Positions 1 to 61,667 of a stretch of 61,667 nucleotides of DNA are shown one piece after another (position 1 is the stretch's first letter; each line of letters opens with the position of its first letter). The stretch lies in IMG/VR virus record IMGVR_UViG_3300005253_000118, positions 1 to 61,667 of that record. One strand, given 5' to 3'. Origin of the DNA: a virus. Position numbers and translations under genes: made by a program. The notes beneath the pieces are model-generated. The model did not search any database. It saw only the letters and a list, made by a program, of their open reading frames with translations, and had not been told where the DNA came from.

Positions 1-53
1 TCCACATGGCAGGTTGCCAAGCGGAGCATGTCTCTTTCGGTTAGGTTCGACAT
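1..53 (-). CDS. Partial gene, N-terminus only, unknown
   Basis: An ATG at 53-51 overlaps the stop of the upstream membrane-protein gene and opens a frame that runs off the left edge (MSNLTERDMLRLATCHV...). Its place at the end of a lysis region would suit an endolysin, but 17 residues are too few to say. Confidence 0.45.
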   Translation of the reverse strand, partial: MSNLTERDMLRLATCHV

Positions 54-199
54 TATTTATACCCAAGTATTTCCTGCCAAATTGGAAACATAATATTAAC
101 AGCGACAAGCAGGGCTGTAAGAATGCAGCAAATTATTACAACTCCAGTCAAATATCTCACCCTTTCAGTTAAGCGTCTTATGTCGCCTTGAAAGCTCAT
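53..199 (-). CDS. Small single-span membrane protein, possible holin-type
   Basis: A 48-residue frame starts two bases after the stop of the ClpP-like gene. It has a charged amphipathic N-terminus (residues 1-17), one hydrophobic span (about 18-40) and a short tail. Small one-span proteins next to spanins and a possible lysin are often holins or holin regulators, but no family is recognised. Its stop overlaps the next start. Confidence 0.5.
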   Translation of the reverse strand: MSFQGDIRRLTERVRYLTGVVIICCILTALLVAVNIMFPIWQEILGYK

Positions 200-205
200 T
201 CAAGT

Positions 206-1009
206 TTATTTCCCTTCTGCAGGCGCTTGAGACGGCGCCGGCAAAAGAGGGATAATCAAAAGCTCGTCTGCAAAACCCATCTCAACAGCCTGCCTCCCGT
301 TGAAAAACCAGTCTTTATTTGCAATTTCAGCATCGATTTTCTCCTTGGTCATATTGCTTCTACTTGCCAAAAATTCATTGGCCATATCCTGCAACATCCG
401 CATAACCAAGGCTTCTTGTTCGCTGCTAGAAGGTGTTATTTTCTTCAAGAACGCCCAATATGCTATCTCGTGCCACATCAAGGTTGCTAAAGGAGAGACA
501 ATGCGTTTGTGTCCAGCAACGAATACCAAAAAGCCGGCAGACATTGCTTGCGTCTGGAGGCGAGTTATAATCTGTATTTTACCTACATACTCACCAATCA
601 CACTGGTAATGGCGTACCCATCGAAGGCAGACCCACCAAACGAATCAACATTAAATATGAGCTTTTTGGTTTTATGTCTGTAAAAATATTCAATGACATC
701 CCGGACATAGGAATCTTCAACATTATCAAAATCATACCAACCAACAGTTTCCCCATCTATGATTTTAAAGATTGCCCCACGAGGAGGATCAAACGCTGAA
801 AAAGGTTCTATTTCTTTCAGCCCCCAGGTAACTTTGCCATCTTTGTCTATTAATGTATGGCACGTTGTACAGTCGGCCACCTTGCCCTTGACTTTGGTGA
901 CAGGACATATGCCTCCATCATCTTTTTTCTCTGCTTCTTCTGCTGCTGGTACAGCTGTAAACACTAAAACAAACGATAGAATGATCAATGTTGTAAATAG
1001 CTTTTTCAT
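206..1009 (-). CDS. Exported ClpP/SppA-like serine protease with a CxxCH motif
   Basis: The start is the inner ATG at 1009, behind AGGAGAAAGG; 267 residues. Residues 1-22 form a signal peptide. A CTTCH motif (47-51) is the c-type haem attachment signature. The rest follows the ClpP/crotonase fold: DSFGGSAFDG at 122-131, putative nucleophile S157 in AMSAG and putative base H180 in LMWHE. Phage ClpP-like proteases usually mature capsids inside the cell, but this copy has an export signal and lies in the lysis/host-interaction block, so a periplasmic target is more likely. Whether haem is bound is unknown; one CxxCH can also bind zinc or arise by chance. Confidence 0.75.
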   Translation of the reverse strand: MKKLFTTLIILSFVLVFTAVPAAEEAEKKDDGGICPVTKVKGKVADCTTCHTLIDKDGKVTWGLKEIEPFSAFDPPRGAIFKIIDGETVGWYDFDNVEDSYVRDVIEYFYRHKTKKLIFNVDSFGGSAFDGYAITSVIGEYVGKIQIITRLQTQAMSAGFLVFVAGHKRIVSPLATLMWHEIAYWAFLKKITPSSSEQEALVMRMLQDMANEFLASRSNMTKEKIDAEIANKDWFFNGRQAVEMGFADELLIIPLLPAPSQAPAEGK

Positions 1010-1023
1010 TTTCCTTTCTCCTT

Positions 1024-1851
1024 TTAAGGTTTGTTTATTATTGCGTCCCATTCAATTGTGCCCGTGATTTGAGTTGCCGGGATGTTGATAATTATGTTGG
1101 CGGTCCTGGAAATAGGTGGTTTGGGCTCGGGGGACTTTCCACCCGGTGCCACATCTTCATAGGTACTGTTGGCATCTGCCATTTTAAATTCATCATGGTA
1201 AATTGTGCGGGGAGCACCGGCGCTCCTGCCTGCTCTGTATACGCCCATTTTGAAATATGGACCGTATTCATCATTATAGCAGTTTGGACCGTTACGATTT
1301 AAAACCTTTACATGGTTTTTCCATATTTGGAGAAAGCCGTCTGATTCGTATGACCACTTGACATGAAATACCCAGTCAGTCCAAACACCTGTTTCATACG
1401 GCCCAAACCCATAATAATTTGATCCTTCTATGTCTGGCACACCACCTGGAGTAGAGTTTGGTTTTGAATCCCAACGAATATTCAATGTCCATCCGGGGTC
1501 AGTTTGCGGATGAGCGGTATATAATGTCAGTGGGGCACCTTGTCCATGGAAATCCTCCCCAATATCAAAATCAGGCCGTCCATGCCAATTAGCAACTGAT
1601 TCCCATGCTGAATTAACTTCAAAAGGTTCCGGCAAGAAAATACTGAACCCATACCAGTACTCATTCCCAACTGCATTTATCTTGCTGACCATCTTCGCCT
1701 CTGCACGGGTTTCTCCTTGCTCTAATTGGGATTGCATGCAATGAGTTCCGATCCTGGCCAATTTAGATGTCGCTGTTGGAGAGATACCTAATGGTCTAAG
1801 ACCCCCCAGGTTCCCGTCTTCAAAATTTTCTTCAAATAATAATATCGCCAT
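1024..1851 (-). CDS. Polysaccharide lyase-like depolymerase
   Basis: 275 residues resembling the heparin-lyase-I-like polysaccharide lyase fold (Pfam Polysaccharide lyase, a concanavalin-type jelly roll). Family-typical stretches are EYWYGFSIFLPEPF, ESVANWHGRPD, WTDWVFHVKWSYESDGFLQIW and GPYFKMGVYRAGR. There is no signal peptide, so it may be a virion-borne or lysis-released depolymerase that cleaves a uronic-acid capsule or matrix. A short Pro-rich linker (about 238-250) leads to a C-terminal beta segment. Substrate cannot be read from sequence. Confidence 0.8.
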   Translation of the reverse strand: MAILLFEENFEDGNLGGLRPLGISPTATSKLARIGTHCMQSQLEQGETRAEAKMVSKINAVGNEYWYGFSIFLPEPFEVNSAWESVANWHGRPDFDIGEDFHGQGAPLTLYTAHPQTDPGWTLNIRWDSKPNSTPGGVPDIEGSNYYGFGPYETGVWTDWVFHVKWSYESDGFLQIWKNHVKVLNRNGPNCYNDEYGPYFKMGVYRAGRSAGAPRTIYHDEFKMADANSTYEDVAPGGKSPEPKPPISRTANIIINIPATQITGTIEWDAIINKP

Positions 1852-1853
1852 TC

Positions 1854-2141
1854 TTACCTCCTATCACGCTCCGCGCGCCCGTTCAGATGTTTTAACTCTC
1901 CTTTAATTTCACTAACGCTTTTCTGGATATCAATCAGGGTACCAAAGGTTTTCCCTTGTTGGAGAGCTACCTGTTCTTGCCGTCGACCAATACCCTCCCC
2001 AAAATAGATAGCTATGATTAACAAGCCTCCTATAATAGAAAAAAACACAAGAAGAGAAACCTTTTTGCCTATTGCTAGCCACACCTTCTCCAACTTGTCA
2101 TCAACCACCGGGCACGGAACATCACAGATTTTATCTGGCAT
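1854..2141 (-). CDS. One-span membrane protein with C-terminal coiled coil
   Basis: 95 residues: a short Cys-containing N-terminus, one strong transmembrane span (about 28-47) and a heptad-like C-terminus. The arrangement recalls holin accessory (haemolysin XhlA-like) proteins, with the order of coil and span reversed. The start overlaps the previous stop (ATGA-type junction at 2141). Lysis context with the spanins just upstream supports a membrane role; the family is not certain. Confidence 0.6.
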   Translation of the reverse strand: MPDKICDVPCPVVDDKLEKVWLAIGKKVSLLVFFSIIGGLLIIAIYFGEGIGRRQEQVALQQGKTFGTLIDIQKSVSEIKGELKHLNGRAERDRR

Positions 2142-2701
2142 TATGACACCCTCTTAAAAACCATCTTCCCAAAACTTATGCTTTTTGTGTTCCCTGGAAC
2201 GCAGACAATATAATCTCCTGCGATCAGATTCACCGTAGCGATAATCACACTTGTGTAGTTAGATTTTGCAGCATACTGAGAAACTGCCTTGAGATCTACA
2301 GTAAGTGCCCCGGACACAAGTCGAACATCACACGCCTTCTTGGCTCTGTTCTTGGTCTTTCGGAAGTACCACCTAATCTTATACTTCCCGGTCAATTTCG
2401 GGAGATACCAGACATGACCCCTACCACCATTCACATACTTTGTGTTGTAGACGTAGCGCTTATCACTTCCGGGCCAATATCCAAAGGCAACTGCTCCGAA
2501 ACGCCTAAACTGTGGGTTGTCCCCAGAAGGGCTAAACTTGGTTGACTTTTCCTTCCCAGTGAACTTGTCTACCCAGATGGTATGGGTTTTAGGGCCAATC
2601 GGACCCGGCTTAGGTGGTTCCGGTGTTACTCCTGGAACCTTTTGCAGGATCTCCCAACCACACTTAATGCACTTTCCAATAACCTTATTTTGTATCGCCA
2701 T
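2141..2701 (-). CDS. Hypothetical protein, possible surface or fibre component
   Basis: 186 residues. The N-terminus has a CIKCGW pair, then a Pro/Gly-rich linker (about 24-38), then a beta-rich, Lys/Tyr-rich domain ending in a repeat-like KMVFKRVS strand. The layout of short anchor, linker and beta domain suits a virion appendage or binding protein. No family recognised. Confidence 0.55.
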   Translation of the reverse strand: MAIQNKVIGKCIKCGWEILQKVPGVTPEPPKPGPIGPKTHTIWVDKFTGKEKSTKFSPSGDNPQFRRFGAVAFGYWPGSDKRYVYNTKYVNGGRGHVWYLPKLTGKYKIRWYFRKTKNRAKKACDVRLVSGALTVDLKAVSQYAAKSNYTSVIIATVNLIAGDYIVCVPGNTKSISFGKMVFKRVS

Positions 2702-2720
2702 TTCTTACTCCTTTATCGGC

Positions 2721-2885
2721 TTAGAATGGGAGCATTGAGAAGTCCCCTAAAATCTCAGTACTCATACATTCAGTTGTCACCGTTCCCACTTCCTTACACT
2801 GTCTAATGCTTATCCGCTGTGGACCGGCACAGGCTATAAGGGTAAAAGTAAGCATGATTAATACGATCATCAGTTTCTTTTTCAT
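2721..2885 (-). CDS. Outer-membrane spanin lipoprotein (Rz1-like)
   Basis: A 54-residue gene with ATG at 2885 in an ATGA overlap with the upstream coiled-coil gene. It has a Lys-rich start, a hydrophobic core and the lipobox TLIAC at residues 15-19, so Cys19 would be lipidated. Size, lipobox and coupling to an inner-membrane coiled-coil gene match o-spanins, which bridge to the i-spanin and disrupt the outer membrane at lysis. Unlike many Rz1 proteins it is not Pro-rich. Confidence 0.75.
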   Translation of the reverse strand: MKKKLMIVLIMLTFTLIACAGPQRISIRQCKEVGTVTTECMSTEILGDFSMLPF

Positions 2886-3409
2886 TCTTCCTCTCCTTTC
2901 AATTCCAGTTGTGCAATCTTGGCATTGGCCTGTTTGATTTTTTCTTCAAGCTCTATCTTCTCAGTCATCAATTCCTGGGATTGAATCAGCAAAACGCCGT
3001 ATTTTTGATTCAGCTTTTCCAGGTTGCTCGCAAGATGTACAATTTCATCGTTAGATTGCCCGAGCTTTTCCTCATACTCCTTTACCTTCTTGCTCGATTG
3101 CTCATTAGCCGCCTTCAATTCCCCCATCAATCCCACCTTCTCAGCCGTTAGCTTTTGGGCTTGTTTCAACAACAAATCATATGTCTTTTGAAGTTTTTTG
3201 AGCTTATCCTCAACATTTAGCACACCTATTCGGGCCTGATGCCATAAACGCTCATAGGCATTCACCGTCTCTTCCAACTTTTCAATCTTCTGCTCTGGTG
3301 TGAGCGGCTTTTGCTCTTGGCCCCATCCCACTTTCGCAATGGCCACTATCACCAGAAATGCACCTATGACCATCATCATCCACAAGTTTTCTCGTAAGAT
3401 TCTCCGCAT
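2882..3409 (-). CDS. Inner-membrane spanin (Rz-like)
   Basis: 175 residues: a short cytoplasmic N-terminus, one transmembrane span (about 10-29) and an almost unbroken coiled coil from about residue 37 to the end (repeats such as EKIEKLEETVNAYE and EKIELEEKIKQANAK). This is the i-spanin architecture. The stop overlaps the start of the lipoprotein gene by four bases, as in classical Rz/Rz1 pairs, although here the second gene follows rather than nests. Confidence 0.75.
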   Translation of the reverse strand: MRRILRENLWMMMVIGAFLVIVAIAKVGWGQEQKPLTPEQKIEKLEETVNAYERLWHQARIGVLNVEDKLKKLQKTYDLLLKQAQKLTAEKVGLMGELKAANEQSSKKVKEYEEKLGQSNDEIVHLASNLEKLNQKYGVLLIQSQELMTEKIELEEKIKQANAKIAQLELKGEEE

Positions 3410-3490
3410 GATTTGCCTCCTTTTGTTTAAAGTTGCTTAAAAACCCTTATCACAACCCAATAGATATGTCAAACCGTATCTTTTTTTGGT

Positions 3491-3802
3491 TTATGGGCTT
3501 ATTTCTATCGGGATATCGTCATCCCTAGTCTCAACGTATCCGCCAGCATCCAGAGCAGCGCTTCGATCCTGATTTCTTTTGTAGGCCCCAACTATATTCC
3601 GCAACCAAGTTCTTATCTGGGTTTCAGCCCATTTTATTTGGCCAATCCCATCCGGTTTAGGCCACCGGGAATTTATAGCCGCAATGGTAACATCAACCCA
3701 GGCATCCGGGACCGTAATTTTCAACTCCACATCAGCCGCCCGTGAACCTGCAACGAACGACAAAGACAAAACAATCATTGCTATCATAAATAACTTTTTC
3801 AT
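3491..3802 (-). CDS. Small exported protein, unknown
   Basis: 103 residues with a signal peptide (MKKLFMIAMIVLSLSFVAGSR, cut near residue 22), then a compact domain with WVDVTIAAINSRWP and WAETQIRTWLRNIVGAYKR. It resembles short helical phage proteins placed after tail genes. Its role is unknown. It is one of three consecutive late genes whose products carry N-terminal export signals. Confidence 0.6.
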   Translation of the reverse strand: MKKLFMIAMIVLSLSFVAGSRAADVELKITVPDAWVDVTIAAINSRWPKPDGIGQIKWAETQIRTWLRNIVGAYKRNQDRSAALDAGGYVETRDDDIPIEISP

Positions 3803-3812
3803 AATTTCTCCC

Positions 3813-5399
3813 TTAAAATCCAGTTGCGTAAACTCTATAAGTTATCCTTATGTCTACTTCACCACCACCGTCAGCAGTTTCGCCTGTCCCGGTATTGAAT
3901 ATTTGTAGACCTTGATTAATAGAGGCCTCTAAATCAGCACCCGCAGCTAAGGAATTCGGGTAATACCGAACCTCATCATCAGCTTGGTCAAGAAACGCAG
4001 TCGATTCAATGCTGGCCGTGGTATCCGTACCGTCCGCGTACTCAATAACAAAGTCCTCGTCAGCCCCTACGGTAAAAGCCGCTGACGCATAATCGTAGGT
4101 AATCATGGCAGAAACGAGTTTTATTATCGTGTTCGCGCCTTGGGCTGGTACAATTATAATTGGTGTCGCACGGAGAGCATTGACTTGGGCAGTCGTGAGA
4201 GTCATAACGGTTGCATTGAGCTTTGAACCATTCAGATCAACATCACCATAGGTGTTGATGGTAATCTCCATATTATAACTGGTAAAAGCCACACCCACGG
4301 ATGAGTAAGCCACAATACTCCCACCTCTTGATGCCGATAATGTCGCTGTTGTGGTAGACCCCACCGCCAGAACGTAATAGTTTGTGGAGGGGGAAAGATT
4401 GCCGCACAATGTACCTCCACCGGCAGCCACCTGTACCACATCATCTACGGCTAGACCATGAGCAGCAACAGTCTTTAACTCTACACCACTGTTGTCCTGG
4501 CAGACCGTAGCGTCCGTCTCGATTGTCCGGGAGGCTTCGGTTAGACGTTGGGCTTCAACCCCTCCGGCGATGAGGGAGAGGGCATCTCCGCCGGAATAAC
4601 CCATGCCGGTGTTAACATCATTTCTTTGTGATATTATAGTTGGATTACTTGCTGATGCTACTTCATTGAGCAATGCGGGACCAGTCCCCATTATGGCATC
4701 AACTAATCTACCCGAGGTTGTTTGCCAAATAGCTGTCCCATTAATGACTGTTATTAATGTATTATTGTTCGGTGCATACATGCCTGACTTCCCACTTCCG
4801 AACGCCCAAGTCGGTGTCACAGCGTCATTCTGCACCGGCAAAACAATCCTCGGTTCCCCACTTCCAGATCCGGATTCGATTATCAGAGGATCATTTATAT
4901 AGGTTATGCTCGCCGCTGAGATAGCCCCGGAGCTTGCATTCCGATCCAGGGTCACGGTCGTGTCAACCACCACCGATGCAACCCAGTAGGTTCCGACAGT
5001 GGCATTGGTCCCAGAATTGATAATAACCGCATCTCCTTCAGCCACACCATTGGTAGTGGCGACGGTCAGGACGGTTGGATTAGCGTCTGTTCCGGTGACA
5101 CCAGTTACTGTGGCTAAGACGTCTCCACCGAATATGACAGGTCTACCGGCAGCAAGGACGGCGTGGATTAGGCCGGCGGGAGTTGACGTCTCAAACCCTA
5201 CATTGCAGTTAATGAAATTAGCCTCATCAATTGTCTGGTCATCGAACTCTAGGTAGCAACCACTTGGGAGGAGGCCGATTTTACCGTCATCACTCATTTT
5301 AAACTTCTTGGAACTCGCCCCAAACGGCCCAAATCCCAAAGCAATCGAAGGGATTAAAACCAGAGCAAGTAGTATACTTAATATTTTAATTCGTTTCAT
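3813..5399 (-). CDS. Fibre- or appendage-like protein with a signal peptide
   Basis: 528 residues. Residues 1-22 are a signal peptide ending ALG. The rest is Thr/Ala/Gly-rich beta-repeat sequence typical of tail fibres or spikes (TVTGVTGTDANPTVLTV, TTTATLSASRGG, a DVDLNGSKLNATVMTLT passage) and a C-terminal beta domain. Virion proteins assemble in the cytoplasm and normally lack export signals, so this may be a surface or periplasmic protein, or the hydrophobic N-terminus may have another use. Family not assigned. Confidence 0.6.
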   Translation of the reverse strand: MKRIKILSILLALVLIPSIALGFGPFGASSKKFKMSDDGKIGLLPSGCYLEFDDQTIDEANFINCNVGFETSTPAGLIHAVLAAGRPVIFGGDVLATVTGVTGTDANPTVLTVATTNGVAEGDAVIINSGTNATVGTYWVASVVVDTTVTLDRNASSGAISAASITYINDPLIIESGSGSGEPRIVLPVQNDAVTPTWAFGSGKSGMYAPNNNTLITVINGTAIWQTTSGRLVDAIMGTGPALLNEVASASNPTIISQRNDVNTGMGYSGGDALSLIAGGVEAQRLTEASRTIETDATVCQDNSGVELKTVAAHGLAVDDVVQVAAGGGTLCGNLSPSTNYYVLAVGSTTTATLSASRGGSIVAYSSVGVAFTSYNMEITINTYGDVDLNGSKLNATVMTLTTAQVNALRATPIIIVPAQGANTIIKLVSAMITYDYASAAFTVGADEDFVIEYADGTDTTASIESTAFLDQADDEVRYYPNSLAAGADLEASINQGLQIFNTGTGETADGGGEVDIRITYRVYATGF

Positions 5400-5409
5400 A
5401 GTTTCTCCC

Positions 5410-5865
5410 TTACATCGTGTTGGGCACGAATAGTAATGTGACTATCAATATCGCACTATTAACCGCATTGTTTGTTATTGTAAGAATGTAATCTCCCACG
5501 ACCGGCTGGAGAGACGGCACCCCATCAATCATTGCATAGGACTGTTTGCTATCGGTATTGTGTATCAAGTCCGTTCCGTTACCGTCCAGGACATCAATTC
5601 CATGTTTGTCAGTAATCGTTAGGTCGGACGATACCGTTGGAGCCGTGGCTCCGGGGTTTACGATAATTTTATGTAGAAACCATCCTTGAATTAACTTTGT
5701 GAACGATGTGCTGTTACCAGGCGCTCCCTCTATGGTTCCAGTATTCGCTACTGGGAATGAAGCATCAGCTACATCAGCTATGCATGTAAATCTTAACTCC
5801 TTAATCGTTAATCCTCGTCCGGGTATTCCATGATTCTCAATACTTAGTTCTATTGTGCCTGCCAT
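5410..5865 (-). CDS. Hypothetical beta-rich structural protein
   Basis: 151 residues, beta-strand and Thr/Asp-rich, with no Cys-cluster or enzyme motif. It sits in a row of appendage-like genes, the likeliest role being a minor virion or fibre-associated protein. Good ribosome-binding site (AAGGAGATAGC) before the ATG. Confidence 0.55.
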   Translation of the reverse strand: MAGTIELSIENHGIPGRGLTIKELRFTCIADVADASFPVANTGTIEGAPGNSTSFTKLIQGWFLHKIIVNPGATAPTVSSDLTITDKHGIDVLDGNGTDLIHNTDSKQSYAMIDGVPSLQPVVGDYILTITNNAVNSAILIVTLLFVPNTM

Positions 5866-5941
5866 GTGCTATCTCCTTGTGTTCCAGCTTGGCTGTGGGT
5901 GGACTATTGCCATATCAGCCCACCCGATTATGATTTATTCC

Positions 5942-6529
5942 TTAAATGGCCACTTCTTCCCACATAAATGCGAAAAACAAAAACGCGCCAGATGCTAATA
6001 TACTATCGGTAGATATAATTCGGCCTGGAGCCAGAATGATACTCCCACCAAGATCAACCGGAGGGGTATTCGTCAATAAATCAGTCGTGAGATTCGTTCC
6101 GATCGTTGCAATGTGCTTTACAATAACAAGGGCTGACCCTGTAATTGTTGCCGCAGTATCCGCGATTGCCACTGATGTTTTATACGCATGACGAGTGCAA
6201 TACACGGTTAAATCGGCAGCATATCCAGAATGAACTGGGCCTACAGCAAGCGAAAGGTTAAGGTCTGCAGACGGGCTGTTATCAAGCGCCCAGCTAAATT
6301 CATGCATAATGTAACGCTTCCCGCTCGTCGCAGGATTAACAATTGCAAGACCTGTGAAAGTATTGTTCTTGGTTGTCGAAGTCCCAACATGTGTTTGTGT
6401 TGAAGCATAGAATAACCTACCTGCCATTGCCGCTTCGGCATATTTCCCACCAGTCGGAACCACTACTAGCTTACGATCATCCGTAATTAACGGGGCTTTT
6501 CCTACGCCCTCTGAAGTTTTTCCGTACAT
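5942..6529 (-). CDS. Hypothetical beta-rich structural protein
   Basis: 195 residues. The N-terminus (LITDDRKLVVVPTGGKYAEA) is followed by a jelly-roll-like Ala/Thr-rich domain and a hydrophobic, aromatic C-terminus (FLFFAFMWEE). Composition and position match minor structural proteins in N4-gp56-type phages. No enzyme motif. Confidence 0.55.
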   Translation of the reverse strand: MYGKTSEGVGKAPLITDDRKLVVVPTGGKYAEAAMAGRLFYASTQTHVGTSTTKNNTFTGLAIVNPATSGKRYIMHEFSWALDNSPSADLNLSLAVGPVHSGYAADLTVYCTRHAYKTSVAIADTAATITGSALVIVKHIATIGTNLTTDLLTNTPPVDLGGSIILAPGRIISTDSILASGAFLFFAFMWEEVAI

Positions 6530-6558
6530 AATAAGCTTCTCCTCTTCTTAATCTTAAA

Positions 6559-6786
6559 TTAAACTTCGCCCAATGCGTGTTTCCGTCTCAAGTCATCTTC
6601 CCACATACCGTCGTGATAAACGAACTCCTCTCCTGTGTCTACAAAATGGAGGGTTGACCCATCCGGGTATAAACTGATATCGCCTTTAAGTGGCTTTTCA
6701 TCAGATGAAATTCCTGAAAACCGTTGCTTTCCTCCACCGGGTCCACCGCCTACAAATCCTATTGGCATAATTCGCTTAATCGCCAT
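6559..6786 (-). CDS. Small conserved-looking virion-region protein
   Basis: 75 residues: a Gly-rich start (GFVGGGPGGGK) and a compact domain with YPDGSTLHFVDTGEEFVYHDGMWEDD, a pattern like short carbohydrate- or fibre-linked modules that describe 'head and value' beta hairpins in phage tails. It follows the giant internal protein gene. Role unknown. Confidence 0.5.
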   Translation of the reverse strand: MAIKRIMPIGFVGGGPGGGKQRFSGISSDEKPLKGDISLYPDGSTLHFVDTGEEFVYHDGMWEDDLRRKHALGEV

Positions 6787-6920
6787 TGTCTCACCCCCTT
6801 TACTTAGTCTTAGCCTTAATCTTGGTCTTAATTATGGTAGGGTAAGGCCAAGGAACAGAGCGTTAGGCGATTCTGCAACCTTTCCGATATATCGGCCCGC
6901 TGTATTGACCTTACCCGAAC

Positions 6921-9900
6921 TTATGCTGCTCTTTTAAAGCGCCGGCTTAATCGCTCGGCCTGTAATTTGCTTCGAGCCTTCCTTGAAATTGTTGAGAAAC
7001 TGATAATATCATCCAACCTACCAGCTTCCCGTTGTCGCTTATTGTAATCACGGATTTTGATTCTTAGTTTGAGCATTAAGCCGCTCTTTCCGAAACCCAC
7101 AATAAACTCATCAACAAACTCGTCAATCGTTCGCCTCTTGCTTGGATATGTTGACTTGGTATGCAAGCCAAGGCTTCTGCCAATAGCGTCAAAACCTTCA
7201 ATCTCTCCCTGCATCCAGCCTAAAAGGTTTTGTACCTGAACCGGTTGCATGCCTCTCATTTGCGTAAGAGCGTATGATAGGTACTGCCTGGGTGCAATCG
7301 GGCCGGTCTTTCCACCGAAAGCCGTTACCTTCCCGCCAAGTTTACCGCCCTTGGGTTGTCCTCTACGCCTGCCTGTGAGATACAGCCCCTTATCATCAAC
7401 ACCCAACATCTCAGGAAGGGTTGTAAATCCATGCCCCCTCCAATCAGTTCCAGCCATTGCTTCGTGAAATGTACGGTAGAGAACCGAGCCCTTGTGATGT
7501 GCCGAACGTACAGGGTGAGTTATAAACTTCATCGGGTCTTGGAAATGTCCGAATAGGCTGAAATATTTTCTCGCTTCCGTCTTGCCGCCCATCAGTTTAT
7601 AGATAGGTGTAATGTCAACGCCAAGCCATTTAAAATTACCGGCTTTCCAAGCCTTCCTGAATCGCTCTATGTTATCCTCATCATCACCGACTGCCATGAG
7701 CATGTTGGCGAGAATGGTGGCTGTGATGCCCTTGGTAAGCACGGAGGCCCAAAACCTGCGGTATAACGCCCGTTCTTCTTTACCGCCCCTCCCAACCATC
7801 TTCACCATTGTACGCACGTTCGATTCGGTCCAATCGGGTGCCAAGGCAAGAAGTCTAAATATGTGCTGTCTTGTCGGATCGCGCTCCATCCGTTCAAGGT
7901 TTAGTCCACCAAAGTCGTCATTAATAAGGTTCGATACCATCTTGGCACGCTCGGCTTCTCCCATCTCCGGGTGTCGTTTTAGAGCGTTCCGGTATTCAAT
8001 CAAGGCAGCCTGGGCCTTTAACCCCGCCCCGAAATTACCAAACAGAAAGTCAGCCTGTCGCTCTCTTAATTCGTTAACCTTATCTTTGACGGCCTTAGAC
8101 GCTTTAGTCTTATCCATAATCTTACCAAAGATAGTGTCCTCATTCCTGAGTATGGATTCCTCCCAATCCTGTACCTTGAATAGCGTTAAGCCGTTTCTAA
8201 CAAGCAAGGTGATGGTCGGGTTCAAGTCTTCAATGGCTTGCAATCCTTCCTTACGGGCCTGGTTGATGTTCCATTCCTTGAGAGTTTTACCCGTTGTCCC
8301 AAGGATGTATGAACGCATAAAAGCCAAGTGATGAAAGAACGATGTCTGTAATATCCAAGCCTTTATCAAGGCATTGTATTTCGTAGCGGTATCAATACCC
8401 TTTAACCCCTTGAGCCTTGATTGCCCTAAAATTCGGTTGAGGGATTTAGCTACTTCTGCAGGTGCATATAGCGGTACACGTTCCCACCCTATACCTCGTT
8501 CCTGTGTTTTGGCTTTCTTTAGGCTCAATAACCTGGCATGGAGGGCTGCAAGTCGTTTCTCTGCTTTCGGGACTGTCCCTTCTATCGTGCGCTGTACTTC
8601 AACTATTTTATTTTTAAGCCACGCCTGGGCTTCTTCTGGTGATTCAAACCCTGCTTTATGCGCGTTCTTTCTACCAGGGCTTACCAGCGCGTAGGTTTTC
8701 TCTATCCATGCGTTCCTACCGAGTTTATGTACCTTCCCCTCCTCGTCTGTATAGCTGTCTCTTGTAAAGCCGCCTTTTGTGGTTAAAAACCGATGGACTT
8801 TTGTCATATTGGGGTGTTCCAGCTTGACATAACCGGCAAGGTGGGATTTATCAGTCAACATCATCTCACCCGTGTCTTTCCATTCGGTTTCCAGAGCCAC
8901 CTTCTGCATGGCGGCGTCTTCCATTGTACGGGCAATCTCGTCTTTGTATGTTTGAAGATTCGTAGTCGCACCGTGAACCTGTAACTGGAATAGGTGCTCA
9001 CCAGCTTTATTCTTTAACGCCATACCCTCAAGTATGGTTTCGAACACTCGATGTTTCCGGTGTCGGGTTTTAACCCCGAACTTACGCATAGCTTCCGCAG
9101 CGAAACGATCCTCTTTCTTTAACGCTTTCCACGCACGGGAGACATAGTTATCAAGCATATTATGGATTAACCCTTGTCCGTAAGCCTTCTGCCCTATCTT
9201 CTCGTACTCTGCGCTGATATCGTCGGCTATTGCTTTAATCTCAGGCATAGTGTCGATCTTCTTGGCAATATCGGCTATCATCTTGTCTTCTTCGGTTAAA
9301 TCCTGATAATACATATCATAGTGCTCAGGGTTGCGTTTCAAATCAAGATAGATATGAATTGCAGAATCAATATCTTTGGCTGCCCGGTCATACCGCTTTT
9401 TGCCCAACGCTTTTATTATGCGTTTCTGTAGCCTGCGGGCTTGAACAGCGTTTCTGTATAACTCAACGTGCTTCTTTCCCAACCACCAATCCTTGATATT
9501 AGCGAACGCTGGGTCTTGCTCTGCTTTCTTAGGTAGAATCTTGTCAATAAGGCTCTGCTTCCGGGGCTCCTGAATCTCCTCGCCAATATCCTCGACTTTG
9601 TATTGAGGCGCAAGCCCACCCTTTTGGGTTACAGCCTGTCTCCCCATGATCTTCCCAGACTCGATATCTTTAACAATCCCTCTCGCTGTCCGGATCCCGA
9701 ATACATTCACAACGGCGTCCAGAAAATCCGCTATCTTCTTGAGTATCTTCTTAATGCCGAAGTTCTGTACATCACGGGTAAGAAAGGCTCTTTCAATGTA
9801 CTCAGCCCTTGCCTCCGAACTCGGTTTCTTGCCCTGTTTGAGAATCGCTTTGTTCAGTACGGCAACATCAACAGTATTGATAAGATTATTAGCCTCAAAG

Positions 9901-12797
9901 AAATGCTCAAGCTCATGGGTAATGGTATATCTGCCGGCTTTTCTGGTTAACCAAATCTGGTCTTGGCCGGCCTGTTTAAAATATACCCCTATCAGTTTAT
10001 CGGTCAGGTCTTTGCCTTTATGCTTTGCCCTAAGCTCTGCAGGAACATGGATTTTATCAGTACGGTAAATACTGAATTTCTTCCCTGTTGGCAGGGTTAT
10101 TTCATAAGCGTTACCTGGAACGGTCTCTTTGATCTTGGCCTTCTTCAGAATCGGGTGAGACTCTATTAATTCGCTGAAGACCGTTTTCTTGGTCGAGTCG
10201 GTGAAGTCTTGGAACTCGATTTTGTATTGGGGCTTGGTGGTTTTAGTAACAACCTCTTTAATTTTCAGAAGCGTTCCCGGTTTCAGCTTGTGGGATAGGA
10301 GCCAATTAGCAAAGTCGGCACGCTCTGGATACCTCGCTACGACCTCATGCTTCCTTGTTATATCATTCCACTTTGTTTCCGTGGCAATTTCTTGTACGCC
10401 CTTAAATAATTTCTCAATATCTTTGGGCTTAATATCCTCTGGTTTCTCGATTTTCTGGGCTTTAAGATAAGATTTAAAGTTGGTTTCCCTTCTCTTAGGA
10501 GATACGAACGGACCGCCATAGGGCTTAGAGGGTTTCTGGAGTGCCTTTGTTGGAAAGCCTGCCGCACGTTTCTTAAAATCAAGAAGCTCAGACCCGGCGA
10601 TTGTATATTCACCATCAGCGGGGACTTTAAAAGTAATCCGTGCCTTCGAGCCACCCAACGGATTAAAGCCCTTACCCGCCATACCAATTATCTCTTTGGC
10701 GCTTTTGCTCTCATCCATAAGCGCCTTACCCTCTTTCTCAATCGCCTTATCAATCTCAGCCAGGAGGTACGCTTTCTGCTCCTTGGGAACGAGAGCCGCT
10801 TCTTCCTTCTTGGTCAGGGCAACGGAGACCGTCTTAGCCTTCTTCCCCTTGATCTCAACCTGAGCCTCAAGAGCCTCCTTAGCGGTCGGTTTAGCCTTCC
10901 CAGGAACGCTTAGGGGCACCTTGAGAGGCTTTTCTTGCTTGAGTGTGGGTTTGCCCTTCGTAAGCTCGGAGGTGGGTATTAACCCTCTATCTCTGGGTAA
11001 TCCTTCGGGTGTTTCGGGTCGTATTTTAGGCGGGGTTCGTACAGTCTCAGCCGGCACCTCTGGGAGAGAGTACTTTCGGGTAACTTCCAAGAGACTGTCG
11101 TAATATTTTTCGAGCGCGAGTCCGTCTTTTGCGCTTTCGTATTTGTGGACTTCAAGTAAATCTCCAGTCTGATCTGCGATTGACGATTTTATATCTATTA
11201 AGGCCTGTTTCTTATCTTTAGCATTATTTAAAAATTTGTCAAGTCTTTTCGGTGTTATGGCCTTCTCTTCGATCGCATTAAAGAGCCAGTGGGGGGCTTC
11301 GCTTTCTGGTAGAGATAAAATGTCCTTATATTTTTCTCTAACCCGCCGTTCAATCGCAATGTCAGTTCTTACCCCTCCCTCAACCGGTTCTGTAACCCCT
11401 TCGGCTGGTTTTTCCAAAATTCTACCTGCTTCAATCTGGCCAACGCCTCTTCCCTCGTCTGGTACGGCCCGCCCAGCTTCTTCCCCGACTCGCTCACGAC
11501 GTACCACTTCCCGTTTCGCTTGCGTAACATCTTGCTTTTCCTTTTTCTTTCTCAGCTTCTCAATATCCTCGACCGTTGCCTGTCTGGACGTAACCTTTTC
11601 GGGTACAATCGTAGCCGCCTCAGCCTCAAGCTGTTCCGCTTGATCGGTTATTGTGCCACGGTCAAAACCACTGTCTATCACAGCTTTACCAGGATCCGGT
11701 TTAACCGGAGCCTTTCTGATTCCGCCGAAACCGCCAAGAGTGACACCGGCGAGCCCGCCGCCGGCAAGAGACTCCGCACGCCTGAGATTAAACTCCCTGT
11801 CGCCAAATGTATCGAGGTAATCAACCTTATCATCCGTTATCGCTTTGTTAATAATTGCGACTTCTTCTTGTGCAAGCTCCTGTCCGGCTTCCTCAACGCC
11901 TATTCTGGCCGCAGCCTTTGTCATGCGGGTTAGCAGCCTCGGATTTTTCGTAATGGCCTTAACGCCGGCTTTCCCAAAAACCCCCTTGATAAGCCGCATG
12001 TGGCCGCCAGCGGTTTCAATCGCACCGGCTACAAGTCCACCCGCTGCCGCTGTAAACGGATTCGCTTCATCAAACCCACGTCCCTCAACATCCTCAGCGA
12101 ACATACCGGAGGCCTCCATCGGCCCCATAGCGCCTATGACACCGGCTCTCATACCCCTTTTCCTAGCTTTAGCGGAGGCTGCCGACTTAACAAATTCCTT
12201 GACTGCTCTTTTTTTGGCTTCCTTGGTTAAGCCTTTTTGTAAGGCTAAACGGGCTGCAAAGCCTGCCGCTCCCCTTGCTGCTAACCCAGCCCCAGTAGCA
12301 GCCGTGAGCATCTGAGGACCGAACTTGCCGAGCGTGTAACCCGCCCAATTAAGAGCACCGCCCAAACTTGGATCATCAACCAACTCCTCAAACGTGGTGT
12401 CCTCTTCCTTCTGATACGCCGCTGACCTATCCAATAAGCGCTTACCGACACCGAAGGCTTTCTCGCCTGTCTCATCGGCACCTACGGCCTTTAGAGCCAT
12501 GCTGCCAACAATCGGTACGGTTGCAGCCAGATCGTAAAGACCGGACTTTGCCCCACGAACTATGACATTGGTGTCTTTATTGGCTTCCCGTATCTGGGCA
12601 AGCTCTCTCTCCCGCTTCCTTTCAACTTGTATCTCCCGGTCTTTCTCAGCGCCTATATTCTTGGCGAACGAGCTTATATCAACACCCGATTTAGCCAACC
12701 CAGGATTATCACGATACAGCTCTTCTATGAGATCTTCAGTGCCCCAATCATCGTATTCTGGATTTTCTAATCTGAAATTGTATAGACTAAAAGCCAT
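6921..12797 (-). CDS. Giant internal virion (large polyvalent) protein
   Basis: 1958 residues, the largest gene here. The N-terminal third has hydrophobic, Ala/Gly-rich helices (roughly 80-110, 150-190, 210-290) like ejection proteins that insert in the host membrane. A Lys/Glu/Pro-rich stretch (about 370-780) carries blocks like those in large polyvalent phage proteins. A HELEH motif at 961-965 in a THELEHFFE context looks like a zinc-metalloprotease site. The C-terminal half is long helical sequence. By analogy with T7 gp16 or N4-type internal proteins it is likely packaged and injected with the DNA. Domain limits are estimated by eye. Confidence 0.75.
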   Translation of the reverse strand: MAFSLYNFRLENPEYDDWGTEDLIEELYRDNPGLAKSGVDISSFAKNIGAEKDREIQVERKRERELAQIREANKDTNVIVRGAKSGLYDLAATVPIVGSMALKAVGADETGEKAFGVGKRLLDRSAAYQKEEDTTFEELVDDPSLGGALNWAGYTLGKFGPQMLTAATGAGLAARGAAGFAARLALQKGLTKEAKKRAVKEFVKSAASAKARKRGMRAGVIGAMGPMEASGMFAEDVEGRGFDEANPFTAAAGGLVAGAIETAGGHMRLIKGVFGKAGVKAITKNPRLLTRMTKAAARIGVEEAGQELAQEEVAIINKAITDDKVDYLDTFGDREFNLRRAESLAGGGLAGVTLGGFGGIRKAPVKPDPGKAVIDSGFDRGTITDQAEQLEAEAATIVPEKVTSRQATVEDIEKLRKKKEKQDVTQAKREVVRRERVGEEAGRAVPDEGRGVGQIEAGRILEKPAEGVTEPVEGGVRTDIAIERRVREKYKDILSLPESEAPHWLFNAIEEKAITPKRLDKFLNNAKDKKQALIDIKSSIADQTGDLLEVHKYESAKDGLALEKYYDSLLEVTRKYSLPEVPAETVRTPPKIRPETPEGLPRDRGLIPTSELTKGKPTLKQEKPLKVPLSVPGKAKPTAKEALEAQVEIKGKKAKTVSVALTKKEEAALVPKEQKAYLLAEIDKAIEKEGKALMDESKSAKEIIGMAGKGFNPLGGSKARITFKVPADGEYTIAGSELLDFKKRAAGFPTKALQKPSKPYGGPFVSPKRRETNFKSYLKAQKIEKPEDIKPKDIEKLFKGVQEIATETKWNDITRKHEVVARYPERADFANWLLSHKLKPGTLLKIKEVVTKTTKPQYKIEFQDFTDSTKKTVFSELIESHPILKKAKIKETVPGNAYEITLPTGKKFSIYRTDKIHVPAELRAKHKGKDLTDKLIGVYFKQAGQDQIWLTRKAGRYTITHELEHFFEANNLINTVDVAVLNKAILKQGKKPSSEARAEYIERAFLTRDVQNFGIKKILKKIADFLDAVVNVFGIRTARGIVKDIESGKIMGRQAVTQKGGLAPQYKVEDIGEEIQEPRKQSLIDKILPKKAEQDPAFANIKDWWLGKKHVELYRNAVQARRLQKRIIKALGKKRYDRAAKDIDSAIHIYLDLKRNPEHYDMYYQDLTEEDKMIADIAKKIDTMPEIKAIADDISAEYEKIGQKAYGQGLIHNMLDNYVSRAWKALKKEDRFAAEAMRKFGVKTRHRKHRVFETILEGMALKNKAGEHLFQLQVHGATTNLQTYKDEIARTMEDAAMQKVALETEWKDTGEMMLTDKSHLAGYVKLEHPNMTKVHRFLTTKGGFTRDSYTDEEGKVHKLGRNAWIEKTYALVSPGRKNAHKAGFESPEEAQAWLKNKIVEVQRTIEGTVPKAEKRLAALHARLLSLKKAKTQERGIGWERVPLYAPAEVAKSLNRILGQSRLKGLKGIDTATKYNALIKAWILQTSFFHHLAFMRSYILGTTGKTLKEWNINQARKEGLQAIEDLNPTITLLVRNGLTLFKVQDWEESILRNEDTIFGKIMDKTKASKAVKDKVNELRERQADFLFGNFGAGLKAQAALIEYRNALKRHPEMGEAERAKMVSNLINDDFGGLNLERMERDPTRQHIFRLLALAPDWTESNVRTMVKMVGRGGKEERALYRRFWASVLTKGITATILANMLMAVGDDEDNIERFRKAWKAGNFKWLGVDITPIYKLMGGKTEARKYFSLFGHFQDPMKFITHPVRSAHHKGSVLYRTFHEAMAGTDWRGHGFTTLPEMLGVDDKGLYLTGRRRGQPKGGKLGGKVTAFGGKTGPIAPRQYLSYALTQMRGMQPVQVQNLLGWMQGEIEGFDAIGRSLGLHTKSTYPSKRRTIDEFVDEFIVGFGKSGLMLKLRIKIRDYNKRQREAGRLDDIISFSTISRKARSKLQAERLSRRFKRAA

Positions 12798-13868
12798 TTA
12801 TTGCTGTGCTCCGTAGATACCTATTCCCTGTCCCCATGCAGTTTGTTTCTTCTGCATTCGTTTATACCAATCCGGCATTCCTTGAAACTCCAAATCACCA
12901 CCTTCGAATAACTGTTGTCCGGAGAATTTTCCATAAGGTTTTTCACCATAGCCCCTACCGAATCCGAACTCATCACCCATACCTTCAGCACCTGCGGCTG
13001 CAGTCTGAGCCGCTCCCATTGACCGTTTTTGAATAGTCTCCGCTACCATCTGCTCAACTTTATCCAATGCCGTTTTTTTGCTTTGGTCTTCAATATCCGC
13101 TTGAGTCAGGACGGTGCCCCTGGCTTTTTTAGGTCCGGGCTTTCCGGTACGAACTATATCAAAAGCAGACCCGTCGAAGGACTGAACAATGGTATATCCT
13201 TTCTTTTTGAGCGACTCCTTTTCCTTTTTGGTAACCTCCCCAACAAGGTAATATCCACCCTTTTCATCTGCCATTGCTTCAATTCTGCCACCTGACTCTT
13301 CAACGAACTTCAATTTATCCATATCTGTTTGTTGCTGCTTTAAGGATTCATTATATTCCAACTCATTCTTTCTGTCGGCAAAGGAGCGTGGCGTCGGTGC
13401 CTTGGCCTCCTTCGGAGGGCCATGCTTCAACTCCACCGCTTGTTCGAAACCCACCTGCTGCCTAACCACCTCGTCCTTACGGCTAAGCTCATCCACAACA
13501 TCGGTGTATATCTGTTCCGTGTCAACCGGTTTTCCCTCGGCCTGAAGTGCCTGCGCCCTTCTCATAGTTTCCTCTTCAGCGGATTTTCCATAAGGCGACT
13601 CGTCCCCCATTCCTATAGCCACGCCTGCGGGAGCCTGAAGAGGAGTCTCCGGCATATAAAAAGCTCCCCCCTCTTGACCCGGAATATTGGTGAAGCTCCG
13701 TTGTCCTTTAGGCGTTGCCTTGATATATTCCTTGAGAGTCTTATCCTCCTCCCACTTGTACCGCTGAGATCTCTGCTTTTTCTTCTCCTCTTTGGCTTCC
13801 AGCTCTGCCATGATATCCATCATCTCGGGATCTTCATATATCCAATCATCTTCTCTGTTCCGTGCCAT
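12798..13868 (-). CDS. Internal virion protein, hypothetical
   Basis: 356 residues, highly charged at the N-terminus (ELEAKEEKKKQRSQRYK), Gln-rich in the middle and Gly-rich at the end. It is expressed just before the giant protein with almost no gap. Low-complexity charged proteins here are usually internal core or ejection proteins. Confidence 0.55.
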   Translation of the reverse strand: MARNREDDWIYEDPEMMDIMAELEAKEEKKKQRSQRYKWEEDKTLKEYIKATPKGQRSFTNIPGQEGGAFYMPETPLQAPAGVAIGMGDESPYGKSAEEETMRRAQALQAEGKPVDTEQIYTDVVDELSRKDEVVRQQVGFEQAVELKHGPPKEAKAPTPRSFADRKNELEYNESLKQQQTDMDKLKFVEESGGRIEAMADEKGGYYLVGEVTKKEKESLKKKGYTIVQSFDGSAFDIVRTGKPGPKKARGTVLTQADIEDQSKKTALDKVEQMVAETIQKRSMGAAQTAAAGAEGMGDEFGFGRGYGEKPYGKFSGQQLFEGGDLEFQGMPDWYKRMQKKQTAWGQGIGIYGAQQ

Positions 13869-13885
13869 TTTAATGTTCCTTTATG

Positions 13886-14575
13886 TTATCTCAGCAAGTC
13901 CTGCATCCCTTTGAGCCTGGACATTCTTTCAGCCTGTTGTGCCTTGAATGTGGCCATAGCGCCGGTTAGCCTACCCTGATAGCCGGTCAAGTGACGCTGC
14001 AATGCGCCCTGATAGCCGGCCATTTGTCTTTGTTGAGCACCCTGATACATGGCTCCAGCTCTCTGCCCAGCACCCTGAAAAGCCAGCCCTGCCGCCTGTT
14101 GTCGGCCTGCAAACTCTGGGGCATATTGAGAGGCCGCAGCACTACCAGCAGCACCAGAGGCACTTTCAATGGCTGAGCCTGTACCGGAAAGAAGCCTTCC
14201 CTGCATAAGAGCGTTCGCATACGGATTATCCGACACCCTATTCGCCACCATAGACTCTCGGAGATTCTGTCTAACACCACGCATTAACGGGTTCATTGCT
14301 TTCTGCCGGAGTTCTGACAGCCTGCCCTCGTCTACTTGAAAAGCAGACTTGTCAAGCTGAGGAGCGTCATACTCTGGATCCGGCCCCATCTGTGGAGCCT
14401 CACCCATTTCCGGCATTTCAAACTTTCCAAACCCCCCAGACGTTCCACCCAACAAATGTCTCATCTGGTAGCTAAAAAGCTCCCTATCAAATACAAGTTC
14501 GCTAAGACGCGCTCCGGTCGTTTTGTCTCTATACCAGCGCCTTTTATATCCTGGTGGTATTCTTTCAGTTGCCAT
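13886..14575 (-). CDS. Internal virion protein with YQG repeats
   Basis: 229 residues. The C-terminal third has imperfect 11-13-residue repeats around Q-R-x-x-A-G-Y-Q-G, also visible at DNA level between 13975 and 14060. The Ala/Gln/Gly-rich helical character resembles small podovirus ejection proteins (T7 gp14 or P22 gp7/gp20 type). The start overlaps the upstream stop by one base. Confidence 0.55.
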   Translation of the reverse strand: MATERIPPGYKRRWYRDKTTGARLSELVFDRELFSYQMRHLLGGTSGGFGKFEMPEMGEAPQMGPDPEYDAPQLDKSAFQVDEGRLSELRQKAMNPLMRGVRQNLRESMVANRVSDNPYANALMQGRLLSGTGSAIESASGAAGSAAASQYAPEFAGRQQAAGLAFQGAGQRAGAMYQGAQQRQMAGYQGALQRHLTGYQGRLTGAMATFKAQQAERMSRLKGMQDLLR

Positions 14576-14859
14576 TATCTTCGTCTCCTTCCATATCCTC
14601 TTCTTCTACCAACAAGGGGGCCAGATCCAAACAGTCGGCCAGGCGCGTAAGGCCCAAGTCCACGTTTTTTCTGATATGCGATAGACAGTTTCGCTCTATA
14701 TGCTCGGCCCTTCATTCTTAAAAGCTCTCCCATATTAGCATCTGCAAAAGTCGGTGCCCCGTAATAAGCATCCATCATTTCCCTTTCGGCTGAGGTTCTT
14801 TGTCTCCCCTGCCATAACGGGGCGTTTGCCGCTGTTACTCGTCTTCTCCCGTAAGCCAT
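14575..14859 (-). CDS. Small Arg-rich basic protein
   Basis: 94 residues, strongly basic, ending in VGRRRGYGRRRR. It lies between tail and internal protein genes and is probably a DNA- or RNA-binding virion component. No domain recognised. Confidence 0.5.
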   Translation of the reverse strand: MAYGRRRVTAANAPLWQGRQRTSAEREMMDAYYGAPTFADANMGELLRMKGRAYRAKLSIAYQKKRGLGPYAPGRLFGSGPLVGRRRGYGRRRR

Positions 14860-14863
14860 TTTC

Positions 14864-15046
14864 CTATCTCCTTCTTCCGTATCGTTTAGTTCCGAAACCC
14901 CTGACTCCAGTTGTCCTTCCGCGCGGGCCTCGCTGAAATGTTCCTTGTTTTAATATTCTTAAGCCCAATTTACCCCACGATTTAGCCGATAAATCACCGA
15001 CAGGGTATGGTATCCGCTTGCGTCCTATGAGTTTTATCTGTGGCAT
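14864..15046 (-). CDS. Small Arg/Gly-rich basic protein
   Basis: 60 residues ending in RGFGTKRYGRRR, with the same basic, Gly-rich tail as the next gene (14575-14859), suggesting a related function or duplication of the tail. Ribosome-binding site AGGAGG lies upstream. Confidence 0.5.
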   Translation of the reverse strand: MPQIKLIGRKRIPYPVGDLSAKSWGKLGLRILKQGTFQRGPRGRTTGVRGFGTKRYGRRR

Positions 15047-15059
15047 TTTATCCTGCCTC

Positions 15060-15953
15060 CTACGGATACATTGTGATAATTAGTTTTGAGTTCGGGAGCA
15101 ATTCGTCCGATTCGTTGATACTTCCCGGGGCGGCATTCAAAAAATCATGCGCGTAATTCCGGAAACAGAATTTTGCGGTACTACCGATAACGGAAGTAAG
15201 GTATTGTATCCCCGCGGAATTCAACTCAAACAGGTAACTCCCGGCTGTATTTTTAGCGAAAGAACCCCCTCTAAAATTATTATAATCTGCATTTACCACA
15301 GGGTCATTCTGCGTTCCCTCCTGAATGGAATACACTGCGTTTAAATTAACGGAACTTTCAATCCGTGCCTCAGCGATCGCTCCAACAGCACCAGATAAAT
15401 CAAAAGTGCAAAATCCACGTCCTATATTCCACCAGAAACCGTTATAGAATATCCAAGCGGTGCAGTCGGCCCCCCCTATCGGGATATTGCCAGCTGCAGC
15501 GTTGAGGACGGTTGCCCAAGGCTGATAAGGCCAATCAACTGAACCGTCATACACAGGCGAATTGCCGAGAATGATCGGAATTTCATAGATAGTTCCTATC
15601 TCCTCTTCGACTTCTTCCTCTTCCGCATCCAACTCCACGTGTGGAAGAACAACGTCCCAATCCCAATCAAAGTCAGGAAAGTCTAAGCTAAACACAAAAT
15701 CCCAAGGGTACATATCCCAACTCCAGTCCCAATCTAGGATGGGAAACATATACTCTGCCTTACCGTAATCATCGCTCTGATAGGTCTTGACATACTCGGA
15801 TTCAGCCATTACCCCTTTATTCTGAATTGCCGCTGTCGTAACCGCTCTCATTTGTTCCGCGTAAGACTTATCATCATCGATATACATCTGTTGCCCGTAC
15901 TCGGTTCCCTGAGTCATGGGTTGATAAATGTTTATATTTGTGCGATTAGCCAT
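15060..15953 (-). CDS. Structural protein with an Asp/Trp linker and beta C-terminus
   Basis: 297 residues. A helical N-terminus (about 1-65) leads to a remarkable segment of alternating Asp, Trp, Phe and Pro (LDWDWSWDMYPWDF ... DFDWDWD), then an acidic run (AEEEEVEEE), then a beta-rich C-terminal domain. It overlaps the start of the tail stub gene region by one base. Likely a tail-associated protein. Confidence 0.55.
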   Translation of the reverse strand: MANRTNINIYQPMTQGTEYGQQMYIDDDKSYAEQMRAVTTAAIQNKGVMAESEYVKTYQSDDYGKAEYMFPILDWDWSWDMYPWDFVFSLDFPDFDWDWDVVLPHVELDAEEEEVEEEIGTIYEIPIILGNSPVYDGSVDWPYQPWATVLNAAAGNIPIGGADCTAWIFYNGFWWNIGRGFCTFDLSGAVGAIAEARIESSVNLNAVYSIQEGTQNDPVVNADYNNFRGGSFAKNTAGSYLFELNSAGIQYLTSVIGSTAKFCFRNYAHDFLNAAPGSINESDELLPNSKLIITMYP

Positions 15954-18421
15954 TATCTTCCCGGCACAACTGCAAATTTACACGACAGGTCTAATAAATA
16001 TAGCGACTGGCTCAACACGTTATTCTGAAACTTCAGGCTGATATGATCGCCCTGGAGGTCTGCGTCAAGCCGTTCCCTTCTATGTTCCTCGCCATCATTT
16101 CTAACCACCATAGAGACAATATCCTCCGATTTCTCAATGCCGTTCTCATATGCTGTTACCAGCGCATCCCCTTCGGCTTGTCCTTTCACTCGAAGTACGA
16201 ATTCATCCAACTGAAGAACCAGGGCTTCGTAATCTATTTCCATCTGAGCATAAGCGTCTATTGCCGTATCCACATCATTAATGGTCGTGTTCAGCCTGTA
16301 AACTGTTCCGTCATTAACACCGCCGGCCACCTGTAGAATGGGTATGTCACCACTTGCGGCCTCAACCTCTCCACCACAGGAGAGAGGATGTCCCAGCTCG
16401 TCGAAACTCCATGTTCCGGTGGTTAAATTATAAACTGGGAACGTATTCGGAACCGTAGCACTTGAACCGGTTACTAAGCCTAGTCTCAGCACGTTGTCTG
16501 AAGTATCGTGCCACATCCACATTTCATCTTCATATCCGCGCCTGATACAATTGGTCGTGTCTCTCGGATCAAAGTAATTCTGAATCTCGTCACTAATACT
16601 GACAACCGATGTCCCGTCACTTTTAAAAACGCCGTAATGCGAAAGTGTAAAGCCGTGGGGTTTTGCCTTTTGTCCGGTTGCCGTCGCTGTCATAACACCA
16701 TCCACCACCAGGGCAGTTTTGGCGTTAAGCGTACCGATTTTGTCATGGAGAAGTGATTTACCGATGGTTCTGGGGCTTTTACCTTGGAACATCGTCCAGC
16801 ACCCACCGGCAGTGCCCCGTTCCTCTTGCCAAACCATGATTTCATTATGAAAGTTCTTAATTGCCCGGATAGGATTATTTCTGCCATCTCCCGCTACCCA
16901 AAAGGAAAAGTCCAACCCGTTCAGAACCATCGGTCTGCCAAGAGCCGAGATATACAGGTAATGAGGAGCTTGGGTGAAAGTGTAAACTGCCCTGTTCTTC
17001 CAGGCCGCGTTACATTGACCCTTCCTGCCCATATCATTAATATCGTATGTCGGCATGTACGATAGGCCGATAATCACATCATCATTAAGTGTCTTATCAA
17101 CTGTGAAGTAATACCAATACATCGAGTATTTCTGTTCATTGAACTGAGTTGGGTGAACAGGTGTCGGTTTTGTGAACGTAACCCACCCGGAGCTTGAAAG
17201 ACCGTTGCTCCCATCGTTTAAATTACTTACCGCATTCCAGGCGCCACCATCCCATGAATACGCATTATTAATAGTCGTCGACCCGGTTGTGTTGGGTTTT
17301 TCCCCCACATCCACATAAAACCCCACTATCGGAACCGCACACGCAAAATAAATCTTATCACTCGCAGTGGCCAAATCCAGCTCAATAGTCGAAGCCGCGA
17401 AGGTAAGAAATGTGCTGGCTGAATCATCGTTGAACTGGGCTTCGATAATATCAAGTGGCGTTCCATCCCATACGTTCTGAACACTCTGCCAATCGGTTTC
17501 AAAGGTTACGGCAGATACCTCGACCTCGGCGTCTAAGTCGCCAGAGGACAGGGATATTCGATACCAGAACATACACTCCCCAAACTGATAATGCGGTACA
17601 CTATCAGTCGGCAACGTGAACGTCATGGTCCCGGCTTGTGCGAGAGTAGCAGGGGTACCGTTTGCCGTGTTATCCGTAAAGCCGCTAACCGCTGTCCACG
17701 ACCCGTTCCAATAATGAATCTGAGCAACAGAGGCAGTTGCGTTCGGCTTGCTTGTACCAAATGCCCAAGTGAAGGTATCGCAGGGGACAGGGACACCTAT
17801 ATAAATAGCGTCATAATCAACCGCCAGGTCTCCCAACGAGTCTAAAATCGCAACTGTTGTGGCGTTACCGTCCGATACCTCAATACTGTAATCTTCGCCC
17901 TTGTCCGGTATATTCGGTATGGCAACACTGTCTTTGACAACCACAAACTTATCGACCACCCTTGCGTTGCCGGTAAATATCTGGTGTTGATCGCTCCCAT
18001 TGGAGAATAGAAGAATATCGTCTATTACACCCCACGACGCGGGTATATCGCCAGCAGAGCCGGAGAATACCTCACCTCCAAAAACCCCAGTTGTTACCGT
18101 AGGTGGCGCATTGGTGGCTTCCAGCACATCCGAATCACTCATTTGAGCATAGAAATGACGCTCGGTTTTACCACCCTTGGAATATTGAAACAGGGACAAG
18201 GTCTTATTTTGCCCAGCACCACCATCGGCTGTGGTATGGAGCTTCACCATGCCGCCACGCTGTTCAAAGCCCTCTCTCCCCCTTTGTCTCATGTTCTGGA
18301 TCATGGAGAAGCCGCCCATCGGGAGGTTAGCCTTCTTCTCCCGGGTATTCACCCCGCCGGCAAACTTTAAGGGTATGAACGGGCTGTTAAATGATTGTAT
18401 AGGTTTTTTAAATGATCCCAT
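15953..18421 (-). CDS. Tail stub / nozzle-like protein
   Basis: 822 residues. The N-terminus FAGGVNTREKKANLPMGGFS followed by IQNMRQRGREGFEQRGGMVKL resembles the opening of podovirus tail-stub proteins, where a Gly-rich 'GGVN...NMR...R.G' block precedes beta-propeller-like repeats; later parts have paired YWNGSWTAVSGF and YSWDGGAWNAVSNL strands and SLSYMP. The homology is inferred from this pattern and from its place after the adaptor gene. Confidence 0.65.
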   Translation of the reverse strand: MGSFKKPIQSFNSPFIPLKFAGGVNTREKKANLPMGGFSMIQNMRQRGREGFEQRGGMVKLHTTADGGAGQNKTLSLFQYSKGGKTERHFYAQMSDSDVLEATNAPPTVTTGVFGGEVFSGSAGDIPASWGVIDDILLFSNGSDQHQIFTGNARVVDKFVVVKDSVAIPNIPDKGEDYSIEVSDGNATTVAILDSLGDLAVDYDAIYIGVPVPCDTFTWAFGTSKPNATASVAQIHYWNGSWTAVSGFTDNTANGTPATLAQAGTMTFTLPTDSVPHYQFGECMFWYRISLSSGDLDAEVEVSAVTFETDWQSVQNVWDGTPLDIIEAQFNDDSASTFLTFAASTIELDLATASDKIYFACAVPIVGFYVDVGEKPNTTGSTTINNAYSWDGGAWNAVSNLNDGSNGLSSSGWVTFTKPTPVHPTQFNEQKYSMYWYYFTVDKTLNDDVIIGLSYMPTYDINDMGRKGQCNAAWKNRAVYTFTQAPHYLYISALGRPMVLNGLDFSFWVAGDGRNNPIRAIKNFHNEIMVWQEERGTAGGCWTMFQGKSPRTIGKSLLHDKIGTLNAKTALVVDGVMTATATGQKAKPHGFTLSHYGVFKSDGTSVVSISDEIQNYFDPRDTTNCIRRGYEDEMWMWHDTSDNVLRLGLVTGSSATVPNTFPVYNLTTGTWSFDELGHPLSCGGEVEAASGDIPILQVAGGVNDGTVYRLNTTINDVDTAIDAYAQMEIDYEALVLQLDEFVLRVKGQAEGDALVTAYENGIEKSEDIVSMVVRNDGEEHRRERLDADLQGDHISLKFQNNVLSQSLYLLDLSCKFAVVPGR

Positions 18422-18427
18422 ATCGAA

Positions 18428-18805
18428 TTATGTTGGGTCTGCTATCTCAACGTCCCAGGCAGCAACATTTACCTTTCCACCGCCGGTTAATCCTGTCGCA
18501 GTGGTGGTTGTAACGTAAAGAAGCACCGAACCTGCCACTTTCACCAACGCCACATGAGCTGCCGTGCCGGTGCTGTCGATCGAGACAGAACTTTGAGCGT
18601 TCATCTGAATTTTTCTGCCACTGGAGTCGCCATCGGCCGGTGAGCCGAAATCTGCCGAGTTGATAACCACGGACGCCAGCTTATAACTCGCTGTTGCTTG
18701 AGCGTAGGTTGTCGGCTGCGAGTTACACACACAAAGCTTGGTGGCGTTGCTCTTGATGTAATCAAGAGCTGCGTCTAATATAGCGTCTATTACTAATTTA
18801 GCCAT
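18428..18805 (-). CDS. Small structural protein
   Basis: 125 residues. A helical start (MAKLVIDAILDAALDYIKSN) precedes a beta domain rich in Ala/Thr/Val (SSVSIDSTGTAAHVALVKV). Proteins of this shape recur in phage head-tail clusters and are annotated as hypothetical or decoration proteins. It overlaps the upstream gene by eight bases. Confidence 0.6.
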   Translation of the reverse strand: MAKLVIDAILDAALDYIKSNATKLCVCNSQPTTYAQATASYKLASVVINSADFGSPADGDSSGRKIQMNAQSSVSIDSTGTAAHVALVKVAGSVLLYVTTTTATGLTGGGKVNVAAWDVEIADPT

Positions 18806-19547
18806 TGTGGTATGTCCTTAAATCTGGAAATAATTTGTTTCCCCCCGTATAGTTTAAGTATGTTTCATCGCCCATCTGATATGCCGTGTGAATCCAGAAC
18901 TTGTGCAAGTGAGCTATCAGGTGCCTAGCCTGTGAGTAATCAACCACGTTATTTACAAATGAATCCCTCAATATCCATTCCTCTTCCTCTTGTTCCGGAG
19001 TGATCTCCCAATCCTTGCTATCCCCCAATTCCTGCTCGTATTCCGTACAAGCTCTTTTGAGAATGACAGGCATGTCGGGAAGAAGGCCCTTAACCTCCTC
19101 ATACCTTTTCTGCCCCTCATCAAGTCTATTACAATAGAAATAACCCCCGTATTTCTTGCTACTGTTTTCCCTGGAAACCTCGGCCCCACACTTGCTTGGG
19201 TAATTCAGCTTCCTTTGAACGTGGTATAGCTGAAATAGTTCATCTAAAGTTCTTGGTTCACACACCACCTTCCAGCATTTCTGGCACTCGCTGTGGATCC
19301 GCTTCCAGTGAGTAAAGTAAATCTTGTGATACAGAAAACAGTCTTTCCCCATGTGCTGAATGAAAGCCCACGGTGGATGCCAAATAGGTTTTCGTACATG
19401 GTCAATCTTGCCATCTTCCCTGAGAAACAGCGTTCCGTTCTCAAACAACGGCTGGAGTTTAGAAACAATATCCCACTTACTGACTTCTAAATAATAGGGC
19501 AGAGCGTACTTCCCTAAATCTTCGAGTTTAATGTCTTCGAGTTTCAT
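18798..19547 (-). CDS. CWKV-family paralogue 1, unknown function
   Basis: 249 residues, one of three related proteins here (others at 23081-24115 and 29470-30171). Shared pattern in order: HW.......C..CWKV, P[RD][ST]L..L, KCG, YGGYFY, PVILKRACTE[YF]E, W.I(T), W[IA]HxAY. Conserved Cys in CxxC(W), KCG and ACTE suggest metal binding or structural disulfides. No known family recognised. Upstream it is coupled (ATGA) to a Cys-cluster protein, and downstream overlaps a structural gene. Confidence 0.7.
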   Translation of the reverse strand: MKLEDIKLEDLGKYALPYYLEVSKWDIVSKLQPLFENGTLFLREDGKIDHVRKPIWHPPWAFIQHMGKDCFLYHKIYFTHWKRIHSECQKCWKVVCEPRTLDELFQLYHVQRKLNYPSKCGAEVSRENSSKKYGGYFYCNRLDEGQKRYEEVKGLLPDMPVILKRACTEYEQELGDSKDWEITPEQEEEEWILRDSFVNNVVDYSQARHLIAHLHKFWIHTAYQMGDETYLNYTGGNKLFPDLRTYHNG

Positions 19548-19747
19548 TCTTCAGCCTGCCTATGTTTACAATGAAAATCATCGCACCCCCCTTCAGGATC
19601 TTCCCTCCTTTGGTGATATTCGCAAAATCCCTTATCGACATATACTGAACCATACCTCCCGCCCCGATCTTCACCATTAAACTGATAATAACGGCAGAAA
19701 TCGCAAACAGCCGGCGACCTTGCGTCACATTTAGGACAAAGTTTCAA
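19544..19747 (-). CDS. Small Cys-cluster protein
   Basis: 67 residues with CPKC at 4-7, CDFC at 15-18, C42, C55 and C60, spaced as in zinc- or iron-binding knuckles. Translationally coupled to the CWKV paralogue downstream. It may act with that protein; paralogue 2 likewise has a Cys-cluster partner. Confidence 0.6.
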   Translation of the reverse strand: MKLCPKCDARSPAVCDFCRYYQFNGEDRGGRYGSVYVDKGFCEYHQRREDPEGGCDDFHCKHRQAEE

Positions 19748-19756
19748 AATCCCTCC

Positions 19757-20740
19757 TTACTCCTCAAAGCCAAATTCTATGCTCGGCACTTGCCCTTTTA
19801 GCTCAATCTCCGGTACGGCCCCCGTCCAAACGATACCCGGTATTTGACCCACAAACGTCATATTCACCATCCCAGGTGGCAAGAAAACTAATGCCGGAGA
19901 GTCCGAACTTAACAGATGATCCGAATCATTTGGCTCTAGTATGATAATTATCAGCGGCTGATCTGAACTAAGAGCGTGAGCCGCATCATTCGGGACTAAC
20001 AAAATAATAAGCAACGGTGAATCCGAATCCATCAAATGGGTTGAATCGTTTACCGACAATATGGATAATATCTGAACGATTGCCGGTTGATCCGAACTCA
20101 TGGCGTGAGTTGAATCATTGACCATAATTCCAGCGTCTAAATTTTGGATAAACCCACTTGCTGTGTTGGCGGTACTGTTATCATCATAACTTCCGCCTGC
20201 ATACAGATAACGGAAGTCATTTTGTTCCCCCACACCGCAATCTACCGTCAATGTATCTTGCAATGCGCCTGCATGGCTTCCTGTCCTGATTTCAGCCGTT
20301 ATTCTTCCTGTGCCATTTACTCCACCACCATCATCTCTTGTTACTGTAATGTAATATGTTGTATTTGCTTGTGGCCCAGGCTGCGACCACTCATCCGATG
20401 TTTGTACGCCATCCTCAATAACCCCTAACCGCACACTTTCAGTATCATCAAATACCCACAAATAAATTCCATCTTCACTCGCATCAACAACTCCCTTCCT
20501 ATCATTTATAGAGTTTGCTAATCCCCAAAAATCTATTAGCGTACCGTCTCCAACAGAGGAAAATTCAATCTCAAAACGATGGGTAAAATCGCCGTTAAAA
20601 TATCCAGCACCCATATCTTTATAGACATAAAATGTATCCTGTCGCCCAAGAACATTGGTGAAAGTTACTTTGCTGGCGGCTACTGTTATATCCGCACCGG
20701 GATCAACTTCCGTAAATGTCGTAAAATCTATACCGGACAA
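19757..20740 (-). CDS. Virion protein: jelly roll plus tandem NDSxH repeats
   Basis: 327 residues. Residues about 1-200 look like a concanavalin/LamG-like jelly roll (DFWGLANSINDRKGV, YYITVTRDDGGG). After it come four repeats of about 20-22 residues: NDS(T/A/D)H-x-[ML]-SSD-x-P-x-L, at about 208-290. Such HAxxSDxP-type repeats recur in phage tail and capsid-surface proteins. The C-terminus has a further VPxIxxxGQVPxIE pattern. Confidence 0.6.
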   Translation of the reverse strand: MSGIDFTTFTEVDPGADITVAASKVTFTNVLGRQDTFYVYKDMGAGYFNGDFTHRFEIEFSSVGDGTLIDFWGLANSINDRKGVVDASEDGIYLWVFDDTESVRLGVIEDGVQTSDEWSQPGPQANTTYYITVTRDDGGGVNGTGRITAEIRTGSHAGALQDTLTVDCGVGEQNDFRYLYAGGSYDDNSTANTASGFIQNLDAGIMVNDSTHAMSSDQPAIVQILSILSVNDSTHLMDSDSPLLIILLVPNDAAHALSSDQPLIIIILEPNDSDHLLSSDSPALVFLPPGMVNMTFVGQIPGIVWTGAVPEIELKGQVPSIEFGFEE

Positions 20741-21079
20741 TTAAGTCACCACCACCATATTTTTAACTGTAAAACGCACAGACTCTTTCAATTTCAACCC
20801 AGCCCCATCCGAATGGTTATAAGTTCCTTCAAGAGTTAAGATTAAATCCCTGTCAGAACCGGAAGTAGGAAGATCGTCACCAGACAGAACCACCTTATCG
20901 GCTGCTGTGGGGACTGCAATAGTTACAGCAGAACGGCTGTTTATAACCGTTCCGTCCACATCTGTCAGCTTCCACACCATTGTTTGCGGAGTTACCGAAT
21001 TTTTTTTATGGTCTTTATACGTTGCTGTAATAACTATTGTTCCCTCCTCATTCGGCCTGACTGTTATTTTCTTAGGCAT
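20741..21079 (-). CDS. Ig-like structural protein
   Basis: 112 residues, beta-sandwich-like (IVITATYKDHKKNSVTPQTMVWKLTDVDG), resembling bacterial Ig-like modules that decorate phage surfaces. It sits directly between the repeat protein and the adaptor. Confidence 0.55.
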   Translation of the reverse strand: MPKKITVRPNEEGTIVITATYKDHKKNSVTPQTMVWKLTDVDGTVINSRSAVTIAVPTAADKVVLSGDDLPTSGSDRDLILTLEGTYNHSDGAGLKLKESVRFTVKNMVVVT

Positions 21080-21948
21080 TAGAAATCCGCCCTGTATCTT
21101 TTAGGTATGTGATCCCTCCGAATCGCTTTTGTCATTACCGCGTTGTTAATCATGTTCCTGAGAACACTATCAACGCTTGAAAGCTCTCCCCTCCGAGCCT
21201 TCCCGTACATAACCAAACCCTCTCTGAGAAGCTCGTTAAACTCGTCATTATAAGGCATGGGGGTGTTCATCTCTAAGGCCGCGCTCTTCTGATTATATCG
21301 AATGAAAAGCCCGTAAGCCTGGTTAGCCTTGTGGTCAAAAATTAAGTCTGTGCCCTCATACGCCCAATAATAAGGCCGCCCGGTGCCAGAGATCTGCATA
21401 CGCTTTTCGTGAATAACATCCGTTGATTTCTTAACAACCTCATCACTTTTCTGAGCGAATATAGTGCCGGATGCGTCGGCCGTACCTTCATTTACGATCA
21501 CGTTTTCATTCACGGTAATCAAGATTTCAGTTACGGCGCTGACAGATAAAAGACCTATATCATTGGTGTTATTGCTGGTGCTCCCGGTAATACCAATAGT
21601 TTGATTAACAGCTATTCCATTGGTTGAAAATGTGCCTGCTGCGGTTGCAATGGTGTCTCCGGCTGCTGTGAAAGTAAGGTCGGTAAAAGAATCGATAATA
21701 TCCGTTACCCAAATAGAACGGATTGAGATACATCTGGTGGGCATAGTAATTTTCTGCAAGCCTGCCGTTAATCCGGCGCTCACCTGCGTTTGATGAAGCC
21801 AATCGGAGTCCATCGACAATAAAACACTGTCAAGAACAATGACCACCCGGTTGAGGTAAACTAACAGTTCAGCCGGGTCAAACGATGAGCCTCTTACCGC
21901 TCTGAGATCGTATCTTGCAGATGTTATTACGTTGTCTGCTGTCGCCAT
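21079..21948 (-). CDS. Head-tail adaptor protein
   Basis: 289 residues. The first helices ITSARYDLRAVRGSSFDPAELLVYLNRVV and the C-terminal helix block YNDEFNELLREGLVMYGKARR resemble podovirus adaptor or gp6-like connectors that sit under the portal. The central beta insert (about 85-160) is large. Position between capsid and tail stub fits. Confidence 0.65.
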   Translation of the reverse strand: MATADNVITSARYDLRAVRGSSFDPAELLVYLNRVVIVLDSVLLSMDSDWLHQTQVSAGLTAGLQKITMPTRCISIRSIWVTDIIDSFTDLTFTAAGDTIATAAGTFSTNGIAVNQTIGITGSTSNNTNDIGLLSVSAVTEILITVNENVIVNEGTADASGTIFAQKSDEVVKKSTDVIHEKRMQISGTGRPYYWAYEGTDLIFDHKANQAYGLFIRYNQKSAALEMNTPMPYNDEFNELLREGLVMYGKARRGELSSVDSVLRNMINNAVMTKAIRRDHIPKRYRADF

Positions 21949-21968
21949 TTAGCTGTCCTCTAAAAGCA

Positions 21969-22039
21969 ATTGCGGGAAACGGTCCCCAGTTACTAGTATG
22001 AAAAACCGCTTTCGGGGGAGGGTGTCCCTATCCCGCAAT
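21969..22039 (-). promoter_or_regulatory. 71-base inverted-repeat element before the adaptor gene
   Basis: ATTGCGGGA (21969-21977) and TCCCGCAAT (22031-22039) are perfect 9-base arms around a smaller CCGAAAGCGG hairpin. It lies between the 51-residue ORF and the adaptor gene and has no U run, so a processing or translation-control stem is likelier than a terminator. Confidence 0.4.
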
Positions 22040-22053
22040 ACTTGGTTAAACCG

Positions 22054-22209
22054 TTATCGTCTACGCCTTAATTTGTCTCTAACGCCACGGAAAGGTCCTA
22101 AAAAATAGAACCGCGCCATTGCCCTTGGAAACTGTAGCCAAAAGCTAATACGCCCACATTTAGGATAGTCCATATACGATTTAGATTCTGTAATGAATCC
22201 TTTCCACAT
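22054..22209 (-). CDS. Small basic protein
   Basis: 51 residues starting at an ATG behind a perfect AAGGAGG; the sequence ends PFRGVRDKLRRRR. The Arg-rich end recalls other short virion-region proteins (14575, 14864, 28343). Function unknown. Confidence 0.5.
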   Translation of the reverse strand: MWKGFITESKSYMDYPKCGRISFWLQFPRAMARFYFLGPFRGVRDKLRRRR

Positions 22210-22219
22210 AATAACCTCC

Positions 22220-22669
22220 TTACTTAGACCTCAAAGCCAACGCGCAAACCTCAACTACGCCAGAGGTAGCCGCCTTGTTCAGTTTCAAGTCAATAGTGTC
22301 GTCAGACGAAAAGTGAAATGGTTCATTCACTCCCCTCTCAACTATCCCGCCGCCACTTGACTCCTGGTGCTGACCTGAAATAACGCCAGTTGCAGTTAAT
22401 TTCAAAAACTGCCCCCATTTATCGGGATCCGATCCGTAACCCAAATCACCGTTTACGCCGGTTGCACAAGCCGTAATCACTCGAAGCCATGCGTGCATAA
22501 TCCATGTGTCTGCAGGGACTTGTATTGCTTGAAAAACATCATTTATAGAAGCGCTCAGGGTCGTGAAACTGATCTGATTTCTCCAGATCTCGAATCTCAC
22601 CAACGACCTCTTGGAGGTATTCCAAGCACTTCCGTAAGTCCCATCTAAAAACTGCGCTCTTGTTGCCAT
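22220..22669 (-). CDS. Hypothetical structural protein (capsid-surface type)
   Basis: 149 residues, beta-rich with Trp and Gly (WIMHAWLRVITACATGVNGDLGYGSDPDKWG, IDLKLNKAATSGVVEVCALALRSK), no enzyme motif. Placed next to capsid genes, so a minor capsid or decoration role is likely. Confidence 0.55.
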   Translation of the reverse strand: MATRAQFLDGTYGSAWNTSKRSLVRFEIWRNQISFTTLSASINDVFQAIQVPADTWIMHAWLRVITACATGVNGDLGYGSDPDKWGQFLKLTATGVISGQHQESSGGGIVERGVNEPFHFSSDDTIDLKLNKAATSGVVEVCALALRSK

Positions 22670-22682
22670 TGTTTTTGTTCTC

Positions 22683-23069
22683 CTATCCTACTGTTCGTGT
22701 TGGAGCTGGTGCCCAGCTCTTTAGCATTTCAACCCTTTCGTCTTCCGGTATAAGTTCGTACCAGAGACAAAATGGCCTCCACATTTTCACTTCATCTCCG
22801 CCCTTAAATCCTTTGCACACAAACGGGCGCGTTTCATATATCTTACAACCCTCATCGGTTATCTGCTGACAGGCGTGGGGAAGGAGCGTTCCAACCCTCC
22901 CCCCATCGGTAATAAGCATTATTCCCCAAGCAGTAAGAAATTCTAATTTTTGACCATCCATCTTCTTGGTATTGAGCATAAACCGACAGCAAAACTGGCA
23001 TTTACGGCATAACTCAGCTTCCAGCTCCGGTGTAAGGTCTTTCTTCCGTCTATACAGGAGATGATACAT
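22683..23069 (-). CDS. YkgJ-like Cys-cluster protein
   Basis: 128 residues with C21, C24, C27 and C28 (CRKCQFCCRF) and later C67, C75 and C85 in GCKIYETRPFVCKGF, the hallmark of the YkgJ/UPF0153 'CxxCC' family, which binds zinc or iron. It is unusual inside a capsid/tail block. It lies directly downstream of CWKV paralogue 2. Confidence 0.8.
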   Translation of the reverse strand: MYHLLYRRKKDLTPELEAELCRKCQFCCRFMLNTKKMDGQKLEFLTAWGIMLITDGGRVGTLLPHACQQITDEGCKIYETRPFVCKGFKGGDEVKMWRPFCLWYELIPEDERVEMLKSWAPAPTRTVG

Positions 23070-23080
23070 TCGGCACCTCC

Positions 23081-24115
23081 TTAATGCGGAGAAGGATCGT
23101 TTGGATTATCCACGGGAGCACTCGGCGGGATAGCTGTCAACTCGTCATGCTCACCTATAAATTCATCTCTGAATTTCGGCCGAATCGAATCCCTAAACCC
23201 CAACGCCATGGCAACTTCATTGCGATCTGCTTCATGCTTACCCGCAGCAGCCACAAGGTCTTTTGAAAGTGAATTAAGTTTATCCCCGTTAAAATTCTTT
23301 TCCGCTACCAGACCGTTGTTAAGCATCATCTCACACTCTTCCAAGGTCTTGTCGTGATAGGTTTCATACCCCGGATAAAGCGGTTTGCCGTCCGTAAACT
23401 CCTTATAGGTCGGGTCTGCCCCGGCATACGCCCAATGAATCCACACTCGCTTTATGTGAGTGCGTACCATTTCCGGTTGATCGGCAGGGTTATTAATTTC
23501 TTCCACCTTATCCGTAAGAAAATCCTCTATCTCCATTTGTTCTTCGGTAATCTGCCAAGTAGACGATTTAGGGAACGCCATTTCAAATTCCGTACAGGCT
23601 CTTTTTAGAATAACCGGCACATCGGGAGAGATTGCGTCATTTACAGCTTCACGAACCACCTTGTAGCACTCGCGCCCGTTGGATAGCCCTTTATTATAGA
23701 AATACCCGCCATAGAGTTTCGCTGTGTATTCCCTGGCTTCTATGCCGCACTTGCTTGACATACCCAGCTTCCACTGAAGGTCTTTCAGCTTCCACAACTC
23801 GGAAAGCGACCTCGGACCCACAACTACTTTCCAGCATTCTTGACACTGGCTAGGCACAAACCATTGCCAGTGATTGAACATAATGAAATGCCAGAGATTG
23901 CATTTAAGGTTCTCTGCGTGTTTCTGGTGGAGCCACGGTGTGTTAAACCCCACGGCTTCCGTAGCCGTAGGCCGAATCATCCCGTTTGGCTTGATTAAAT
24001 AAGCACCCCTTGTAAGGGTCGGCATCAACCGGTCAATAATATCCTTTTTGTCTAACTTGCTGTAAATTCCTAAATCTTTAGAAGCCCTTGGCTTCATGTA
24101 TGAAAATTGTGACAT
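23081..24115 (-). CDS. CWKV-family paralogue 2, unknown function
   Basis: 344 residues, the longest copy. The core has CQECWKVV, PRSLSEL, SKCGIEAREYT, YGGYFY, SPDVPVILKRACTEFE and WIHWAYAGAD, followed by a C-terminal tail with ETYHDKTLEE and a Pro-rich end. The N-terminus (MSQFSYMKPRASKDLGIYSKLDKKDIIDRLMP) aligns with paralogue 1's DLGKYALPYYLEVSKWDIVSKLQP. Downstream gene is a YkgJ-like protein. Confidence 0.7.
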   Translation of the reverse strand: MSQFSYMKPRASKDLGIYSKLDKKDIIDRLMPTLTRGAYLIKPNGMIRPTATEAVGFNTPWLHQKHAENLKCNLWHFIMFNHWQWFVPSQCQECWKVVVGPRSLSELWKLKDLQWKLGMSSKCGIEAREYTAKLYGGYFYNKGLSNGRECYKVVREAVNDAISPDVPVILKRACTEFEMAFPKSSTWQITEEQMEIEDFLTDKVEEINNPADQPEMVRTHIKRVWIHWAYAGADPTYKEFTDGKPLYPGYETYHDKTLEECEMMLNNGLVAEKNFNGDKLNSLSKDLVAAAGKHEADRNEVAMALGFRDSIRPKFRDEFIGEHDELTAIPPSAPVDNPNDPSPH

Positions 24116-24120
24116 TTTAT

Positions 24121-24369
24121 TTACCCTCCTGAATGTTTGTTAATTGTAGGTTTTCTAACCAACATTTTTAACGGTTGTAGTGAATTGTTAAATGTTAATA
24201 CCTGAAGGAATATACGCCCAGTTAGTGCTGTCTTAATTCTTTCTAAAAATGAAAGTCTCCAACAAGACGTAACCCTGCCATCGTCTGACCTATGGGCAGG
24301 TAACGGTAAATATTCCACTTGATTTTCGGCATACGTGACATTACATTCCCTGAATTTTATAACGTCCAT
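24121..24369 (-). CDS. Conserved small phage protein
   Basis: 82 residues with the pattern AENQVEYLPLPAHR...GRVTSCWRLSFLERIKTALTGRIFLQVLTFNNSLQP. I recall closely similar short proteins in many phages beside capsid genes, but no function is known. Confidence 0.6.
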   Translation of the reverse strand: MDVIKFRECNVTYAENQVEYLPLPAHRSDDGRVTSCWRLSFLERIKTALTGRIFLQVLTFNNSLQPLKMLVRKPTINKHSGG

Positions 24370-24392
24370 TTTAATTTACCCTCCTGGGTTTA

Positions 24393-24416
24393 GGGGAGAG
24401 AATTTAATCTCTCCCC
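24393..24416 (-). terminator. Hairpin between genes, weak terminator
   Basis: GGGGAGAG (24393-24400) and CTCTCCCC (24409-24416) form an 8-base-pair stem after the stop of the 24443-25126 gene. There is only a short T-containing tail on the minus strand (TAAACC), so termination may be partial. Confidence 0.45.
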
Positions 24417-24442
24417 GTTTGGTTAAGTTGCTGATTTAACTG

Positions 24443-25126
24443 CTATTCCGGGATGTAAACGCAGTCTGCCATAGCTTCCATTACTCCGGTAAACTTCGAA
24501 CCGGTCAGCACAGTAGACGACTTATCAACAGACTTCAGAGCCGAAGCTCCGGCCTTGTAGTTCATGGTCACAAACCCCCCGAACGGAAAGGTGATAGCCT
24601 CAAACTTATCAGAGGTTGTATGGTTAATCGCCATTGAAAGGGGCAGTGAACCTACAGCCTGACCAAAAGCAGAACTGATGAGACCAGTTGCTTTGGTAAT
24701 AGCGATAGACGCCATTAAGCCATCGATATCTACCTTTACGGATGCCGCTTTCTGAGAGGCTTCTTTATAAGCTGCCACTCCAATTTCCCACTTCCCAGAC
24801 TTGGCACCGGACGCATGGGCAGAGGCTATGCTAAACGCATGAGTCGCAGCGGTAGAACCCGGAGGAGTCAAAAATACCAGGGATTTTAACAGGGTCCGCT
24901 TAGGAATCGTAAGCACCTGATAGTTGGTTGCGGCTGCGGCCGCCGAGGCAATCGTACCCATAGTTTTACGGGCTGAACTATTCGTGCCTGCCCAGCTAAC
25001 CCGATTCCGAAGGGTAAAACCACCCTCTCTCGGAGTTGCAATTGGAGCCGCAATCGGATTGATCGCTGTAGACTGCAAGTTTTTGGCGCTGGCAAAAGCC
25101 GCCACTGTTAATGCTAGAGCTGCCAT
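24443..25126 (-). CDS. Structural protein next to capsid
   Basis: 227 residues, Ala/Thr/Ser-rich, beta-type, starting MAALALTVAAFASAKNL, with FGGFVTMNYKAG near the end. It is the gene immediately downstream of the capsid and its terminator, a common place for head decoration proteins. No family recognised. Confidence 0.55.
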   Translation of the reverse strand: MAALALTVAAFASAKNLQSTAINPIAAPIATPREGGFTLRNRVSWAGTNSSARKTMGTIASAAAAATNYQVLTIPKRTLLKSLVFLTPPGSTAATHAFSIASAHASGAKSGKWEIGVAAYKEASQKAASVKVDIDGLMASIAITKATGLISSAFGQAVGSLPLSMAINHTTSDKFEAITFPFGGFVTMNYKAGASALKSVDKSSTVLTGSKFTGVMEAMADCVYIPE

Positions 25127-25171
25127 AATATAAAATCTCCTTTACTTGGGGTTACGATCCCCGTTTATTGG

Positions 25172-25203
25172 TTAAAAGGGGGAGGTTACGATCACTCCCC
25201 CTG
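25172..25203 (-). terminator. Rho-independent terminator after the capsid gene
   Basis: On the minus strand AGGGGGAG ... CTCCCCCT is followed by TTTT (coordinates 25174-25177). It lies just after the stop of the major capsid gene, which would limit readthrough to downstream virion genes and keep capsid mRNA abundant. Confidence 0.7.
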
Positions 25204-25222
25204 GGTTAAACATTCTTACCTA

Positions 25223-26299
25223 TTAATTATGCACCACAGCGTAAGAAGAGATCGTCATACAGCCGTAATCCTTGCTGGCAAATCGGACCTTCTTCATACC
25301 GAAGACGGACCCAACAGCGATCCCTTTCTCGTTGCCATAGTCAGTTACTTCCTCAAACCACTTGAACATATTGCCCTTACCAACCTTTCGCTGTGCGATC
25401 GTGTCGTAGGCGTTGCCTTGTGCAAACACACCCGCTTGGGCACCCAGCATCAGGTTTCTCCGAACATCTGTACTCGGAGAGTGAATCCGCTGAGACTCAA
25501 AAAGGATGCAACCTTCGTAGACCCCTAGCGCACCGGTGAAAAGTGGGTTTTTAAGCCCTCTCCGGTTGGCATACATCTGAATATCGCTCCACTTGGTGTA
25601 AGTGGAAGCCGCTATATTCAGTTTCAGGTCGGTTACGGAAAAGGGATGCAGAACCACAACGTAATACTCTTCACCATCCACAATTGCCGGACGGATCGGA
25701 GGTGTAATGGTCTTTGCCTTTTCCTTGGCAAAGTTCAGGTCTGCCAGCGCAATCTGAGAGGTAGAACCTAAATTACCTTCATCAGTTACAATCGCACCTG
25801 TGTGGCCTACAGTGCCGGTCACTACATAGTGATCGGTATCAGCAACCACCCCGGTGTTACCGGCAAAAGACAGGCCAGTGTCCCCACCAAGATACCTGAA
25901 CATGTAATCGTCGTACTTACCGGCATACCAGTCTGAGAGGTTCGTCTGCGCGTCGCTTCGCATGTTGTGAAGCGTTCTTTGCTGACTCATATGCTTGAAG
26001 GAATGTGCGTTCCGAAGCTGGTTAATTTTCACTGAATCCTGTTCATAAACCAGAGGCTCTTCAAAGTCCTTCATCCGGTTATCGCCTTCTATGCCGGCGT
26101 TCGTCATTTGCATCAGGAGGTCAAACTTAATTTCATCCCCCTTGCCTTTCTCCAGGTCTTTAAGACGCTGAAGTATCGCTTTTTTACCGTCACCCAGAAA
26201 CTTCTTGAAATAGGTAGCTTTTAGGGCTTCCCTCATCAGAAGGCTGGACCAAATCTTGACGGTTTGTGCGTCGTTAGTACCGAATTCTGTTACGGCCAT
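25223..26299 (-). CDS. Major capsid protein, N4-gp56 family
   Basis: 358 residues. Family marks are the N-terminal FGTNDAQTVKIWS..L..EALK.TYF.K (6-33), a central LADLNFAKEKAKT..PPIRPAIVDGEEYYVVVLHP (185-219) and GLKNPLFTGALGVYEGCILFE (248-268). These motifs belong to the HK97-fold capsid proteins of the N4-gp56 group. A good ribosome-binding site precedes the ATG. Fragments of these three motifs reappear in small genes at 36.5-38.0 kb. Confidence 0.9.
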   Translation of the reverse strand: MAVTEFGTNDAQTVKIWSSLLMREALKATYFKKFLGDGKKAILQRLKDLEKGKGDEIKFDLLMQMTNAGIEGDNRMKDFEEPLVYEQDSVKINQLRNAHSFKHMSQQRTLHNMRSDAQTNLSDWYAGKYDDYMFRYLGGDTGLSFAGNTGVVADTDHYVVTGTVGHTGAIVTDEGNLGSTSQIALADLNFAKEKAKTITPPIRPAIVDGEEYYVVVLHPFSVTDLKLNIAASTYTKWSDIQMYANRRGLKNPLFTGALGVYEGCILFESQRIHSPSTDVRRNLMLGAQAGVFAQGNAYDTIAQRKVGKGNMFKWFEEVTDYGNEKGIAVGSVFGMKKVRFASKDYGCMTISSYAVVHN

Positions 26300-26346
26300 A
26301 ATAAATCTCCTTTGTCGTTATTTTTATGCGACAGACAAAGGTACAA

Positions 26347-27363
26347 TTAAGCGGTTTCTTCTTCTGTAGCCATAAGCCGGTGAAGTTTAGCGACTTGCTC
26401 GTCACTCATGTCTTCAATCTCATCGGACCTGTCGGCAATTTCGTCCAAGGTAAGCGTACCCTTCGTTCCCTTCTGATTTCTCATTTGGGACAGATTGCTT
26501 GCCTTTCCAGCGATTTCCTTTAAATTGGCCGCCGCTGTTTTGTCACCACCTGGCGTTTCCGTACCCGCGACACTCTTTAATGCTATACGGAGGTCGCGTT
26601 TGCCGTCATACATTCTGACAGCACGCTCCATGTCGAGCCCTGGAAACTGTTTGTTAAAATCCGATTCAATATTCTCACTTTCAGCTACATCCAACGCTTC
26701 GCCGGTAGACATTATCCCGCTCAGATCGTTAGCCTCTTGGTATCTGATAATTTTATCGTTAAACCAATCGGCCGCCTTCTGTAGTTGATTGTGTGCTGAA
26801 GCATACGCTGGGTCTTCCCCAACTATTGACTGTACCGTGTCTTGAAACCCCTGCTCTTGCTGTTGGATAGCCATGTTTCGCGCCATCTGGTTTTTGATCT
26901 CTGTAACATCTTCCTTACTCGCACCTGTCGCGTGCGAAGAGGCTAAAAGGGCTTTCAGGTTGTCATCAATGGGTATAAAAGCTGCGCCATCATCATCAAC
27001 CTGAACAGCAAGTCGATCGATCTTTGGCGATTCTGCCTTTTTTTGGTCAGCGAGTTCTTCCCGCCGTGCCATTGATTCAGAGAACACGTCCGTAATTCCC
27101 TGCATTTTGCCTTCTAACTCCTGCCGTTTGCCTCTCTCGGCTTTCATGGACTCGTATAAGCCCTTGTTTTCCTTTTCCAGATTTGCGAAACGATCTTCCA
27201 GTGTCGGCTCGTCTTCCTTATCCTTCTTTTTATCGGGATCGTCGGGATCCTTACCGTCGTCTAAAAGACTATCCATTTCTGCCTTGCTCTGATCCTCTGC
27301 CGCTTTTTTTAATTCCTCGTCTGTCATGTCTTCTGTGTTAAGTGTTTCTTTTTCTTTTGCCAT
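26347..27363 (-). CDS. Scaffolding protein-like
   Basis: 338 residues, very acidic and charged at the N-terminus (DDGKDPDDPDKKKDKEDEPTLEDR), coiled-coil prone in the middle and ending in a Glu-rich tail. Such a sequence immediately upstream of the capsid gene in transcription order is the usual signature of a phage scaffold. Confidence 0.75.
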   Translation of the reverse strand: MAKEKETLNTEDMTDEELKKAAEDQSKAEMDSLLDDGKDPDDPDKKKDKEDEPTLEDRFANLEKENKGLYESMKAERGKRQELEGKMQGITDVFSESMARREELADQKKAESPKIDRLAVQVDDDGAAFIPIDDNLKALLASSHATGASKEDVTEIKNQMARNMAIQQQEQGFQDTVQSIVGEDPAYASAHNQLQKAADWFNDKIIRYQEANDLSGIMSTGEALDVAESENIESDFNKQFPGLDMERAVRMYDGKRDLRIALKSVAGTETPGGDKTAAANLKEIAGKASNLSQMRNQKGTKGTLTLDEIADRSDEIEDMSDEQVAKLHRLMATEEETA

Positions 27364-27439
27364 TGCCTATGTTCTCCTTTCGCCCTTATAGTTGGCGTCA
27401 CTTATTCGTCAGTAGGCCGACGTCGCCTTAAAAAACAAA

Positions 27440-27483
27440 AAGCCCGACCAGAGACTTGTATCGTGTCTCTCTAATCGGGCTTC
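27440..27483 (-). terminator. Terminator hairpin
   Basis: AAGCCCGA ... TCGGGCTT arms with inner GAGAC/GTCTC pairing, and on the minus strand a run TTTTTGTTTTTT after the stem. It separates the portal-side genes and tRNA-like genes from the scaffold-capsid unit. Confidence 0.75.
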
Positions 27484-27571
27484 TTGGTAGGCAGATAATA
27501 AACCTCAAAAAAACTATCTACGCCCAGGTAAGAACCTGTGTTTAACTCTGAATTTTATTGTCGGATCTTCG

Positions 27572-27700
27572 CTCACCGTGGGGGAATTGAACCCCCGGTC
27601 CTACTTTGCACGCTGAGCCTTACCCCTTGCGGGAACCACGTCTATGCTCTCAACAACGGGCTATGCAAAGCGTATCGCTTTACCTTTAAGCTATCGGTGA
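27572..27700 (-). tRNA. tRNA-like gene A with oversized anticodon region
   Basis: Acceptor TCACCGA (27700 end) pairs with ACGGTGA (one A-A mismatch). U8-A9, D-stem GCTT/AAGC with GG in the loop, and T-arm GGGGG-TTCAATT-CCCCC are all present. The gene is about 129 bases because roughly 50 extra bases lie in the anticodon region; TACGC and GCGTG can form the anticodon stem around an insert that has a TCCC-GCAA-GGGG hairpin. A TTTGCAT run could give anticodon UGC. No CCA encoded. Functional tRNA status is uncertain. Confidence 0.55.
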
Positions 27701-27764
27701 ACTCCCCGACAAATTGTTTTTGGGCCGGTTGTGCGCCCGGTTTATTTAATCCTTTATATTTTAA

Positions 27765-27867
27765 TCAGCATGTGCCGGAATTGAACCAGCAAGGACCATC
27801 CGTTACATCTGGACTCGAACCAGAAACCTGTGGGTAGCTATTTCCCACTTTGCACCAGGGCACGCTG
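27765..27867 (-). tRNA. tRNA-like gene B, oversized
   Basis: CAGCGTG (27867 end) and CATGCTG form a 7-pair acceptor, with T-arm GCTGG-TTCAATT-CCGGC before the 3' strand. A second T-arm-like hairpin, TCTGG-TTCGAGT-CCAGA, lies inside. About 103 bases in total. I cannot fit a standard anticodon arm. It may be a degraded or insert-containing tRNA, or two overlapping remnants. Confidence 0.35.
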
Positions 27868-27884
27868 CCGTTATTTCCTCTTGG

Positions 27885-28046
27885 CTAATCTTTTACGTTC
27901 CCCTCCCTTATGTCGGGAGTAGTTAACCCTAATTCTTTAGCTTTTTTTAGGATATCATCGTTATATTTTCTCATTGCCTTGCCATGCTTAATAAAGTATT
28001 GTATGACAATAGCCTGTGTTTCTGGGGATATATAAAACTTATCCAT
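27885..28046 (-). CDS. Small hypothetical protein
   Basis: 53 residues from an ATG preceded by GAGGGAGAAACGG; mostly helical, charged sequence (FIKHGKAMRKYNDDILKKAKELG). It ends just before tRNA-like gene B. No family. Confidence 0.5.
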   Translation of the reverse strand: MDKFYISPETQAIVIQYFIKHGKAMRKYNDDILKKAKELGLTTPDIREGNVKD

Positions 28047-28088
28047 TCCGTTTCTCCCTCTTCAGCCTAGCCTTAACTTCCCTATATT

Positions 28089-28346
28089 TTAATCTGACAT
28101 CGCAATTATCGTATCCATACATGCCCTCTTGGATACTTCAATCTCTTTGTCCGTAAAAGGAGCTGGTCTTGTGCCACAATAAGGGCAATAATGCACACGC
28201 TCCTGTGGCATCAGCTCAATAATATCGTCCTCATCTTCCCTCTTGCGAATAATAACAGCGGTCAATATAAATTTAAGCTTACACGAATCGCAAACGAGCA
28301 TATATTCATCAATTTTTCTGAGCGTTGGAATCAATTGGTTTTTCAC
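28089..28346 (-). CDS. Zinc-ribbon protein
   Basis: 85 residues with CDSC (19-22) and CPYC (54-57) separated by about 30 residues, the spacing of a zinc ribbon. Sits in the portal-scaffold interval. It could bind nucleic acid or be a small regulator. Confidence 0.55.
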   Translation of the reverse strand: MKNQLIPTLRKIDEYMLVCDSCKLKFILTAVIIRKREDEDDIIELMPQERVHYCPYCGTRPAPFTDKEIEVSKRACMDTIIAMSD

Positions 28347-28528
28347 CCCTCTCCCCCCTTTCGTTTCTCCTTCTTAATCTTATCCTTAGCTTCCCTCTTG
28401 GCGTTCTTAGCTATTTTGCGCTCTTTATTCTTATCCCGCCTGTTCTCAGCCTTATACCGGACATTTGACGGGTTTCTCCCCCACCGCCCTATCTTTTTAC
28501 CACCCTTTTTTCCTGTGCTTGCTGGCAT
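28343..28528 (-). CDS. Small Lys/Arg-rich protein
   Basis: 61 residues, about 45% basic: GRWGRNPSNVRYKAENRRDK followed by a KIAKNAKREAKDKIKKEKR helix. I recall similar GRWGRNPSN...NRRDKNK proteins beside phage portal genes. Likely binds DNA or RNA. Overlaps its neighbours at both ends. Confidence 0.55.
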   Translation of the reverse strand: MPASTGKKGGKKIGRWGRNPSNVRYKAENRRDKNKERKIAKNAKREAKDKIKKEKRKGGEG

Positions 28529-29247
28529 TAGGCCTCCTGATCCGGTTGATTAAAAATCGCGCTCTTTGGCAAATCGTTAAAATTGACTTCGGTTATACGG
28601 TTACCCGTTTTTTTAAACCCCTTTTCATCCCATAAACAGGCGGCGGCAAACGTAAGCACCTTATCCGTATAAGGCAGCGATTCTCCAGTTCTGACCGGGT
28701 CAATACAGAACGTAGTCGCGTGCCAGCCGCTCTTTAGCAGTCTCTTCCCGTCTATCCGGGCAACATCCGGCTTTGACGAAAAGGGGTTGTTCTTTCTATA
28801 ACTCCCGAAGAGATTACCTATTAACCATAGGCTTGTACCGCTCACGGCTAACCTGTTGGTCTCCCGGTAAACCTGCCACTGTTCAAAACCGATTAAATCT
28901 CTAAGCATTTCCTGCGCTTTTGATTCCGCCTTAAAGGGCTTTCGGGTTTCCTTTTTTGATTTAGACGGGCGTTTAGCAGGAACCAGGCGCCCGTCTAAAT
29001 CGTGCATCAACGCTTCTTCTGCGCCCTCTAACCGAATGCCACCTAAATACGCCGCTGCGTTCAAGGCACCATCGGCGGGCATACATACCGCTGAACAACA
29101 GGCGGGAGCAAAACTAGAACGAACTTGCTGTTGCTGCGCCTGTTGTATTTGTGCCCGCCCCTGCATTTCGCTCTGCTGTTGCTGCGCCATAAGCTCTGCA
29201 TACCGGAGCTGTTCTTGTTGAGGACTATAGCTCTTCACAATAGCCAA
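28528..29247 (-). CDS. Hypothetical structural-region protein
   Basis: 239 residues. A Gln-rich N-terminus (AQQQQSEMQGRAQIQQAQQQQ) precedes a segment with CCSAVC and a basic linker, then a folded C-terminal domain (EQWQVYRETNRLAVSGTSLW). Unknown function, likely head-related by position. Confidence 0.5.
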   Translation of the reverse strand: MAIVKSYSPQQEQLRYAELMAQQQQSEMQGRAQIQQAQQQQVRSSFAPACCSAVCMPADGALNAAAYLGGIRLEGAEEALMHDLDGRLVPAKRPSKSKKETRKPFKAESKAQEMLRDLIGFEQWQVYRETNRLAVSGTSLWLIGNLFGSYRKNNPFSSKPDVARIDGKRLLKSGWHATTFCIDPVRTGESLPYTDKVLTFAAACLWDEKGFKKTGNRITEVNFNDLPKSAIFNQPDQEA

Positions 29248-29251
29248 AAAC

Positions 29252-29452
29252 TCACCCTCCCATTATCTGAGGCATCCAGGTAACTTCCTCGGCCTCCTTG
29301 TCAAACACCCTCATCGGCTTAAGGCCACGGCCCTTTACAACCTCAAACGGTCTCATATTGGCCTGAACAAGTTCGTCAAACTTAATCTCTGCCACTTCTG
29401 GCGTATAGTCACAAGCGGCGTCCCCTTTATTACTCATAATTTTAAATAACAT
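29252..29452 (-). CDS. Small hypothetical protein
   Basis: 66 residues, acidic, with KFDELVQANMRPFEVVKGRGLKPMRV. Well-placed start behind GGAGGG. No family recognised. Directly downstream of CWKV paralogue 3. Confidence 0.5.
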   Translation of the reverse strand: MLFKIMSNKGDAACDYTPEVAEIKFDELVQANMRPFEVVKGRGLKPMRVFDKEAEEVTWMPQIMGG

Positions 29453-29469
29453 TTTTCTACCCTCCTACT

Positions 29470-30171
29470 TTAATAGTTAACGCTTTGGACAACCAATTTG
29501 TCCCAATAATTCGGGTCGTCAAAAAACCCGGTTACCACTTTTTTAACCGTGCGATCCCCTATCGCAATCGCGTGTTTTATCCATTCGACCTTTATTTCGT
29601 GTTTCAACTTGTCGTTTTGCTGCTCATGCCAATATATCGAGCAGTTGAACTTCTTTTCCAAATCAAAAAACTCATTTAGGTCATGCTCCCGGGTCTGGTC
29701 TGCCGCCTCGGTTGCTTCCCACTCGGTTGATGGTATCCTCTCTTCCATCTCAGTGCAACCTTTTTTAATTACAGTCGGTAATGGGGTGATATATGAAGAA
29801 ACTATTTTATGGGCTTCATCAAGGCTGTTTGTATAAATAAAACCCGCCCAGGGTCCAAAAGTGTAATCCCTTAAATCCATGCCACATTTGCACATAAACC
29901 CCGACTTTTCTAAAATATCTGATAATCCAAATAATCCCGAAAGCGTGTCGGGTCTAATCGCCACCTTCCAACATCGATTCCGGCAAAAATCCGGAATGAC
30001 ACCAAAATGCTCAAAGTACGCTGCAAGCCAGTAGATACAGCGCCTCTCTGGATCGGACTTGAAATATATCCAAGGCGTTGTCCCACGGTATTCAGCAAAT
30101 GTTATCTTCCCATCACCGTTCTTGCACCACATCGGGTCCGCAAGAATCTTATTAACTCTTTTTTCCTCCAT
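29470..30171 (-). CDS. CWKV-family paralogue 3, unknown function
   Basis: 233 residues, the most divergent copy: CRNRCWKVAIRPDTLSGLFGL, CKCGMDLRDYT, WAGFIYTNSLDEAHK, LPTVIKKGCTEMEERI, WIKHAIAIGD. The conserved Cys and GFIY/TVIKK core identify it as the same family as 18798-19547 and 23081-24115. It lies in the portal-scaffold interval. Confidence 0.65.
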   Translation of the reverse strand: MEEKRVNKILADPMWCKNGDGKITFAEYRGTTPWIYFKSDPERRCIYWLAAYFEHFGVIPDFCRNRCWKVAIRPDTLSGLFGLSDILEKSGFMCKCGMDLRDYTFGPWAGFIYTNSLDEAHKIVSSYITPLPTVIKKGCTEMEERIPSTEWEATEAADQTREHDLNEFFDLEKKFNCSIYWHEQQNDKLKHEIKVEWIKHAIAIGDRTVKKVVTGFFDDPNYWDKLVVQSVNY

Positions 30172-30328
30172 AATTTTTTACAACCCTCCTTCCGCTCCGT
30201 TTGGTATGATAAAGAACATCCCTTTTCCCGAATATCTTATCATACCCTTTCCGGTATTCTTTGGTCTGATTAAGATTGTTATGCTTACTTAAATACACCG
30301 GCATCGGTACTTTTGATTTAATTAACAC
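30152..30328 (-). CDS. Small hypothetical protein, GTG start
   Basis: 58 residues; GTG at 30328 directly follows the stop of the 30329-30709 gene and has an AGGGAAG site. Basic sequence with KRSGRRVVKNYGGKKS at the end. It overlaps the start of paralogue 3 by about 20 bases. Confidence 0.4.
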   Translation of the reverse strand: MLIKSKVPMPVYLSKHNNLNQTKEYRKGYDKIFGKRDVLYHTKRSGRRVVKNYGGKKS

Positions 30329-30709
30329 TTACTTCCCTCGTTTCAAGTCTTCCATAACCGTAACATAAGTCATCTCAGGGTTATCCTCAAAGAAATTCAT
30401 GAATTCATTATCCGGTAACCGCCCCTCGTTATATTCCTTCAGGAAGGCCCTTAGTCCGTCCCCGCGTTTTTCCTTCCTGTTATATTCTCTAATAAAATTA
30501 CATACATGGCGGGCAAACTCTTTTTCCTTAATTGCCAACCGTTTCGAATTAACTCTCATAAAGAGTATGTGTAAAGATTTAATCATTGACCATGTTTCAG
30601 GATGATTGATTTTATCTCTTTCAAGGCTCAACAGCTCTTCTTCTAGTGTTTTTATGTCGTGTGTCTCTATCCAGTCCTGAACAATATCTCTCGCTAATTC
30701 TTTAGCCAT
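30329..30709 (-). CDS. Hypothetical helical protein
   Basis: 126 residues, all-helical prediction by eye (WIETHDIKTLEEELLSLERDK, ARHVCNFIREYNRKEKRGD). No motif beyond charge pattern. Part of the small-gene run downstream of the portal. Confidence 0.5.
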   Translation of the reverse strand: MAKELARDIVQDWIETHDIKTLEEELLSLERDKINHPETWSMIKSLHILFMRVNSKRLAIKEKEFARHVCNFIREYNRKEKRGDGLRAFLKEYNEGRLPDNEFMNFFEDNPEMTYVTVMEDLKRGK

Positions 30710-30718
30710 CTCCCCCTC

Positions 30719-30952
30719 CTATTTCACCTTATCCCAATTAAGCCACCTGTTTATCGGCATATAAAAGGATAGGAACCCCTTCTTATATTCTATTTTGGTT
30801 CTTTTCATTATCCCCTTTACCTCAAGGCTTTTTATTGTAGGAAGGTCAACTTGATTTTCCGTAACATGAAACATCGGAGGCATATTCCCCACGTCAGGAA
30901 TTGTTTTATAAACCTCAACTAAATCACGTTCTCTTTTTGTCATGGCTGGCAT
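30719..30952 (-). CDS. Possible winged-helix protein
   Basis: 77 residues. LPTIKSLEVKGIMKRTKIEYKKGF resembles the recognition helix and wing of a winged-helix fold, preceded by a helical KRERDLVEVYKTI. A small regulator is possible; evidence is weak. Confidence 0.4.
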   Translation of the reverse strand: MPAMTKRERDLVEVYKTIPDVGNMPPMFHVTENQVDLPTIKSLEVKGIMKRTKIEYKKGFLSFYMPINRWLNWDKVK

Positions 30953-31243
30953 CTATTTCACCCTCTCTATCGGAGATTTATACCTCGCAGCCACTTCAAC
31001 ATCGTGGCCATAGTCTTTTTGAGCTTCACTAAATTCCAACACATCAGAATCATAATAATCAGACGGTATTTCTCGACCAAAATAGTCGTGTAAAAGCTCC
31101 TTGGCTTTCAAGATGGCGTCAGGCTTCTTCAACAACAGACATCGTATATTTGGTATTCTCACCGCAAGAGAATATGTTTCCCCTGGAGTAAAGGGAACCT
31201 CTATAACATTCTCACAAGCCTCATCCCAACGGTATAAAGCCAT
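30953..31243 (-). CDS. Hypothetical protein
   Basis: 96 residues; no recognised motif. Compact acidic protein in the cluster following the portal, with start behind GGGGGGTGAAATA. Confidence 0.45.
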   Translation of the reverse strand: MALYRWDEACENVIEVPFTPGETYSLAVRIPNIRCLLLKKPDAILKAKELLHDYFGREIPSDYYDSDVLEFSEAQKDYGHDVEVAARYKSPIERVK

Positions 31244-31450
31244 TTATTTCACCCCCCTATTTTTCCTCGTAACCTCAACAAGCCGGATACCACCATCAAG
31301 CCAAGTAACCTCAACGGTAGTCTTGCCTGTGGATTTCTTAGCCGCCCAATCAGCATAAAACCCCCGTTCGTACTCGAAAAGATCATGCAGCGTTAGTTTT
31401 CTGCTGCTGTCTTTGGGCGTTAACTTGGTTCGATCTGACAATAAAATCAA
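31244..31450 (-). CDS. Hypothetical protein overlapping the portal end
   Basis: Up to 68 residues from a TTG start inside the portal gene; the likely true start is internal, since LHDLFEYERGFYADWAAKK begins at the end of the portal gene. C-terminus EVTWLDGGIRLVEVTRKNRGVK is protein-like. TAAATG joins it to the next gene. Confidence 0.4.
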   Translation of the reverse strand: MILLSDRTKLTPKDSSRKLTLHDLFEYERGFYADWAAKKSTGKTTVEVTWLDGGIRLVEVTRKNRGVK

Positions 31451-33446
31451 GCTCCTGTCGGCGCTCCTCTAGCCCGAGTTTCGCGGTATCTATCTGGTGT
31501 TTCTGAGCGCCCTTTGTCTTTTGTTCGTCTAGTTTCTCATGCCCGAGCTGAGTGGATGTATCGATCTTCTTCATGCTCGACTCCATATTTGCCTGAATCT
31601 TCAACTTTTCTAACTCAATCTGCTGTTGCTGCGCCTGTTGCGCCGCCTGTTGCTGCTGTTTAATAAACTCTAACCACCGGCGCTTCTCAGATGCGGAGAT
31701 ATCAAGTTTTTCAATAACTGCTTCCGGGTCAACCTCAAACCCCTTCTCCCGCATTTCCATGAACACTGCCAGGTCCATAACACGTTTTGATTTGTTCGCT
31801 GGGGACTCTTCGGTATCGACATTATATTTTAAGTTTCTCAGATCCCGTATGTTAGCCTGCTGCCCGTGCTGTTTATCATAAATGATACCGTTTTGGATAA
31901 CGTATCTATCTGTCTGCCCAAGAATGTCCATTATCTGCTCATCGGGCATAAATTTTACGACGATCGTCTGTGTCCGTTTATACATAGCCTCTTTGTGCAT
32001 CCGGCCGCTCTTAAACAGGGGTTTCAACAACATCATCCCCTGCTGCTGTCTCAACCGGATAACGACGCCAGGCTCTTGGCGGCCACGGTCCATACCAAGA
32101 AGGTCCGGGTTCCCGGCCGGGCTTACCCGTTTCATCATGTTTTGCGCGGCCTCCTCTAACGCCATGGGCGCGGCGGGCAGGGCTGGTATTTTGCGATCCT
32201 GGATTTTGCCCTTAATGAGAGCCCCTTCCGTTAGAAGCGTTGTACCCCCGACATCTCTTAGAGACGCCTCGCCCTGCGCCTGATCCACAAAAGCGCCTTC
32301 TTCCACGTAAACCCCGGGTTGGACCTGATTATTCAACCAATTCAGGGTTTGAGACCATCGCTTATTAACTTCCCGTTGCGGGTCTTTCATCGGTCTGACT
32401 ATTCCTGAATTGTTACCAGTACGCTTTGAAGGGTCGCTGTACGCAAAGCAGGGGACTATGGAAAACCCGTCATAGGGTAGGGGAGAATCACCATCAAAGA
32501 GAACCCTGTCTCCAATAAACTGAAGCCACTTAGCCTTTTTATCCATCACGGTCACATACTCGAATTCTTGCCCGTAAAGCTGCGGATAAACTCCCTCTAG
32601 TTTTTTCAAGTTCTTTTCTTCAAACTCCATGCCCTTATTGGTCTCAGGATGAAAACCGTAATATCGCTTATATGACTGCCAGTATTCCATGTGAATCACA
32701 CGCACCATGCGTTTGGTCCTGTCAAAATAAGTTATATCAAGAGGGGTATTGTAATCAGAAGTGTCTTCGTCTTCCAGATCAGGCGACATCTCGAACATAT
32801 CATCCGCTTTCATGGAAGCAAGCGGTCCCGACATCTGACCGGTCGCCAGTATTTCCTCTAAATGCGCCGCGTGCTTTGGATACCGTATCTTAAAGTCCTC
32901 GGCTGTTACCCATTTCTCCCAAAAGATATGACTGGCATCCAGAATATCCTTTCTTCGTGAAGTGGGGTCTTTTTTAACTTCATGGACAGGAATACTTGGG
33001 AATTCGATAATAATATGTCCCAATCGCTTCGGATCCGGGTTGAAATCGATGGCGCCCCAGCCGCGGCCACAGATTATCGAAGACTCAAAAACGTCATCTT
33101 CCGCTTCCTCGGCTCCGGCCTTTTTTCTTACAAAATCAACGGTGTTGTTTAAAACTTCGCATAAAAAGTCGTCTCCGGGTTCAACGGGTGTGGCAAAAAA
33201 CCGAACGCGGGTGTCCTCATTGAGACCCATCACCAACTCAACTGAGTTTCTGATAAGGTTAAAGGTCATTAAATGGCGCTTCTCCTCGGCCATTATATTT
33301 ATTTCCGCGTCGGTCCACTGCTTATTATCTACAAAATTAAAGTCCTCTCGCGCCTCGGTTTGAAAATCGGTATCGGCTGTAGCGGCCTCGAGATGCAGTT
33401 TCTTCGCTCTCTTTAGTTTTTCAGTTTTACTTAATCCGTCGAACAT
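31383..33446 (-). CDS. Portal protein, P22-like
   Basis: 687 residues. The N-terminus (DFQTEAREDFNFVDNKQWT, RHLMTFNLIRNSVELVMG) matches the P22/N4-type portal family, with the conserved NxxGxxNDTR-like block replaced by GLNEDTRVRF, a WGAIDFNPDPK clip region, the LNWLNNQVQPGVYVEEGAF stretch, and a long Gln-rich coiled C-terminus that would form the barrel. The portal forms the dodecamer at the packaging vertex and recruits the terminase. Confidence 0.85.
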   Translation of the reverse strand: MFDGLSKTEKLKRAKKLHLEAATADTDFQTEAREDFNFVDNKQWTDAEINIMAEEKRHLMTFNLIRNSVELVMGLNEDTRVRFFATPVEPGDDFLCEVLNNTVDFVRKKAGAEEAEDDVFESSIICGRGWGAIDFNPDPKRLGHIIIEFPSIPVHEVKKDPTSRRKDILDASHIFWEKWVTAEDFKIRYPKHAAHLEEILATGQMSGPLASMKADDMFEMSPDLEDEDTSDYNTPLDITYFDRTKRMVRVIHMEYWQSYKRYYGFHPETNKGMEFEEKNLKKLEGVYPQLYGQEFEYVTVMDKKAKWLQFIGDRVLFDGDSPLPYDGFSIVPCFAYSDPSKRTGNNSGIVRPMKDPQREVNKRWSQTLNWLNNQVQPGVYVEEGAFVDQAQGEASLRDVGGTTLLTEGALIKGKIQDRKIPALPAAPMALEEAAQNMMKRVSPAGNPDLLGMDRGRQEPGVVIRLRQQQGMMLLKPLFKSGRMHKEAMYKRTQTIVVKFMPDEQIMDILGQTDRYVIQNGIIYDKQHGQQANIRDLRNLKYNVDTEESPANKSKRVMDLAVFMEMREKGFEVDPEAVIEKLDISASEKRRWLEFIKQQQQAAQQAQQQQIELEKLKIQANMESSMKKIDTSTQLGHEKLDEQKTKGAQKHQIDTAKLGLEERRQELDFIVRSNQVNAQRQQQKTNAA

Positions 33447-33793
33447 TTATCCACAATCCTTCTCATTTCCTCGATTGCCCCATCTATTAGTTTGGGGGTA
33501 TGTATTAAACCGATCTGCTCATGTTTATATGATGGGCCCATCCCCCAATACCACTCTCCCTGATCACCACAGTTAGGACAGATATCATCATCATATCTAT
33601 GCGGAGGTTGCCACCCCATTTTACCACCCACCGTTTTTAACCCATCCACAACCAATGAGTGGCGTTTATTAGTGTCCGCATTGCTTACAGCCAGCGTACA
33701 AGTTTCGCCATAACCGGATTCCTGCACATGAACAGTGTGCTTACTGTCGGAAAACGCTACTATAAACTTATCGGCAACCTCTTTTCTTGTCAT
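33431..33793 (-). CDS. Hypothetical protein with zinc-ribbon-like pair
   Basis: 120 residues with DICPNCGDQGEWYWGMG, a single CxxC knuckle, and an N-terminal helical/beta region (EVADKFIVAFSDSKHTVHVQESGYG). Overlaps the portal start by 16 bases, so it is probably co-translated. Confidence 0.5.
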   Translation of the reverse strand: MTRKEVADKFIVAFSDSKHTVHVQESGYGETCTLAVSNADTNKRHSLVVDGLKTVGGKMGWQPPHRYDDDICPNCGDQGEWYWGMGPSYKHEQIGLIHTPKLIDGAIEEMRRIVDKCSTD

Positions 33794-33828
33794 TACACCC
33801 CCCTTCTTTTTATAACTCCAGAAATACT

Positions 33829-34059
33829 TTACAGTTCTTTTAATATGCGCGAATAATAACTCTTTGATACGAATTCTTTAAATACCCTAGCAGAAATCGC
33901 TTGAGCAGATACTTTTCTTGCAAATACTTGCGAAGGGCTAAAAAAACCAAAACTCCAGCTTACATGGCCATCGTTGTCTCTTTCTAGCAGATTCTCCCCA
34001 ACTTGTTTAGAAAATGCCTTATTTTTAATCCTTGGCGTGTTCGCGAAAGTAGTTTCCAT
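33829..34059 (-). CDS. Small hypothetical protein
   Basis: 76 residues with a TTGAGGGAAC site before the ATG. It shares 76 bases in another frame with the 33984-34280 gene; both have start signals, so one of the two may be spurious. Confidence 0.35.
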   Translation of the reverse strand: METTFANTPRIKNKAFSKQVGENLLERDNDGHVSWSFGFFSPSQVFARKVSAQAISARVFKEFVSKSYYSRILKEL

Positions 34060-34280
34060 AAAGTTCCCTCAAAATTACGGTTTCTAAGCATTGTGGGGAT
34101 GCACCCGCACTCAAAAATGGGTAAGTCGTGAATGCTGCACCATCCGCAACAAAGGTGGCCTGATTCCCCCGCCTTTTTGCAATTAACCCGATCGATATCG
34201 TCGTTTTCTGGTAGCCGCCCAGTCCCCATAAAGAACATGCGTCGACTCAATTTACGCCCGGTCGGGCTATGCCCGCTCAT
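33984..34280 (-). CDS. Small Cys-rich protein
   Basis: 98 residues with CKKAG...CCGWCSIHDLPIFECGC, a zinc- or disulfide-type cluster; the C-terminus is basic. Its start overlaps the 34267-34659 gene end. The overlap with 33829-34059 leaves the far end uncertain. Confidence 0.4.
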   Translation of the reverse strand: MSGHSPTGRKLSRRMFFMGTGRLPENDDIDRVNCKKAGESGHLCCGWCSIHDLPIFECGCIPTMLRNRNFEGTLWKLLSRTRQGLKIRHFLNKLGRIC

Positions 34281-34659
34281 TTTTCACCAGCACCGGCTCC
34301 ACGGTTCCAGGATCATATCCGGCCGCAATAACGTCGGCTACCTTCATCTGAACACCAACATGGAGACAGCTTGCACACTGAGGTACATATCGCTTGTTTT
34401 CGTTCTTATCCTTTCTATACCGGACTTGAATTGCTGGACGATCACAGCACTTTTTTGATAGGTTCCCCCATGGTTCTGTGGCCGGTGCCCCCTCCTCTTT
34501 TATCGGAACAATATCCCAGTTCGAATTGTGAACAATGACACCGCCGGGTAGGTTTATCCAGGGCTGCAACCCTCGGTTCCGCATCGTCTCAAAGATTTCC
34601 TTCAGCTCTTTCTCTGTGATCTCGTATTCGCCATGTACTGTTTTAAATAAGTAGTTCAT
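34267..34659 (-). CDS. Hypothetical Cys-containing protein
   Basis: 130 residues with CC and CASC pairs (KKCCDRPAIQVRYRKD, PQCASCLHVG) and an N-terminal helix block KELKEIFETMRNRGLQPW. The zinc-binding-like C-terminus is similar in style to other small genes here. Located between terL and the portal. Confidence 0.5.
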   Translation of the reverse strand: MNYLFKTVHGEYEITEKELKEIFETMRNRGLQPWINLPGGVIVHNSNWDIVPIKEEGAPATEPWGNLSKKCCDRPAIQVRYRKDKNENKRYVPQCASCLHVGVQMKVADVIAAGYDPGTVEPVLVKNERA

Positions 34660-34670
34660 TTAACCCTCCT

Positions 34671-36353
34671 TTACCGCGTCCAGGCGGTTCCTCGTCTCCT
34701 GATTCTCCAATACTGAGCAACTAACTTACTAATGTTCTGCGTTCCTATTTTCTCAGAGGCCAGCATACAATAGTTCGTTGCGTGCCGATAATGGTCTTCT
34801 TTTGTACCCACAGTCACAAATTTATATATTTTATCCCCCGTGTCGCGGTCCTCATGCAGAATCTTAGCAACATTTGTCATCTGTTTAGCATAGTCTTCCA
34901 TGGCGCTGGATCCTTTCACCGGAAGTTCCAGCCTTCCGCTGTGTGCAACAAGTTCATGTGAGGCGTCAAGAAGTTCGGTTCGGTTACCATAAATTTCCTG
35001 GTCCTTATCATTCCATGCTGTCGGCCCCCGCTGTTTCCCTTCCTGATAGCCGCACAAATAAACCGAGTTTCTCTTCTCATGTGTCTGAAAATCCCTGACC
35101 TTATTGGTTTCTGGGTATTTATCAATCACCGTACACCGAACTCCGAACTCCTGGGCTATTTTGTGAAGATGATTAAAGGGATCTTCGCCTTTAACCTTTT
35201 CAATCTTACCAATTTTGATAACTTTCAAAAGGCTGACACTTGGTTTTACACCAATTACATAATGAAGCGCCTTACCGACATCAACTCCCATGCAAGCCGG
35301 CCCGTCACTATTTTCCGCCATGACGTCTTCTCTGCAACAGGCATTAACCTGATTCACCCCCAAGCGATTCTCTGTATCGATATAGGGCATACCCAACATC
35401 GAGTTATAAACCTCGCCCAGGTTCCCGTCAGGCGGGTGCCTAAAAGCCTGCAGGATTTCTGTGGGAGATATGAAAGCAGAGTTTAAAGCGGAAATCCACC
35501 ACCCGACCATATCTTCCGCTCTTTCAGGAAACCGGGCTAACCAATAACCGTCCCGGGTGAAAATCTCCTTCCCACATTTCATACATTTTCGAAACGCCTC
35601 TAATTTTCCCTCAACCCTACGCTCCCCCAGGCAATCAGGGAACTCCATTTCAAGGCAAGTTTCATGGTTACACGCCTTGCATCTAATCATCCACACACGC
35701 ATGTCAGAGGTGTTATACAGCCTGTCGATACCATGATCCGGTATGGTGGGTGTTGACAAATATGCTTCCTGACGAACCTTAGAATGGAACATACGAGCCA
35801 ATGCAAGTAGAATCATAGCAACGTCCATCTCATCAACCTCGTCAAAAACCACAATATCAACAGGAGCAGATTTTAGTTTTGTACTGCTCTTTTTACCACT
35901 GGAGCCACCAATCTTTGTTGTTGCCCTCGCGCCATGCAAATACAACATAGCATTGGCTATCCTTTTCATAGAGGCGTTGTCTGTGTTTCTAACATACTGT
36001 GCAATAACAGAATTAGCCGCTATCAGCGGATCAAATCTGGCTTTTGTAAATTCATGCGCGTCATCCCCTGTAGGAAAGAGATACATGGCCCCCTGCTTAT
36101 ATTTGCCGTATATCAAGCCGTGCATGACCTTGAGGATCCACATAGCCGTAGCACCCCACTGTGCGCTCTTCATCATACACTGTTTGCGTGCATTGCACTG
36201 AATAGGATCGACCTGATACAAATGCCCGTCCAGCGTGTACGGCATCCCTTCCGTAAACTTAATCTTATTAACTCTGAGCCAGTACAGAATATCCAGGGCG
36301 CCGCCTTGTTCGACGATCTGTTCCGGTGTGAGTTTTATTGCCGGTATTGCCAT
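34671..36353 (-). CDS. Terminase large subunit, GpA-like
   Basis: 560 residues. ATPase part: KSAQWGATAM at 62-71 (adenine/Walker-A region of lambda GpA-type terminases), Walker B IVVFDEVDEMD at 167-177. Zinc ribbon CKAC (225-228) and CMKC (257-260). Nuclease part: MGVDVGK around D358 and VIDKYPET around D411. This is the motor-nuclease for genome packaging. It begins just after a Cys-rich tiny gene. No frameshift seen. Confidence 0.9.
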   Translation of the reverse strand: MAIPAIKLTPEQIVEQGGALDILYWLRVNKIKFTEGMPYTLDGHLYQVDPIQCNARKQCMMKSAQWGATAMWILKVMHGLIYGKYKQGAMYLFPTGDDAHEFTKARFDPLIAANSVIAQYVRNTDNASMKRIANAMLYLHGARATTKIGGSSGKKSSTKLKSAPVDIVVFDEVDEMDVAMILLALARMFHSKVRQEAYLSTPTIPDHGIDRLYNTSDMRVWMIRCKACNHETCLEMEFPDCLGERRVEGKLEAFRKCMKCGKEIFTRDGYWLARFPERAEDMVGWWISALNSAFISPTEILQAFRHPPDGNLGEVYNSMLGMPYIDTENRLGVNQVNACCREDVMAENSDGPACMGVDVGKALHYVIGVKPSVSLLKVIKIGKIEKVKGEDPFNHLHKIAQEFGVRCTVIDKYPETNKVRDFQTHEKRNSVYLCGYQEGKQRGPTAWNDKDQEIYGNRTELLDASHELVAHSGRLELPVKGSSAMEDYAKQMTNVAKILHEDRDTGDKIYKFVTVGTKEDHYRHATNYCMLASEKIGTQNISKLVAQYWRIRRRGTAWTR

Positions 36354-36354
36354 A

Positions 36355-36543
36355 TTATTTATCTTGTTTCAGCACTGTGTAATTACTGCACGTTAGGTTG
36401 TTATTTACTACTGGCTCCGAATTCGCCCTATCACCATATTTATAATAAATGATTTTAAAGGGATCATGGCACTCCCCGCTTTGGTCATCTGAAAGTGGCA
36501 TGGGGTGAAAATGCCCGCATGTTTCACACGTTGGTCCACTCAT
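36355..36543 (-). CDS. Small Cys-rich protein
   Basis: 62 residues with CETCGH at 6-11, C26 and C52. It overlaps the Tat/capsid-like gene end by 20 bases and precedes terL. Unknown role. Confidence 0.45.
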   Translation of the reverse strand: MSGPTCETCGHFHPMPLSDDQSGECHDPFKIIYYKYGDRANSEPVVNNNLTCSNYTVLKQDK

Positions 36544-36760
36544 TATTACCCCCCCTTATTTGGTCAATAGTAATCCTGTCTTCTTGATAAAGCGTTACGC
36601 CGGAATATTTGCCTATTTCACCGCTAAAGATCGGATTCTTGAGCCCGCGCGGTTTCCATCCGCCACGGAGTTGCCCAAGTGTAGGAAATATTTCTCCTGG
36701 AAAAAGCGTTAACCCAAGGACTGCCGCTGCGGTTCGTTTTATGAATGAACGTCTTTTCAT
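36524..36760 (-). CDS. Tat-signal protein with a capsid-like segment (copy 1)
   Basis: 78 residues. Residues 3-9, RRSFIKR, followed by a hydrophobic stretch (TAAAVLGLTLF), form a twin-arginine export signal. Residues 38-63, PRGLKNPIFSGEIGKYSGVTLYQEDRI, closely match the capsid protein at 247-272 (RGLKNPLFTGALGVYEGCILFESQRI; about half identical). The rest is short and unrecognised. It is related to the gene at 37487-37750: both have GEIG(K/R)Y where the resident capsid has GALGVY, and their DNA is also similar. It is probably derived from a capsid gene. Function unknown. Confidence 0.65.
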   Translation of the reverse strand: MKRRSFIKRTAAAVLGLTLFPGEIFPTLGQLRGGWKPRGLKNPIFSGEIGKYSGVTLYQEDRITIDQIRGGNNEWTNV

Positions 36761-36993
36761 TTGGAAAGCAAAATAGTATCAACCCGTTTACCATCAACAA
36801 AGTAAAAACAATTCACATCTTTCAACCTTGAATCTATTATAATCTTCCCCAACGGTGTCTTAACAATAAGGCGGTCAATCCCCGAGCCCATCTCAATTTC
36901 TTCAGTCAATTTAAGTAAAGATTTCGGCCATTTATGCTGCAATCCTATCATCGAGTTTATCAATCGCATCAAAAATACACTCCATACACGCAT
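36757..36993 (-). CDS. Small hypothetical protein
   Basis: Up to 78 residues; the upstream ATG (36993) overlaps the 42-residue gene 36932-37060, and an inner ATG at 36951 is a possible start. The C-terminal half (GIDRLIVKTPLGKIIIDSRL) is beta-like. No family. Confidence 0.4.
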   Translation of the reverse strand: MRVWSVFLMRLINSMIGLQHKWPKSLLKLTEEIEMGSGIDRLIVKTPLGKIIIDSRLKDVNCFYFVDGKRVDTILLSK

Positions 36994-37060
36994 CGTATAG
37001 TGTCTTGATTTTTTCTATCGTTAGCTCGCCCTCAATATCAGTATTGATTGATTTAATCAT
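36932..37060 (-). CDS. Tiny hypothetical protein
   Basis: 42 residues from ATG at 37060 behind GGGAAAG; acidic helical sequence (DIEGELTIEKIKTLYDACMECIFDAIDKLDD). It overlaps the next gene in another frame. Confidence 0.4.
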   Translation of the reverse strand: MIKSINTDIEGELTIEKIKTLYDACMECIFDAIDKLDDRIAA

Positions 37061-37093
37061 TTTTCTTTCCCTCTAATAAATAGAAAAAGTCGG

Positions 37094-37378
37094 TTATAAA
37101 TCACTTAATGGAGCGCCCTTTGAAACTTCATCAAATAACTGTCTCCATTCACTGTTATCTATAATACCAAACGTCACAGCACACTGGATTATACCCTTTC
37201 TATATTCCCTGGTTTTTCTCAGTCTTAATATTTTCAACAACTCTACTTTTCTATAACCGGAAGTTTTAGGGGGTACACTCAAAACAACCTTTCTAAGTTC
37301 ATTAAATTCTTTCTGCGTCCTAAGTAAACTAGCAATCATCCTGTTCATGGTATAAATTTGGGATTTCAGTTTATCCAT
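37094..37378 (-). CDS. Helical basic protein
   Basis: 94 residues: coiled N-terminus (NRMIASLLRTQKEFNELRKVV), then RKVELLKILRLRKTREYRKG, a C-terminal SEWRQLFDEVSK. Possibly nucleic-acid-binding. No family. Confidence 0.5.
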   Translation of the reverse strand: MDKLKSQIYTMNRMIASLLRTQKEFNELRKVVLSVPPKTSGYRKVELLKILRLRKTREYRKGIIQCAVTFGIIDNSEWRQLFDEVSKGAPLSDL

Positions 37379-37389
37379 TACCCCCTCCT

Positions 37390-37441
37390 AAAATAGAAAA
37401 GGGCGCATGCTAAGAGGGTGAGCTCTCACCAGCGCCCTTTC
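37390..37441 (-). terminator. Terminator hairpin
   Basis: AAAGGGCGC (37398-37406) and GCGCCCTTT (37432-37440) form a 9-pair stem with an inner GGTGAGAGCTCACC hairpin. The minus strand continues TTTTCTATTTTAGG. It separates the two Tat/capsid-like genes' neighbourhoods and can act both ways. Confidence 0.65.
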
Positions 37442-37486
37442 TATTCTCTAAATCCGCAAGAGAGCTACCCCTACGGGTTTTGTTTG

Positions 37487-37750
37487 TTATTTATTTAGTT
37501 TTGAGAAATAAGACTCTTCCAGTGCGTCTTTCCAAATCGTTTTAGACCAAATCTTAACGGCTTTTGAGTCGTTAGTGCTAAAATCCCAGACATTCACGCC
37601 CTCATACCGACCTATCTCCCCAGTAAAGATCGGGTTTTTCCTCCCCCTACCGGCCGAAACCGCCACATCTGACGGAATTAAGGCTTTAGGAACCACAAAA
37701 GCCAGCCCTAACAGAGCGGCCGCCCGCTTTATGAATGATCGTCTATTCAT
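37487..37750 (-). CDS. Tat-signal protein with two capsid-like segments (copy 2)
   Basis: 87 residues from the ATG at 37750 behind GGGGAG. RRSFIKR at 3-9 plus the hydrophobic AAALLGLAFVV is a Tat signal. Residues 38-53, KNPIFTGEIGRYEGVN, match the capsid motif near residue 250. Residues 57-86, DFSTNDSKAVKIWSKTIWKDALEESYFSKL, match the capsid N-terminus (EFGTNDAQTVKIWS...ALKATYFKKF). In the capsid the order is the opposite, so the segments are permuted. The stop follows soon after. It may be an exported capsid mimic or relic; no function is known. Confidence 0.65.
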   Translation of the reverse strand: MNRRSFIKRAAALLGLAFVVPKALIPSDVAVSAGRGRKNPIFTGEIGRYEGVNVWDFSTNDSKAVKIWSKTIWKDALEESYFSKLNK

Positions 37751-37755
37751 TTCAA

Positions 37756-38013
37756 TCACTCCCCTAAGAACACATGGCAATAATCATAACGTCTAATAAT
37801 TTTATAATATGCCTTCCCGTCAATCATAATCGGCGCCATTCCGTTTTTTTTCATCCGCTCCACCGCCTTATCTATGTCAACGACGGTAAGTTGCTTGTGC
37901 TTAGGAGTCTGATCTAATATAAACGTATCGTTATAAATTTTTAATTTATCTTCAGCCTTATTCAAAACACCCCTCAGCCTCCTCTTCCCCAAGCTCAGCA
38001 CCACAGGTCGCAT
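37756..38013 (-). CDS. Small protein with a capsid-like central segment
   Basis: Up to 85 residues; a TTG at 37965 behind GAGGAGG is a plausible start. LTVVDIDKAVERMKKNG.APIMIDGKAYYKII resembles the N4-gp56 central motif (capsid 184-216: ALADLNFAKEKAKT..PPIRPAIVDGEEYYVVV). It lacks a Tat signal. It directly precedes copy 2 (which carries the later and N-terminal motifs), so the two adjacent genes together hold three capsid motifs in a non-collinear order. Confidence 0.5.
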   Translation of the reverse strand: MRPVVLSLGKRRLRGVLNKAEDKLKIYNDTFILDQTPKHKQLTVVDIDKAVERMKKNGMAPIMIDGKAYYKIIRRYDYCHVFLGE

Positions 38014-38269
38014 TCAAACAGTAATAAGTCGAGACCGGTATCAGCTTATTCTTGCTCATTAAATTACCCGGATGAACCCCCGGACACTTCTTCATTGTCA
38101 TGCACGGCTGAAACAAAGTCCCGCCGCACTTCGAACATTCCGCATTCTTTAACTCCAACACCGCGGCATTGGTGAGGTCAAATTCCCGGGGAGGGTTGAT
38201 TCTTCCTGGGCCGACTGCCTCCCCACTACCCGGTAGAATTATCCGGCTTTTCACTTTCTTTTGACTCAT
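37958..38269 (-). CDS. Small zinc-binding protein
   Basis: 103 residues with CSKCGG at 45-50 and CMTMKKC/CLNATCG pairs later, a zinc-knuckle type. It also has the segment PREFDLTNAAVLELKNAECSKC. No capsid-like motif seen. Overlaps its neighbours on both sides. Confidence 0.5.
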   Translation of the reverse strand: MSQKKVKSRIILPGSGEAVGPGRINPPREFDLTNAAVLELKNAECSKCGGTLFQPCMTMKKCPGVHPGNLMSKNKLIPVSTYYCLNATCGAELGEEEAEGCFE

Positions 38270-38450
38270 TTTTTCCCTCCTTGGCTTTCACCGAAAGCTC
38301 AATTCCCTGTTCAAAAGCAGACCTTAACATTACACCAAGTGCAATGGGCCATATTGCGACAACAGCCAAGAATTTCCAAACACTCGGTTTCGGCTTGGCA
38401 TCAAAAACAAACCCAAGTGTAAATAAAGCTCCGATAACCCAAAGCGTCAT
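38226..38450 (-). CDS. Small membrane protein, two spans
   Basis: 74 residues with hydrophobic stretches at about 2-16 and 25-42 (FLAVVAIWPIALGVML) and a charged C-terminal tail (AKEGKNESKESEKPD). A membrane protein of the small-gene array; role unknown. Confidence 0.55.
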   Translation of the reverse strand: MTLWVIGALFTLGFVFDAKPKPSVWKFLAVVAIWPIALGVMLRSAFEQGIELSVKAKEGKNESKESEKPDNSTG

Positions 38451-38459
38451 TCCCCCTCC

Positions 38460-38636
38460 TTAAACTTCCCTTGACCACCTCAAAGGCCAAAATGGTATAC
38501 CATGAAGATAACCAACAGCCTGCACGCTTATATCAAGACAATCATCGCTCAGACACAGTAACGGAGCCTGTAAGAACGGGCCAAACCGCCTCGCCCCAAT
38601 ATAAATATCAGTCCCTCCACATAGGTGGCAGATCAT
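38460..38636 (-). CDS. Tiny CxxC protein
   Basis: 58 residues from an ATG directly after the stop of 38637-38768. It begins MICHLCGGTDIYIGARRFG, with Cys also at 28 and 33, suggesting a zinc-binding fold. No known family. Confidence 0.45.
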   Translation of the reverse strand: MICHLCGGTDIYIGARRFGPFLQAPLLCLSDDCLDISVQAVGYLHGIPFWPLRWSREV

Positions 38637-38768
38637 TTATGCTCCGGTTTTAACCTTATACGGAAACCAGCCGCCGTGATTATCATATTGTGATGGCGGC
38701 GCGGTTGCCGAAACGGTTATGATTTGATAAAAATGAAATTCAACCGCTGCTCTTTCTTCTTCTCTCAT
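38637..38768 (-). CDS. Tiny hypothetical protein
   Basis: 43 residues, MREEERAAVEFHFYQIITV then a Pro/Gly-rich end. Followed immediately by the next start codon (TAAATG), suggesting coupled translation. No family. Confidence 0.4.
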   Translation of the reverse strand: MREEERAAVEFHFYQIITVSATAPPSQYDNHGGWFPYKVKTGA

Positions 38769-38796
38769 TTTGGCCACACACCTCTTTCGTTTGATG

Positions 38797-39129
38797 CTAG
38801 CTCAGCTTTTCGCCACAGTTCCGACAGCGTTTGTCGCCTCTGTCCTTAAAATAAAGCCAAACGTCTGAAAAATAATCATATACACGGTGCTTACACTCAG
38901 GCTCCGGTGGTTTGTTTGATGGGTGGGTACAAACGTCAGTATCACCTAAAAACCTACAGATTCCATTGTCCGTAGTTTTTTCGTATGGATAAGGACACTG
39001 ACAATGCAACGGTCCGAATATCTCCGTCAACTCCCCCTTGGCCTCAGCCTTATTACGAGCAAAGAAAGCCTTATATGCCTCTTCCCAACCCTCATGCCGT
39101 CTCTCAAAAAACTCTTTCCATTCGCTCAT
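38797..39129 (-). CDS. Cys/His-rich small protein
   Basis: 110 residues: N-terminal amphipathic helix, then C43, C45, C58, C67, C79 and a C-terminal RCRNCGEKLS. A zinc-ribbon-like C-terminus, one of many here. Confidence 0.45.
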   Translation of the reverse strand: MSEWKEFFERRHEGWEEAYKAFFARNKAEAKGELTEIFGPLHCQCPYPYEKTTDNGICRFLGDTDVCTHPSNKPPEPECKHRVYDYFSDVWLYFKDRGDKRCRNCGEKLS

Positions 39130-39338
39130 TTCCCCTCCTCCCCATGCTGAAAAATCACAGGAACCGTAAATCTAACTGGGCACCCACAGTGATTATCATC
39201 AAGCGCCACCGGCAATGTAAACTCGACATAAATTTTCGCACCCTCCAGTGGCCTTAGAGCAGCGCCTGATTTATTTAACCCCTCAAAAATCTCTAAAAGA
39301 ACTTTAGAAATAAAATCGCTCATTTCATTTGGTCTCAT
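39126..39338 (-). CDS. Small hypothetical protein
   Basis: 70 residues; the start overlaps the upstream stop by four bases and its own stop overlaps the next start. FISKVLLEIFEGLNKSG then a CGC pair. No family. Confidence 0.45.
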   Translation of the reverse strand: MRPNEMSDFISKVLLEIFEGLNKSGAALRPLEGAKIYVEFTLPVALDDNHCGCPVRFTVPVIFQHGEEGK

Positions 39339-39667
39339 TTTACCCTCCCTTTAAACACCAACTGTCTGAAATCCTCTAAATGATATTTAACAGCAGTCAA
39401 CTCGTTCTCCAACACCGGCTCGCCCTCGGCATGAATACCCAATCTCTTTAGCAGATTCGCCATTTCCTGCATAAAAGGCTTTGCTGTCCACTGGCGCAGT
39501 GTAAAGGTAGGTGTGTCTATTGCCACTCCATCTTTAATAACACGCAATACGGGCTCATCGCTTAAGCTCTCGAAAAGCGCCCGCTGTCCATCAGCCCGGA
39601 TCTCAAAAATATAAAAAGATAACTTACCCGCATAGTCCGAATACTCAGCAAAGACCTCGTATTTCAT
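39335..39667 (-). CDS. Small conserved-looking phage protein
   Basis: 110 residues with FTLRQWTAKPFMQEMANLLKRLGI followed by ALKYHLEDFRQL-type ELTAVKYHLEDFRQLVF. I recall comparable 'AFMRALADELR...LKxHLxDLR' proteins in phages, so this is likely a conserved phage small protein, function unknown. Confidence 0.55.
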   Translation of the reverse strand: MKYEVFAEYSDYAGKLSFYIFEIRADGQRALFESLSDEPVLRVIKDGVAIDTPTFTLRQWTAKPFMQEMANLLKRLGIHAEGEPVLENELTAVKYHLEDFRQLVFKGRVK

Positions 39668-39681
39668 TCCCCCTCCTAAAA

Positions 39682-39912
39682 TCAGTTTATGGGCAAATCC
39701 CCCGGTTCTATTAATACTTTGTAGACATAAACCCCAGAATATCTATCCCGGCGTTGCCGGTGAAACTCGTCCTGCATTCTCTTAGTATCCCACCGCTTAG
39801 GCGGCCGCCAGTAATAAGAAATTACAGGGCTATCCTTTATAACCTCTTCCACCCGCTCCCACCAAGAATCACCGTATTTTTTGGCTATCTTTTTTAATAA
39901 GCGGCGTTTCAT
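39682..39912 (-). CDS. Basic small protein
   Basis: 76 residues; KRRLLKKIAKKYGDSWWERVEEVIK at the start and MQDEFHRQRRDRYSGVYVYK later, strongly basic. Possibly nucleic-acid-binding. No family. Confidence 0.45.
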   Translation of the reverse strand: MKRRLLKKIAKKYGDSWWERVEEVIKDSPVISYYWRPPKRWDTKRMQDEFHRQRRDRYSGVYVYKVLIEPGDLPIN

Positions 39913-39970
39913 CCCTTATCACTCACCCTCCTGCAAAAACAAAGCCCAAACCAATATATAGGGAGTATCC

Positions 39971-40159
39971 TTACCATGTGTGCCCGGGCATAAACCCTGG
40001 ATCGATCGGTGGTGGATAATGAGTAAGCTTCTTCTCCATCTCATCCAGCCTCTCACGCACATTGCTTAAATCCGCTTCCAGTTTTTCTAATCGATCAGCT
40101 TGGTCCCGTAGCTTGTCCCTGTTGCTATAACCTATCGGCACTTCCTCGTTCCCATTCAT
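39971..40159 (-). CDS. Small coiled-coil protein
   Basis: 62 residues from the ATG at 40159 behind AGGAGGG (an upstream ATG at 40204 lacks a site). RDKLRDQADRLEKLEADLSNVRERLDEMEKKL is a clear coiled coil, then a Pro-rich tail. Confidence 0.5.
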   Translation of the reverse strand: MNGNEEVPIGYSNRDKLRDQADRLEKLEADLSNVRERLDEMEKKLTHYPPPIDPGFMPGHTW

Positions 40160-40160
40160 T

Positions 40161-40358
40161 TTACCCTCCTGCATCGGGTTTATAATCCCTCGTGTGACTA
40201 TCATCCCTTAAACACCCACACTCAGCGCAAATCCACCAAATTGAAGCCATACCGTCAGAAACAGTTTGATTGTGATATTCTTTTCTCGTACCAGAATGAC
40301 CACACTTCGGGCACGGGGTCTCTGAAAGCTCTAAACAAACAGTATTAAATGTCTTCAT
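40161..40358 (-). CDS. Zinc-ribbon mini-protein 1
   Basis: 65 residues: CPKCGH ... WWICAECGC ... HTRDYK. It is one of three related mini-proteins (others 40362-40553 and 59539-59748) with CxxC, a Trp-rich [VWI]W.C..CG and a final HTxDYxK or YDYKK. The CxxC pairs suggest a zinc ribbon. Confidence 0.55.
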   Translation of the reverse strand: MKTFNTVCLELSETPCPKCGHSGTRKEYHNQTVSDGMASIWWICAECGCLRDDSHTRDYKPDAGG

Positions 40359-40361
40359 TTG

Positions 40362-40553
40362 TTACCCTCCTTTTTTTATATAATCTTTAGTGTGGGTCTC
40401 TAGTTTAAAACCGCATCGGGCGCATTTCCAGATGAGCTTTTCCTCACCCAGCGGCTCCTCCCCAAAAAATACATCCGTATACCACCTCTTATTAGTGGGT
40501 GACCCAAACCCGCACTTTTCACATTTCTCAGGTACCTCGTGGTATAATATCAT
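40362..40553 (-). CDS. Zinc-ribbon mini-protein 2
   Basis: 63 residues: CEKCGFGS ... LIWKCARCGFKLETHTKDYIKK. Directly beside mini-protein 1 and clearly similar in the second half, so a tandem duplication is likely. Confidence 0.55.
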   Translation of the reverse strand: MILYHEVPEKCEKCGFGSPTNKRWYTDVFFGEEPLGEEKLIWKCARCGFKLETHTKDYIKKGG

Positions 40554-40767
40554 CTACCCTCCTATTCCTCTTTAATAAAAATACACCCAACACTGTTAAA
40601 AGTCCTACCTTAAATATCGCTACCGAAAACCACGTCCCGGTTATACCAGCCATCCACCGCAATAAAGGGTTCATCTCATACGCCCCTAATTCCAAAAGCA
40701 GCTTGGTTTGATAAAAATCAACCATACAATAAAAGAAGAGCGCGATATACAAAAGCCATTGAATCAA
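40528..40767 (-). CDS. Small membrane protein (DUF5658-like pattern)
   Basis: 79 residues with three hydrophobic spans (about 5-25, 37-52, 55-68). LLELGAYEMNPLLRWM resembles the (A)LxxGxxExNPxx pattern of DUF5658-type phage membrane proteins. Role unknown. Confidence 0.5.
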   Translation of the reverse strand: MIQWLLYIALFFYCMVDFYQTKLLLELGAYEMNPLLRWMAGITGTWFSVAIFKVGLLTVLGVFLLKRNRRVDDIIPRGT

Positions 40768-40959
40768 TTACCCCCCCTTTCTAAGGTGTAGAATAACCCT
40801 TTTATAATGTGTTGCCCACCAAAGCAACCTCTCAAATCGGTTTATCGTTACCTTCCGAATGGCCTTTGTCTTTCTATCATAAACCAATTTGCTCCCTCCA
40901 GGACGGCGATCGGTTTTTTCGATAAATCCACCCCCATTATATTTGATGTACGTTTTCAC
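40768..40959 (-). CDS. Basic small protein, GTG start
   Basis: 63 residues; the GTG (40959) overlaps the TGA of the 40956-41111 gene. Lys/Arg-rich with RFERLLWWATHYKRVILHLRK, possibly DNA-binding. No family. Confidence 0.45.
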   Translation of the reverse strand: MKTYIKYNGGGFIEKTDRRPGGSKLVYDRKTKAIRKVTINRFERLLWWATHYKRVILHLRKGG

Positions 40960-41111
40960 ATTGGCGGCCTGTTGGTTTTATCAACCATATCCTCTACCAT
41001 TGAAATTATCTCAGCCCCGATATCAACGATCAGCTCCCTTAATTCTGCAGCCTCCTCGGGGAAGAAAGCGTAAAGAATGACAAGAATTGCTATAAATATA
41101 ATAAAGGGCAT
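40956..41111 (-). CDS. Small membrane protein
   Basis: 51 residues from the ATG at 41111 behind AGGAGGG. One hydrophobic span (FIIFIAILVILYAFF) followed by an acidic coil. Translationally overlapped by the next gene. Confidence 0.5.
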   Translation of the reverse strand: MPFIIFIAILVILYAFFPEEAAELRELIVDIGAEIISMVEDMVDKTNRPPM

Positions 41112-41128
41112 GGTTCCCTCCTAAGTTT

Positions 41129-41383
41129 TCATTTTCCCTTTTGCCACTCATTAAATAACTCGAATATCTCTTCAAGAGACACGAAGTCCTCAATTCGATA
41201 AACACAGCTTCCTAAACGTAATTCCTCGCCACGATTACTCATATCCTGCAAAGTCTTGATATAAGTTTTCTGAATATTAGGTGGATTCAAGTACTTTGAT
41301 TTCCACTGACCATGCTCTGGCCAATCTATCTTTTTGAAAGATCCGTGAACAACAAAGTCGTTTAACCTGCTAAAGAAACCCAT
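41129..41383 (-). CDS. Small hypothetical protein
   Basis: 84 residues, no recognised domain; TYIKTLQDMSNRGEELRLGS and a C-terminal EDFVSLEEIFELFNEWQK. Ribosome-binding site AGGAGGG. Confidence 0.45.
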   Translation of the reverse strand: MGFFSRLNDFVVHGSFKKIDWPEHGQWKSKYLNPPNIQKTYIKTLQDMSNRGEELRLGSCVYRIEDFVSLEEIFELFNEWQKGK

Positions 41384-41464
41384 TTACCCTCCTATTACCC
41401 AAACTATAAAACTTTATACTGTTCCGGCTCAAAACCATCCGGCTTTTCCAACCTATATAAACGC

Positions 41465-41590
41465 CTATGCCGGGCCACTGTAATATTTAAGCAACATATA
41501 AATTGCATATACCATAACTGTGACGCCCGCTCCTGCCATCATAGAACCAAAAAGTACGGCGATTACCAACACCAGTTCTGACGGAATCAT
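41465..41590 (-). CDS. Tiny membrane protein
   Basis: 41 residues starting behind AGGAGGG. Strongly hydrophobic (LVLVIAVLFGSMMAGAGVTVMVYAIYML), one or two spans. Tiny membrane proteins like this are frequent in phage early arrays. Confidence 0.45.
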   Translation of the reverse strand: MIPSELVLVIAVLFGSMMAGAGVTVMVYAIYMLLKYYSGPA

Positions 41591-41601
41591 ATTTTACCCT
41601 C

Positions 41602-41766
41602 CTAAAATTGGTTCGGGTGTTTAAAAAATCGCCCTGCTGACGCCCGAGTGTCACGTCGTATTTTAGCCTTCACCCACTCCACTATAAAAATAACCGTGAA
41701 AACACCGGCACCATAAGTGCCTAATAAAAGTACTAATAAATTCTCATTTGTATACAGTATATCCAT
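41602..41766 (-). CDS. Small membrane protein
   Basis: 54 residues from the ATG at 41766 behind AGGAGGGG. Hydrophobic segment (LLVLLLGTYGAGVFTVIFIV) and a basic C-terminal half. Adjacent to 41465-41590. Confidence 0.45.
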   Translation of the reverse strand: MDILYTNENLLVLLLGTYGAGVFTVIFIVEWVKAKIRRDTRASAGRFFKHPNQF

Positions 41767-41802
41767 CTTAACCCCTCCTAAATGATTCGTATCGACAGGG
41801 AT

Positions 41803-41946
41803 CTATTCCTTATCTTCTTTTTCACACTTAGCGCAGGGTTCGTCCTCATAAAGCGCATAAACTGAGAACTCTGTCGCGCAACCACAGGGTTTTCGTGGGA
41901 GCCCGTATTCTCTTATAATCTTTTTTATACGATCACTGTCCGTCAT
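41803..41946 (-). CDS. Small CxC-type protein
   Basis: 47 residues with CGC and CAKC; MTDSDRIKKIIREYGL is a helical opening. Its ATG overlaps the stop of the possible 25-residue leader peptide. Zinc-like. Confidence 0.4.
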   Translation of the reverse strand: MTDSDRIKKIIREYGLPRKPCGCATEFSVYALYEDEPCAKCEKEDKE

Positions 41947-42020
41947 TGGCTCTCTATAAAATATGATTTATATCGACAGGTAGATATATATACAGGTGAA
42001 CACCCCCGTGCCCATGGCAT
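41943..42020 (-). CDS. Possible 25-residue leader peptide
   Basis: ATG at 42020 with AAGGAGGGGGC directly before it; it ends in an ATGA overlap with 41803-41946. It sits behind strong G/C-run hairpins (42055-42090). Two longer frames on this strand (41954-42199 and 41968-42201) lack a ribosome-binding site and are low-complexity. Coding is uncertain. Confidence 0.3.
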   Translation of the reverse strand: MPWARGCSPVYISTCRYKSYFIESQ

Positions 42021-42054
42021 GCCCCCTCCTTATATATACCAAAATCAAAGCATG

Positions 42055-42120
42055 CTTTTCGAGGGGGTAGGGGGGGGCTATGCTCTCCCCCCTGCCTCTC
42101 CCTGGCGCTGGCGCTTGGCC
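42055..42120 (-). promoter_or_regulatory. G/C-run hairpin region before a tiny-gene block
   Basis: On the minus strand a run of six G and an eight-C run (GGGGGG ... CCCCCCCC) can fold as a hairpin, and AAAGCATGCTTT is a palindrome next to it. It lies between the divergent-operator region and the 41.9 kb leader, so it may be a structured 5' leader. Confidence 0.35.
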
Positions 42121-42194
42121 GCTCTCTCTGTGCCGCTGCCTGCTGCTGTGTGTGCTGTAATATCCAACGTCCGATAACGTATAATCTGTAAACT

Positions 42195-42225
42195 TCCACA
42201 AGCTATAGTATAGCTACAATGTATT
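42195..42225. promoter_or_regulatory. AGCTA boxes (two copies, 11 bases apart)
   Basis: AGCTA at 42201-42205 and 42212-42216, spaced 11 bases, inside the perfect palindrome GCTATACTATAGC. The same box occurs three times, also 11 bases apart, at 43.4 kb. This looks like a shared operator for a repressor or activator on one helical face. Confidence 0.5.
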
Positions 42226-42299
42226 CACATTATGTAACACGAATCAGAATATCGTAGTATATTGAAGTATATTGAAGCATATAAGAGATAAACGGTTTA

Positions 42300-42911
42300 C
42301 TACTCCGCATCTAAATCGTCTGCTATCACCGATCCTGCCACTTCCGCATCATACGCATCTTTGAGAGCTTTCCGGTTGCTATCCCCCGTGAACTTGCCAA
42401 GTGCAGCCAAATCTTCCGGTGTCATGTTGAGGAAAGCAATGTTTGATGTTGACTTGTCGGCTTCTAACCGTCCGACCCCATGAGCTTCTTTCGATAATTT
42501 TATCCCCTCGGATACCGACAGATCGCCTTTTTTATCAACCACAGTGTCAACGCCGATCCTCTCCATATTGGTCCATGCAGCAGCTCTGTTATCGTTGAAA
42601 ATCTTTATTTCTACGGGATCACCAAAGATCTTTATAAATTTTTGTAATGCTTGGTCAATGGCTTGTGGGCTAACTTCAAAGTAATTACCGATCTCTGCGA
42701 GTGTTTTACGGTCTGTGAATCTCATCTTGCAGGCCTCGACCAGATCAACTTTTTTCAACTGAAGATTGCGCTTACCGCCATTTTTAGAGTTTTTTTGTGT
42801 TTTAGGAAGATGTATTGATAATTTAACACCCTGAGAGTCCGCAGGAGTGATGATTTCGTTTGGCGTCTGGGTTTGGGTTGAGGTTACTACGGGGTTAAGC
42901 GTTATTGTCAT
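42300..42911 (-). CDS. HTH protein, candidate small terminase
   Basis: 203 residues. RKTLAEIGNYFEVSPQAIDQALQKF is a helix-turn-helix; the rest is charged and helical, ending in an acidic tail (AEVAGSVIADDLDAE). Small terminase subunits often show an N-terminal HTH and helical C-terminus, and lie upstream of terL. Here six kb of tiny genes intervene, so a regulatory protein is also possible. Confidence 0.5.
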   Translation of the reverse strand: MTITLNPVVTSTQTQTPNEIITPADSQGVKLSIHLPKTQKNSKNGGKRNLQLKKVDLVEACKMRFTDRKTLAEIGNYFEVSPQAIDQALQKFIKIFGDPVEIKIFNDNRAAAWTNMERIGVDTVVDKKGDLSVSEGIKLSKEAHGVGRLEADKSTSNIAFLNMTPEDLAALGKFTGDSNRKALKDAYDAEVAGSVIADDLDAE

Positions 42912-43312
42912 TCGGTTTGTGCTCCCTGAGCTTTCAGGCGTTTGAGCTCGGTCTGTGTAGGGAAAATCGGACTTGTCATTTGTCCTTGCGCTACGTTGCC
43001 TTGAGGTGCAGGCAACTTGCTTGCCCGGTTGGCTGTCCGCATCGAGTCGGGCTCACGCCCTCTAGTATGTGAATAAAAAACCACAACAATATGTGATTTA
43101 TTATTGAATTCGGGTGAGGTGTTCATGGTATCCGCCAGGGCCTGGGCTTCCTTGCGTGTTTTAGATCTGGGTTTTTCGAGCTTATCTATTGCGTCGGCGG
43201 TGAGGTCGTGGAGGAAATCGTTGAATGCTGGTTGTGTCTGGAGTTTCGGGCCGGAGTGAGTTTCGCCTCTCGAGTTAACCCATGATATGCAAAACGGCTT
43301 TTTTACTGGCAT
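42908..43312 (-). CDS. Hypothetical protein
   Basis: 134 residues; first gene of the minus operon below the divergent control region. It is Lys/Gln/Thr-rich (KLEKPRSKTRKEAQALAD) with no known motif; the C-terminus is low complexity. Confidence 0.5.
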   Translation of the reverse strand: MPVKKPFCISWVNSRGETHSGPKLQTQPAFNDFLHDLTADAIDKLEKPRSKTRKEAQALADTMNTSPEFNNKSHIVVVFYSHTRGREPDSMRTANRASKLPAPQGNVAQGQMTSPIFPTQTELKRLKAQGAQTE

Positions 43313-43659
43313 TGCGACAACCCTTTGCGCCCCTCGAGTGTAAACACTAGAGAGGCTTTTCTATTGAATACAATTGGGCGCAGTTATCCCCCCTGCCGAA
43401 AAACATGGCTATAATGTAGCTACATAGTAGCTATATCACAGCTACGTGACAGGGGCGGGATCGGGAATAATGCGGGTAGGCCTGCCGTAATCGCATAGAC
43501 TGTCATACCGTTGGCAGTCGTTTCCTTCTCCGGCCTCCCGATACCATTTCCAGTATCAGGACAGGGCGGGAATATCTACCAACTCGATCTTATTGTACCG
43601 CTGAGTCAGGCGGTGCCCCTGTTTCAGCCTGGGGGTCTGTGTTCGGCATGATGATGTCG

Positions 43660-43677
43660 GTTATGAGCGCTCATAAC
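43660..43677. promoter_or_regulatory. 18-base perfect palindrome
   Basis: GTTATGAGCGCTCATAAC is identical on both strands. This size and symmetry fits a dimeric repressor operator. It lies about 310 bases upstream of the plus promoter. Confidence 0.5.
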
Positions 43678-43986
43678 GATTGTCAGCAGCGGATTTAAAA
43701 ATGGCTGCTTCGTTAAAGCCCAATCCTCTACCAAATCCCACAATCCTGTCAAGCAAAAAACGCAAAAAAATCAAGAAAACTCTCATTTTATCCCTATTCT
43801 ACGCCCGCAGGTTGTAAGAAACAGACGTAAATCAATGAAAATAGCTAAACTTAGCAGATAGAATATCTACATATTTATTTCGGAACGGTTGTAAATTGTG
43901 TTATTTAGTGAGTTTATGGGCGTTGAATGAACGCTTAGCGTTGATGTTAAAAAGGGATATTTAACACCCACAGGGCGTAATTGAAC

Positions 43987-44015
43987 TTGACATGCGTAAA
44001 ATGCTCCTGTAGAAT
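43987..44015 (+). promoter_or_regulatory. Consensus sigma-70 promoter
   Basis: TTGACA at 43987-43992, a 17-base spacer, then TAGAAT at 44010-44015. It is positioned to start transcription near 44022, ahead of a GGGGGG ribosome site and the ATG at 44064. Best promoter in the window. Confidence 0.85.
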
Positions 44016-44063
44016 CAGGGCAACAATTAACGGGAAACAACAATCAAAAAAAGGGGGGCGATT

Positions 44064-44261
44064 ATGAAGATTGTAGTTTATAAAAAGCAACACGGAGAGC
44101 ACTATCCTTGTTTTGTCAATCTTAAACCAATTGACAAAATAGAAGCATTCCTATCAAATCATTGTACGTATCAAGGAGAAAATCACACCATAAAAATCAA
44201 CCCTATGCCTTATAATATGACAAATGTTATTAAGGATCATCATTATATTATAATTAACTAA
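44064..44261 (+). CDS. Small hypothetical protein (plus operon, gene 1)
   Basis: 65 residues, first gene after the promoter, with GGGGGG before the ATG. Basic and aromatic sequence (VVYKKQHGEHYPCFVNLKPI). No family. The stop overlaps the next start. Confidence 0.5.
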   Translation: MKIVVYKKQHGEHYPCFVNLKPIDKIEAFLSNHCTYQGENHTIKINPMPYNMTNVIKDHHYIIIN

Positions 44262-44533
44262 TGAGAAAACCATCTAAAAAACGATTAGCGTTATTAAACC
44301 TGATTAACGATTACGGGACGAAAGAAAGAAACGGTTGGGTATATTTTCCCTCTTTTTCACCACTGCAGTTAGAAAGATATGGATTATCTGTATATGACAA
44401 AGCTACTATCACATGTACCGAAAAAGCAAATCTAATTGAAACCAAATGGGGTGGAATGTCTGGCCGACTGACTGAATTAGGGGCAGACCTAATCAAAAAA
44501 AAACCGGGGCCGAGTGACCGTGCGCTCCTGTAA
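44261..44533 (+). CDS. Possible DNA-binding protein (plus operon, gene 2)
   Basis: 90 residues with a helical N-terminus (MRKPSKKRLALLNLINDYG) and TCTEKANLIETKWGGMSGRLTELGADLI, which resembles a winged-helix recognition and wing segment. A regulator of the divergent region is plausible. Confidence 0.4.
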   Translation: MRKPSKKRLALLNLINDYGTKERNGWVYFPSFSPLQLERYGLSVYDKATITCTEKANLIETKWGGMSGRLTELGADLIKKKPGPSDRALL

Positions 44534-44573
44534 AGTTAGAGCAACTTTAAATCATTAACTGGAGGTAATTGAG

Positions 44574-45041
44574 ATGAAACAATTAGAAAGAAAAACAGAG
44601 ATAACATATCGTTGGTGGAGGGATGACGATAAAGACATTGACCCAGCACACATAGAAGACTTAAACGAGCGCGCCGAAGAAATAATACATGACATGGCCA
44701 GCGACGATTTCACCGAAAAGGAGGCAAATGAGCACAGCAGCCAAAATGAGATCAAACAGTCAATTATAGGCGCGTTTGAAAGTATCTTGAAACGCTCCCA
44801 GGCGGTAATGACAATCGACCTGGACCGGATCCGGGTGCACGTCGACGTATGCCTGGGCCTGTGCCGGCCGAGCGAGATTGAGGACATGCAAGCATATATT
44901 GGCTATTCGACTGCGGGCAAAAAGACAGTGCCAACAATTGCCAGTACGCTGATGCACGACCTGAATGGGATCAGGGATCGCAATGGTGATAAAAATCCGA
45001 ACTTTTTCCCGCGGACTGCGGGTTATTCCGATCTGATTTAA
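44574..45041 (+). CDS. Hypothetical protein (plus operon, gene 3)
   Basis: 155 residues, acidic start (YRWWRDDDKDIDPAHIEDL), then helical. LDRIRVHVDVCLGLCRPSEIEDM is a compact segment with two Cys. Ribosome site TGGAGGTAATTG. No family. Confidence 0.5.
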   Translation: MKQLERKTEITYRWWRDDDKDIDPAHIEDLNERAEEIIHDMASDDFTEKEANEHSSQNEIKQSIIGAFESILKRSQAVMTIDLDRIRVHVDVCLGLCRPSEIEDMQAYIGYSTAGKKTVPTIASTLMHDLNGIRDRNGDKNPNFFPRTAGYSDLI

Positions 45042-45093
45042 CTGATAACGAACAAGGGAGGCGCCAAGGCGCTCCCAGAAGGAGGGTAAAAAA

Positions 45094-45477
45094 ATGAAAG
45101 GGGTATTAATTAAGCATAAGGACTTTGAATCTTTCACGAAGGAAGAAAAACGGAAATACATTACAGAATCTCTCATATGTCAAGCGGCATCGATTTTCTC
45201 TTCTTGCGAACCGATGGATTATGCTAGAGCAGATCAAAAAATCCTCGTTGAACTAAAGATGCCAGAGAAAATATCAGAAATATTAAAAGTTGTGTACGAA
45301 ACTACCGAAAAAAACAATTATCCGTCGCTGCAAGATTATATCAACTCAGTGGTGAATTCCATGTTTTTAATGGGCATAGGTAAAGGAGTAGAAATGCTGG
45401 ATAAAATGATTGAGGATCTTAAAAGCGGAAAGGGAAAATACACTATTACGGGGGGCAGGACCCTAAAGGAGGGGTAA
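45094..45477 (+). CDS. Hypothetical protein (plus operon, gene 4)
   Basis: 127 residues, helical, no recognised motif; ribosome site GGAGGGTAAAAAA. The C-terminus (GKGKYTITGGRTLKEG) overlaps the start region of the next small gene. Confidence 0.5.
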   Translation: MKGVLIKHKDFESFTKEEKRKYITESLICQAASIFSSCEPMDYARADQKILVELKMPEKISEILKVVYETTEKNNYPSLQDYINSVVNSMFLMGIGKGVEMLDKMIEDLKSGKGKYTITGGRTLKEG

Positions 45478-45479
45478 AA

Positions 45480-45632
45480 ATGGACACCCTAAGAACGCTT
45501 GAAGAAATGCCAGAAGATGAATTTCAGACTTTTTTTCAGTCTCTACCAATGCGCGTACAGCTTTGCTGTCAAGGAGGTTTGGTTGACTGGAAAGAAGTTT
45601 TACCAGAATGGTATGAAAAAAAGGAGGGGTAA
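45480..45632 (+). CDS. Tiny hypothetical protein (plus operon, gene 5)
   Basis: 50 residues, acidic (LEEMPEDEFQTFFQSLPMRVQLCC), behind AAGGAGGGG. Directly followed by the next gene. No family. Confidence 0.45.
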   Translation: MDTLRTLEEMPEDEFQTFFQSLPMRVQLCCQGGLVDWKEVLPEWYEKKEG

Positions 45633-45634
45633 AA

Positions 45635-45904
45635 GTGGACTTCAACGAATCCGCACAAAATCTCCGGGAGTTAATCAGCCACCTTGTCCCTTGTACCCAC
45701 TGTCGGGGAATAGGCAGCTTGCCTGGTCGGTGGCGGTTAAGACCCTGTCCAACGTGCCAAAACACAGGCAGAGAAGCTCTGAGTGATTCTGAGATAAAGA
45801 TTGAGCTTGCCGCGCTGGAGGGGTTGCGGTATGCTTTCAAGGTTGGCTGCTTACCGGAGGCTGACCCGATTGATTTTAACGAGTTGGAGGAAATAGGAGG
45901 TTGA
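45635..45904 (+). CDS. DnaJ-like zinc-knuckle protein (plus operon, gene 6)
   Basis: 89 residues from GTG at 45635. PCTHCRGIGSL and PCPTCQNTGREAL are the CxxCxGxG-type zinc knuckles of DnaJ, then an acidic helical tail. Probably a small zinc protein, not a DnaJ. Confidence 0.55.
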   Translation: MDFNESAQNLRELISHLVPCTHCRGIGSLPGRWRLRPCPTCQNTGREALSDSEIKIELAALEGLRYAFKVGCLPEADPIDFNELEEIGG

Positions 45905-45907
45905 AAG

Positions 45908-46075
45908 GTGGAAACGATCAAAAAGTTAAAAAGGGGTTTATATCTCCAACTCCTCTTAAAAGAAAATCCAGACTTAACCGATACTGAAATAGAGCTTATT
46001 TGGATTCTCCCCCGAGATGATGATATCCAGGAGATATTAGGAAGGAATGTTGTTGACAACCCTAGGTTTTTATGA
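45908..46075 (+). CDS. Tiny hypothetical protein (plus operon, gene 7)
   Basis: 55 residues from GTG at 45908 behind GGAGG. Acidic and hydrophobic (LTDTEIELIWILPRDDDIQEIL). Last gene of the plus operon, 90 bases before the terminator. Confidence 0.45.
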   Translation: METIKKLKRGLYLQLLLKENPDLTDTEIELIWILPRDDDIQEILGRNVVDNPRFL

Positions 46076-46170
46076 TAAGGAGTTATAAATTATTTTCCTT
46101 AATTGATCTGGAAGGGACTAAAAAAACAGGGGGCAGAAAAATGGTGACTTAAAAAAACGTGGTAGGAAAG

Positions 46171-46194
46171 AGCCCGGTTAACCGCCGGGCTTTT
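46171..46194 (+). terminator. Convergent terminator
   Basis: AGCCCGG and CCGGGCT arms around TTAACCG, then TTTT. It ends the plus operon and faces the minus-strand genes below. Confidence 0.75.
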
Positions 46195-46400
46195 CAATTC
46201 CTTGAGAAGAATTTTGATTCCTTATCTATGAAGTTTGGTTTTCCCTCCAAATGACCAGGATTTGTCTCTTTTTTACCTGGCCTATCAAATGTAACAAGCA
46301 CACCATATCCGAATAAAATCAAACTTAACACACAAAACTTGTTATTGACCGGCGCCCCTGCTACCCAGGCAAACGTAATTATAGGCCGTTTTTCCTTCAT
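46194..46400 (-). CDS. Small membrane-type protein
   Basis: 68 residues behind GGGGGAAGT; a hydrophobic segment (FCVLSLILFGYGVLVTF) after a short basic start. Ends in the convergent terminator. Unknown. Confidence 0.45.
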   Translation of the reverse strand: MKEKRPIITFAWVAGAPVNNKFCVLSLILFGYGVLVTFDRPGKKETNPGHLEGKPNFIDKESKFFSRN

Positions 46401-46539
46401 ACTTCCCCCTTCACCTCTCCGAGTTCATCGCTTCTCCGGCCTCTGGCTAGTCCGAAATCCTCTAAAGTTTGGATAATTCACGGTTTTTAGGCCATTCCTT
46501 GATTTTCTTGCTATTCGGTTAAAATTGAAATGTCATCAT

Positions 46540-46671
46540 TTAAAAAAAATCGATTGCAATAACAAACCCCCACAAAAGCATCACTGCCTTATAATTTACA
46601 CATTCTGGATTTGTTGCAAATTCACCCTTTAATCCTATCCGTTGATCTAGTGTTAAATCTGCGTATTTCAT
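46540..46671 (-). CDS. Tiny hydrophobic protein
   Basis: 43 residues from the ATG at 46671 in an ATGA overlap with the DUF5131 gene. MKYADLTLDQRIGLKGEFA then a hydrophobic C-terminus (AVMLLWGFVIAIDFF). It may have been inserted at the 3' end of that gene. Confidence 0.45.
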   Translation of the reverse strand: MKYADLTLDQRIGLKGEFATNPECVNYKAVMLLWGFVIAIDFF

Positions 46672-47324
46672 TTCGGCCACTCCTTTATTTTTACACCATA
46701 TCCATAATTGTCCTTCATCCAAACCGCCGTATTCGTTCCCCTTGCATAATCAATCAGAATATCTGCCCATTCTTTAGGCGGTTTCTTTGCACCCCGGCTT
46801 GAATCGGCCCCGATGATAATCCAGTCAATATCATAAAGATTCGGGTGGAGTTCAGTCAATAACGGCTCAAATGATATGAAGCGAACCTTGGCGCCCATGG
46901 TGCTGTGTACGAGCTTTTCTAGGTTACCCTCGGTAAAGGGCAGGCCATCAATCGTTGTGCCGTACCAGGCGTTTGGGACGCGGTTAAAATCACGATACCG
47001 CACTGGGTTCTTTGTGAGAAATTGAAAGACGTGGCGGGGTAGAGTGGCACAACGAAACAATACGATGTCAATGTCATGCTTGCTCACCCACCGACCCCAC
47101 AAATCTCCCATGCTGCACACAAATATTTTTCTTGATTTTTTCCACAGCATTGGTTGGATCAACCGGTCCCGATGAAACGTGGGTGTAAAGGGATTGATTT
47201 TCGGATAGCCATACCTGCCCGCTAAACGTTTTGCCATCCGTTTCGCATAACAATAGCCACAGGCGTGGTTGCAACCGGTGATAGGATTCCATGTAGAATC
47301 GCAAGTCTCAATCTGGCTATTCAT
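46668..47324 (-). CDS. DUF5131 family (phage Gp37/Gp68-like), radical-SAM-like
   Basis: 218 residues. WNPITGCNHACGYCYAKRMAKRL contains a CxxxCxxC motif as in radical-SAM enzymes, followed by FVCSMGDLWGRWV, HVFQFLTKNPVRY, VRFISFEPLLTEL and WIIIGADSSRGA, the DUF5131 signature. Biochemical role is not established. Its last residues (KIKEWPK) recur 180 bases downstream, see findings. Confidence 0.8.
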   Translation of the reverse strand: MNSQIETCDSTWNPITGCNHACGYCYAKRMAKRLAGRYGYPKINPFTPTFHRDRLIQPMLWKKSRKIFVCSMGDLWGRWVSKHDIDIVLFRCATLPRHVFQFLTKNPVRYRDFNRVPNAWYGTTIDGLPFTEGNLEKLVHSTMGAKVRFISFEPLLTELHPNLYDIDWIIIGADSSRGAKKPPKEWADILIDYARGTNTAVWMKDNYGYGVKIKEWPK

Positions 47325-47890
47325 GCCACTAGCCTCAGCTCCGCCCTCAACTCCGAATCCCTTTTAATCGCCTCTAAGTGGTCACGCTTTAGCAGTTCGC
47401 GCCGGATCTCATCCTGCCGTGGTTTTTGCTTCTGCAATGCAAAATCTAAAACCTCCGCCAATGTTGCCTTTTCAAGCGTTACCTGCTGGATGTCTGTGTT
47501 TATGGTTCGGAAAAACTTGGCATCTTCTAAACTTTGCATTTCAATTTCCGTGTATGTAGGTTTTGCGTCAATAGGCATAACCATAGAAACCGATTCCTCC
47601 GAGATTCTATATTCAGAGGCTAATTGGACTGATAGATCTAAGCTCCTGATAAAATCTCTTTGGGAAAGATCCTTCATACGAAAAAAGTCAAACTTTCTAA
47701 GCGCAGAAGTACCAGAAAGACGCAGAGTAGGATGATTCAAAAAAAGCCTTAAATATTCTAGCTCTATATTTTGATCCGCCGCTAACTGCCATCCAGCCCT
47801 TTGCAGGGTGAAAGTATCAGACCTCCACCCTGCCCAGTGTAATTGTATCGGTTGAGACAATATCCTTGGTTCGCTATTCCCCAAGTTCAT
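47321..47890 (-). CDS. Hypothetical protein
   Basis: 189 residues, charged and helical with a Trp-rich N-terminus (LHWAGWRSDTFTLQRAGWQLAA). It overlaps DUF5131 by four bases, hinting at a joint role. No family. Confidence 0.5.
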   Translation of the reverse strand: MNLGNSEPRILSQPIQLHWAGWRSDTFTLQRAGWQLAADQNIELEYLRLFLNHPTLRLSGTSALRKFDFFRMKDLSQRDFIRSLDLSVQLASEYRISEESVSMVMPIDAKPTYTEIEMQSLEDAKFFRTINTDIQQVTLEKATLAEVLDFALQKQKPRQDEIRRELLKRDHLEAIKRDSELRAELRLVA

Positions 47891-48074
47891 GACTGATTTC
47901 CAGCTTTAGCTCTTTAATCTCCCGGTCAATGTTCTTTAGGAGCTGTTGAGCCTTGGCTTTTTCATGGAGTTTTTGCTTTAGAGACCGCTTAAATTTGTCT
48001 GTTAATTCTTTTGCAACCTCTGCCTCTGCCTCTTGGAACACGTTCTGTTTTGTGATTTTCTCTACTTTTCCCAT
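47874..48074 (-). CDS. Coiled-coil small protein
   Basis: 66 residues, Lys/Glu-rich helix throughout (EAEVAKELTDKFKRSLKQKLHEKAKAQQ). Overlaps the 47321-47890 gene. No family. Confidence 0.45.
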   Translation of the reverse strand: MGKVEKITKQNVFQEAEAEVAKELTDKFKRSLKQKLHEKAKAQQLLKNIDREIKELKLEISHELGE

Positions 48075-48122
48075 GATAATTCCTCCCTTTTGTGGTTTAT
48101 GTTTATACTGACTGCTTATCTC

Positions 48123-48377
48123 CTAAATGTTCTTAAGTTTCTCGGTATAAAACTTTACCATGCTTTCGGCTCTTTCAGTTTGTCGCTTTTTGAGTAAAGC
48201 AACAAATTCATTAATTTTATTTTCGATTCGAGAAACTATTTGATATGCTCGTTGACGTGGCAGACCATAGAATTCTGCCAGTGTTTCATATGTGATATCA
48301 GGATCACTCTGTCGCTTTTTAAATAAATCAATATCTCGAAGTGAAACATTACCGAATACTTGAAGATACAGGTTCAT
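48123..48377 (-). CDS. HTH protein
   Basis: 84 residues. DITYETLAEFYGLPRQRAYQIVSRIENKI is a sigma-region-4-like helix-turn-helix. Possible transcription regulator or RNA-polymerase-binding protein. Confidence 0.55.
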   Translation of the reverse strand: MNLYLQVFGNVSLRDIDLFKKRQSDPDITYETLAEFYGLPRQRAYQIVSRIENKINEFVALLKKRQTERAESMVKFYTEKLKNI

Positions 48378-48766
48378 CTCTCACCCCCTCTATTTATCTC
48401 CTCAATTCGTGCTTCCCATCGCATAGCCTTACCGCCCCTCTTGACTTTCAGCTTCCGCCAAGCGTAAATAAACAGTCTCCGGCTCGGGCAGGCTACCCAA
48501 CCTTGGCTTTCTTCCACCCTATCGACAGTCAGCTTTCTCCAATGAGCGGCAAACCCGGATCCGGCGCAGCTCTGAACTCCCCAGGTTTCGGTATCGTTAA
48601 AAGCTATTATATCTATAATATCCAGAAAATCCTTTCTTATGCCAGGCATAGAAAAGCCGGGTCGACGCATAGGGTGGTTAGGACCGAACTGAATCCACTT
48701 CTCAACGATACCGCAGGTCATACCGTCTTTCTTGAGCCGGGCTAGTGTGCGCTGTGTGGGGGTCAT
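48374..48766 (-). CDS. PD-(D/E)XK-like phage protein
   Basis: 130 residues: TLARLKKDGMTCGIVEKWIQFG, then RKDFLDIIDIIAFND, GVQSCAGSGFAAH and WRKLKVKRG. The D(II)DIIA...GVQ pattern occurs in phage nuclease-like proteins of the VRR-NUC/endonuclease type with Q at the usual E/K site. It may be a recombination nuclease; evidence is moderate. Confidence 0.5.
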   Translation of the reverse strand: MTPTQRTLARLKKDGMTCGIVEKWIQFGPNHPMRRPGFSMPGIRKDFLDIIDIIAFNDTETWGVQSCAGSGFAAHWRKLTVDRVEESQGWVACPSRRLFIYAWRKLKVKRGGKAMRWEARIEEINRGGER

Positions 48767-48999
48767 TCTATCTCACCTGGATGAGCCTGCAGAAAGGCTA
48801 TTGCACCCAAAGAGCTAGCAATAGATGTAAAATGCTCTTGGTTTTCAAGGCTTATCCGGATATTTTCCCTCCAAAAACCGTGTAATACCGCCATGTCTGT
48901 TTCCGCCTCCTTGTTCTTGCGGCCCGGCACTAAAAAAAATACCACCAGAATTAATCCAAACATCGCACCCATCCCGATGAAAAATGATTGCCATTCCAT
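48763..48999 (-). CDS. Small membrane-anchored protein
   Basis: 78 residues: one span (FFIGMGAMFGLILVVFFLVPG) then a charged helix. Four-base overlap with the nuclease-like gene. No family. Confidence 0.5.
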   Translation of the reverse strand: MEWQSFFIGMGAMFGLILVVFFLVPGRKNKEAETDMAVLHGFWRENIRISLENQEHFTSIASSLGAIAFLQAHPGEIE

Positions 49000-49010
49000 G
49001 TTATTCTCCT

Positions 49011-49520
49011 TTAATTAATCAGCCTTCCGATATTTTCCGAAAGCTTCTTCAGCTCTACGGGTGCTTCAAGTCGTGGAGTTTCGACTACGACATTGTACGC
49101 CCGGTAAGCCTCTTTAAATTCCCTCACGAACCACCTTAGCTCTGATTCAGCCAAGCTACATACCGATTGCCATCTAAACCGGCCCTGAAACAACCTGTCC
49201 GTTATGGGGTCTGAGAACACTGGGCAGCCATAGTACCCTACAGGGCTTATTTGCCGAATCACCTCAGCGGCCTGAATCTCTGCTACGTCCTCGATTTGTG
49301 GTGTGGGCCCATTGATGAACTCGATCAACTCCGCAGGCTTAGGAAACCATTTTAATTCTTGAATCGACCGGCTGATGGCCATGGTGATCTGCTCGGCGCT
49401 GAATTCTTTCAACACTTCGATATACAGCTTAGATACGACCGGTGGCATCTGCCGCTCATGTAGCTCACATAGAACGGTAAACGCTTCTGCAATTTTGGTT
49501 TCATCAATTTTGTTGCGCAT
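49011..49520 (-). CDS. Helicase-loader-like protein
   Basis: 169 residues. CELHERQMPPVVSKLYIEVLKEFSAEQITMAISRSIQELKWFPKPAELIEFI resembles N-terminal parts of phage helicase loaders or DnaT-type proteins. It follows the replication-initiator-like gene with a 17-base overlap, consistent with a replication module. Confidence 0.55.
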   Translation of the reverse strand: MRNKIDETKIAEAFTVLCELHERQMPPVVSKLYIEVLKEFSAEQITMAISRSIQELKWFPKPAELIEFINGPTPQIEDVAEIQAAEVIRQISPVGYYGCPVFSDPITDRLFQGRFRWQSVCSLAESELRWFVREFKEAYRAYNVVVETPRLEAPVELKKLSENIGRLIN

Positions 49521-50220
49521 CGATCCAGCCTTCCATATTGTTGTAGATTCTTGCCATGTTCCTATGGTAACGCCCGTTTAAAACCTTATTGAAGTTCGTT
49601 GGCCTCACCAGCCATTCCAAATCTGCACACCAATCCTTCACCTGCCCAGTGAGCCATTTGCTGTGTGAGACATAATCAAAATACTTCTCCCAAAATTCTA
49701 TAGAATCCTGTCCTTTGGTTTGCCACCGTGCCCTCGTGAACTTTTGTAAAGATTCGGGCCACGTTGTGACTATCGGGGCCTCTGGTAACTTTTCGTGATA
49801 TAGCTCAATTATGTTTTGGTGGGGGCATTGTGACCCTCTCTGTGACTTAAGCGTGACACCCCCGTTTTTTCCCCCTTTTGCCCTATGTCGACGCTGACGC
49901 AACTTACTGTTCTTTCTCTTTATATCGTTCCTATACATTCTTCTGTTACGGATTTGTGACAAGCCGTTATCCGTAACACTAAAGTCACAAAAATTATATT
50001 TCTGGGCTTCGTCTGAAAACCGCTTAAACTCCTCTAAGCTCGCTCCGGTCATTTTGCAGATGTCCTCGCTCGATGCAGATATCTCTCCTTTAGGATTCAG
50101 GTCCCACATAAAGCACAAAAGGTCTATCCATATACCCCTTGTCGATGGGCTTGCCATCCTCAATCTTGTATCTCCGAGCCAATCTTTTGCACAAAAATTA
50201 AAGTCGGGTGTTTTCGCCAC
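49504..50220 (-). CDS. Replication initiator-like protein (DUF1376/O-type)
   Basis: 238 residues. FNFCAKDWLGDTRLRMASPSTRGIWIDLLCFMW matches the start of DUF1376-type replication proteins; a basic mid region (RKNSKLRQRRHRAKGGKNGG); and WLTGQVKDWCADLEWLVRPTNFNKVLNGRY at the C-terminus. Likely binds the origin and recruits a helicase via the next gene. Confidence 0.6.
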   Translation of the reverse strand: MAKTPDFNFCAKDWLGDTRLRMASPSTRGIWIDLLCFMWDLNPKGEISASSEDICKMTGASLEEFKRFSDEAQKYNFCDFSVTDNGLSQIRNRRMYRNDIKRKNSKLRQRRHRAKGGKNGGVTLKSQRGSQCPHQNIIELYHEKLPEAPIVTTWPESLQKFTRARWQTKGQDSIEFWEKYFDYVSHSKWLTGQVKDWCADLEWLVRPTNFNKVLNGRYHRNMARIYNNMEGWIDAQQN

Positions 50221-50231
50221 ATCTAATCCGC

Positions 50232-50549
50232 TTATCGGTATTCGCCGTATATTAAAGCATACCTTCGTTTGAATTTATTCATTGCCTGAGAGCAAATTTG
50301 CCTCGCTCTCTCGGATGAGAAACCAAAATGAACGCCGATTTCAACAAGCGATTGAGCGTAATATCCGTGGTCTAATTTCCCAATTGGAAGCCCCGCTTCA
50401 ATCCTTCTTTTCCTTTCAGCGGCTTGCTTGCGCTTATAATACCTTTTTTGCGACTCTTTAAAGGCGTCTTCCGCGCAAAGCAGGCAATATTTCTGACGAT
50501 TCGGCGCCTCAACCGGGATAGGGTATCCGCATGTTTCGCATTGTCTCAC
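50232..50549 (-). CDS. Zinc-knuckle plus HTH protein
   Basis: 105 residues: CETCGYPI and CLLCAED form a zinc ribbon, then a helix-turn-helix (LVEIGVHFGFSSERARQICSQAMNKFKRR) like sigma-region-4. Likely a transcription or replication regulator. Confidence 0.55.
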   Translation of the reverse strand: MRQCETCGYPIPVEAPNRQKYCLLCAEDAFKESQKRYYKRKQAAERKRRIEAGLPIGKLDHGYYAQSLVEIGVHFGFSSERARQICSQAMNKFKRRYALIYGEYR

Positions 50550-50746
50550 TATTCTTCAACAAACTCGTTAAACGAGTCTCTTAAGCCCTCCAGCAGCTTG
50601 TCGGCTTCATCCACAGTGTGCATATTAAGTACCACCCATTGCATACCCATTGGTGTTATGTCAGGGTCGCGCATATCCCAAGTCATGGCCGCTACCAAGT
50701 CCGAGACAGCCTCAATAGCCTCATATAGCGCCTCAGCGGTTTTCAT
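50549..50746 (-). CDS. Small acidic protein
   Basis: 65 residues, acidic-helical (MKTAEALYEAIEAVSDLVAAMTW, ADKLLEGLRDSFNEF). It overlaps the previous gene by one base. No family. Confidence 0.45.
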   Translation of the reverse strand: MKTAEALYEAIEAVSDLVAAMTWDMRDPDITPMGMQWVVLNMHTVDEADKLLEGLRDSFNEFVEE

Positions 50747-50773
50747 TACGGTTTCCCCTTATCTTTACAAAAT

Positions 50774-50967
50774 TATGGGAGGCAGGATTCGAACCTGCAC
50801 GAGAGCATTATGTGACTATACCAAGATCAGACTTGGGTAGTATCTCTCTTCCACTATAGCGTCTATCCAATGACAAGCCTACACGGTGAGAAACGCGACC
50901 AAAGGAAGGAAGCTCTCACCTCATCACCTCCTACCGCTCCTCGGCTTGTCAATTCCGCCACTCCCAT
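50774..50967 (-). tRNA. Leu-like tRNA C with D-loop hairpin and large anticodon loop
   Basis: Acceptor ATGGGAG/CTCCCAT (7 pairs; the flanking T-A can extend it), the class-II Leu-like TGGCGGAATTG start, T-arm GCAGG-TTCGAAT-CCTGC. The D loop is split by a hairpin: TGACAAGCC and GGCTTGTCA (50871-50879, 50943-50951) are perfect arms around about 63 bases, and joining the flanks gives TGGCGGAATTG|GATAGACGC. Anticodon stem CTATA/TATAG encloses 34 bases. I could not assign the anticodon. Confidence 0.65.
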
Positions 50968-50975
50968 AATAGTTT

Positions 50976-52292
50976 TCAGCTCCCCTCCGCAATCCGATTC
51001 ATTTCGACCTCAACACTTTTTGCCTCGTCCGGACTGTCAGGATATTCGCCTGCCACCGCAAATACGGTTTCACAAGCCTGCGCGTAAACATCTTCACCAA
51101 GATTCTCCCTGGCTTTTGCGAGTCCTACAAATTCGGGGGCAAGAGACGGCTTATCAGGATCCACGAACTCGGCATCAACCAAGTCCCCCTTTTTCTCGGA
51201 CGGCCCAGCAACCTCGGCCACAGGGAATGGCTTGTCTGGGTAAAAACCGCCCCACTTTTTAATCGCTTTGGCCTGGAGCGGAACAGGAGCATCCTTGAAC
51301 GTGTCAAGGTTGTCAGAAACAAACTTTGCGAATCCTGAAGTGAGTCCGTCACCTTTTCGGGTTTTCCACCATTTCGGCTGATCCCACGGCCCTCCATAAA
51401 TAATCATTTCCTCCTTTTTGGCTTTTCCCGTTTTATCTTTGGGAGGCGTTAGCTTGCTCCATGCTTCGAAATGAGCCCAAAGCTCCTCAAATTGAGCAAC
51501 GCCCTCGGCTTTGAACTGTTCGACGGACATCGGAGGGGTTTGCGCCGCCGCTAATTCTTTCAGGTATTTGTCAAGAGCGGGATCCGGCGGGTAGTTAATC
51601 TTTTCCGACACAAGCCGATCAAACTCCTCGGGTGTGTGTCCGACTTGCCCTTCTTCATATATTCCGTCTTTACTGAGTTCAAAATCGATGGGTTCTGGCA
51701 GCTCTTCCGGTATATAAGCGGTTCCGATAGCTCCGCCCCATAGCGCAGAAAGCCCCTGGCTCTCGACGACCTTCATAATCTGTGACGGCTGTTTTTCTGG
51801 TTTCCAAAATGCTGTTGCCGAGCCCTCCTGCGTTTTCCCGATGTATCCGGTGAGGTTGATTTCAAGCTCGTAGGGCACGATCCAGCCGTCTGGAGTGGCC
51901 TCAAAGTAAGCGCCGACAAGCGTCTCGCCTTCTAAAACCAAACCCTTTGAGCGTTTTGTCTGTCCTTTTTTATCTATCAGAATCAGACCCTTTGACCATC
52001 CCTTACAGTCAGCCTGGGCTCTTGCTTTGGCCCTTTTGTGGTGTATGCTTTCCACAATAGCTGCGTTACCTGTCCGACTATATTTAATGAGCCAGCACTC
52101 CTTACGGAATGGGTCCAGCCGGCGGGCCTTACATTCGGCCATAAACATGATCGCCTCTGGGTCGGTCACATATTCCGATTTTCCCTGGACCAGATAATTT
52201 TTCACCATGGAAATAGTGAGCCTCATTTCGTCCCCGTTGGCCATTGTGTAGGACATTTCTTTTTCTGCTTTTGCCGGTAAACTATGTGTCAT
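50976..52292 (-). CDS. recT: RecT/Bet single-strand annealing protein
   Basis: 438 residues from the ATG at 52292 behind GGAGGACAATCAC. Family marks: LTISMVKNYLVQG, FMAECKARRLDPFRKECWLIKY, SIHHKRAKARAQADCKGWSKG, EFEINLTGYIG-type stretch. The C-terminal 200 residues are an extension. Partners nearby: the PD-(D/E)XK exonuclease (55721) and a coiled-coil protein (54080). The gene is sandwiched between RNA genes. Confidence 0.85.
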   Translation of the reverse strand: MTHSLPAKAEKEMSYTMANGDEMRLTISMVKNYLVQGKSEYVTDPEAIMFMAECKARRLDPFRKECWLIKYSRTGNAAIVESIHHKRAKARAQADCKGWSKGLILIDKKGQTKRSKGLVLEGETLVGAYFEATPDGWIVPYELEINLTGYIGKTQEGSATAFWKPEKQPSQIMKVVESQGLSALWGGAIGTAYIPEELPEPIDFELSKDGIYEEGQVGHTPEEFDRLVSEKINYPPDPALDKYLKELAAAQTPPMSVEQFKAEGVAQFEELWAHFEAWSKLTPPKDKTGKAKKEEMIIYGGPWDQPKWWKTRKGDGLTSGFAKFVSDNLDTFKDAPVPLQAKAIKKWGGFYPDKPFPVAEVAGPSEKKGDLVDAEFVDPDKPSLAPEFVGLAKARENLGEDVYAQACETVFAVAGEYPDSPDEAKSVEVEMNRIAEGS

Positions 52293-52325
52293 GTGATTGT
52301 CCTCCTTTGATTTTTTTAGGAAAGT

Positions 52326-52357
52326 GGGGAATGTCGGATTGCCTTCCGACACTCCCC
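52326..52357 (-). promoter_or_regulatory. 13-pair hairpin before recT
   Basis: GGGGAATGTCGGA (52326-52338) and TCCGACACTCCCC (52345-52357) form a long stem between the tRNA-Thr gene and recT. There is no U run on the minus strand, so RNase III cleavage or mRNA protection after tRNA processing is likelier than termination. Confidence 0.5.
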
Positions 52358-52362
52358 GATCG

Positions 52363-52435
52363 TTTGTATAGTTGGAATTGAACCAACGACAGTCAGATTA
52401 CAAATCTGATGCTCTACCAATTGAGCTATATACAG
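52363..52435 (-). tRNA. tRNA-Thr(UGU)
   Basis: Near-perfect cloverleaf of 73 bases: acceptor CTGTATA/TATACAA (one mismatch), UA at 8-9, D-arm GCTC-AATTGGTA-GAGC, anticodon arm TCAGA-TTTGTAA-TCTGA with UGU at 34-36, variable CTGTC, T-arm GTTGG-TTCAATT-CCAAC, discriminator A; CCA not encoded. The only normal tRNA in the window. Confidence 0.9.
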
Positions 52436-52482
52436 AATTGGTGGCTATTCTTTTCTTTCGCTGTACGCATGATCTCAGTTTT

Positions 52483-52600
52483 AGTGATCTGCGTCCTGCC
52501 ATTAGACGATCTCCCCATATGGTGTTTCTGAATGGCGGAGAGACCAGGATTCGAACCCGGATTACAGTCATTGAATCACACGCCAGTTAGTGAAAAAGAA
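52483..52600 (-). tRNA. Apparent circularly permuted tRNA
   Basis: On the minus strand the 3' half comes first: T-arm CCGGG-TTCGAAT-CCTGG (52560-52544), acceptor strand TCTCTCC (52543-52537), G and an encoded CCA (52535-52533). Sixteen bases later, the 5' half starts at 52516: GGGGAGA, TC, then D-arm GTCTAATGGCAGGAC. GGGGAGA pairs with TCTCTCC over all 7 positions (one G-U). No 5' half lies upstream and no 3' half downstream. The anticodon region is unresolved; TTCAAT could place UCA there. Resembles Gln/Glu tRNAs. Confidence 0.65.
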
Positions 52601-52775
52601 CATTGCCTGAAGCTGTAGGGCAATACGATGAGTTTGATTTTGGCATTTATGTAATGCCATTTATTAAGCTAATGCTGAAGCTAAAGCTGGCCCTAAATTG
52701 TTATTATCAAGTAATTAAGCGCCGCATTGATTTACCTGTGAACAAGATGCGACATTTCTTGAGTACAAGATATGT
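52601..52775. other. Non-coding interval between RNA genes
   Basis: About 175 bases with no supported gene. It holds ATTGCC...GGGCAAT and TGGCATTTATGTAATGCCA hairpins on the minus-strand RNA, so it may be part of a structured precursor for the permuted tRNA. Nothing else seen. Confidence 0.4.
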
Positions 52776-52950
52776 TGGTCCAGGCAGGATTCGAACCTGC
52801 AAATGCCTGCTCCTATACAACCATGATCTATGTACGGAATCGAACCGACTCGCAAACAGGCTTCCAGATCTTTTTTATTATTCGCGTCTACCAATGACAA
52901 GCCCACGGTAATTCTATGAGGTGCCAGCTTGTCAATTCCGCCACTGGACC
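52776..52950 (-). tRNA. Leu-like tRNA D with D-loop hairpin and large anticodon loop
   Basis: Acceptor GGTCCAG/CTGGACC (7 perfect pairs), TGGCGGAATTG start, T-arm GCAGG-TTCGAAT-CCTGC. D-loop hairpin TGACAAGC/GCTTGTCA (52895-52902, 52927-52934); joining the flanks gives TGGCGGAATTG|GTAGACGC, a standard Leu D-arm. Anticodon stem GATCT/AGATC (52866-52870, 52825-52829) encloses 36 bases that include a TTCGATT loop. About 175 bases. No anticodon assigned. Confidence 0.65.
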
Positions 52951-52959
52951 AAACTAAGC

Positions 52960-53090
52960 GGGGAAGCAGTGTCTGAGGACCTTACAACGACTTATTCCAA
53001 AGCACTGAGCTTCGGAGGCGATTCGGAACCCCGCCGCATTATCCTCGTTGGCGGTCAAAGTTCTATAAGGTATACTTCTACCGCTTCCCC
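52960..53090 (-). ncRNA. Stem-closed 131-base structured element
   Basis: GGGGAAGC (52960-52967) and GCTTCCCC (53083-53090) form an 8-pair closing stem; inside lies GGCGGGGTTCCGAATCGCC, a T-arm-like stem. It is directly upstream of tRNA-like D. It could be another insert-bearing tRNA-like RNA or an RNA processing stem; no tRNA fold could be completed. Confidence 0.35.
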
Positions 53091-53095
53091 ACACT

Positions 53096-53839
53096 TTATC
53101 CATGAATATAAGTGAACAGTTCTTCACCAATAGAAGTGTCCACAACCTCTGTCGAATTGGCCCGCTGTCGAGCCTGCTTTACGGCCCGGAGCAGCTTTCT
53201 TATCCGGCCTACCAGAATATTCTTCTCTGCCGTACTTATCAGGCCTACCCAGACTTCTTTGATTTTTCTTCCGACATTTTTAGTCTCGGGGATTTCCTTT
53301 ACTTGGGCCGGATGTTCTTTTGTTGCTTCATATAACACCTGGGCCTTGAAGATCTTCTCGGTTTTGAACACTACTTCATCATCCACAACAGCCCAAACGT
53401 GTTCGCCCCGGTTTTTATCAGGCTCCCATTTATAACCAGGCGCCAAGGTGGGGGCGGCCTCATACACGCTCAGGATCGCCCTCAATTTGGTTTCCAGGCC
53501 AAGTAAAAATGTTGCCGGGACATCCTTTGCGATCGCGGTCCCATCAATAAGGATGTCAGCCCTTGCCTCCTGATTTGTTCTCTCTTTCTGCAAAACCGCA
53601 TCGAGATACCGCACAGCGTGTTCTCTTTGCACGGCAAGTGACTCATAGACGGTCTTCGTCATTTCGCTATGCTCATGCGGAGCTTCCGGGGCGTCCTCGT
53701 CAAACATTTCAGTTCGCTTGTGAAACCCAAGGAACAGGCCGACCTGTTTTATAAATTCCGCTTTTGTGTTCTCCAGGGCAATCTTGTGAGCGCCCTCTAA
53801 TTCTGATTCCACAGCTAATACTTCGTGAAGTTTTGGCAT
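53096..53839 (-). CDS. Conserved phage protein of the recombination block
   Basis: 247 residues from the ATG at 53839 behind AAGGAGG. PKLHEVLAVESELEGA, ALENTKAEF, MTKTVYESLAVQREHAVRYLDAVLQKERTNQEARADILIDG and TTFLLGLETKLRAI-like ATFLLGLETKLRAILSVYEAAPTL follow a DUF7873-type phage protein pattern; exact function unknown. Frequently beside RecT-type systems. Confidence 0.6.
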   Translation of the reverse strand: MPKLHEVLAVESELEGAHKIALENTKAEFIKQVGLFLGFHKRTEMFDEDAPEAPHEHSEMTKTVYESLAVQREHAVRYLDAVLQKERTNQEARADILIDGTAIAKDVPATFLLGLETKLRAILSVYEAAPTLAPGYKWEPDKNRGEHVWAVVDDEVVFKTEKIFKAQVLYEATKEHPAQVKEIPETKNVGRKIKEVWVGLISTAEKNILVGRIRKLLRAVKQARQRANSTEVVDTSIGEELFTYIHG

Positions 53840-54079
53840 TTTAGTTTCCTCCTTGTTCGGTTTTATGGTTGTTAATATTAGATAAGAAGTTGTCTTGCCC
53901 CTGAACCCTGTCTCTTGCTCCGCAGCATGTTTACTGTGTGCCAATGTAAGGCGCCATACTTCATTGACAGTGACCAACGTGTCGACGTTGCCGCAGCACC
54001 CGCAATCATTTTCAAGCGGTGATAATTATATAATTGCGGGTCGCTTGCACGGTTTTTCTATATTTTAACAGAAGCAAGA
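53840..54079 (-). promoter_or_regulatory. 240-base structured leader
   Basis: No gene seen. ACCCGCAAT (53998-54006) and ATTGCGGGT (54033-54041) are perfect 9-base arms; CAACGTCGACACGTTG is another hairpin. These lie upstream of the 53096-53839 gene and may control its translation. Confidence 0.35.
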
Positions 54080-54823
54080 CTACCCCCTCCAAACCGGTAC
54101 ATCGTCCTGATAAATCCTGATACCGGGGATGTTTCGCACGGCCGCCTTGATTGCCGTGTTTATCGCCGGACCGTTCAGGATTTTGTACTCATCCGGTACT
54201 TTGTCGAAATCGATTTCCTCTTCATTCTTATCCCAAGTCCAAACCTTTTTCATACTCCCCGAGCCCTCTTCCGTTCTGGTCGGAGCCTGTTTTTGAGGCA
54301 AAACGGGTTCTGGTATGAGAATCGGGTCAATATTCTTTTTCTTCGCTTCCCGGTTGACTCTATCTTGCAACGCTCGGGCAGCTTCCTTGACCTTAAGATC
54401 GTCCTCTCTCCGCTTCATTTCCTTTATGCGAGAGTATTCACGGAACTTCCCTTTCAAATCACTTTCGATTGAGTCCAACATGTCGGTATAGACCCGCACG
54501 AGGTTTTTCACTGCTCCGGTGTAAAGGCGATGCTTCTTCGTTCTGTCCGCCCCGTCCTCTTTGACCCGTTTCGACAGTTTTTTGGCCTGCAGACCCATCT
54601 CCACGGCCTTGCTGTTTGACGCCTCATCGGTGATCTCAAACGCCTGGGCCTCAGTCAGCATCCCTTTAATTTTTTCCTCATACTTGGATAGCTCGGACTT
54701 GGCTGCTTCGATGTCGAATGGGTTTATGACCACAGGGGATGGTGCGTAGTGTCTTTCAGCGAACTCTGTTGCTTCCTTTCTGGTTTTAAACACCTCGGTC
54801 TTCGGTTTAAAATCGATCGGCAT
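54080..54823 (-). CDS. Coiled-coil recombination-partner-like protein
   Basis: 247 residues from the ATG at 54823 behind AGGAGGG. A helical, Lys/Glu-rich central coil (AKKLSKRVKEDGADRTKKH, RVYTDMLDSIESDLKGKFREY), then a basic, Pro-rich linker (LIPEPVLPQKQAPTRTE), then a C-terminal folded segment. Resembles coiled proteins next to RecT/exonuclease genes. Function not known. Confidence 0.55.
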   Translation of the reverse strand: MPIDFKPKTEVFKTRKEATEFAERHYAPSPVVINPFDIEAAKSELSKYEEKIKGMLTEAQAFEITDEASNSKAVEMGLQAKKLSKRVKEDGADRTKKHRLYTGAVKNLVRVYTDMLDSIESDLKGKFREYSRIKEMKRREDDLKVKEAARALQDRVNREAKKKNIDPILIPEPVLPQKQAPTRTEEGSGSMKKVWTWDKNEEEIDFDKVPDEYKILNGPAINTAIKAAVRNIPGIRIYQDDVPVWRG

Positions 54824-54824
54824 G

Positions 54825-55025
54825 TCATTTCCCTCCTTTTGCAACAGCCTTGAAAAACTTAAGAACCAGATCGGCCCTCATCTCAGTCCACTCCATTGAG
54901 AGGGCCTTAATCATTTCATAGACTGGAATTTTGTGTTCTGAGCAAGCGTTTACACCATGATTGTTAAAACTCATAGTGACGACCGATAAGCCCTTACAAT
55001 CTCCAAACTCGCATTTTGGTATCAT
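54825..55025 (-). CDS. Small Cys-containing protein
   Basis: 66 residues with CEFGDCKGLSVVTMSFNNHGVNACSEH, a CxxxxC...CxxH zinc-like set, and a helical tail. Ends just before the coiled-coil gene start. Confidence 0.5.
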   Translation of the reverse strand: MIPKCEFGDCKGLSVVTMSFNNHGVNACSEHKIPVYEMIKALSMEWTEMRADLVLKFFKAVAKGGK

Positions 55026-55067
55026 CTTATTTCCCTCCTTGCTTTAGTGACATTTTCCCCCCTTTTT

Positions 55068-55367
55068 TTACTCAACCGGATAAACTCCAACGTGCTCCAG
55101 GAGCCTTAAAATCAAATCTTCCGCGGTTTCCTCTTGCAGCTCTTCTTTTTTCTCATTTTGTTTTGGCAAAAGCCCGGCGTTTTCAAGGGTTTTTTGCTCG
55201 ATATGGATTATTTCTTTACACTCAGAGCCGTATTCTGGCCGCCCGTAGCTACTGATCCCCTCAATACTAAGCGTCACAGCCCACAGCTGAGGGTTGCCTT
55301 CATTCGGAAATTCATAGGTTTTCTTTGTATCTTCAGTTGTGATTCGTGTTATTGTTTTTGCCGACAT
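55068..55367 (-). CDS. Hypothetical protein
   Basis: 99 residues with KTYEFPNEGNPQLWAVTLSIEGISSYGRPEYG and an acidic Gln/Glu-rich tail. No family; part of the recombination operon by position. Confidence 0.45.
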   Translation of the reverse strand: MSAKTITRITTEDTKKTYEFPNEGNPQLWAVTLSIEGISSYGRPEYGSECKEIIHIEQKTLENAGLLPKQNEKKEELQEETAEDLILRLLEHVGVYPVE

Positions 55368-55380
55368 TTAATTCCCTCCT

Positions 55381-55719
55381 TTAATCTTTCCGGGTTGGGA
55401 TTAAAAGGTAGTCAGAACCAATAGGACGCAGTTCCAAATTATTATCAAGCCCACCCAGGTAAAACGCCTTTTCGTTCAGTTCTGAATTTGTAGAGCTCGG
55501 AAAAAGATGGGCAACCTTTAAAAAATACCTACTCTCGAAACCGGCAGCTTTGGCCTCGTCAAGTGAAAAAAGAAACCCATCAGAGTCTCCCAATGAGGAT
55601 AAATTAAAATATTTATCACTCTCAAACGCCTTTGGAATTAGTTCCTTCAAACCAGCCCTCCATCCAGGGCGTTTCTTTGCCAATGCCAATACTTTTTCAC
55701 TTTCAATTTTTAGTTCCAT
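55381..55719 (-). CDS. Hypothetical protein
   Basis: 112 residues, basic, with LALAKKRPGWRAGLKELIPKAF. No recognised motif. Two bases upstream is the exonuclease gene. Confidence 0.45.
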   Translation of the reverse strand: MELKIESEKVLALAKKRPGWRAGLKELIPKAFESDKYFNLSSLGDSDGFLFSLDEAKAAGFESRYFLKVAHLFPSSTNSELNEKAFYLGGLDNNLELRPIGSDYLLIPTRKD

Positions 55720-55720
55720 T

Positions 55721-56266
55721 TTATTTCCCTCCTCCGCTCAGTCTGTATTTCTCAATCATCAGCATATTCATGTAAGCCGCAAAATCAGCGGCTGAATCGG
55801 TGTACTCGCTGAAAATTGCCCGGCCCCCGTTTCCCTTGAGCCTCAGCGAACCTACTCGGCCAATGTCGTAACCGTTCTTTATTGCCAGGTGGCGATAGCA
55901 CGATAACTGCGGTTTCCAGGTGAAGCTCTCTGCCAAGGGCGTTTTCAAATCAACCAGCGTGATCTTGGTGTCACCAATAATGATACACAGCAGATCCGGG
56001 TGGCCGACTAAATCCAAGTCTTCATCTATCAGCTCAATCTCAGTATCGATGACTTTCTCAACGTATTTGTCAAACCAGTTCATGTAACTGTAGAAGAAAC
56101 CGTGATAATCAGGTGGCCACTGACTCGTTAAAACAAAACCCCCCTGGCCGTACACATGACAGGCGTGGTGGATGGTTGTTCCACGCTCAGAGGCATAATC
56201 CAGTACGTCCGGGTGTATTTGGTCGAACTTGTTAAATGGTTTAAGCGGTTGGGTTGTTCGGATCAT
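55721..56266 (-). CDS. PD-(D/E)XK exonuclease (RecE/Cas4-like)
   Basis: 181 residues: RGTTIHHACHVYG with the start of a 5'-exonuclease fold, GHPD at 88-91 and VDLKT at 105-109 (D106, K108) as the PD-(D/E)XK core, then QLSCYRHLAI. Paired with RecT it would resect double-strand ends for annealing. Ends one base before the next gene. Confidence 0.75.
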   Translation of the reverse strand: MIRTTQPLKPFNKFDQIHPDVLDYASERGTTIHHACHVYGQGGFVLTSQWPPDYHGFFYSYMNWFDKYVEKVIDTEIELIDEDLDLVGHPDLLCIIIGDTKITLVDLKTPLAESFTWKPQLSCYRHLAIKNGYDIGRVGSLRLKGNGGRAIFSEYTDSAADFAAYMNMLMIEKYRLSGGGK

Positions 56267-56270
56267 GCGC

Positions 56271-57419
56271 TTATTTCCATAGCTTCAACTGCTTAATTTC
56301 TTTCTCGATCCTCGGGATCCCAATGTCATTAATATAGGCCTCTGACAACTCAATCATAATAAATTTCCGGTTGTGCTTATAAGCGACGATAGCGGTTGTC
56401 ATGCTGCCGCCGAAGGGGTCAAGGACTGTGCAGGGTTTTTGCTTCACACCCTTATATTCCGGGCCTCCAAAACCCGTATGAGAACACGTTGGCTCCCAGC
56501 CGATGGTTTTGGATTCTATAATAGGTGGTTCCACTTTATCGAGTTGCAAGAGCGGCACGCTGCTACAATATTCGTTTTTTCGAACCCAAGGACTCCCGCA
56601 CTCCACACAGCATCCTTTCTCGCTCGTTCCTGCTAAGATACAAGGCTCTATCAGCTTCGGAGGGAAGGTGGCGAAATGGGCTTCTGGAAACGGGTGCGTT
56701 GCTACATTCCAGACTGAGCGTTTGTTACGCTTTGTCCCTGGTGGTAAATCGCACATAGCAGCTTGAAATGAATCGTTGTTTTTGATACCGCTCCCCGCTT
56801 TAGCTGTCTTTTGCATAGTCATTGCAGGCTTCCCGTTTTTACCCCTGCTGTGGGTATTCGGGCTCATTTTCTCTTTTATAGCCTCCGCATCATAAAAATA
56901 CTTAGCGGATTTCGTAAGCAAGAAAATGTATTCATGGGATTTCGTGCACCTGTCGGTCACGCTCTCGGGCATAGGATTGGGTTTTTTCCAGATTATCTCT
57001 CTGTCTTGCCCATGCCGCCATATCCTCTCTTCGAGTTGCCAACCACAGTGAGGACAGTAAACTTCTACCTCTTCAATTATATCCTGGCGCAACCACCACC
57101 CATCGGCTTGAAGGGCAATAGCGACTCGGGCCGGGATCATGCAAAGGTCTTTTGGTTTGAGGCCATTAGCCTTTGTCGGGGTATATTTTGAATTGCCAAT
57201 ATTTCTTTTTTTTATAGTGGGATCGCCACCGCCGGGTTGGGAATGGTTGACATAACTATCCCCAAAATTCAGCCAAACAGTCCCGTCCTTCCTAAGCACC
57301 CTCCGAACCTCCCGGAATATCTCAACCAAATGGCATACATAACAGCTATCCAATTTCACTCTAAAATATTTCTGTAAATGTGGTGGCACTTTATACGCAG
57401 GTAAAACAGGACTTGACAT
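56271..57419 (-). CDS. DNA methyltransferase, C-terminal part
   Basis: 382 residues. VEIFREVRRVLRKDGTVWLNFGDSY, PARVAIALQADGWWLRQDIIEEV, PNPMPESVTDRCTKSHEYIFLLTKS and VLDPFGGSMTTAIVA (FxGxG-type, 334-339) are the later motifs of N4/N6 DNA methyltransferases. The N-terminal catalytic motif is in the separate gene 58081-58539. The first 24 residues are unlike the family. See finding on the split. Confidence 0.8.
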   Translation of the reverse strand: MSSPVLPAYKVPPHLQKYFRVKLDSCYVCHLVEIFREVRRVLRKDGTVWLNFGDSYVNHSQPGGGDPTIKKRNIGNSKYTPTKANGLKPKDLCMIPARVAIALQADGWWLRQDIIEEVEVYCPHCGWQLEERIWRHGQDREIIWKKPNPMPESVTDRCTKSHEYIFLLTKSAKYFYDAEAIKEKMSPNTHSRGKNGKPAMTMQKTAKAGSGIKNNDSFQAAMCDLPPGTKRNKRSVWNVATHPFPEAHFATFPPKLIEPCILAGTSEKGCCVECGSPWVRKNEYCSSVPLLQLDKVEPPIIESKTIGWEPTCSHTGFGGPEYKGVKQKPCTVLDPFGGSMTTAIVAYKHNRKFIMIELSEAYINDIGIPRIEKEIKQLKLWK

Positions 57420-57459
57420 TTGCCCTCCAATGGCTATCTTGGGTTAGAGCTTAATAAAA

Positions 57460-58089
57460 ATGGTTTATAGAATACGAACAAAATATTGTAAGCAATGTGG
57501 TATTGAGTTTTCAGAAAGAATGCCCGAATCAAGGGTATTTTGTTCTGTCTCTTGTCGCCAAACATTCCGAAACGATCCTGTTCGCAACCCTTCCAAATCA
57601 CCCGAAGCCCGTAGAAAGATTTCTGAATCGCGGAAAGGGAAGCCGACAACCCTCGGCAGGCCGTGTTCAGAAAAAACAAAGAAAAAGATTTCAAAATCAT
57701 TAATAGGGACTTCGACTGGGAGGAGGCCAACACAAAAAGCGATTGATGCTTTTGTAAAAGGTGGTGAAAAAAACTTACTTCGTGCGTCTGGTTCTGAGCA
57801 TCATATGTGGAAGGGTGGTCATTCAAAAGAAAGACAGGCTCGTTATAAAGATCCTGAATATATTGAATGGCGCACAAAATGTCTCGAAAGGGATAGTTAT
57901 ACTTGTCAAAAATGCGGTGTAAGGAATGGCATGGGCGAGACAATAATCTTGCAAGTCCACCATAAAATTCATTACTGGGAACGCCCTGCCCTTCGATATG
58001 ATCTTGACAATGGGACATCTCTTTGTATTGGTTGCCATCGAAAAGCTCACAAGGGTATGAAAAAACCAAAAAATCCACGATCAGATTAA
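57460..58089 (+). CDS. HNH endonuclease inside the methyltransferase locus
   Basis: 209 residues on the opposite strand. Cys pairs (CKQCG ... CSVSC), RKISESRKGKP and KKKISKSLIG (NUMOD3-like repeats), then CQKCG...LQVHHKIHYWERPALRYDLDNGTSLCIGCH, an HNH catalytic and zinc core. Homing endonucleases often occupy insertions in phage genes. It separates the methyltransferase halves. Confidence 0.8.
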   Translation: MVYRIRTKYCKQCGIEFSERMPESRVFCSVSCRQTFRNDPVRNPSKSPEARRKISESRKGKPTTLGRPCSEKTKKKISKSLIGTSTGRRPTQKAIDAFVKGGEKNLLRASGSEHHMWKGGHSKERQARYKDPEYIEWRTKCLERDSYTCQKCGVRNGMGETIILQVHHKIHYWERPALRYDLDNGTSLCIGCHRKAHKGMKKPKNPRSD

Positions 58090-58539
58090 CCCCTCTTTTT
58101 TCAATTCATCCATCACATACTCTCGTTCTTTTTTTGTAAGGTCATCTCGAAGTTCCATAAACGGCCTTCCGCAGTCCGGTGTCGGTTCAAGGCCGAATGA
58201 GCCCCGCCAAGCGTTGCAGCGTTGGCAGAATTGGCCTTGTTTCAATTCTGTCTTGAAGCCAGCCCTTGCCGGTTCGGTTCCACGAGTCTCACTGAAACCA
58301 TTTGCGCCATCATGGTCTCTTTTGGGTACATATTTTTTTATGCTTTCATCTCCCCACTCATGCTTACACGCCCCATCCCCACCCCAAATCATCGGTGGAA
58401 GTCCGTAATCCCTCAACCCCCAATAAGGAGGCGAAGTCACGACACAGTGAACGCTTTCGGCCTCCATACCGCTTAATACCTCCAAGACATGGCCTTGATA
58501 GATTATACCGGCATCGGTCTCAAAATATGGCTTAATCAA
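58081..58539 (-). CDS. DNA methyltransferase, N-terminal part
   Basis: 152 residues from a TTG at 58539 behind AAAGGAG in a TTGA overlap with the ParB-like gene. IKPYFETDAGIIYQGHVLEVL and the catalytic TSPPYWGLRDYG (35-46) belong to N4/N6 methyltransferases. After GLEPTPD (about 122) the sequence leaves the family and ends CGRPFMELRDDL...GLI. The remaining motifs are in 56271-57419. Confidence 0.8.
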   Translation of the reverse strand: MIKPYFETDAGIIYQGHVLEVLSGMEAESVHCVVTSPPYWGLRDYGLPPMIWGGDGACKHEWGDESIKKYVPKRDHDGANGFSETRGTEPARAGFKTELKQGQFCQRCNAWRGSFGLEPTPDCGRPFMELRDDLTKKEREYVMDELKKEGLI

Positions 58540-59099
58540 ATAGCAGCTCCTTTCGATGGAATAAAAATCTCCCCACATTGCGGACATTCGACCTCTTTGG
58601 GTCCGTCGTTTCTAGACCCCGGAGGATCAACCATATTCGGATTTGTTATTTCGTCTATTTCGTTTAGGTCGTATGCCGTCAACTCCATATCAATATCAAG
58701 TACTTTCAATTCGCTTAATAATTCGGACAGCTTATCATTATCACGCACGGCCAATTCCGCAATATAATTATCGGCCACTAAGTCAGCATGTTCCAACGCC
58801 TCGCTCTCATAGTCCTGATAATCCACCGGAGCTTTATTGATGCCCGCCTTGAAAGCTGCTTCTAATCTGCCATGACCCCTTACGATAAGACCCGACCGGT
58901 TTGATACTGTTATGGGTAACCGCCACCCCTGCTTTGATATAATATGGCTTAATTTTTCGATCTGTTTTACCGGGTGCGTATTCGGGTTTTTCGGATTCAT
59001 TATTAATTCTACGCACGGGACTATCTTGTCATGGGCGCACCATACTGGGACCTTGCCGATGGTTGCGCGTGGTTTGATTTTGGTTTTTGGTTTTTTCAT
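58536..59099 (-). CDS. ParB-like protein
   Basis: 187 residues from the ATG at 59099 (ATGA overlap with the Tat gene). MNPKNPNTHPVKQIEKLSHIISKQGWRLPITVSNRSGLIVRGHGRLEAA is a ParB/Srx-type domain (GHGRLEAA replaces the GERR motif), then ALEHADLVADN. C-terminal CPQCGEIF zinc knuckle. In phages this protein is often next to a methyltransferase, and here they are coupled by a four-base overlap. Confidence 0.8.
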   Translation of the reverse strand: MKKPKTKIKPRATIGKVPVWCAHDKIVPCVELIMNPKNPNTHPVKQIEKLSHIISKQGWRLPITVSNRSGLIVRGHGRLEAAFKAGINKAPVDYQDYESEALEHADLVADNYIAELAVRDNDKLSELLSELKVLDIDMELTAYDLNEIDEITNPNMVDPPGSRNDGPKEVECPQCGEIFIPSKGAAI

Positions 59100-59341
59100 T
59101 TGGTTATAAACTCCTTTATTCCTTTTGATTCCATTTTCCATGAACCGGTGCCTATAATCTCTTGCCAACCACCATCGATCCGAATAGATACGATGGCGTG
59201 TTTCCCATGAATGGTCTCTGTGCTGGGTGTTACAATCGGCCTCGGTATCGAATAAAAGACCTTCGGGACACACGGCACTATCAATCCACCGGCCATCATG
59301 TAGCCTAGTCTTTGAAGGAATTTTCGGCGGGTTAGGATCAT
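59096..59341 (-). CDS. Tat-signal protein, short
   Basis: 81 residues from the ATG at 59341 (ATGA overlap with upstream gene). LTRRKFLQRL plus the hydrophobic GYMMAGGLIVP is a twin-arginine signal. The short mature part (PKVFYSIPRPIVTPSTETIHG ... IRIDGGWQEIIG) is not capsid-like to my eye. Third Tat-type protein in the window. Confidence 0.55.
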   Translation of the reverse strand: MILTRRKFLQRLGYMMAGGLIVPCVPKVFYSIPRPIVTPSTETIHGKHAIVSIRIDGGWQEIIGTGSWKMESKGIKEFITK

Positions 59342-59538
59342 TTGGGTGTCTCCAAATAGGCCCAAAGAGAAACATCAGAACATATTCTTATGAACTGACT
59401 ATCTAAAATACGGAAAACCATTGTCGCATCTCTATTTTTATATTGCTGCGAATAAACAAGACACCGTTTATTTTTATCGGGCTTCTCGGTTTTTTCGTGC
59501 CATATAAGTTCGGTTTTTATGACTCCGTGACATTTCAT
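59338..59538 (-). CDS. DUF551-like small protein
   Basis: 66 residues. KTELIWHEKTEKPDKNKRCLVYSQQYK and ending WAYLETPK follow the layout of DUF551-type phage proteins (W...P..g..vLv...). Weak but consistent. Confidence 0.45.
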   Translation of the reverse strand: MKCHGVIKTELIWHEKTEKPDKNKRCLVYSQQYKNRDATMVFRILDSQFIRICSDVSLWAYLETPK

Positions 59539-59748
59539 TTAAACAACCTCCTTTTTGTAATCGTATGGGTAGGTCTGATCCTCGTAACCACATCGGGAAC
59601 ACGTCCACAAGACACTTTCTGAGAAAGCTTTCGTCTCAACCCCTAAAAATAATTGGGCAGGACTACTTTCTATGTATTTCACGCGCCATGTACGATAATT
59701 CGGATTACACTTTGGACAATGGGCCTCGATTTCATTAAATAATTTCAT
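59539..59748 (-). CDS. Zinc-ribbon mini-protein 3
   Basis: 69 residues: CPKCNPN ... VLWTCSRCGYEDQTYPYDYKK. Similar to the mini-proteins at 40161 and 40362, 19 kb away. Confidence 0.5.
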   Translation of the reverse strand: MKLFNEIEAHCPKCNPNYRTWRVKYIESSPAQLFLGVETKAFSESVLWTCSRCGYEDQTYPYDYKKEVV

Positions 59749-59882
59749 TTAAACAACCTCCCCAACCCCCGGCCCGTTATCTTGCCTGCTGCCCGGCGTG
59801 CTATTCTTTTGCCGACCCTGCCCTTTTGGACGGAATTGAAATCGCCTAAAAGTCGCGCTATGAAATATAGGATTTGTCGCAT
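59745..59882 (-). CDS. Tiny basic protein
   Basis: 45 residues from the ATG at 59882 behind AGAGGAGG. RVGKRIARRAAGKITGRGLGRLFK at the end is strongly basic; I recall similar GRVGRR..RRAAGK proteins in phages and mobile elements. ATGA overlap with mini-protein 3. Confidence 0.5.
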   Translation of the reverse strand: MRQILYFIARLLGDFNSVQKGRVGKRIARRAAGKITGRGLGRLFK

Positions 59883-60052
59883 TTTGATACCTCCTCTTTC
59901 CTTGCCGTCTTTGTCCCCTGGGTGTCTTTAAATTGAGCCCGAAATAATTCTGATGCAACCGCATCTTTGCAAAATTCTGCAAATGCTTCGCTTGATATAT
60001 TCCCTATGCATTTCTTAACCCAATCATCGCTCAAAGATATTTTGCATTCCAT
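59858..60052 (-). CDS. Small hypothetical protein
   Basis: 64 residues from the ATG at 60052 behind GGGGG. Acidic then basic (VASELFRAQFKDTQGTKTARKEE). It overlaps 59745-59882 in another frame near its end. Confidence 0.4.
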   Translation of the reverse strand: MECKISLSDDWVKKCIGNISSEAFAEFCKDAVASELFRAQFKDTQGTKTARKEEVSKCDKSYIS

Positions 60053-60063
60053 CTCTACCCCCT

Positions 60064-60219
60064 TCATCCATGATGCTTGCCACAAATAGGGTCTTGTAAA
60101 AGCATAAGCTCTTTTATTTCCCTATCCCGGTCTTCCTGTGATTCCATTGAAAAATGCTTTGTTACGGGTTTTTGTTCTGGTTTTTTAAATAGCTTTTTAA
60201 TCCATAGTTTTATTTTCAT
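60064..60219 (-). CDS. Tiny basic protein
   Basis: 51 residues from the ATG at 60219 behind AGGAGG. Basic helix (WIKKLFKKPEQKPVTKHF) and charged C-terminus. No family. Confidence 0.4.
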   Translation of the reverse strand: MKIKLWIKKLFKKPEQKPVTKHFSMESQEDRDREIKELMLLQDPICGKHHG

Positions 60220-60234
60220 CTCTACCTCCTCACT

Positions 60235-60396
60235 TCATTCCCCATATTTTATTGTTTCTGTTGCCTCATCATAATGTTCACCTTCATCTATGATAAGCGC
60301 CTCTCTACATTCGTCACAAAGATATCCACCGCCGGGCATTTTATATATGATCCCCCTGACAACATTCGTGTAACATCCTTCACATGGAACAGACAT
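60235..60396 (-). CDS. Small zinc-binding protein
   Basis: 53 residues from the ATG at 60396 behind AGGTGAAT. CEGCYTNVVRGIIYKMPGGGYLCDECRE carries a CxxC...CxxC set and ends acidic. Likely zinc-binding. Confidence 0.5.
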   Translation of the reverse strand: MSVPCEGCYTNVVRGIIYKMPGGGYLCDECREALIIDEGEHYDEATETIKYGE

Positions 60397-60607
60397 ATTC
60401 ACCTCCTGCATGTTTTTGCAATCCCTCTTGAATCTGTTCATCTTCCATATAATACAAATCGGATCCGCGACACTCTGGACATCTCGGTTGCGGATGGCAC
60501 ATATCGGCAGCGTTTGATATCATTTGGCACAAACGCAAGTCCGGGTGCCTGTGCCATATATCCCCCAGTAGTTTTAATATCGGGTCGATTCTGTCTGGGT
60601 CTCTCAT
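60380..60607 (-). CDS. Conserved small phage protein
   Basis: 75 residues. RIDPILKLLGDIWHRHPDLRLCQMISNA ... DLYYMEDEQIQEGLQ matches the 'WxxxPDLRLGQLLxNA...YvED' pattern of a widespread phage family of unknown function. Overlaps the next gene slightly. Confidence 0.6.
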   Translation of the reverse strand: MRDPDRIDPILKLLGDIWHRHPDLRLCQMISNAADMCHPQPRCPECRGSDLYYMEDEQIQEGLQKHAGGEYVCSM

Positions 60608-60608
60608 A

Positions 60609-61622
60609 TTAACCCGCCTCCTTTATTTCTAATTGCAGCTTGGGTTGGAAGTGCTTTTCGATTCGTGCACCCTTTGATTGATTCTCCGGCCCCCACATAG
60701 GCTGAAGGTTTGATAGCGCCCAACATCGTTTGAAGTCGGGGTGTTCTGGCTTCGAGAAGTTATGGACCGATATTGGTACAATATGATCGACGTGCCATTT
60801 GCCGTAATTGTCCCAGGTCATGCCGGATTGAAATAGTTTTTGAAGATGGGTTTTGAGTTGCTTTAATGTCCAGCCGACAAGATGCTCCCAGTGCCGCCCG
60901 TTTTTTCTACCCAATATTGAAAAGTATATTGCCTTCCGCATTCTCTCGTTTAGCCTAAATCCCGGATCGGTTTTTGCCCTTTCGTTGCGCTTTTTGTTTT
61001 GTATAAAGTTCCTTCTTTCTCTTTTTGTCAATCCGTCTGGAATATTGTATTCGTGTTTCATGTGCGATATTCCAGATTTTTTTGAGGCGCATTCGGGGCC
61101 GCAGCATTGTTGTTTGCTTTGGGTTGGTTCGAATTGCTTGCGACAGTTAGAGTTAGCGCACTCTCGTTGGGTTCCCTTCAATGTTCGTGTGCTTGCGTTA
61201 TAGCAACGGTGTGAACAAAACTGCTGTTTTTCGCGAAGCGTGGTAAAGGGTGGGTTCGGACAGTTGTGGTATTGACATTGTTTTTTATATATTTGGCGTT
61301 TACCAGGTCGCCCCCCAATTGATATTCGTGCCGGTATACTATACATAGCCAGTCGTGAGCTAATTACGGATTGAGAATATCCAAATCTTTTCGCGATTTC
61401 ATCCGTAGACATCATTTTTTTTAAATATAGTTCCCTCAATTCGCTTTCTGGTATTTCTATTTTTACATTTTTTCTTATTGATATATCATACTCAATTAAC
61501 CTATCACGAACCTGTGTCCCAGAGCATCTAAGCATACTCCCAATTGATTTACAGGACATTTTCTTTTCAATATACAGTTTTTCTAATTCGTTCTTTGATG
61601 TTTTTACTCGTATACCATCCAT
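60609..61622 (-). CDS. HNH endonuclease with N-terminal HTH repeats
   Basis: 337 residues. N-terminal two HTH-like repeats (EIPESELRELYLKKMMSTDEIAKRFGYSQSVISSRL), Cys pairs for zinc (CQYHNC, CSHRC, CRKQF, CCGPECA), and WHVDHIVPISVHNFSKPEHPDFKRCWALSNLQPM as the HNH core. Likely a free-standing homing endonuclease. Confidence 0.8.
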   Translation of the reverse strand: MDGIRVKTSKNELEKLYIEKKMSCKSIGSMLRCSGTQVRDRLIEYDISIRKNVKIEIPESELRELYLKKMMSTDEIAKRFGYSQSVISSRLAMYSIPARISIGGRPGKRQIYKKQCQYHNCPNPPFTTLREKQQFCSHRCYNASTRTLKGTQRECANSNCRKQFEPTQSKQQCCGPECASKKSGISHMKHEYNIPDGLTKRERRNFIQNKKRNERAKTDPGFRLNERMRKAIYFSILGRKNGRHWEHLVGWTLKQLKTHLQKLFQSGMTWDNYGKWHVDHIVPISVHNFSKPEHPDFKRCWALSNLQPMWGPENQSKGARIEKHFQPKLQLEIKEAG

Positions 61623-61667
61623 ATTTCCATACCCCCCCCCTATTGTAATTTGCGCGTGGTCGAGCTT

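Follow-up and report, generated by a model that had tools for sequence, protein, structure and literature searches.

Two groups of described proteins are closest to the small phage proteins considered here, Tat1 and Tat2. The first comprises the major capsid proteins (MCPs) of the N4-gp56 or Phage_capsid_3 type (PF13252, phrog_334), to which short segments of Tat1, Tat2 and m066, a similar protein from another phage, are homologous. The mini-proteins (minis) differ from these capsid proteins in having a twin-arginine (Tat) signal and permuted segments, and in missing most of the fold. The second group comprises the Tat-exported bacterial proteins (TIGR01409). The signal of the minis is of the same type, and that of Tat2 resembles the signal of Gfo/Idh-type oxidoreductases. 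However, the minis have no cofactor-binding enzyme domain, and their mature part consists of just 50-90 capsid-like residues. Superinfection-exclusion proteins and the capsid-interference proteins of satellites are also small and phage-encoded, and act at the envelope or on capsid assembly. We know of no such protein in which a Tat signal precedes pieces taken from the capsid of the phage itself.

The window, which is the whole 61,667-nucleotide stretch analysed, is the virus record IMGVR_UViG_3300005253_000118 (61.7 kb). It belongs to a tailed phage whose portal is of the P22 type, whose terminase large subunit is of the GpA type and whose MCP is a Phage_capsid_3 protein. The three genes that a sequence-only reading had described as built from shuffled capsid motifs (36524-36760, 37487-37750 and 37756-38013) are present in their reading frames on the minus strand. 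The features discussed below are as follows.

25223-26299, minus strand: resident MCP (PF13252 / phrog_334 / N4-gp56 type), the reference for comparisons.
31383-33446, minus strand: portal protein (P22-type), a context gene.
34671-36353, minus strand: terminase large subunit (GpA-type), downstream of Tat1.
36524-36760, minus strand: Tat1, a mini-protein of 78 amino acids with a Tat signal at about 1-20, the capsid late motif at 38-63 and a tail like MCP 84-100.
36757-36993, minus strand: open reading frame (ORF) directly upstream of Tat1, with a gapped likeness to MCP 14-78.
37487-37750, minus strand: Tat2, a mini-protein of 87 amino acids with a Tat signal at about 1-20, the capsid late motif at 27-54 and the capsid N-terminal motif at 54-85.
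37756-38013, minus strand: ORF directly upstream of Tat2, with a weak likeness to MCP 182-216.
59096-59338, minus strand: third Tat-like mini-gene, MILTRRKFLQRLG..., scoring 13.4 bits with TIGR01409, below the cut-off; a ParB-like gene adjoins it.

The model of the resident MCP has the HK97 fold (pLDDT 79), and its top match among solved structures is the capsid protein of Ralstonia phage GP4 (8h89). Within this model, the minis copy the N-terminal helix at residues 11-28, the E-loop strands at 85-100 and a late hairpin at 259-268. In HK97-fold capsids the N-arm and the E-loop form contacts between subunits. The MCP genes of two related phages (L011:5609-5899 and L022:10233-10556) are each interrupted by a group I intron (Rfam RF00028, 82.9 bits in both cases) that lies behind about residue 74; the complete insert in L011 is about 770 bases long. 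Two further sets of genes in the window are related among themselves. Three paralogs, all on the minus strand, lie among the structural genes (18798-19547, 23081-24115 and 29470-30171; 28-40% identity, E down to 1e-48), and two related small zinc-ribbon-like proteins are encoded far apart on the minus strand (40362-40553 and 59539-59748; E=7e-7).

The Tat signals that the sequence-only reading had proposed are above the TIGR01409 cut-off of 16.7 bits in both proteins, Tat1 scoring 18.6 bits and Tat2 17.6 bits. Two segments of Tat2 match the resident MCP in BLASTP comparisons: residues 54-85 correspond to MCP 3-34 (47% identity, E=4e-9) and residues 27-51 to MCP ~238-263 (E=6e-7). The later motif thus comes first and the N-terminal motif second, and it is for Tat2 that the proposed permutation relative to the capsid holds. 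Among 38,880 PHROG families, Tat2 matches one, phrog_334, a major head protein (E=1e-4). The N4-gp56 profile TIGR04387 recognises Tat2 at E=8e-4, but its 18.8 bits, like the 11.9 bits of Tat1, are far under the whole-protein cut-off of 60; the score of Tat2 with PF13252 (12.7 bits) is also under the cut-off, which is 23. The Tat2 gene has a strong ribosome site, a Shine-Dalgarno sequence AGGGGAG 8 nt upstream of the ATG. Prediction of Tat2 alone with AlphaFold2 gave no confident fold (pLDDT 47), and the protein is too short for an entire HK97 fold.

In Tat1, residues 38-63 match MCP 247-272 (BLASTP, 54% identity, E=9e-9). The tail, YQEDRITIDQIR, is weakly similar to MCP 84-100 (p=0.003), a likeness missed by the sequence-only reading; other capsids tried match it worse, and the tail probably corresponds to this region. 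Tat1 starts at an ATGA overlap with the stop of the preceding ORF and its end overlaps the start of the next gene, 36355-36543, which is the one gene between Tat1 and the terminase. An origin of the tail from an HNH endonuclease, suggested by locus L005, was considered and rejected because the matching residues, GGNNEW, come from GGGGGGTAATAATGAGTGG, which forms the ribosome site and the beginning of gene 36355-36543; Pfam, PHROG and NCBIfam give no HNH match.

All 445 ORFs of 50-130 codons in the six frames of the window were ranked by shuffled alignment against the resident MCP. Tat2 ranks first and Tat1 second (p=1e-8 and 2e-7), and they are the only window ORFs, apart from the MCP itself, that match a profile made from 24 related MCPs (E=5e-12 and 2e-7). 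The ORFs directly upstream of the two genes rank next: 36757-36993 is third (p=1.5e-4), with a different frame there looking like the gene, and 37756-38013 is fourth (p=1e-3). The latter had been claimed to carry the central capsid motif. It reaches E=0.001 in one comparison and E=0.076 with the MCP profile, so the capsid motifs are established in Tat1 and Tat2 but not in this third gene. Both upstream ORFs are treated as unproven because unrelated ORFs in another phage attain p=4e-4 by the same measure. There is a suggestive hint of capsid origin for 37756-38013, which, like 36757-36993, does adjoin a Tat gene. The third Tat-like mini-gene, 59096-59338, also missed earlier, was compared with the MCP and no capsid motif was found (p=0.98).

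The clustering of these ORFs bears on the main sober rival explanation, recombination debris, in which pieces of a capsid gene that was duplicated or replaced chance to follow Tat-like starts. In its fullest version the region from 36.5 to 38.0 kb is an exploded second capsid gene, represented by MCP 182-216, 240-263, 3-34, perhaps 14-78, 247-272 and 84-100. The segment order is permuted, the top four MCP-like ORFs of the window all lie within one 1.5 kb that is home to 15 of the 445, and the intron-split MCP genes of the two relatives indicate that capsid genes here do break. Against this, Tat1 and Tat2 look selected rather than like debris, because they have diverged to saturation at synonymous sites and yet encode a conserved protein: over 55 codons dS is ~2.5 and dN 0.38. 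The differences per site are 0.78 synonymous and 0.09 non-synonymous in the signal, and 0.85 and 0.26 in the capsid motif. These values point to selection at the protein level that acts on the signal as well as on the capsid part, as estimated from a single pair of sequences. Furthermore, the starts are intact, the operon is tightly packed, and six other phages have the same architecture, in one of which the mini is packed between terminase and portal. Conservation, packing and recurrence disfavor debris, which we regard as improbable, and the relic of recombination that the sequence-only reading had entertained is less likely for the same pattern of substitutions and the recurrence.

Ordinary similarity searches with Tat1 and Tat2 found no homologs in cultured phages, and none of Tat2 in IMG/VR. 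The genome contigs matched by Tat2 (L045-L048) encode oxidoreductase-like proteins that have the Tat signal alone in common with it. Because these searches gave no homolog, IMG/VR was scanned for a pattern, a Tat start followed 31-41 codons on by GxxGxYxG, and two relaxed scans were added. All four matches of the first scan are in frame and are Tat mini-proteins. The relaxed scans gave two further minis, together with chance matches (L069, L070, L072-L077 and L079-L084) that have the Tat and capsid motifs in different frames or have no Tat signal. The six minis of other phages are m065 (G017), m066 (G018), m067 (G019), m068 (G020), m071 (G021) and m078 (G022). They were selected by searching for this very combination and thus say nothing of its frequency; their recurrence does mean that the absence of any homolog with the same fusion, which would have spoken against the sequence-only reading, is not what is found. 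A search with tblastn of Tat1, Tat2, m065, m066, m068, m071 and m078 against 50,697 cultured-phage records gave no mini and a few matches at capsid genes with E of about 0.1 or higher. A pattern scan in 388 genomes of one bacterial phylum gave one match, apparently out of frame from its letters, and no Tat genes were found upstream of the terminase in capsid relatives.

The signals of the other minis vary in strength. TIGR01409 does not detect that of m066, and those of m067, m068 and m078 are at or below the cut-off in one or both searches. None of 26 other phage records has a match above the cut-off, and in the phages with minis the Tat matches are the minis themselves; Tat signals are otherwise rare in phage records.

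The capsid parts of the minis mostly follow the capsid of the phage that encodes them. Each of five minis matches a single PHROG family among the 38,880, always a major head protein: phrog_334 for Tat2 and m066, phrog_267 for m065 and phrog_1357 for m067 and m068, several of the matches being individually weak (E from 1e-4 to 0.1). The MCP of the m065 phage itself belongs to phrog_267 and that of the m066 phage to PF13252, so that the MCP families differ between phages with minis (phrog_334-like and phrog_267). The tails, which lie outside the search pattern, have the phage's own MCP as best match in Tat2 (p=1e-9), m065 (p=1e-9, compared with p>0.2 for other capsids), m066 (p=0.004) and Tat1 (p=0.003); the tail of m078 has no significant match to its own MCP. 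A second own-MCP segment is accordingly supported in Tat1, Tat2, m065 and m066 and unsupported in m078. An MCP was recognised in three of the other phages, those of m065, m066 and m078, and in all three no small ORF resembles it more than the mini does (first of 69, of 517 and of 280); the motif used in the search may add to the scores of m066 and m078. For m067, m068 and m071, a search of their records for an MCP found none. When the MCP profile of the window was run against 7,153 distinct short ORFs from all fetched loci, the ORFs above the inclusion threshold were intron-split capsid exons, Tat2, Tat1 and m066, with m071 and m078 just under it. The sequence-only reading had suggested that Tat1 and Tat2 descend from another capsid or diverged together. 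Descent from another capsid is not supported in that form: their GEIG(K/R)Y does differ from the resident GALGVY, but the tails go with the MCP of the respective phage, even where the MCP families differ.

These comparisons also bear on chance, that is, on the possibility that the minis are short Tat-like ORFs that look like a common hairpin rich in glycine and have tails whose matches are luck. The motif matches are short (20-35 amino acids), mostly under whole-family cut-offs and often weak when taken singly, and the likeness of the Tat1 tail to an HNH nuclease did arise by chance. The tail of m071 (KFENFIGSQWRNPIPGQY; L071:574-918, plus strand) resembles the N-terminal part of the aldehyde dehydrogenase model NF050026 (E=0.0035), which is possibly another chance match or else a second kind of captured motif. 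However, luck would have to account for the first two ranks among 445 ORFs, for the first rank in each of the three other phages, for a p of 1e-9 with shuffled tails in two cases and for a first scan with every match in frame. We consider it very improbable.

Several of the minis are found near genes for packaging and the head. The m066 gene directly follows the terminase large subunit gene, which ends at 3726, and directly precedes the portal gene, which starts at 3996. The m071 gene is upstream of the genes for the small and large terminase subunits, and m078 is about 11 kb upstream of its own MCP gene. These positions, together with that of Tat1 one gene upstream of the terminase, suggest late expression with the head module.

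A location at the membrane could have a purely structural purpose. The Tat-type signal would then serve solely as an inner-membrane anchor of the peptide, whose capsid segment, still in the cytoplasm, would recruit the MCP or procapsids for head assembly. The model for such a tether is phage T4, in which head assembly is membrane-bound. The copied N-terminal helix, E-loop strands and hairpin include elements of subunit contact, and the genes adjoin the terminase and portal genes. On the other hand, a conserved twin arginine is needless for a plain membrane anchor, structure prediction of Tat2 gives no support, and signal-peptidase sites, judged by eye, are plausible in m066, m067, m068 and m078. 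A tether is a rather unlikely explanation overall. The same signal-peptidase sites favor export and release; to export with an effect outside the cytoplasm we give somewhat less than an even chance.

In the explanation that we prefer, to which we give about an even chance, Tat1 and Tat2 are members of a recurring class of late genes for envelope-directed capsid mimics. Each member would start with a Tat signal and carry, after a spacer of about 34-40 residues, the late capsid hairpin GxxGxYxG, features found in frame in Tat1, Tat2 and, by construction of the scan, in the six others. In several cases a second own-MCP segment appears to follow, taken from the N-terminal helix or from the E-loop/spine region. 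The sequence basis for this class comprises the Tat profile match, the homology to the own capsid, the recurrence, the head and packaging neighborhood in three records and the conservation between the two copies. The peptides would be made late and would imitate elements by which capsid subunits contact each other; the Tat machinery would bring them to the inner membrane and probably through it. Most likely such a mimic at the envelope would bind or titrate something that recognises capsids: at the membrane, the MCP or procapsid of the phage itself, or else a factor of the host or of a rival.

No published description of such genes was found in the open-licence literature, an absence that does not prove novelty. 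The Tat-capsid minis are apparently a recurrent kind of gene without a description so far, occurring in the window phage and at least six others. Capsid proteins are thought to act solely within the infected cell and the virion. It is a little less than an even prospect that phages repeatedly build Tat-exported mimics of the contacts between their own capsid subunits, and that these form an unrecognised class of late genes acting in the envelope on capsids or on factors that recognise them. If this is true, there would be an unrecognised phage step at the bacterial envelope, in membrane assembly, exclusion or evasion, and the minis supply short peptides that are easy to test. The minis also hint that some of the short unannotated genes of phages could be decoded by comparison with the large proteins of the same phage.
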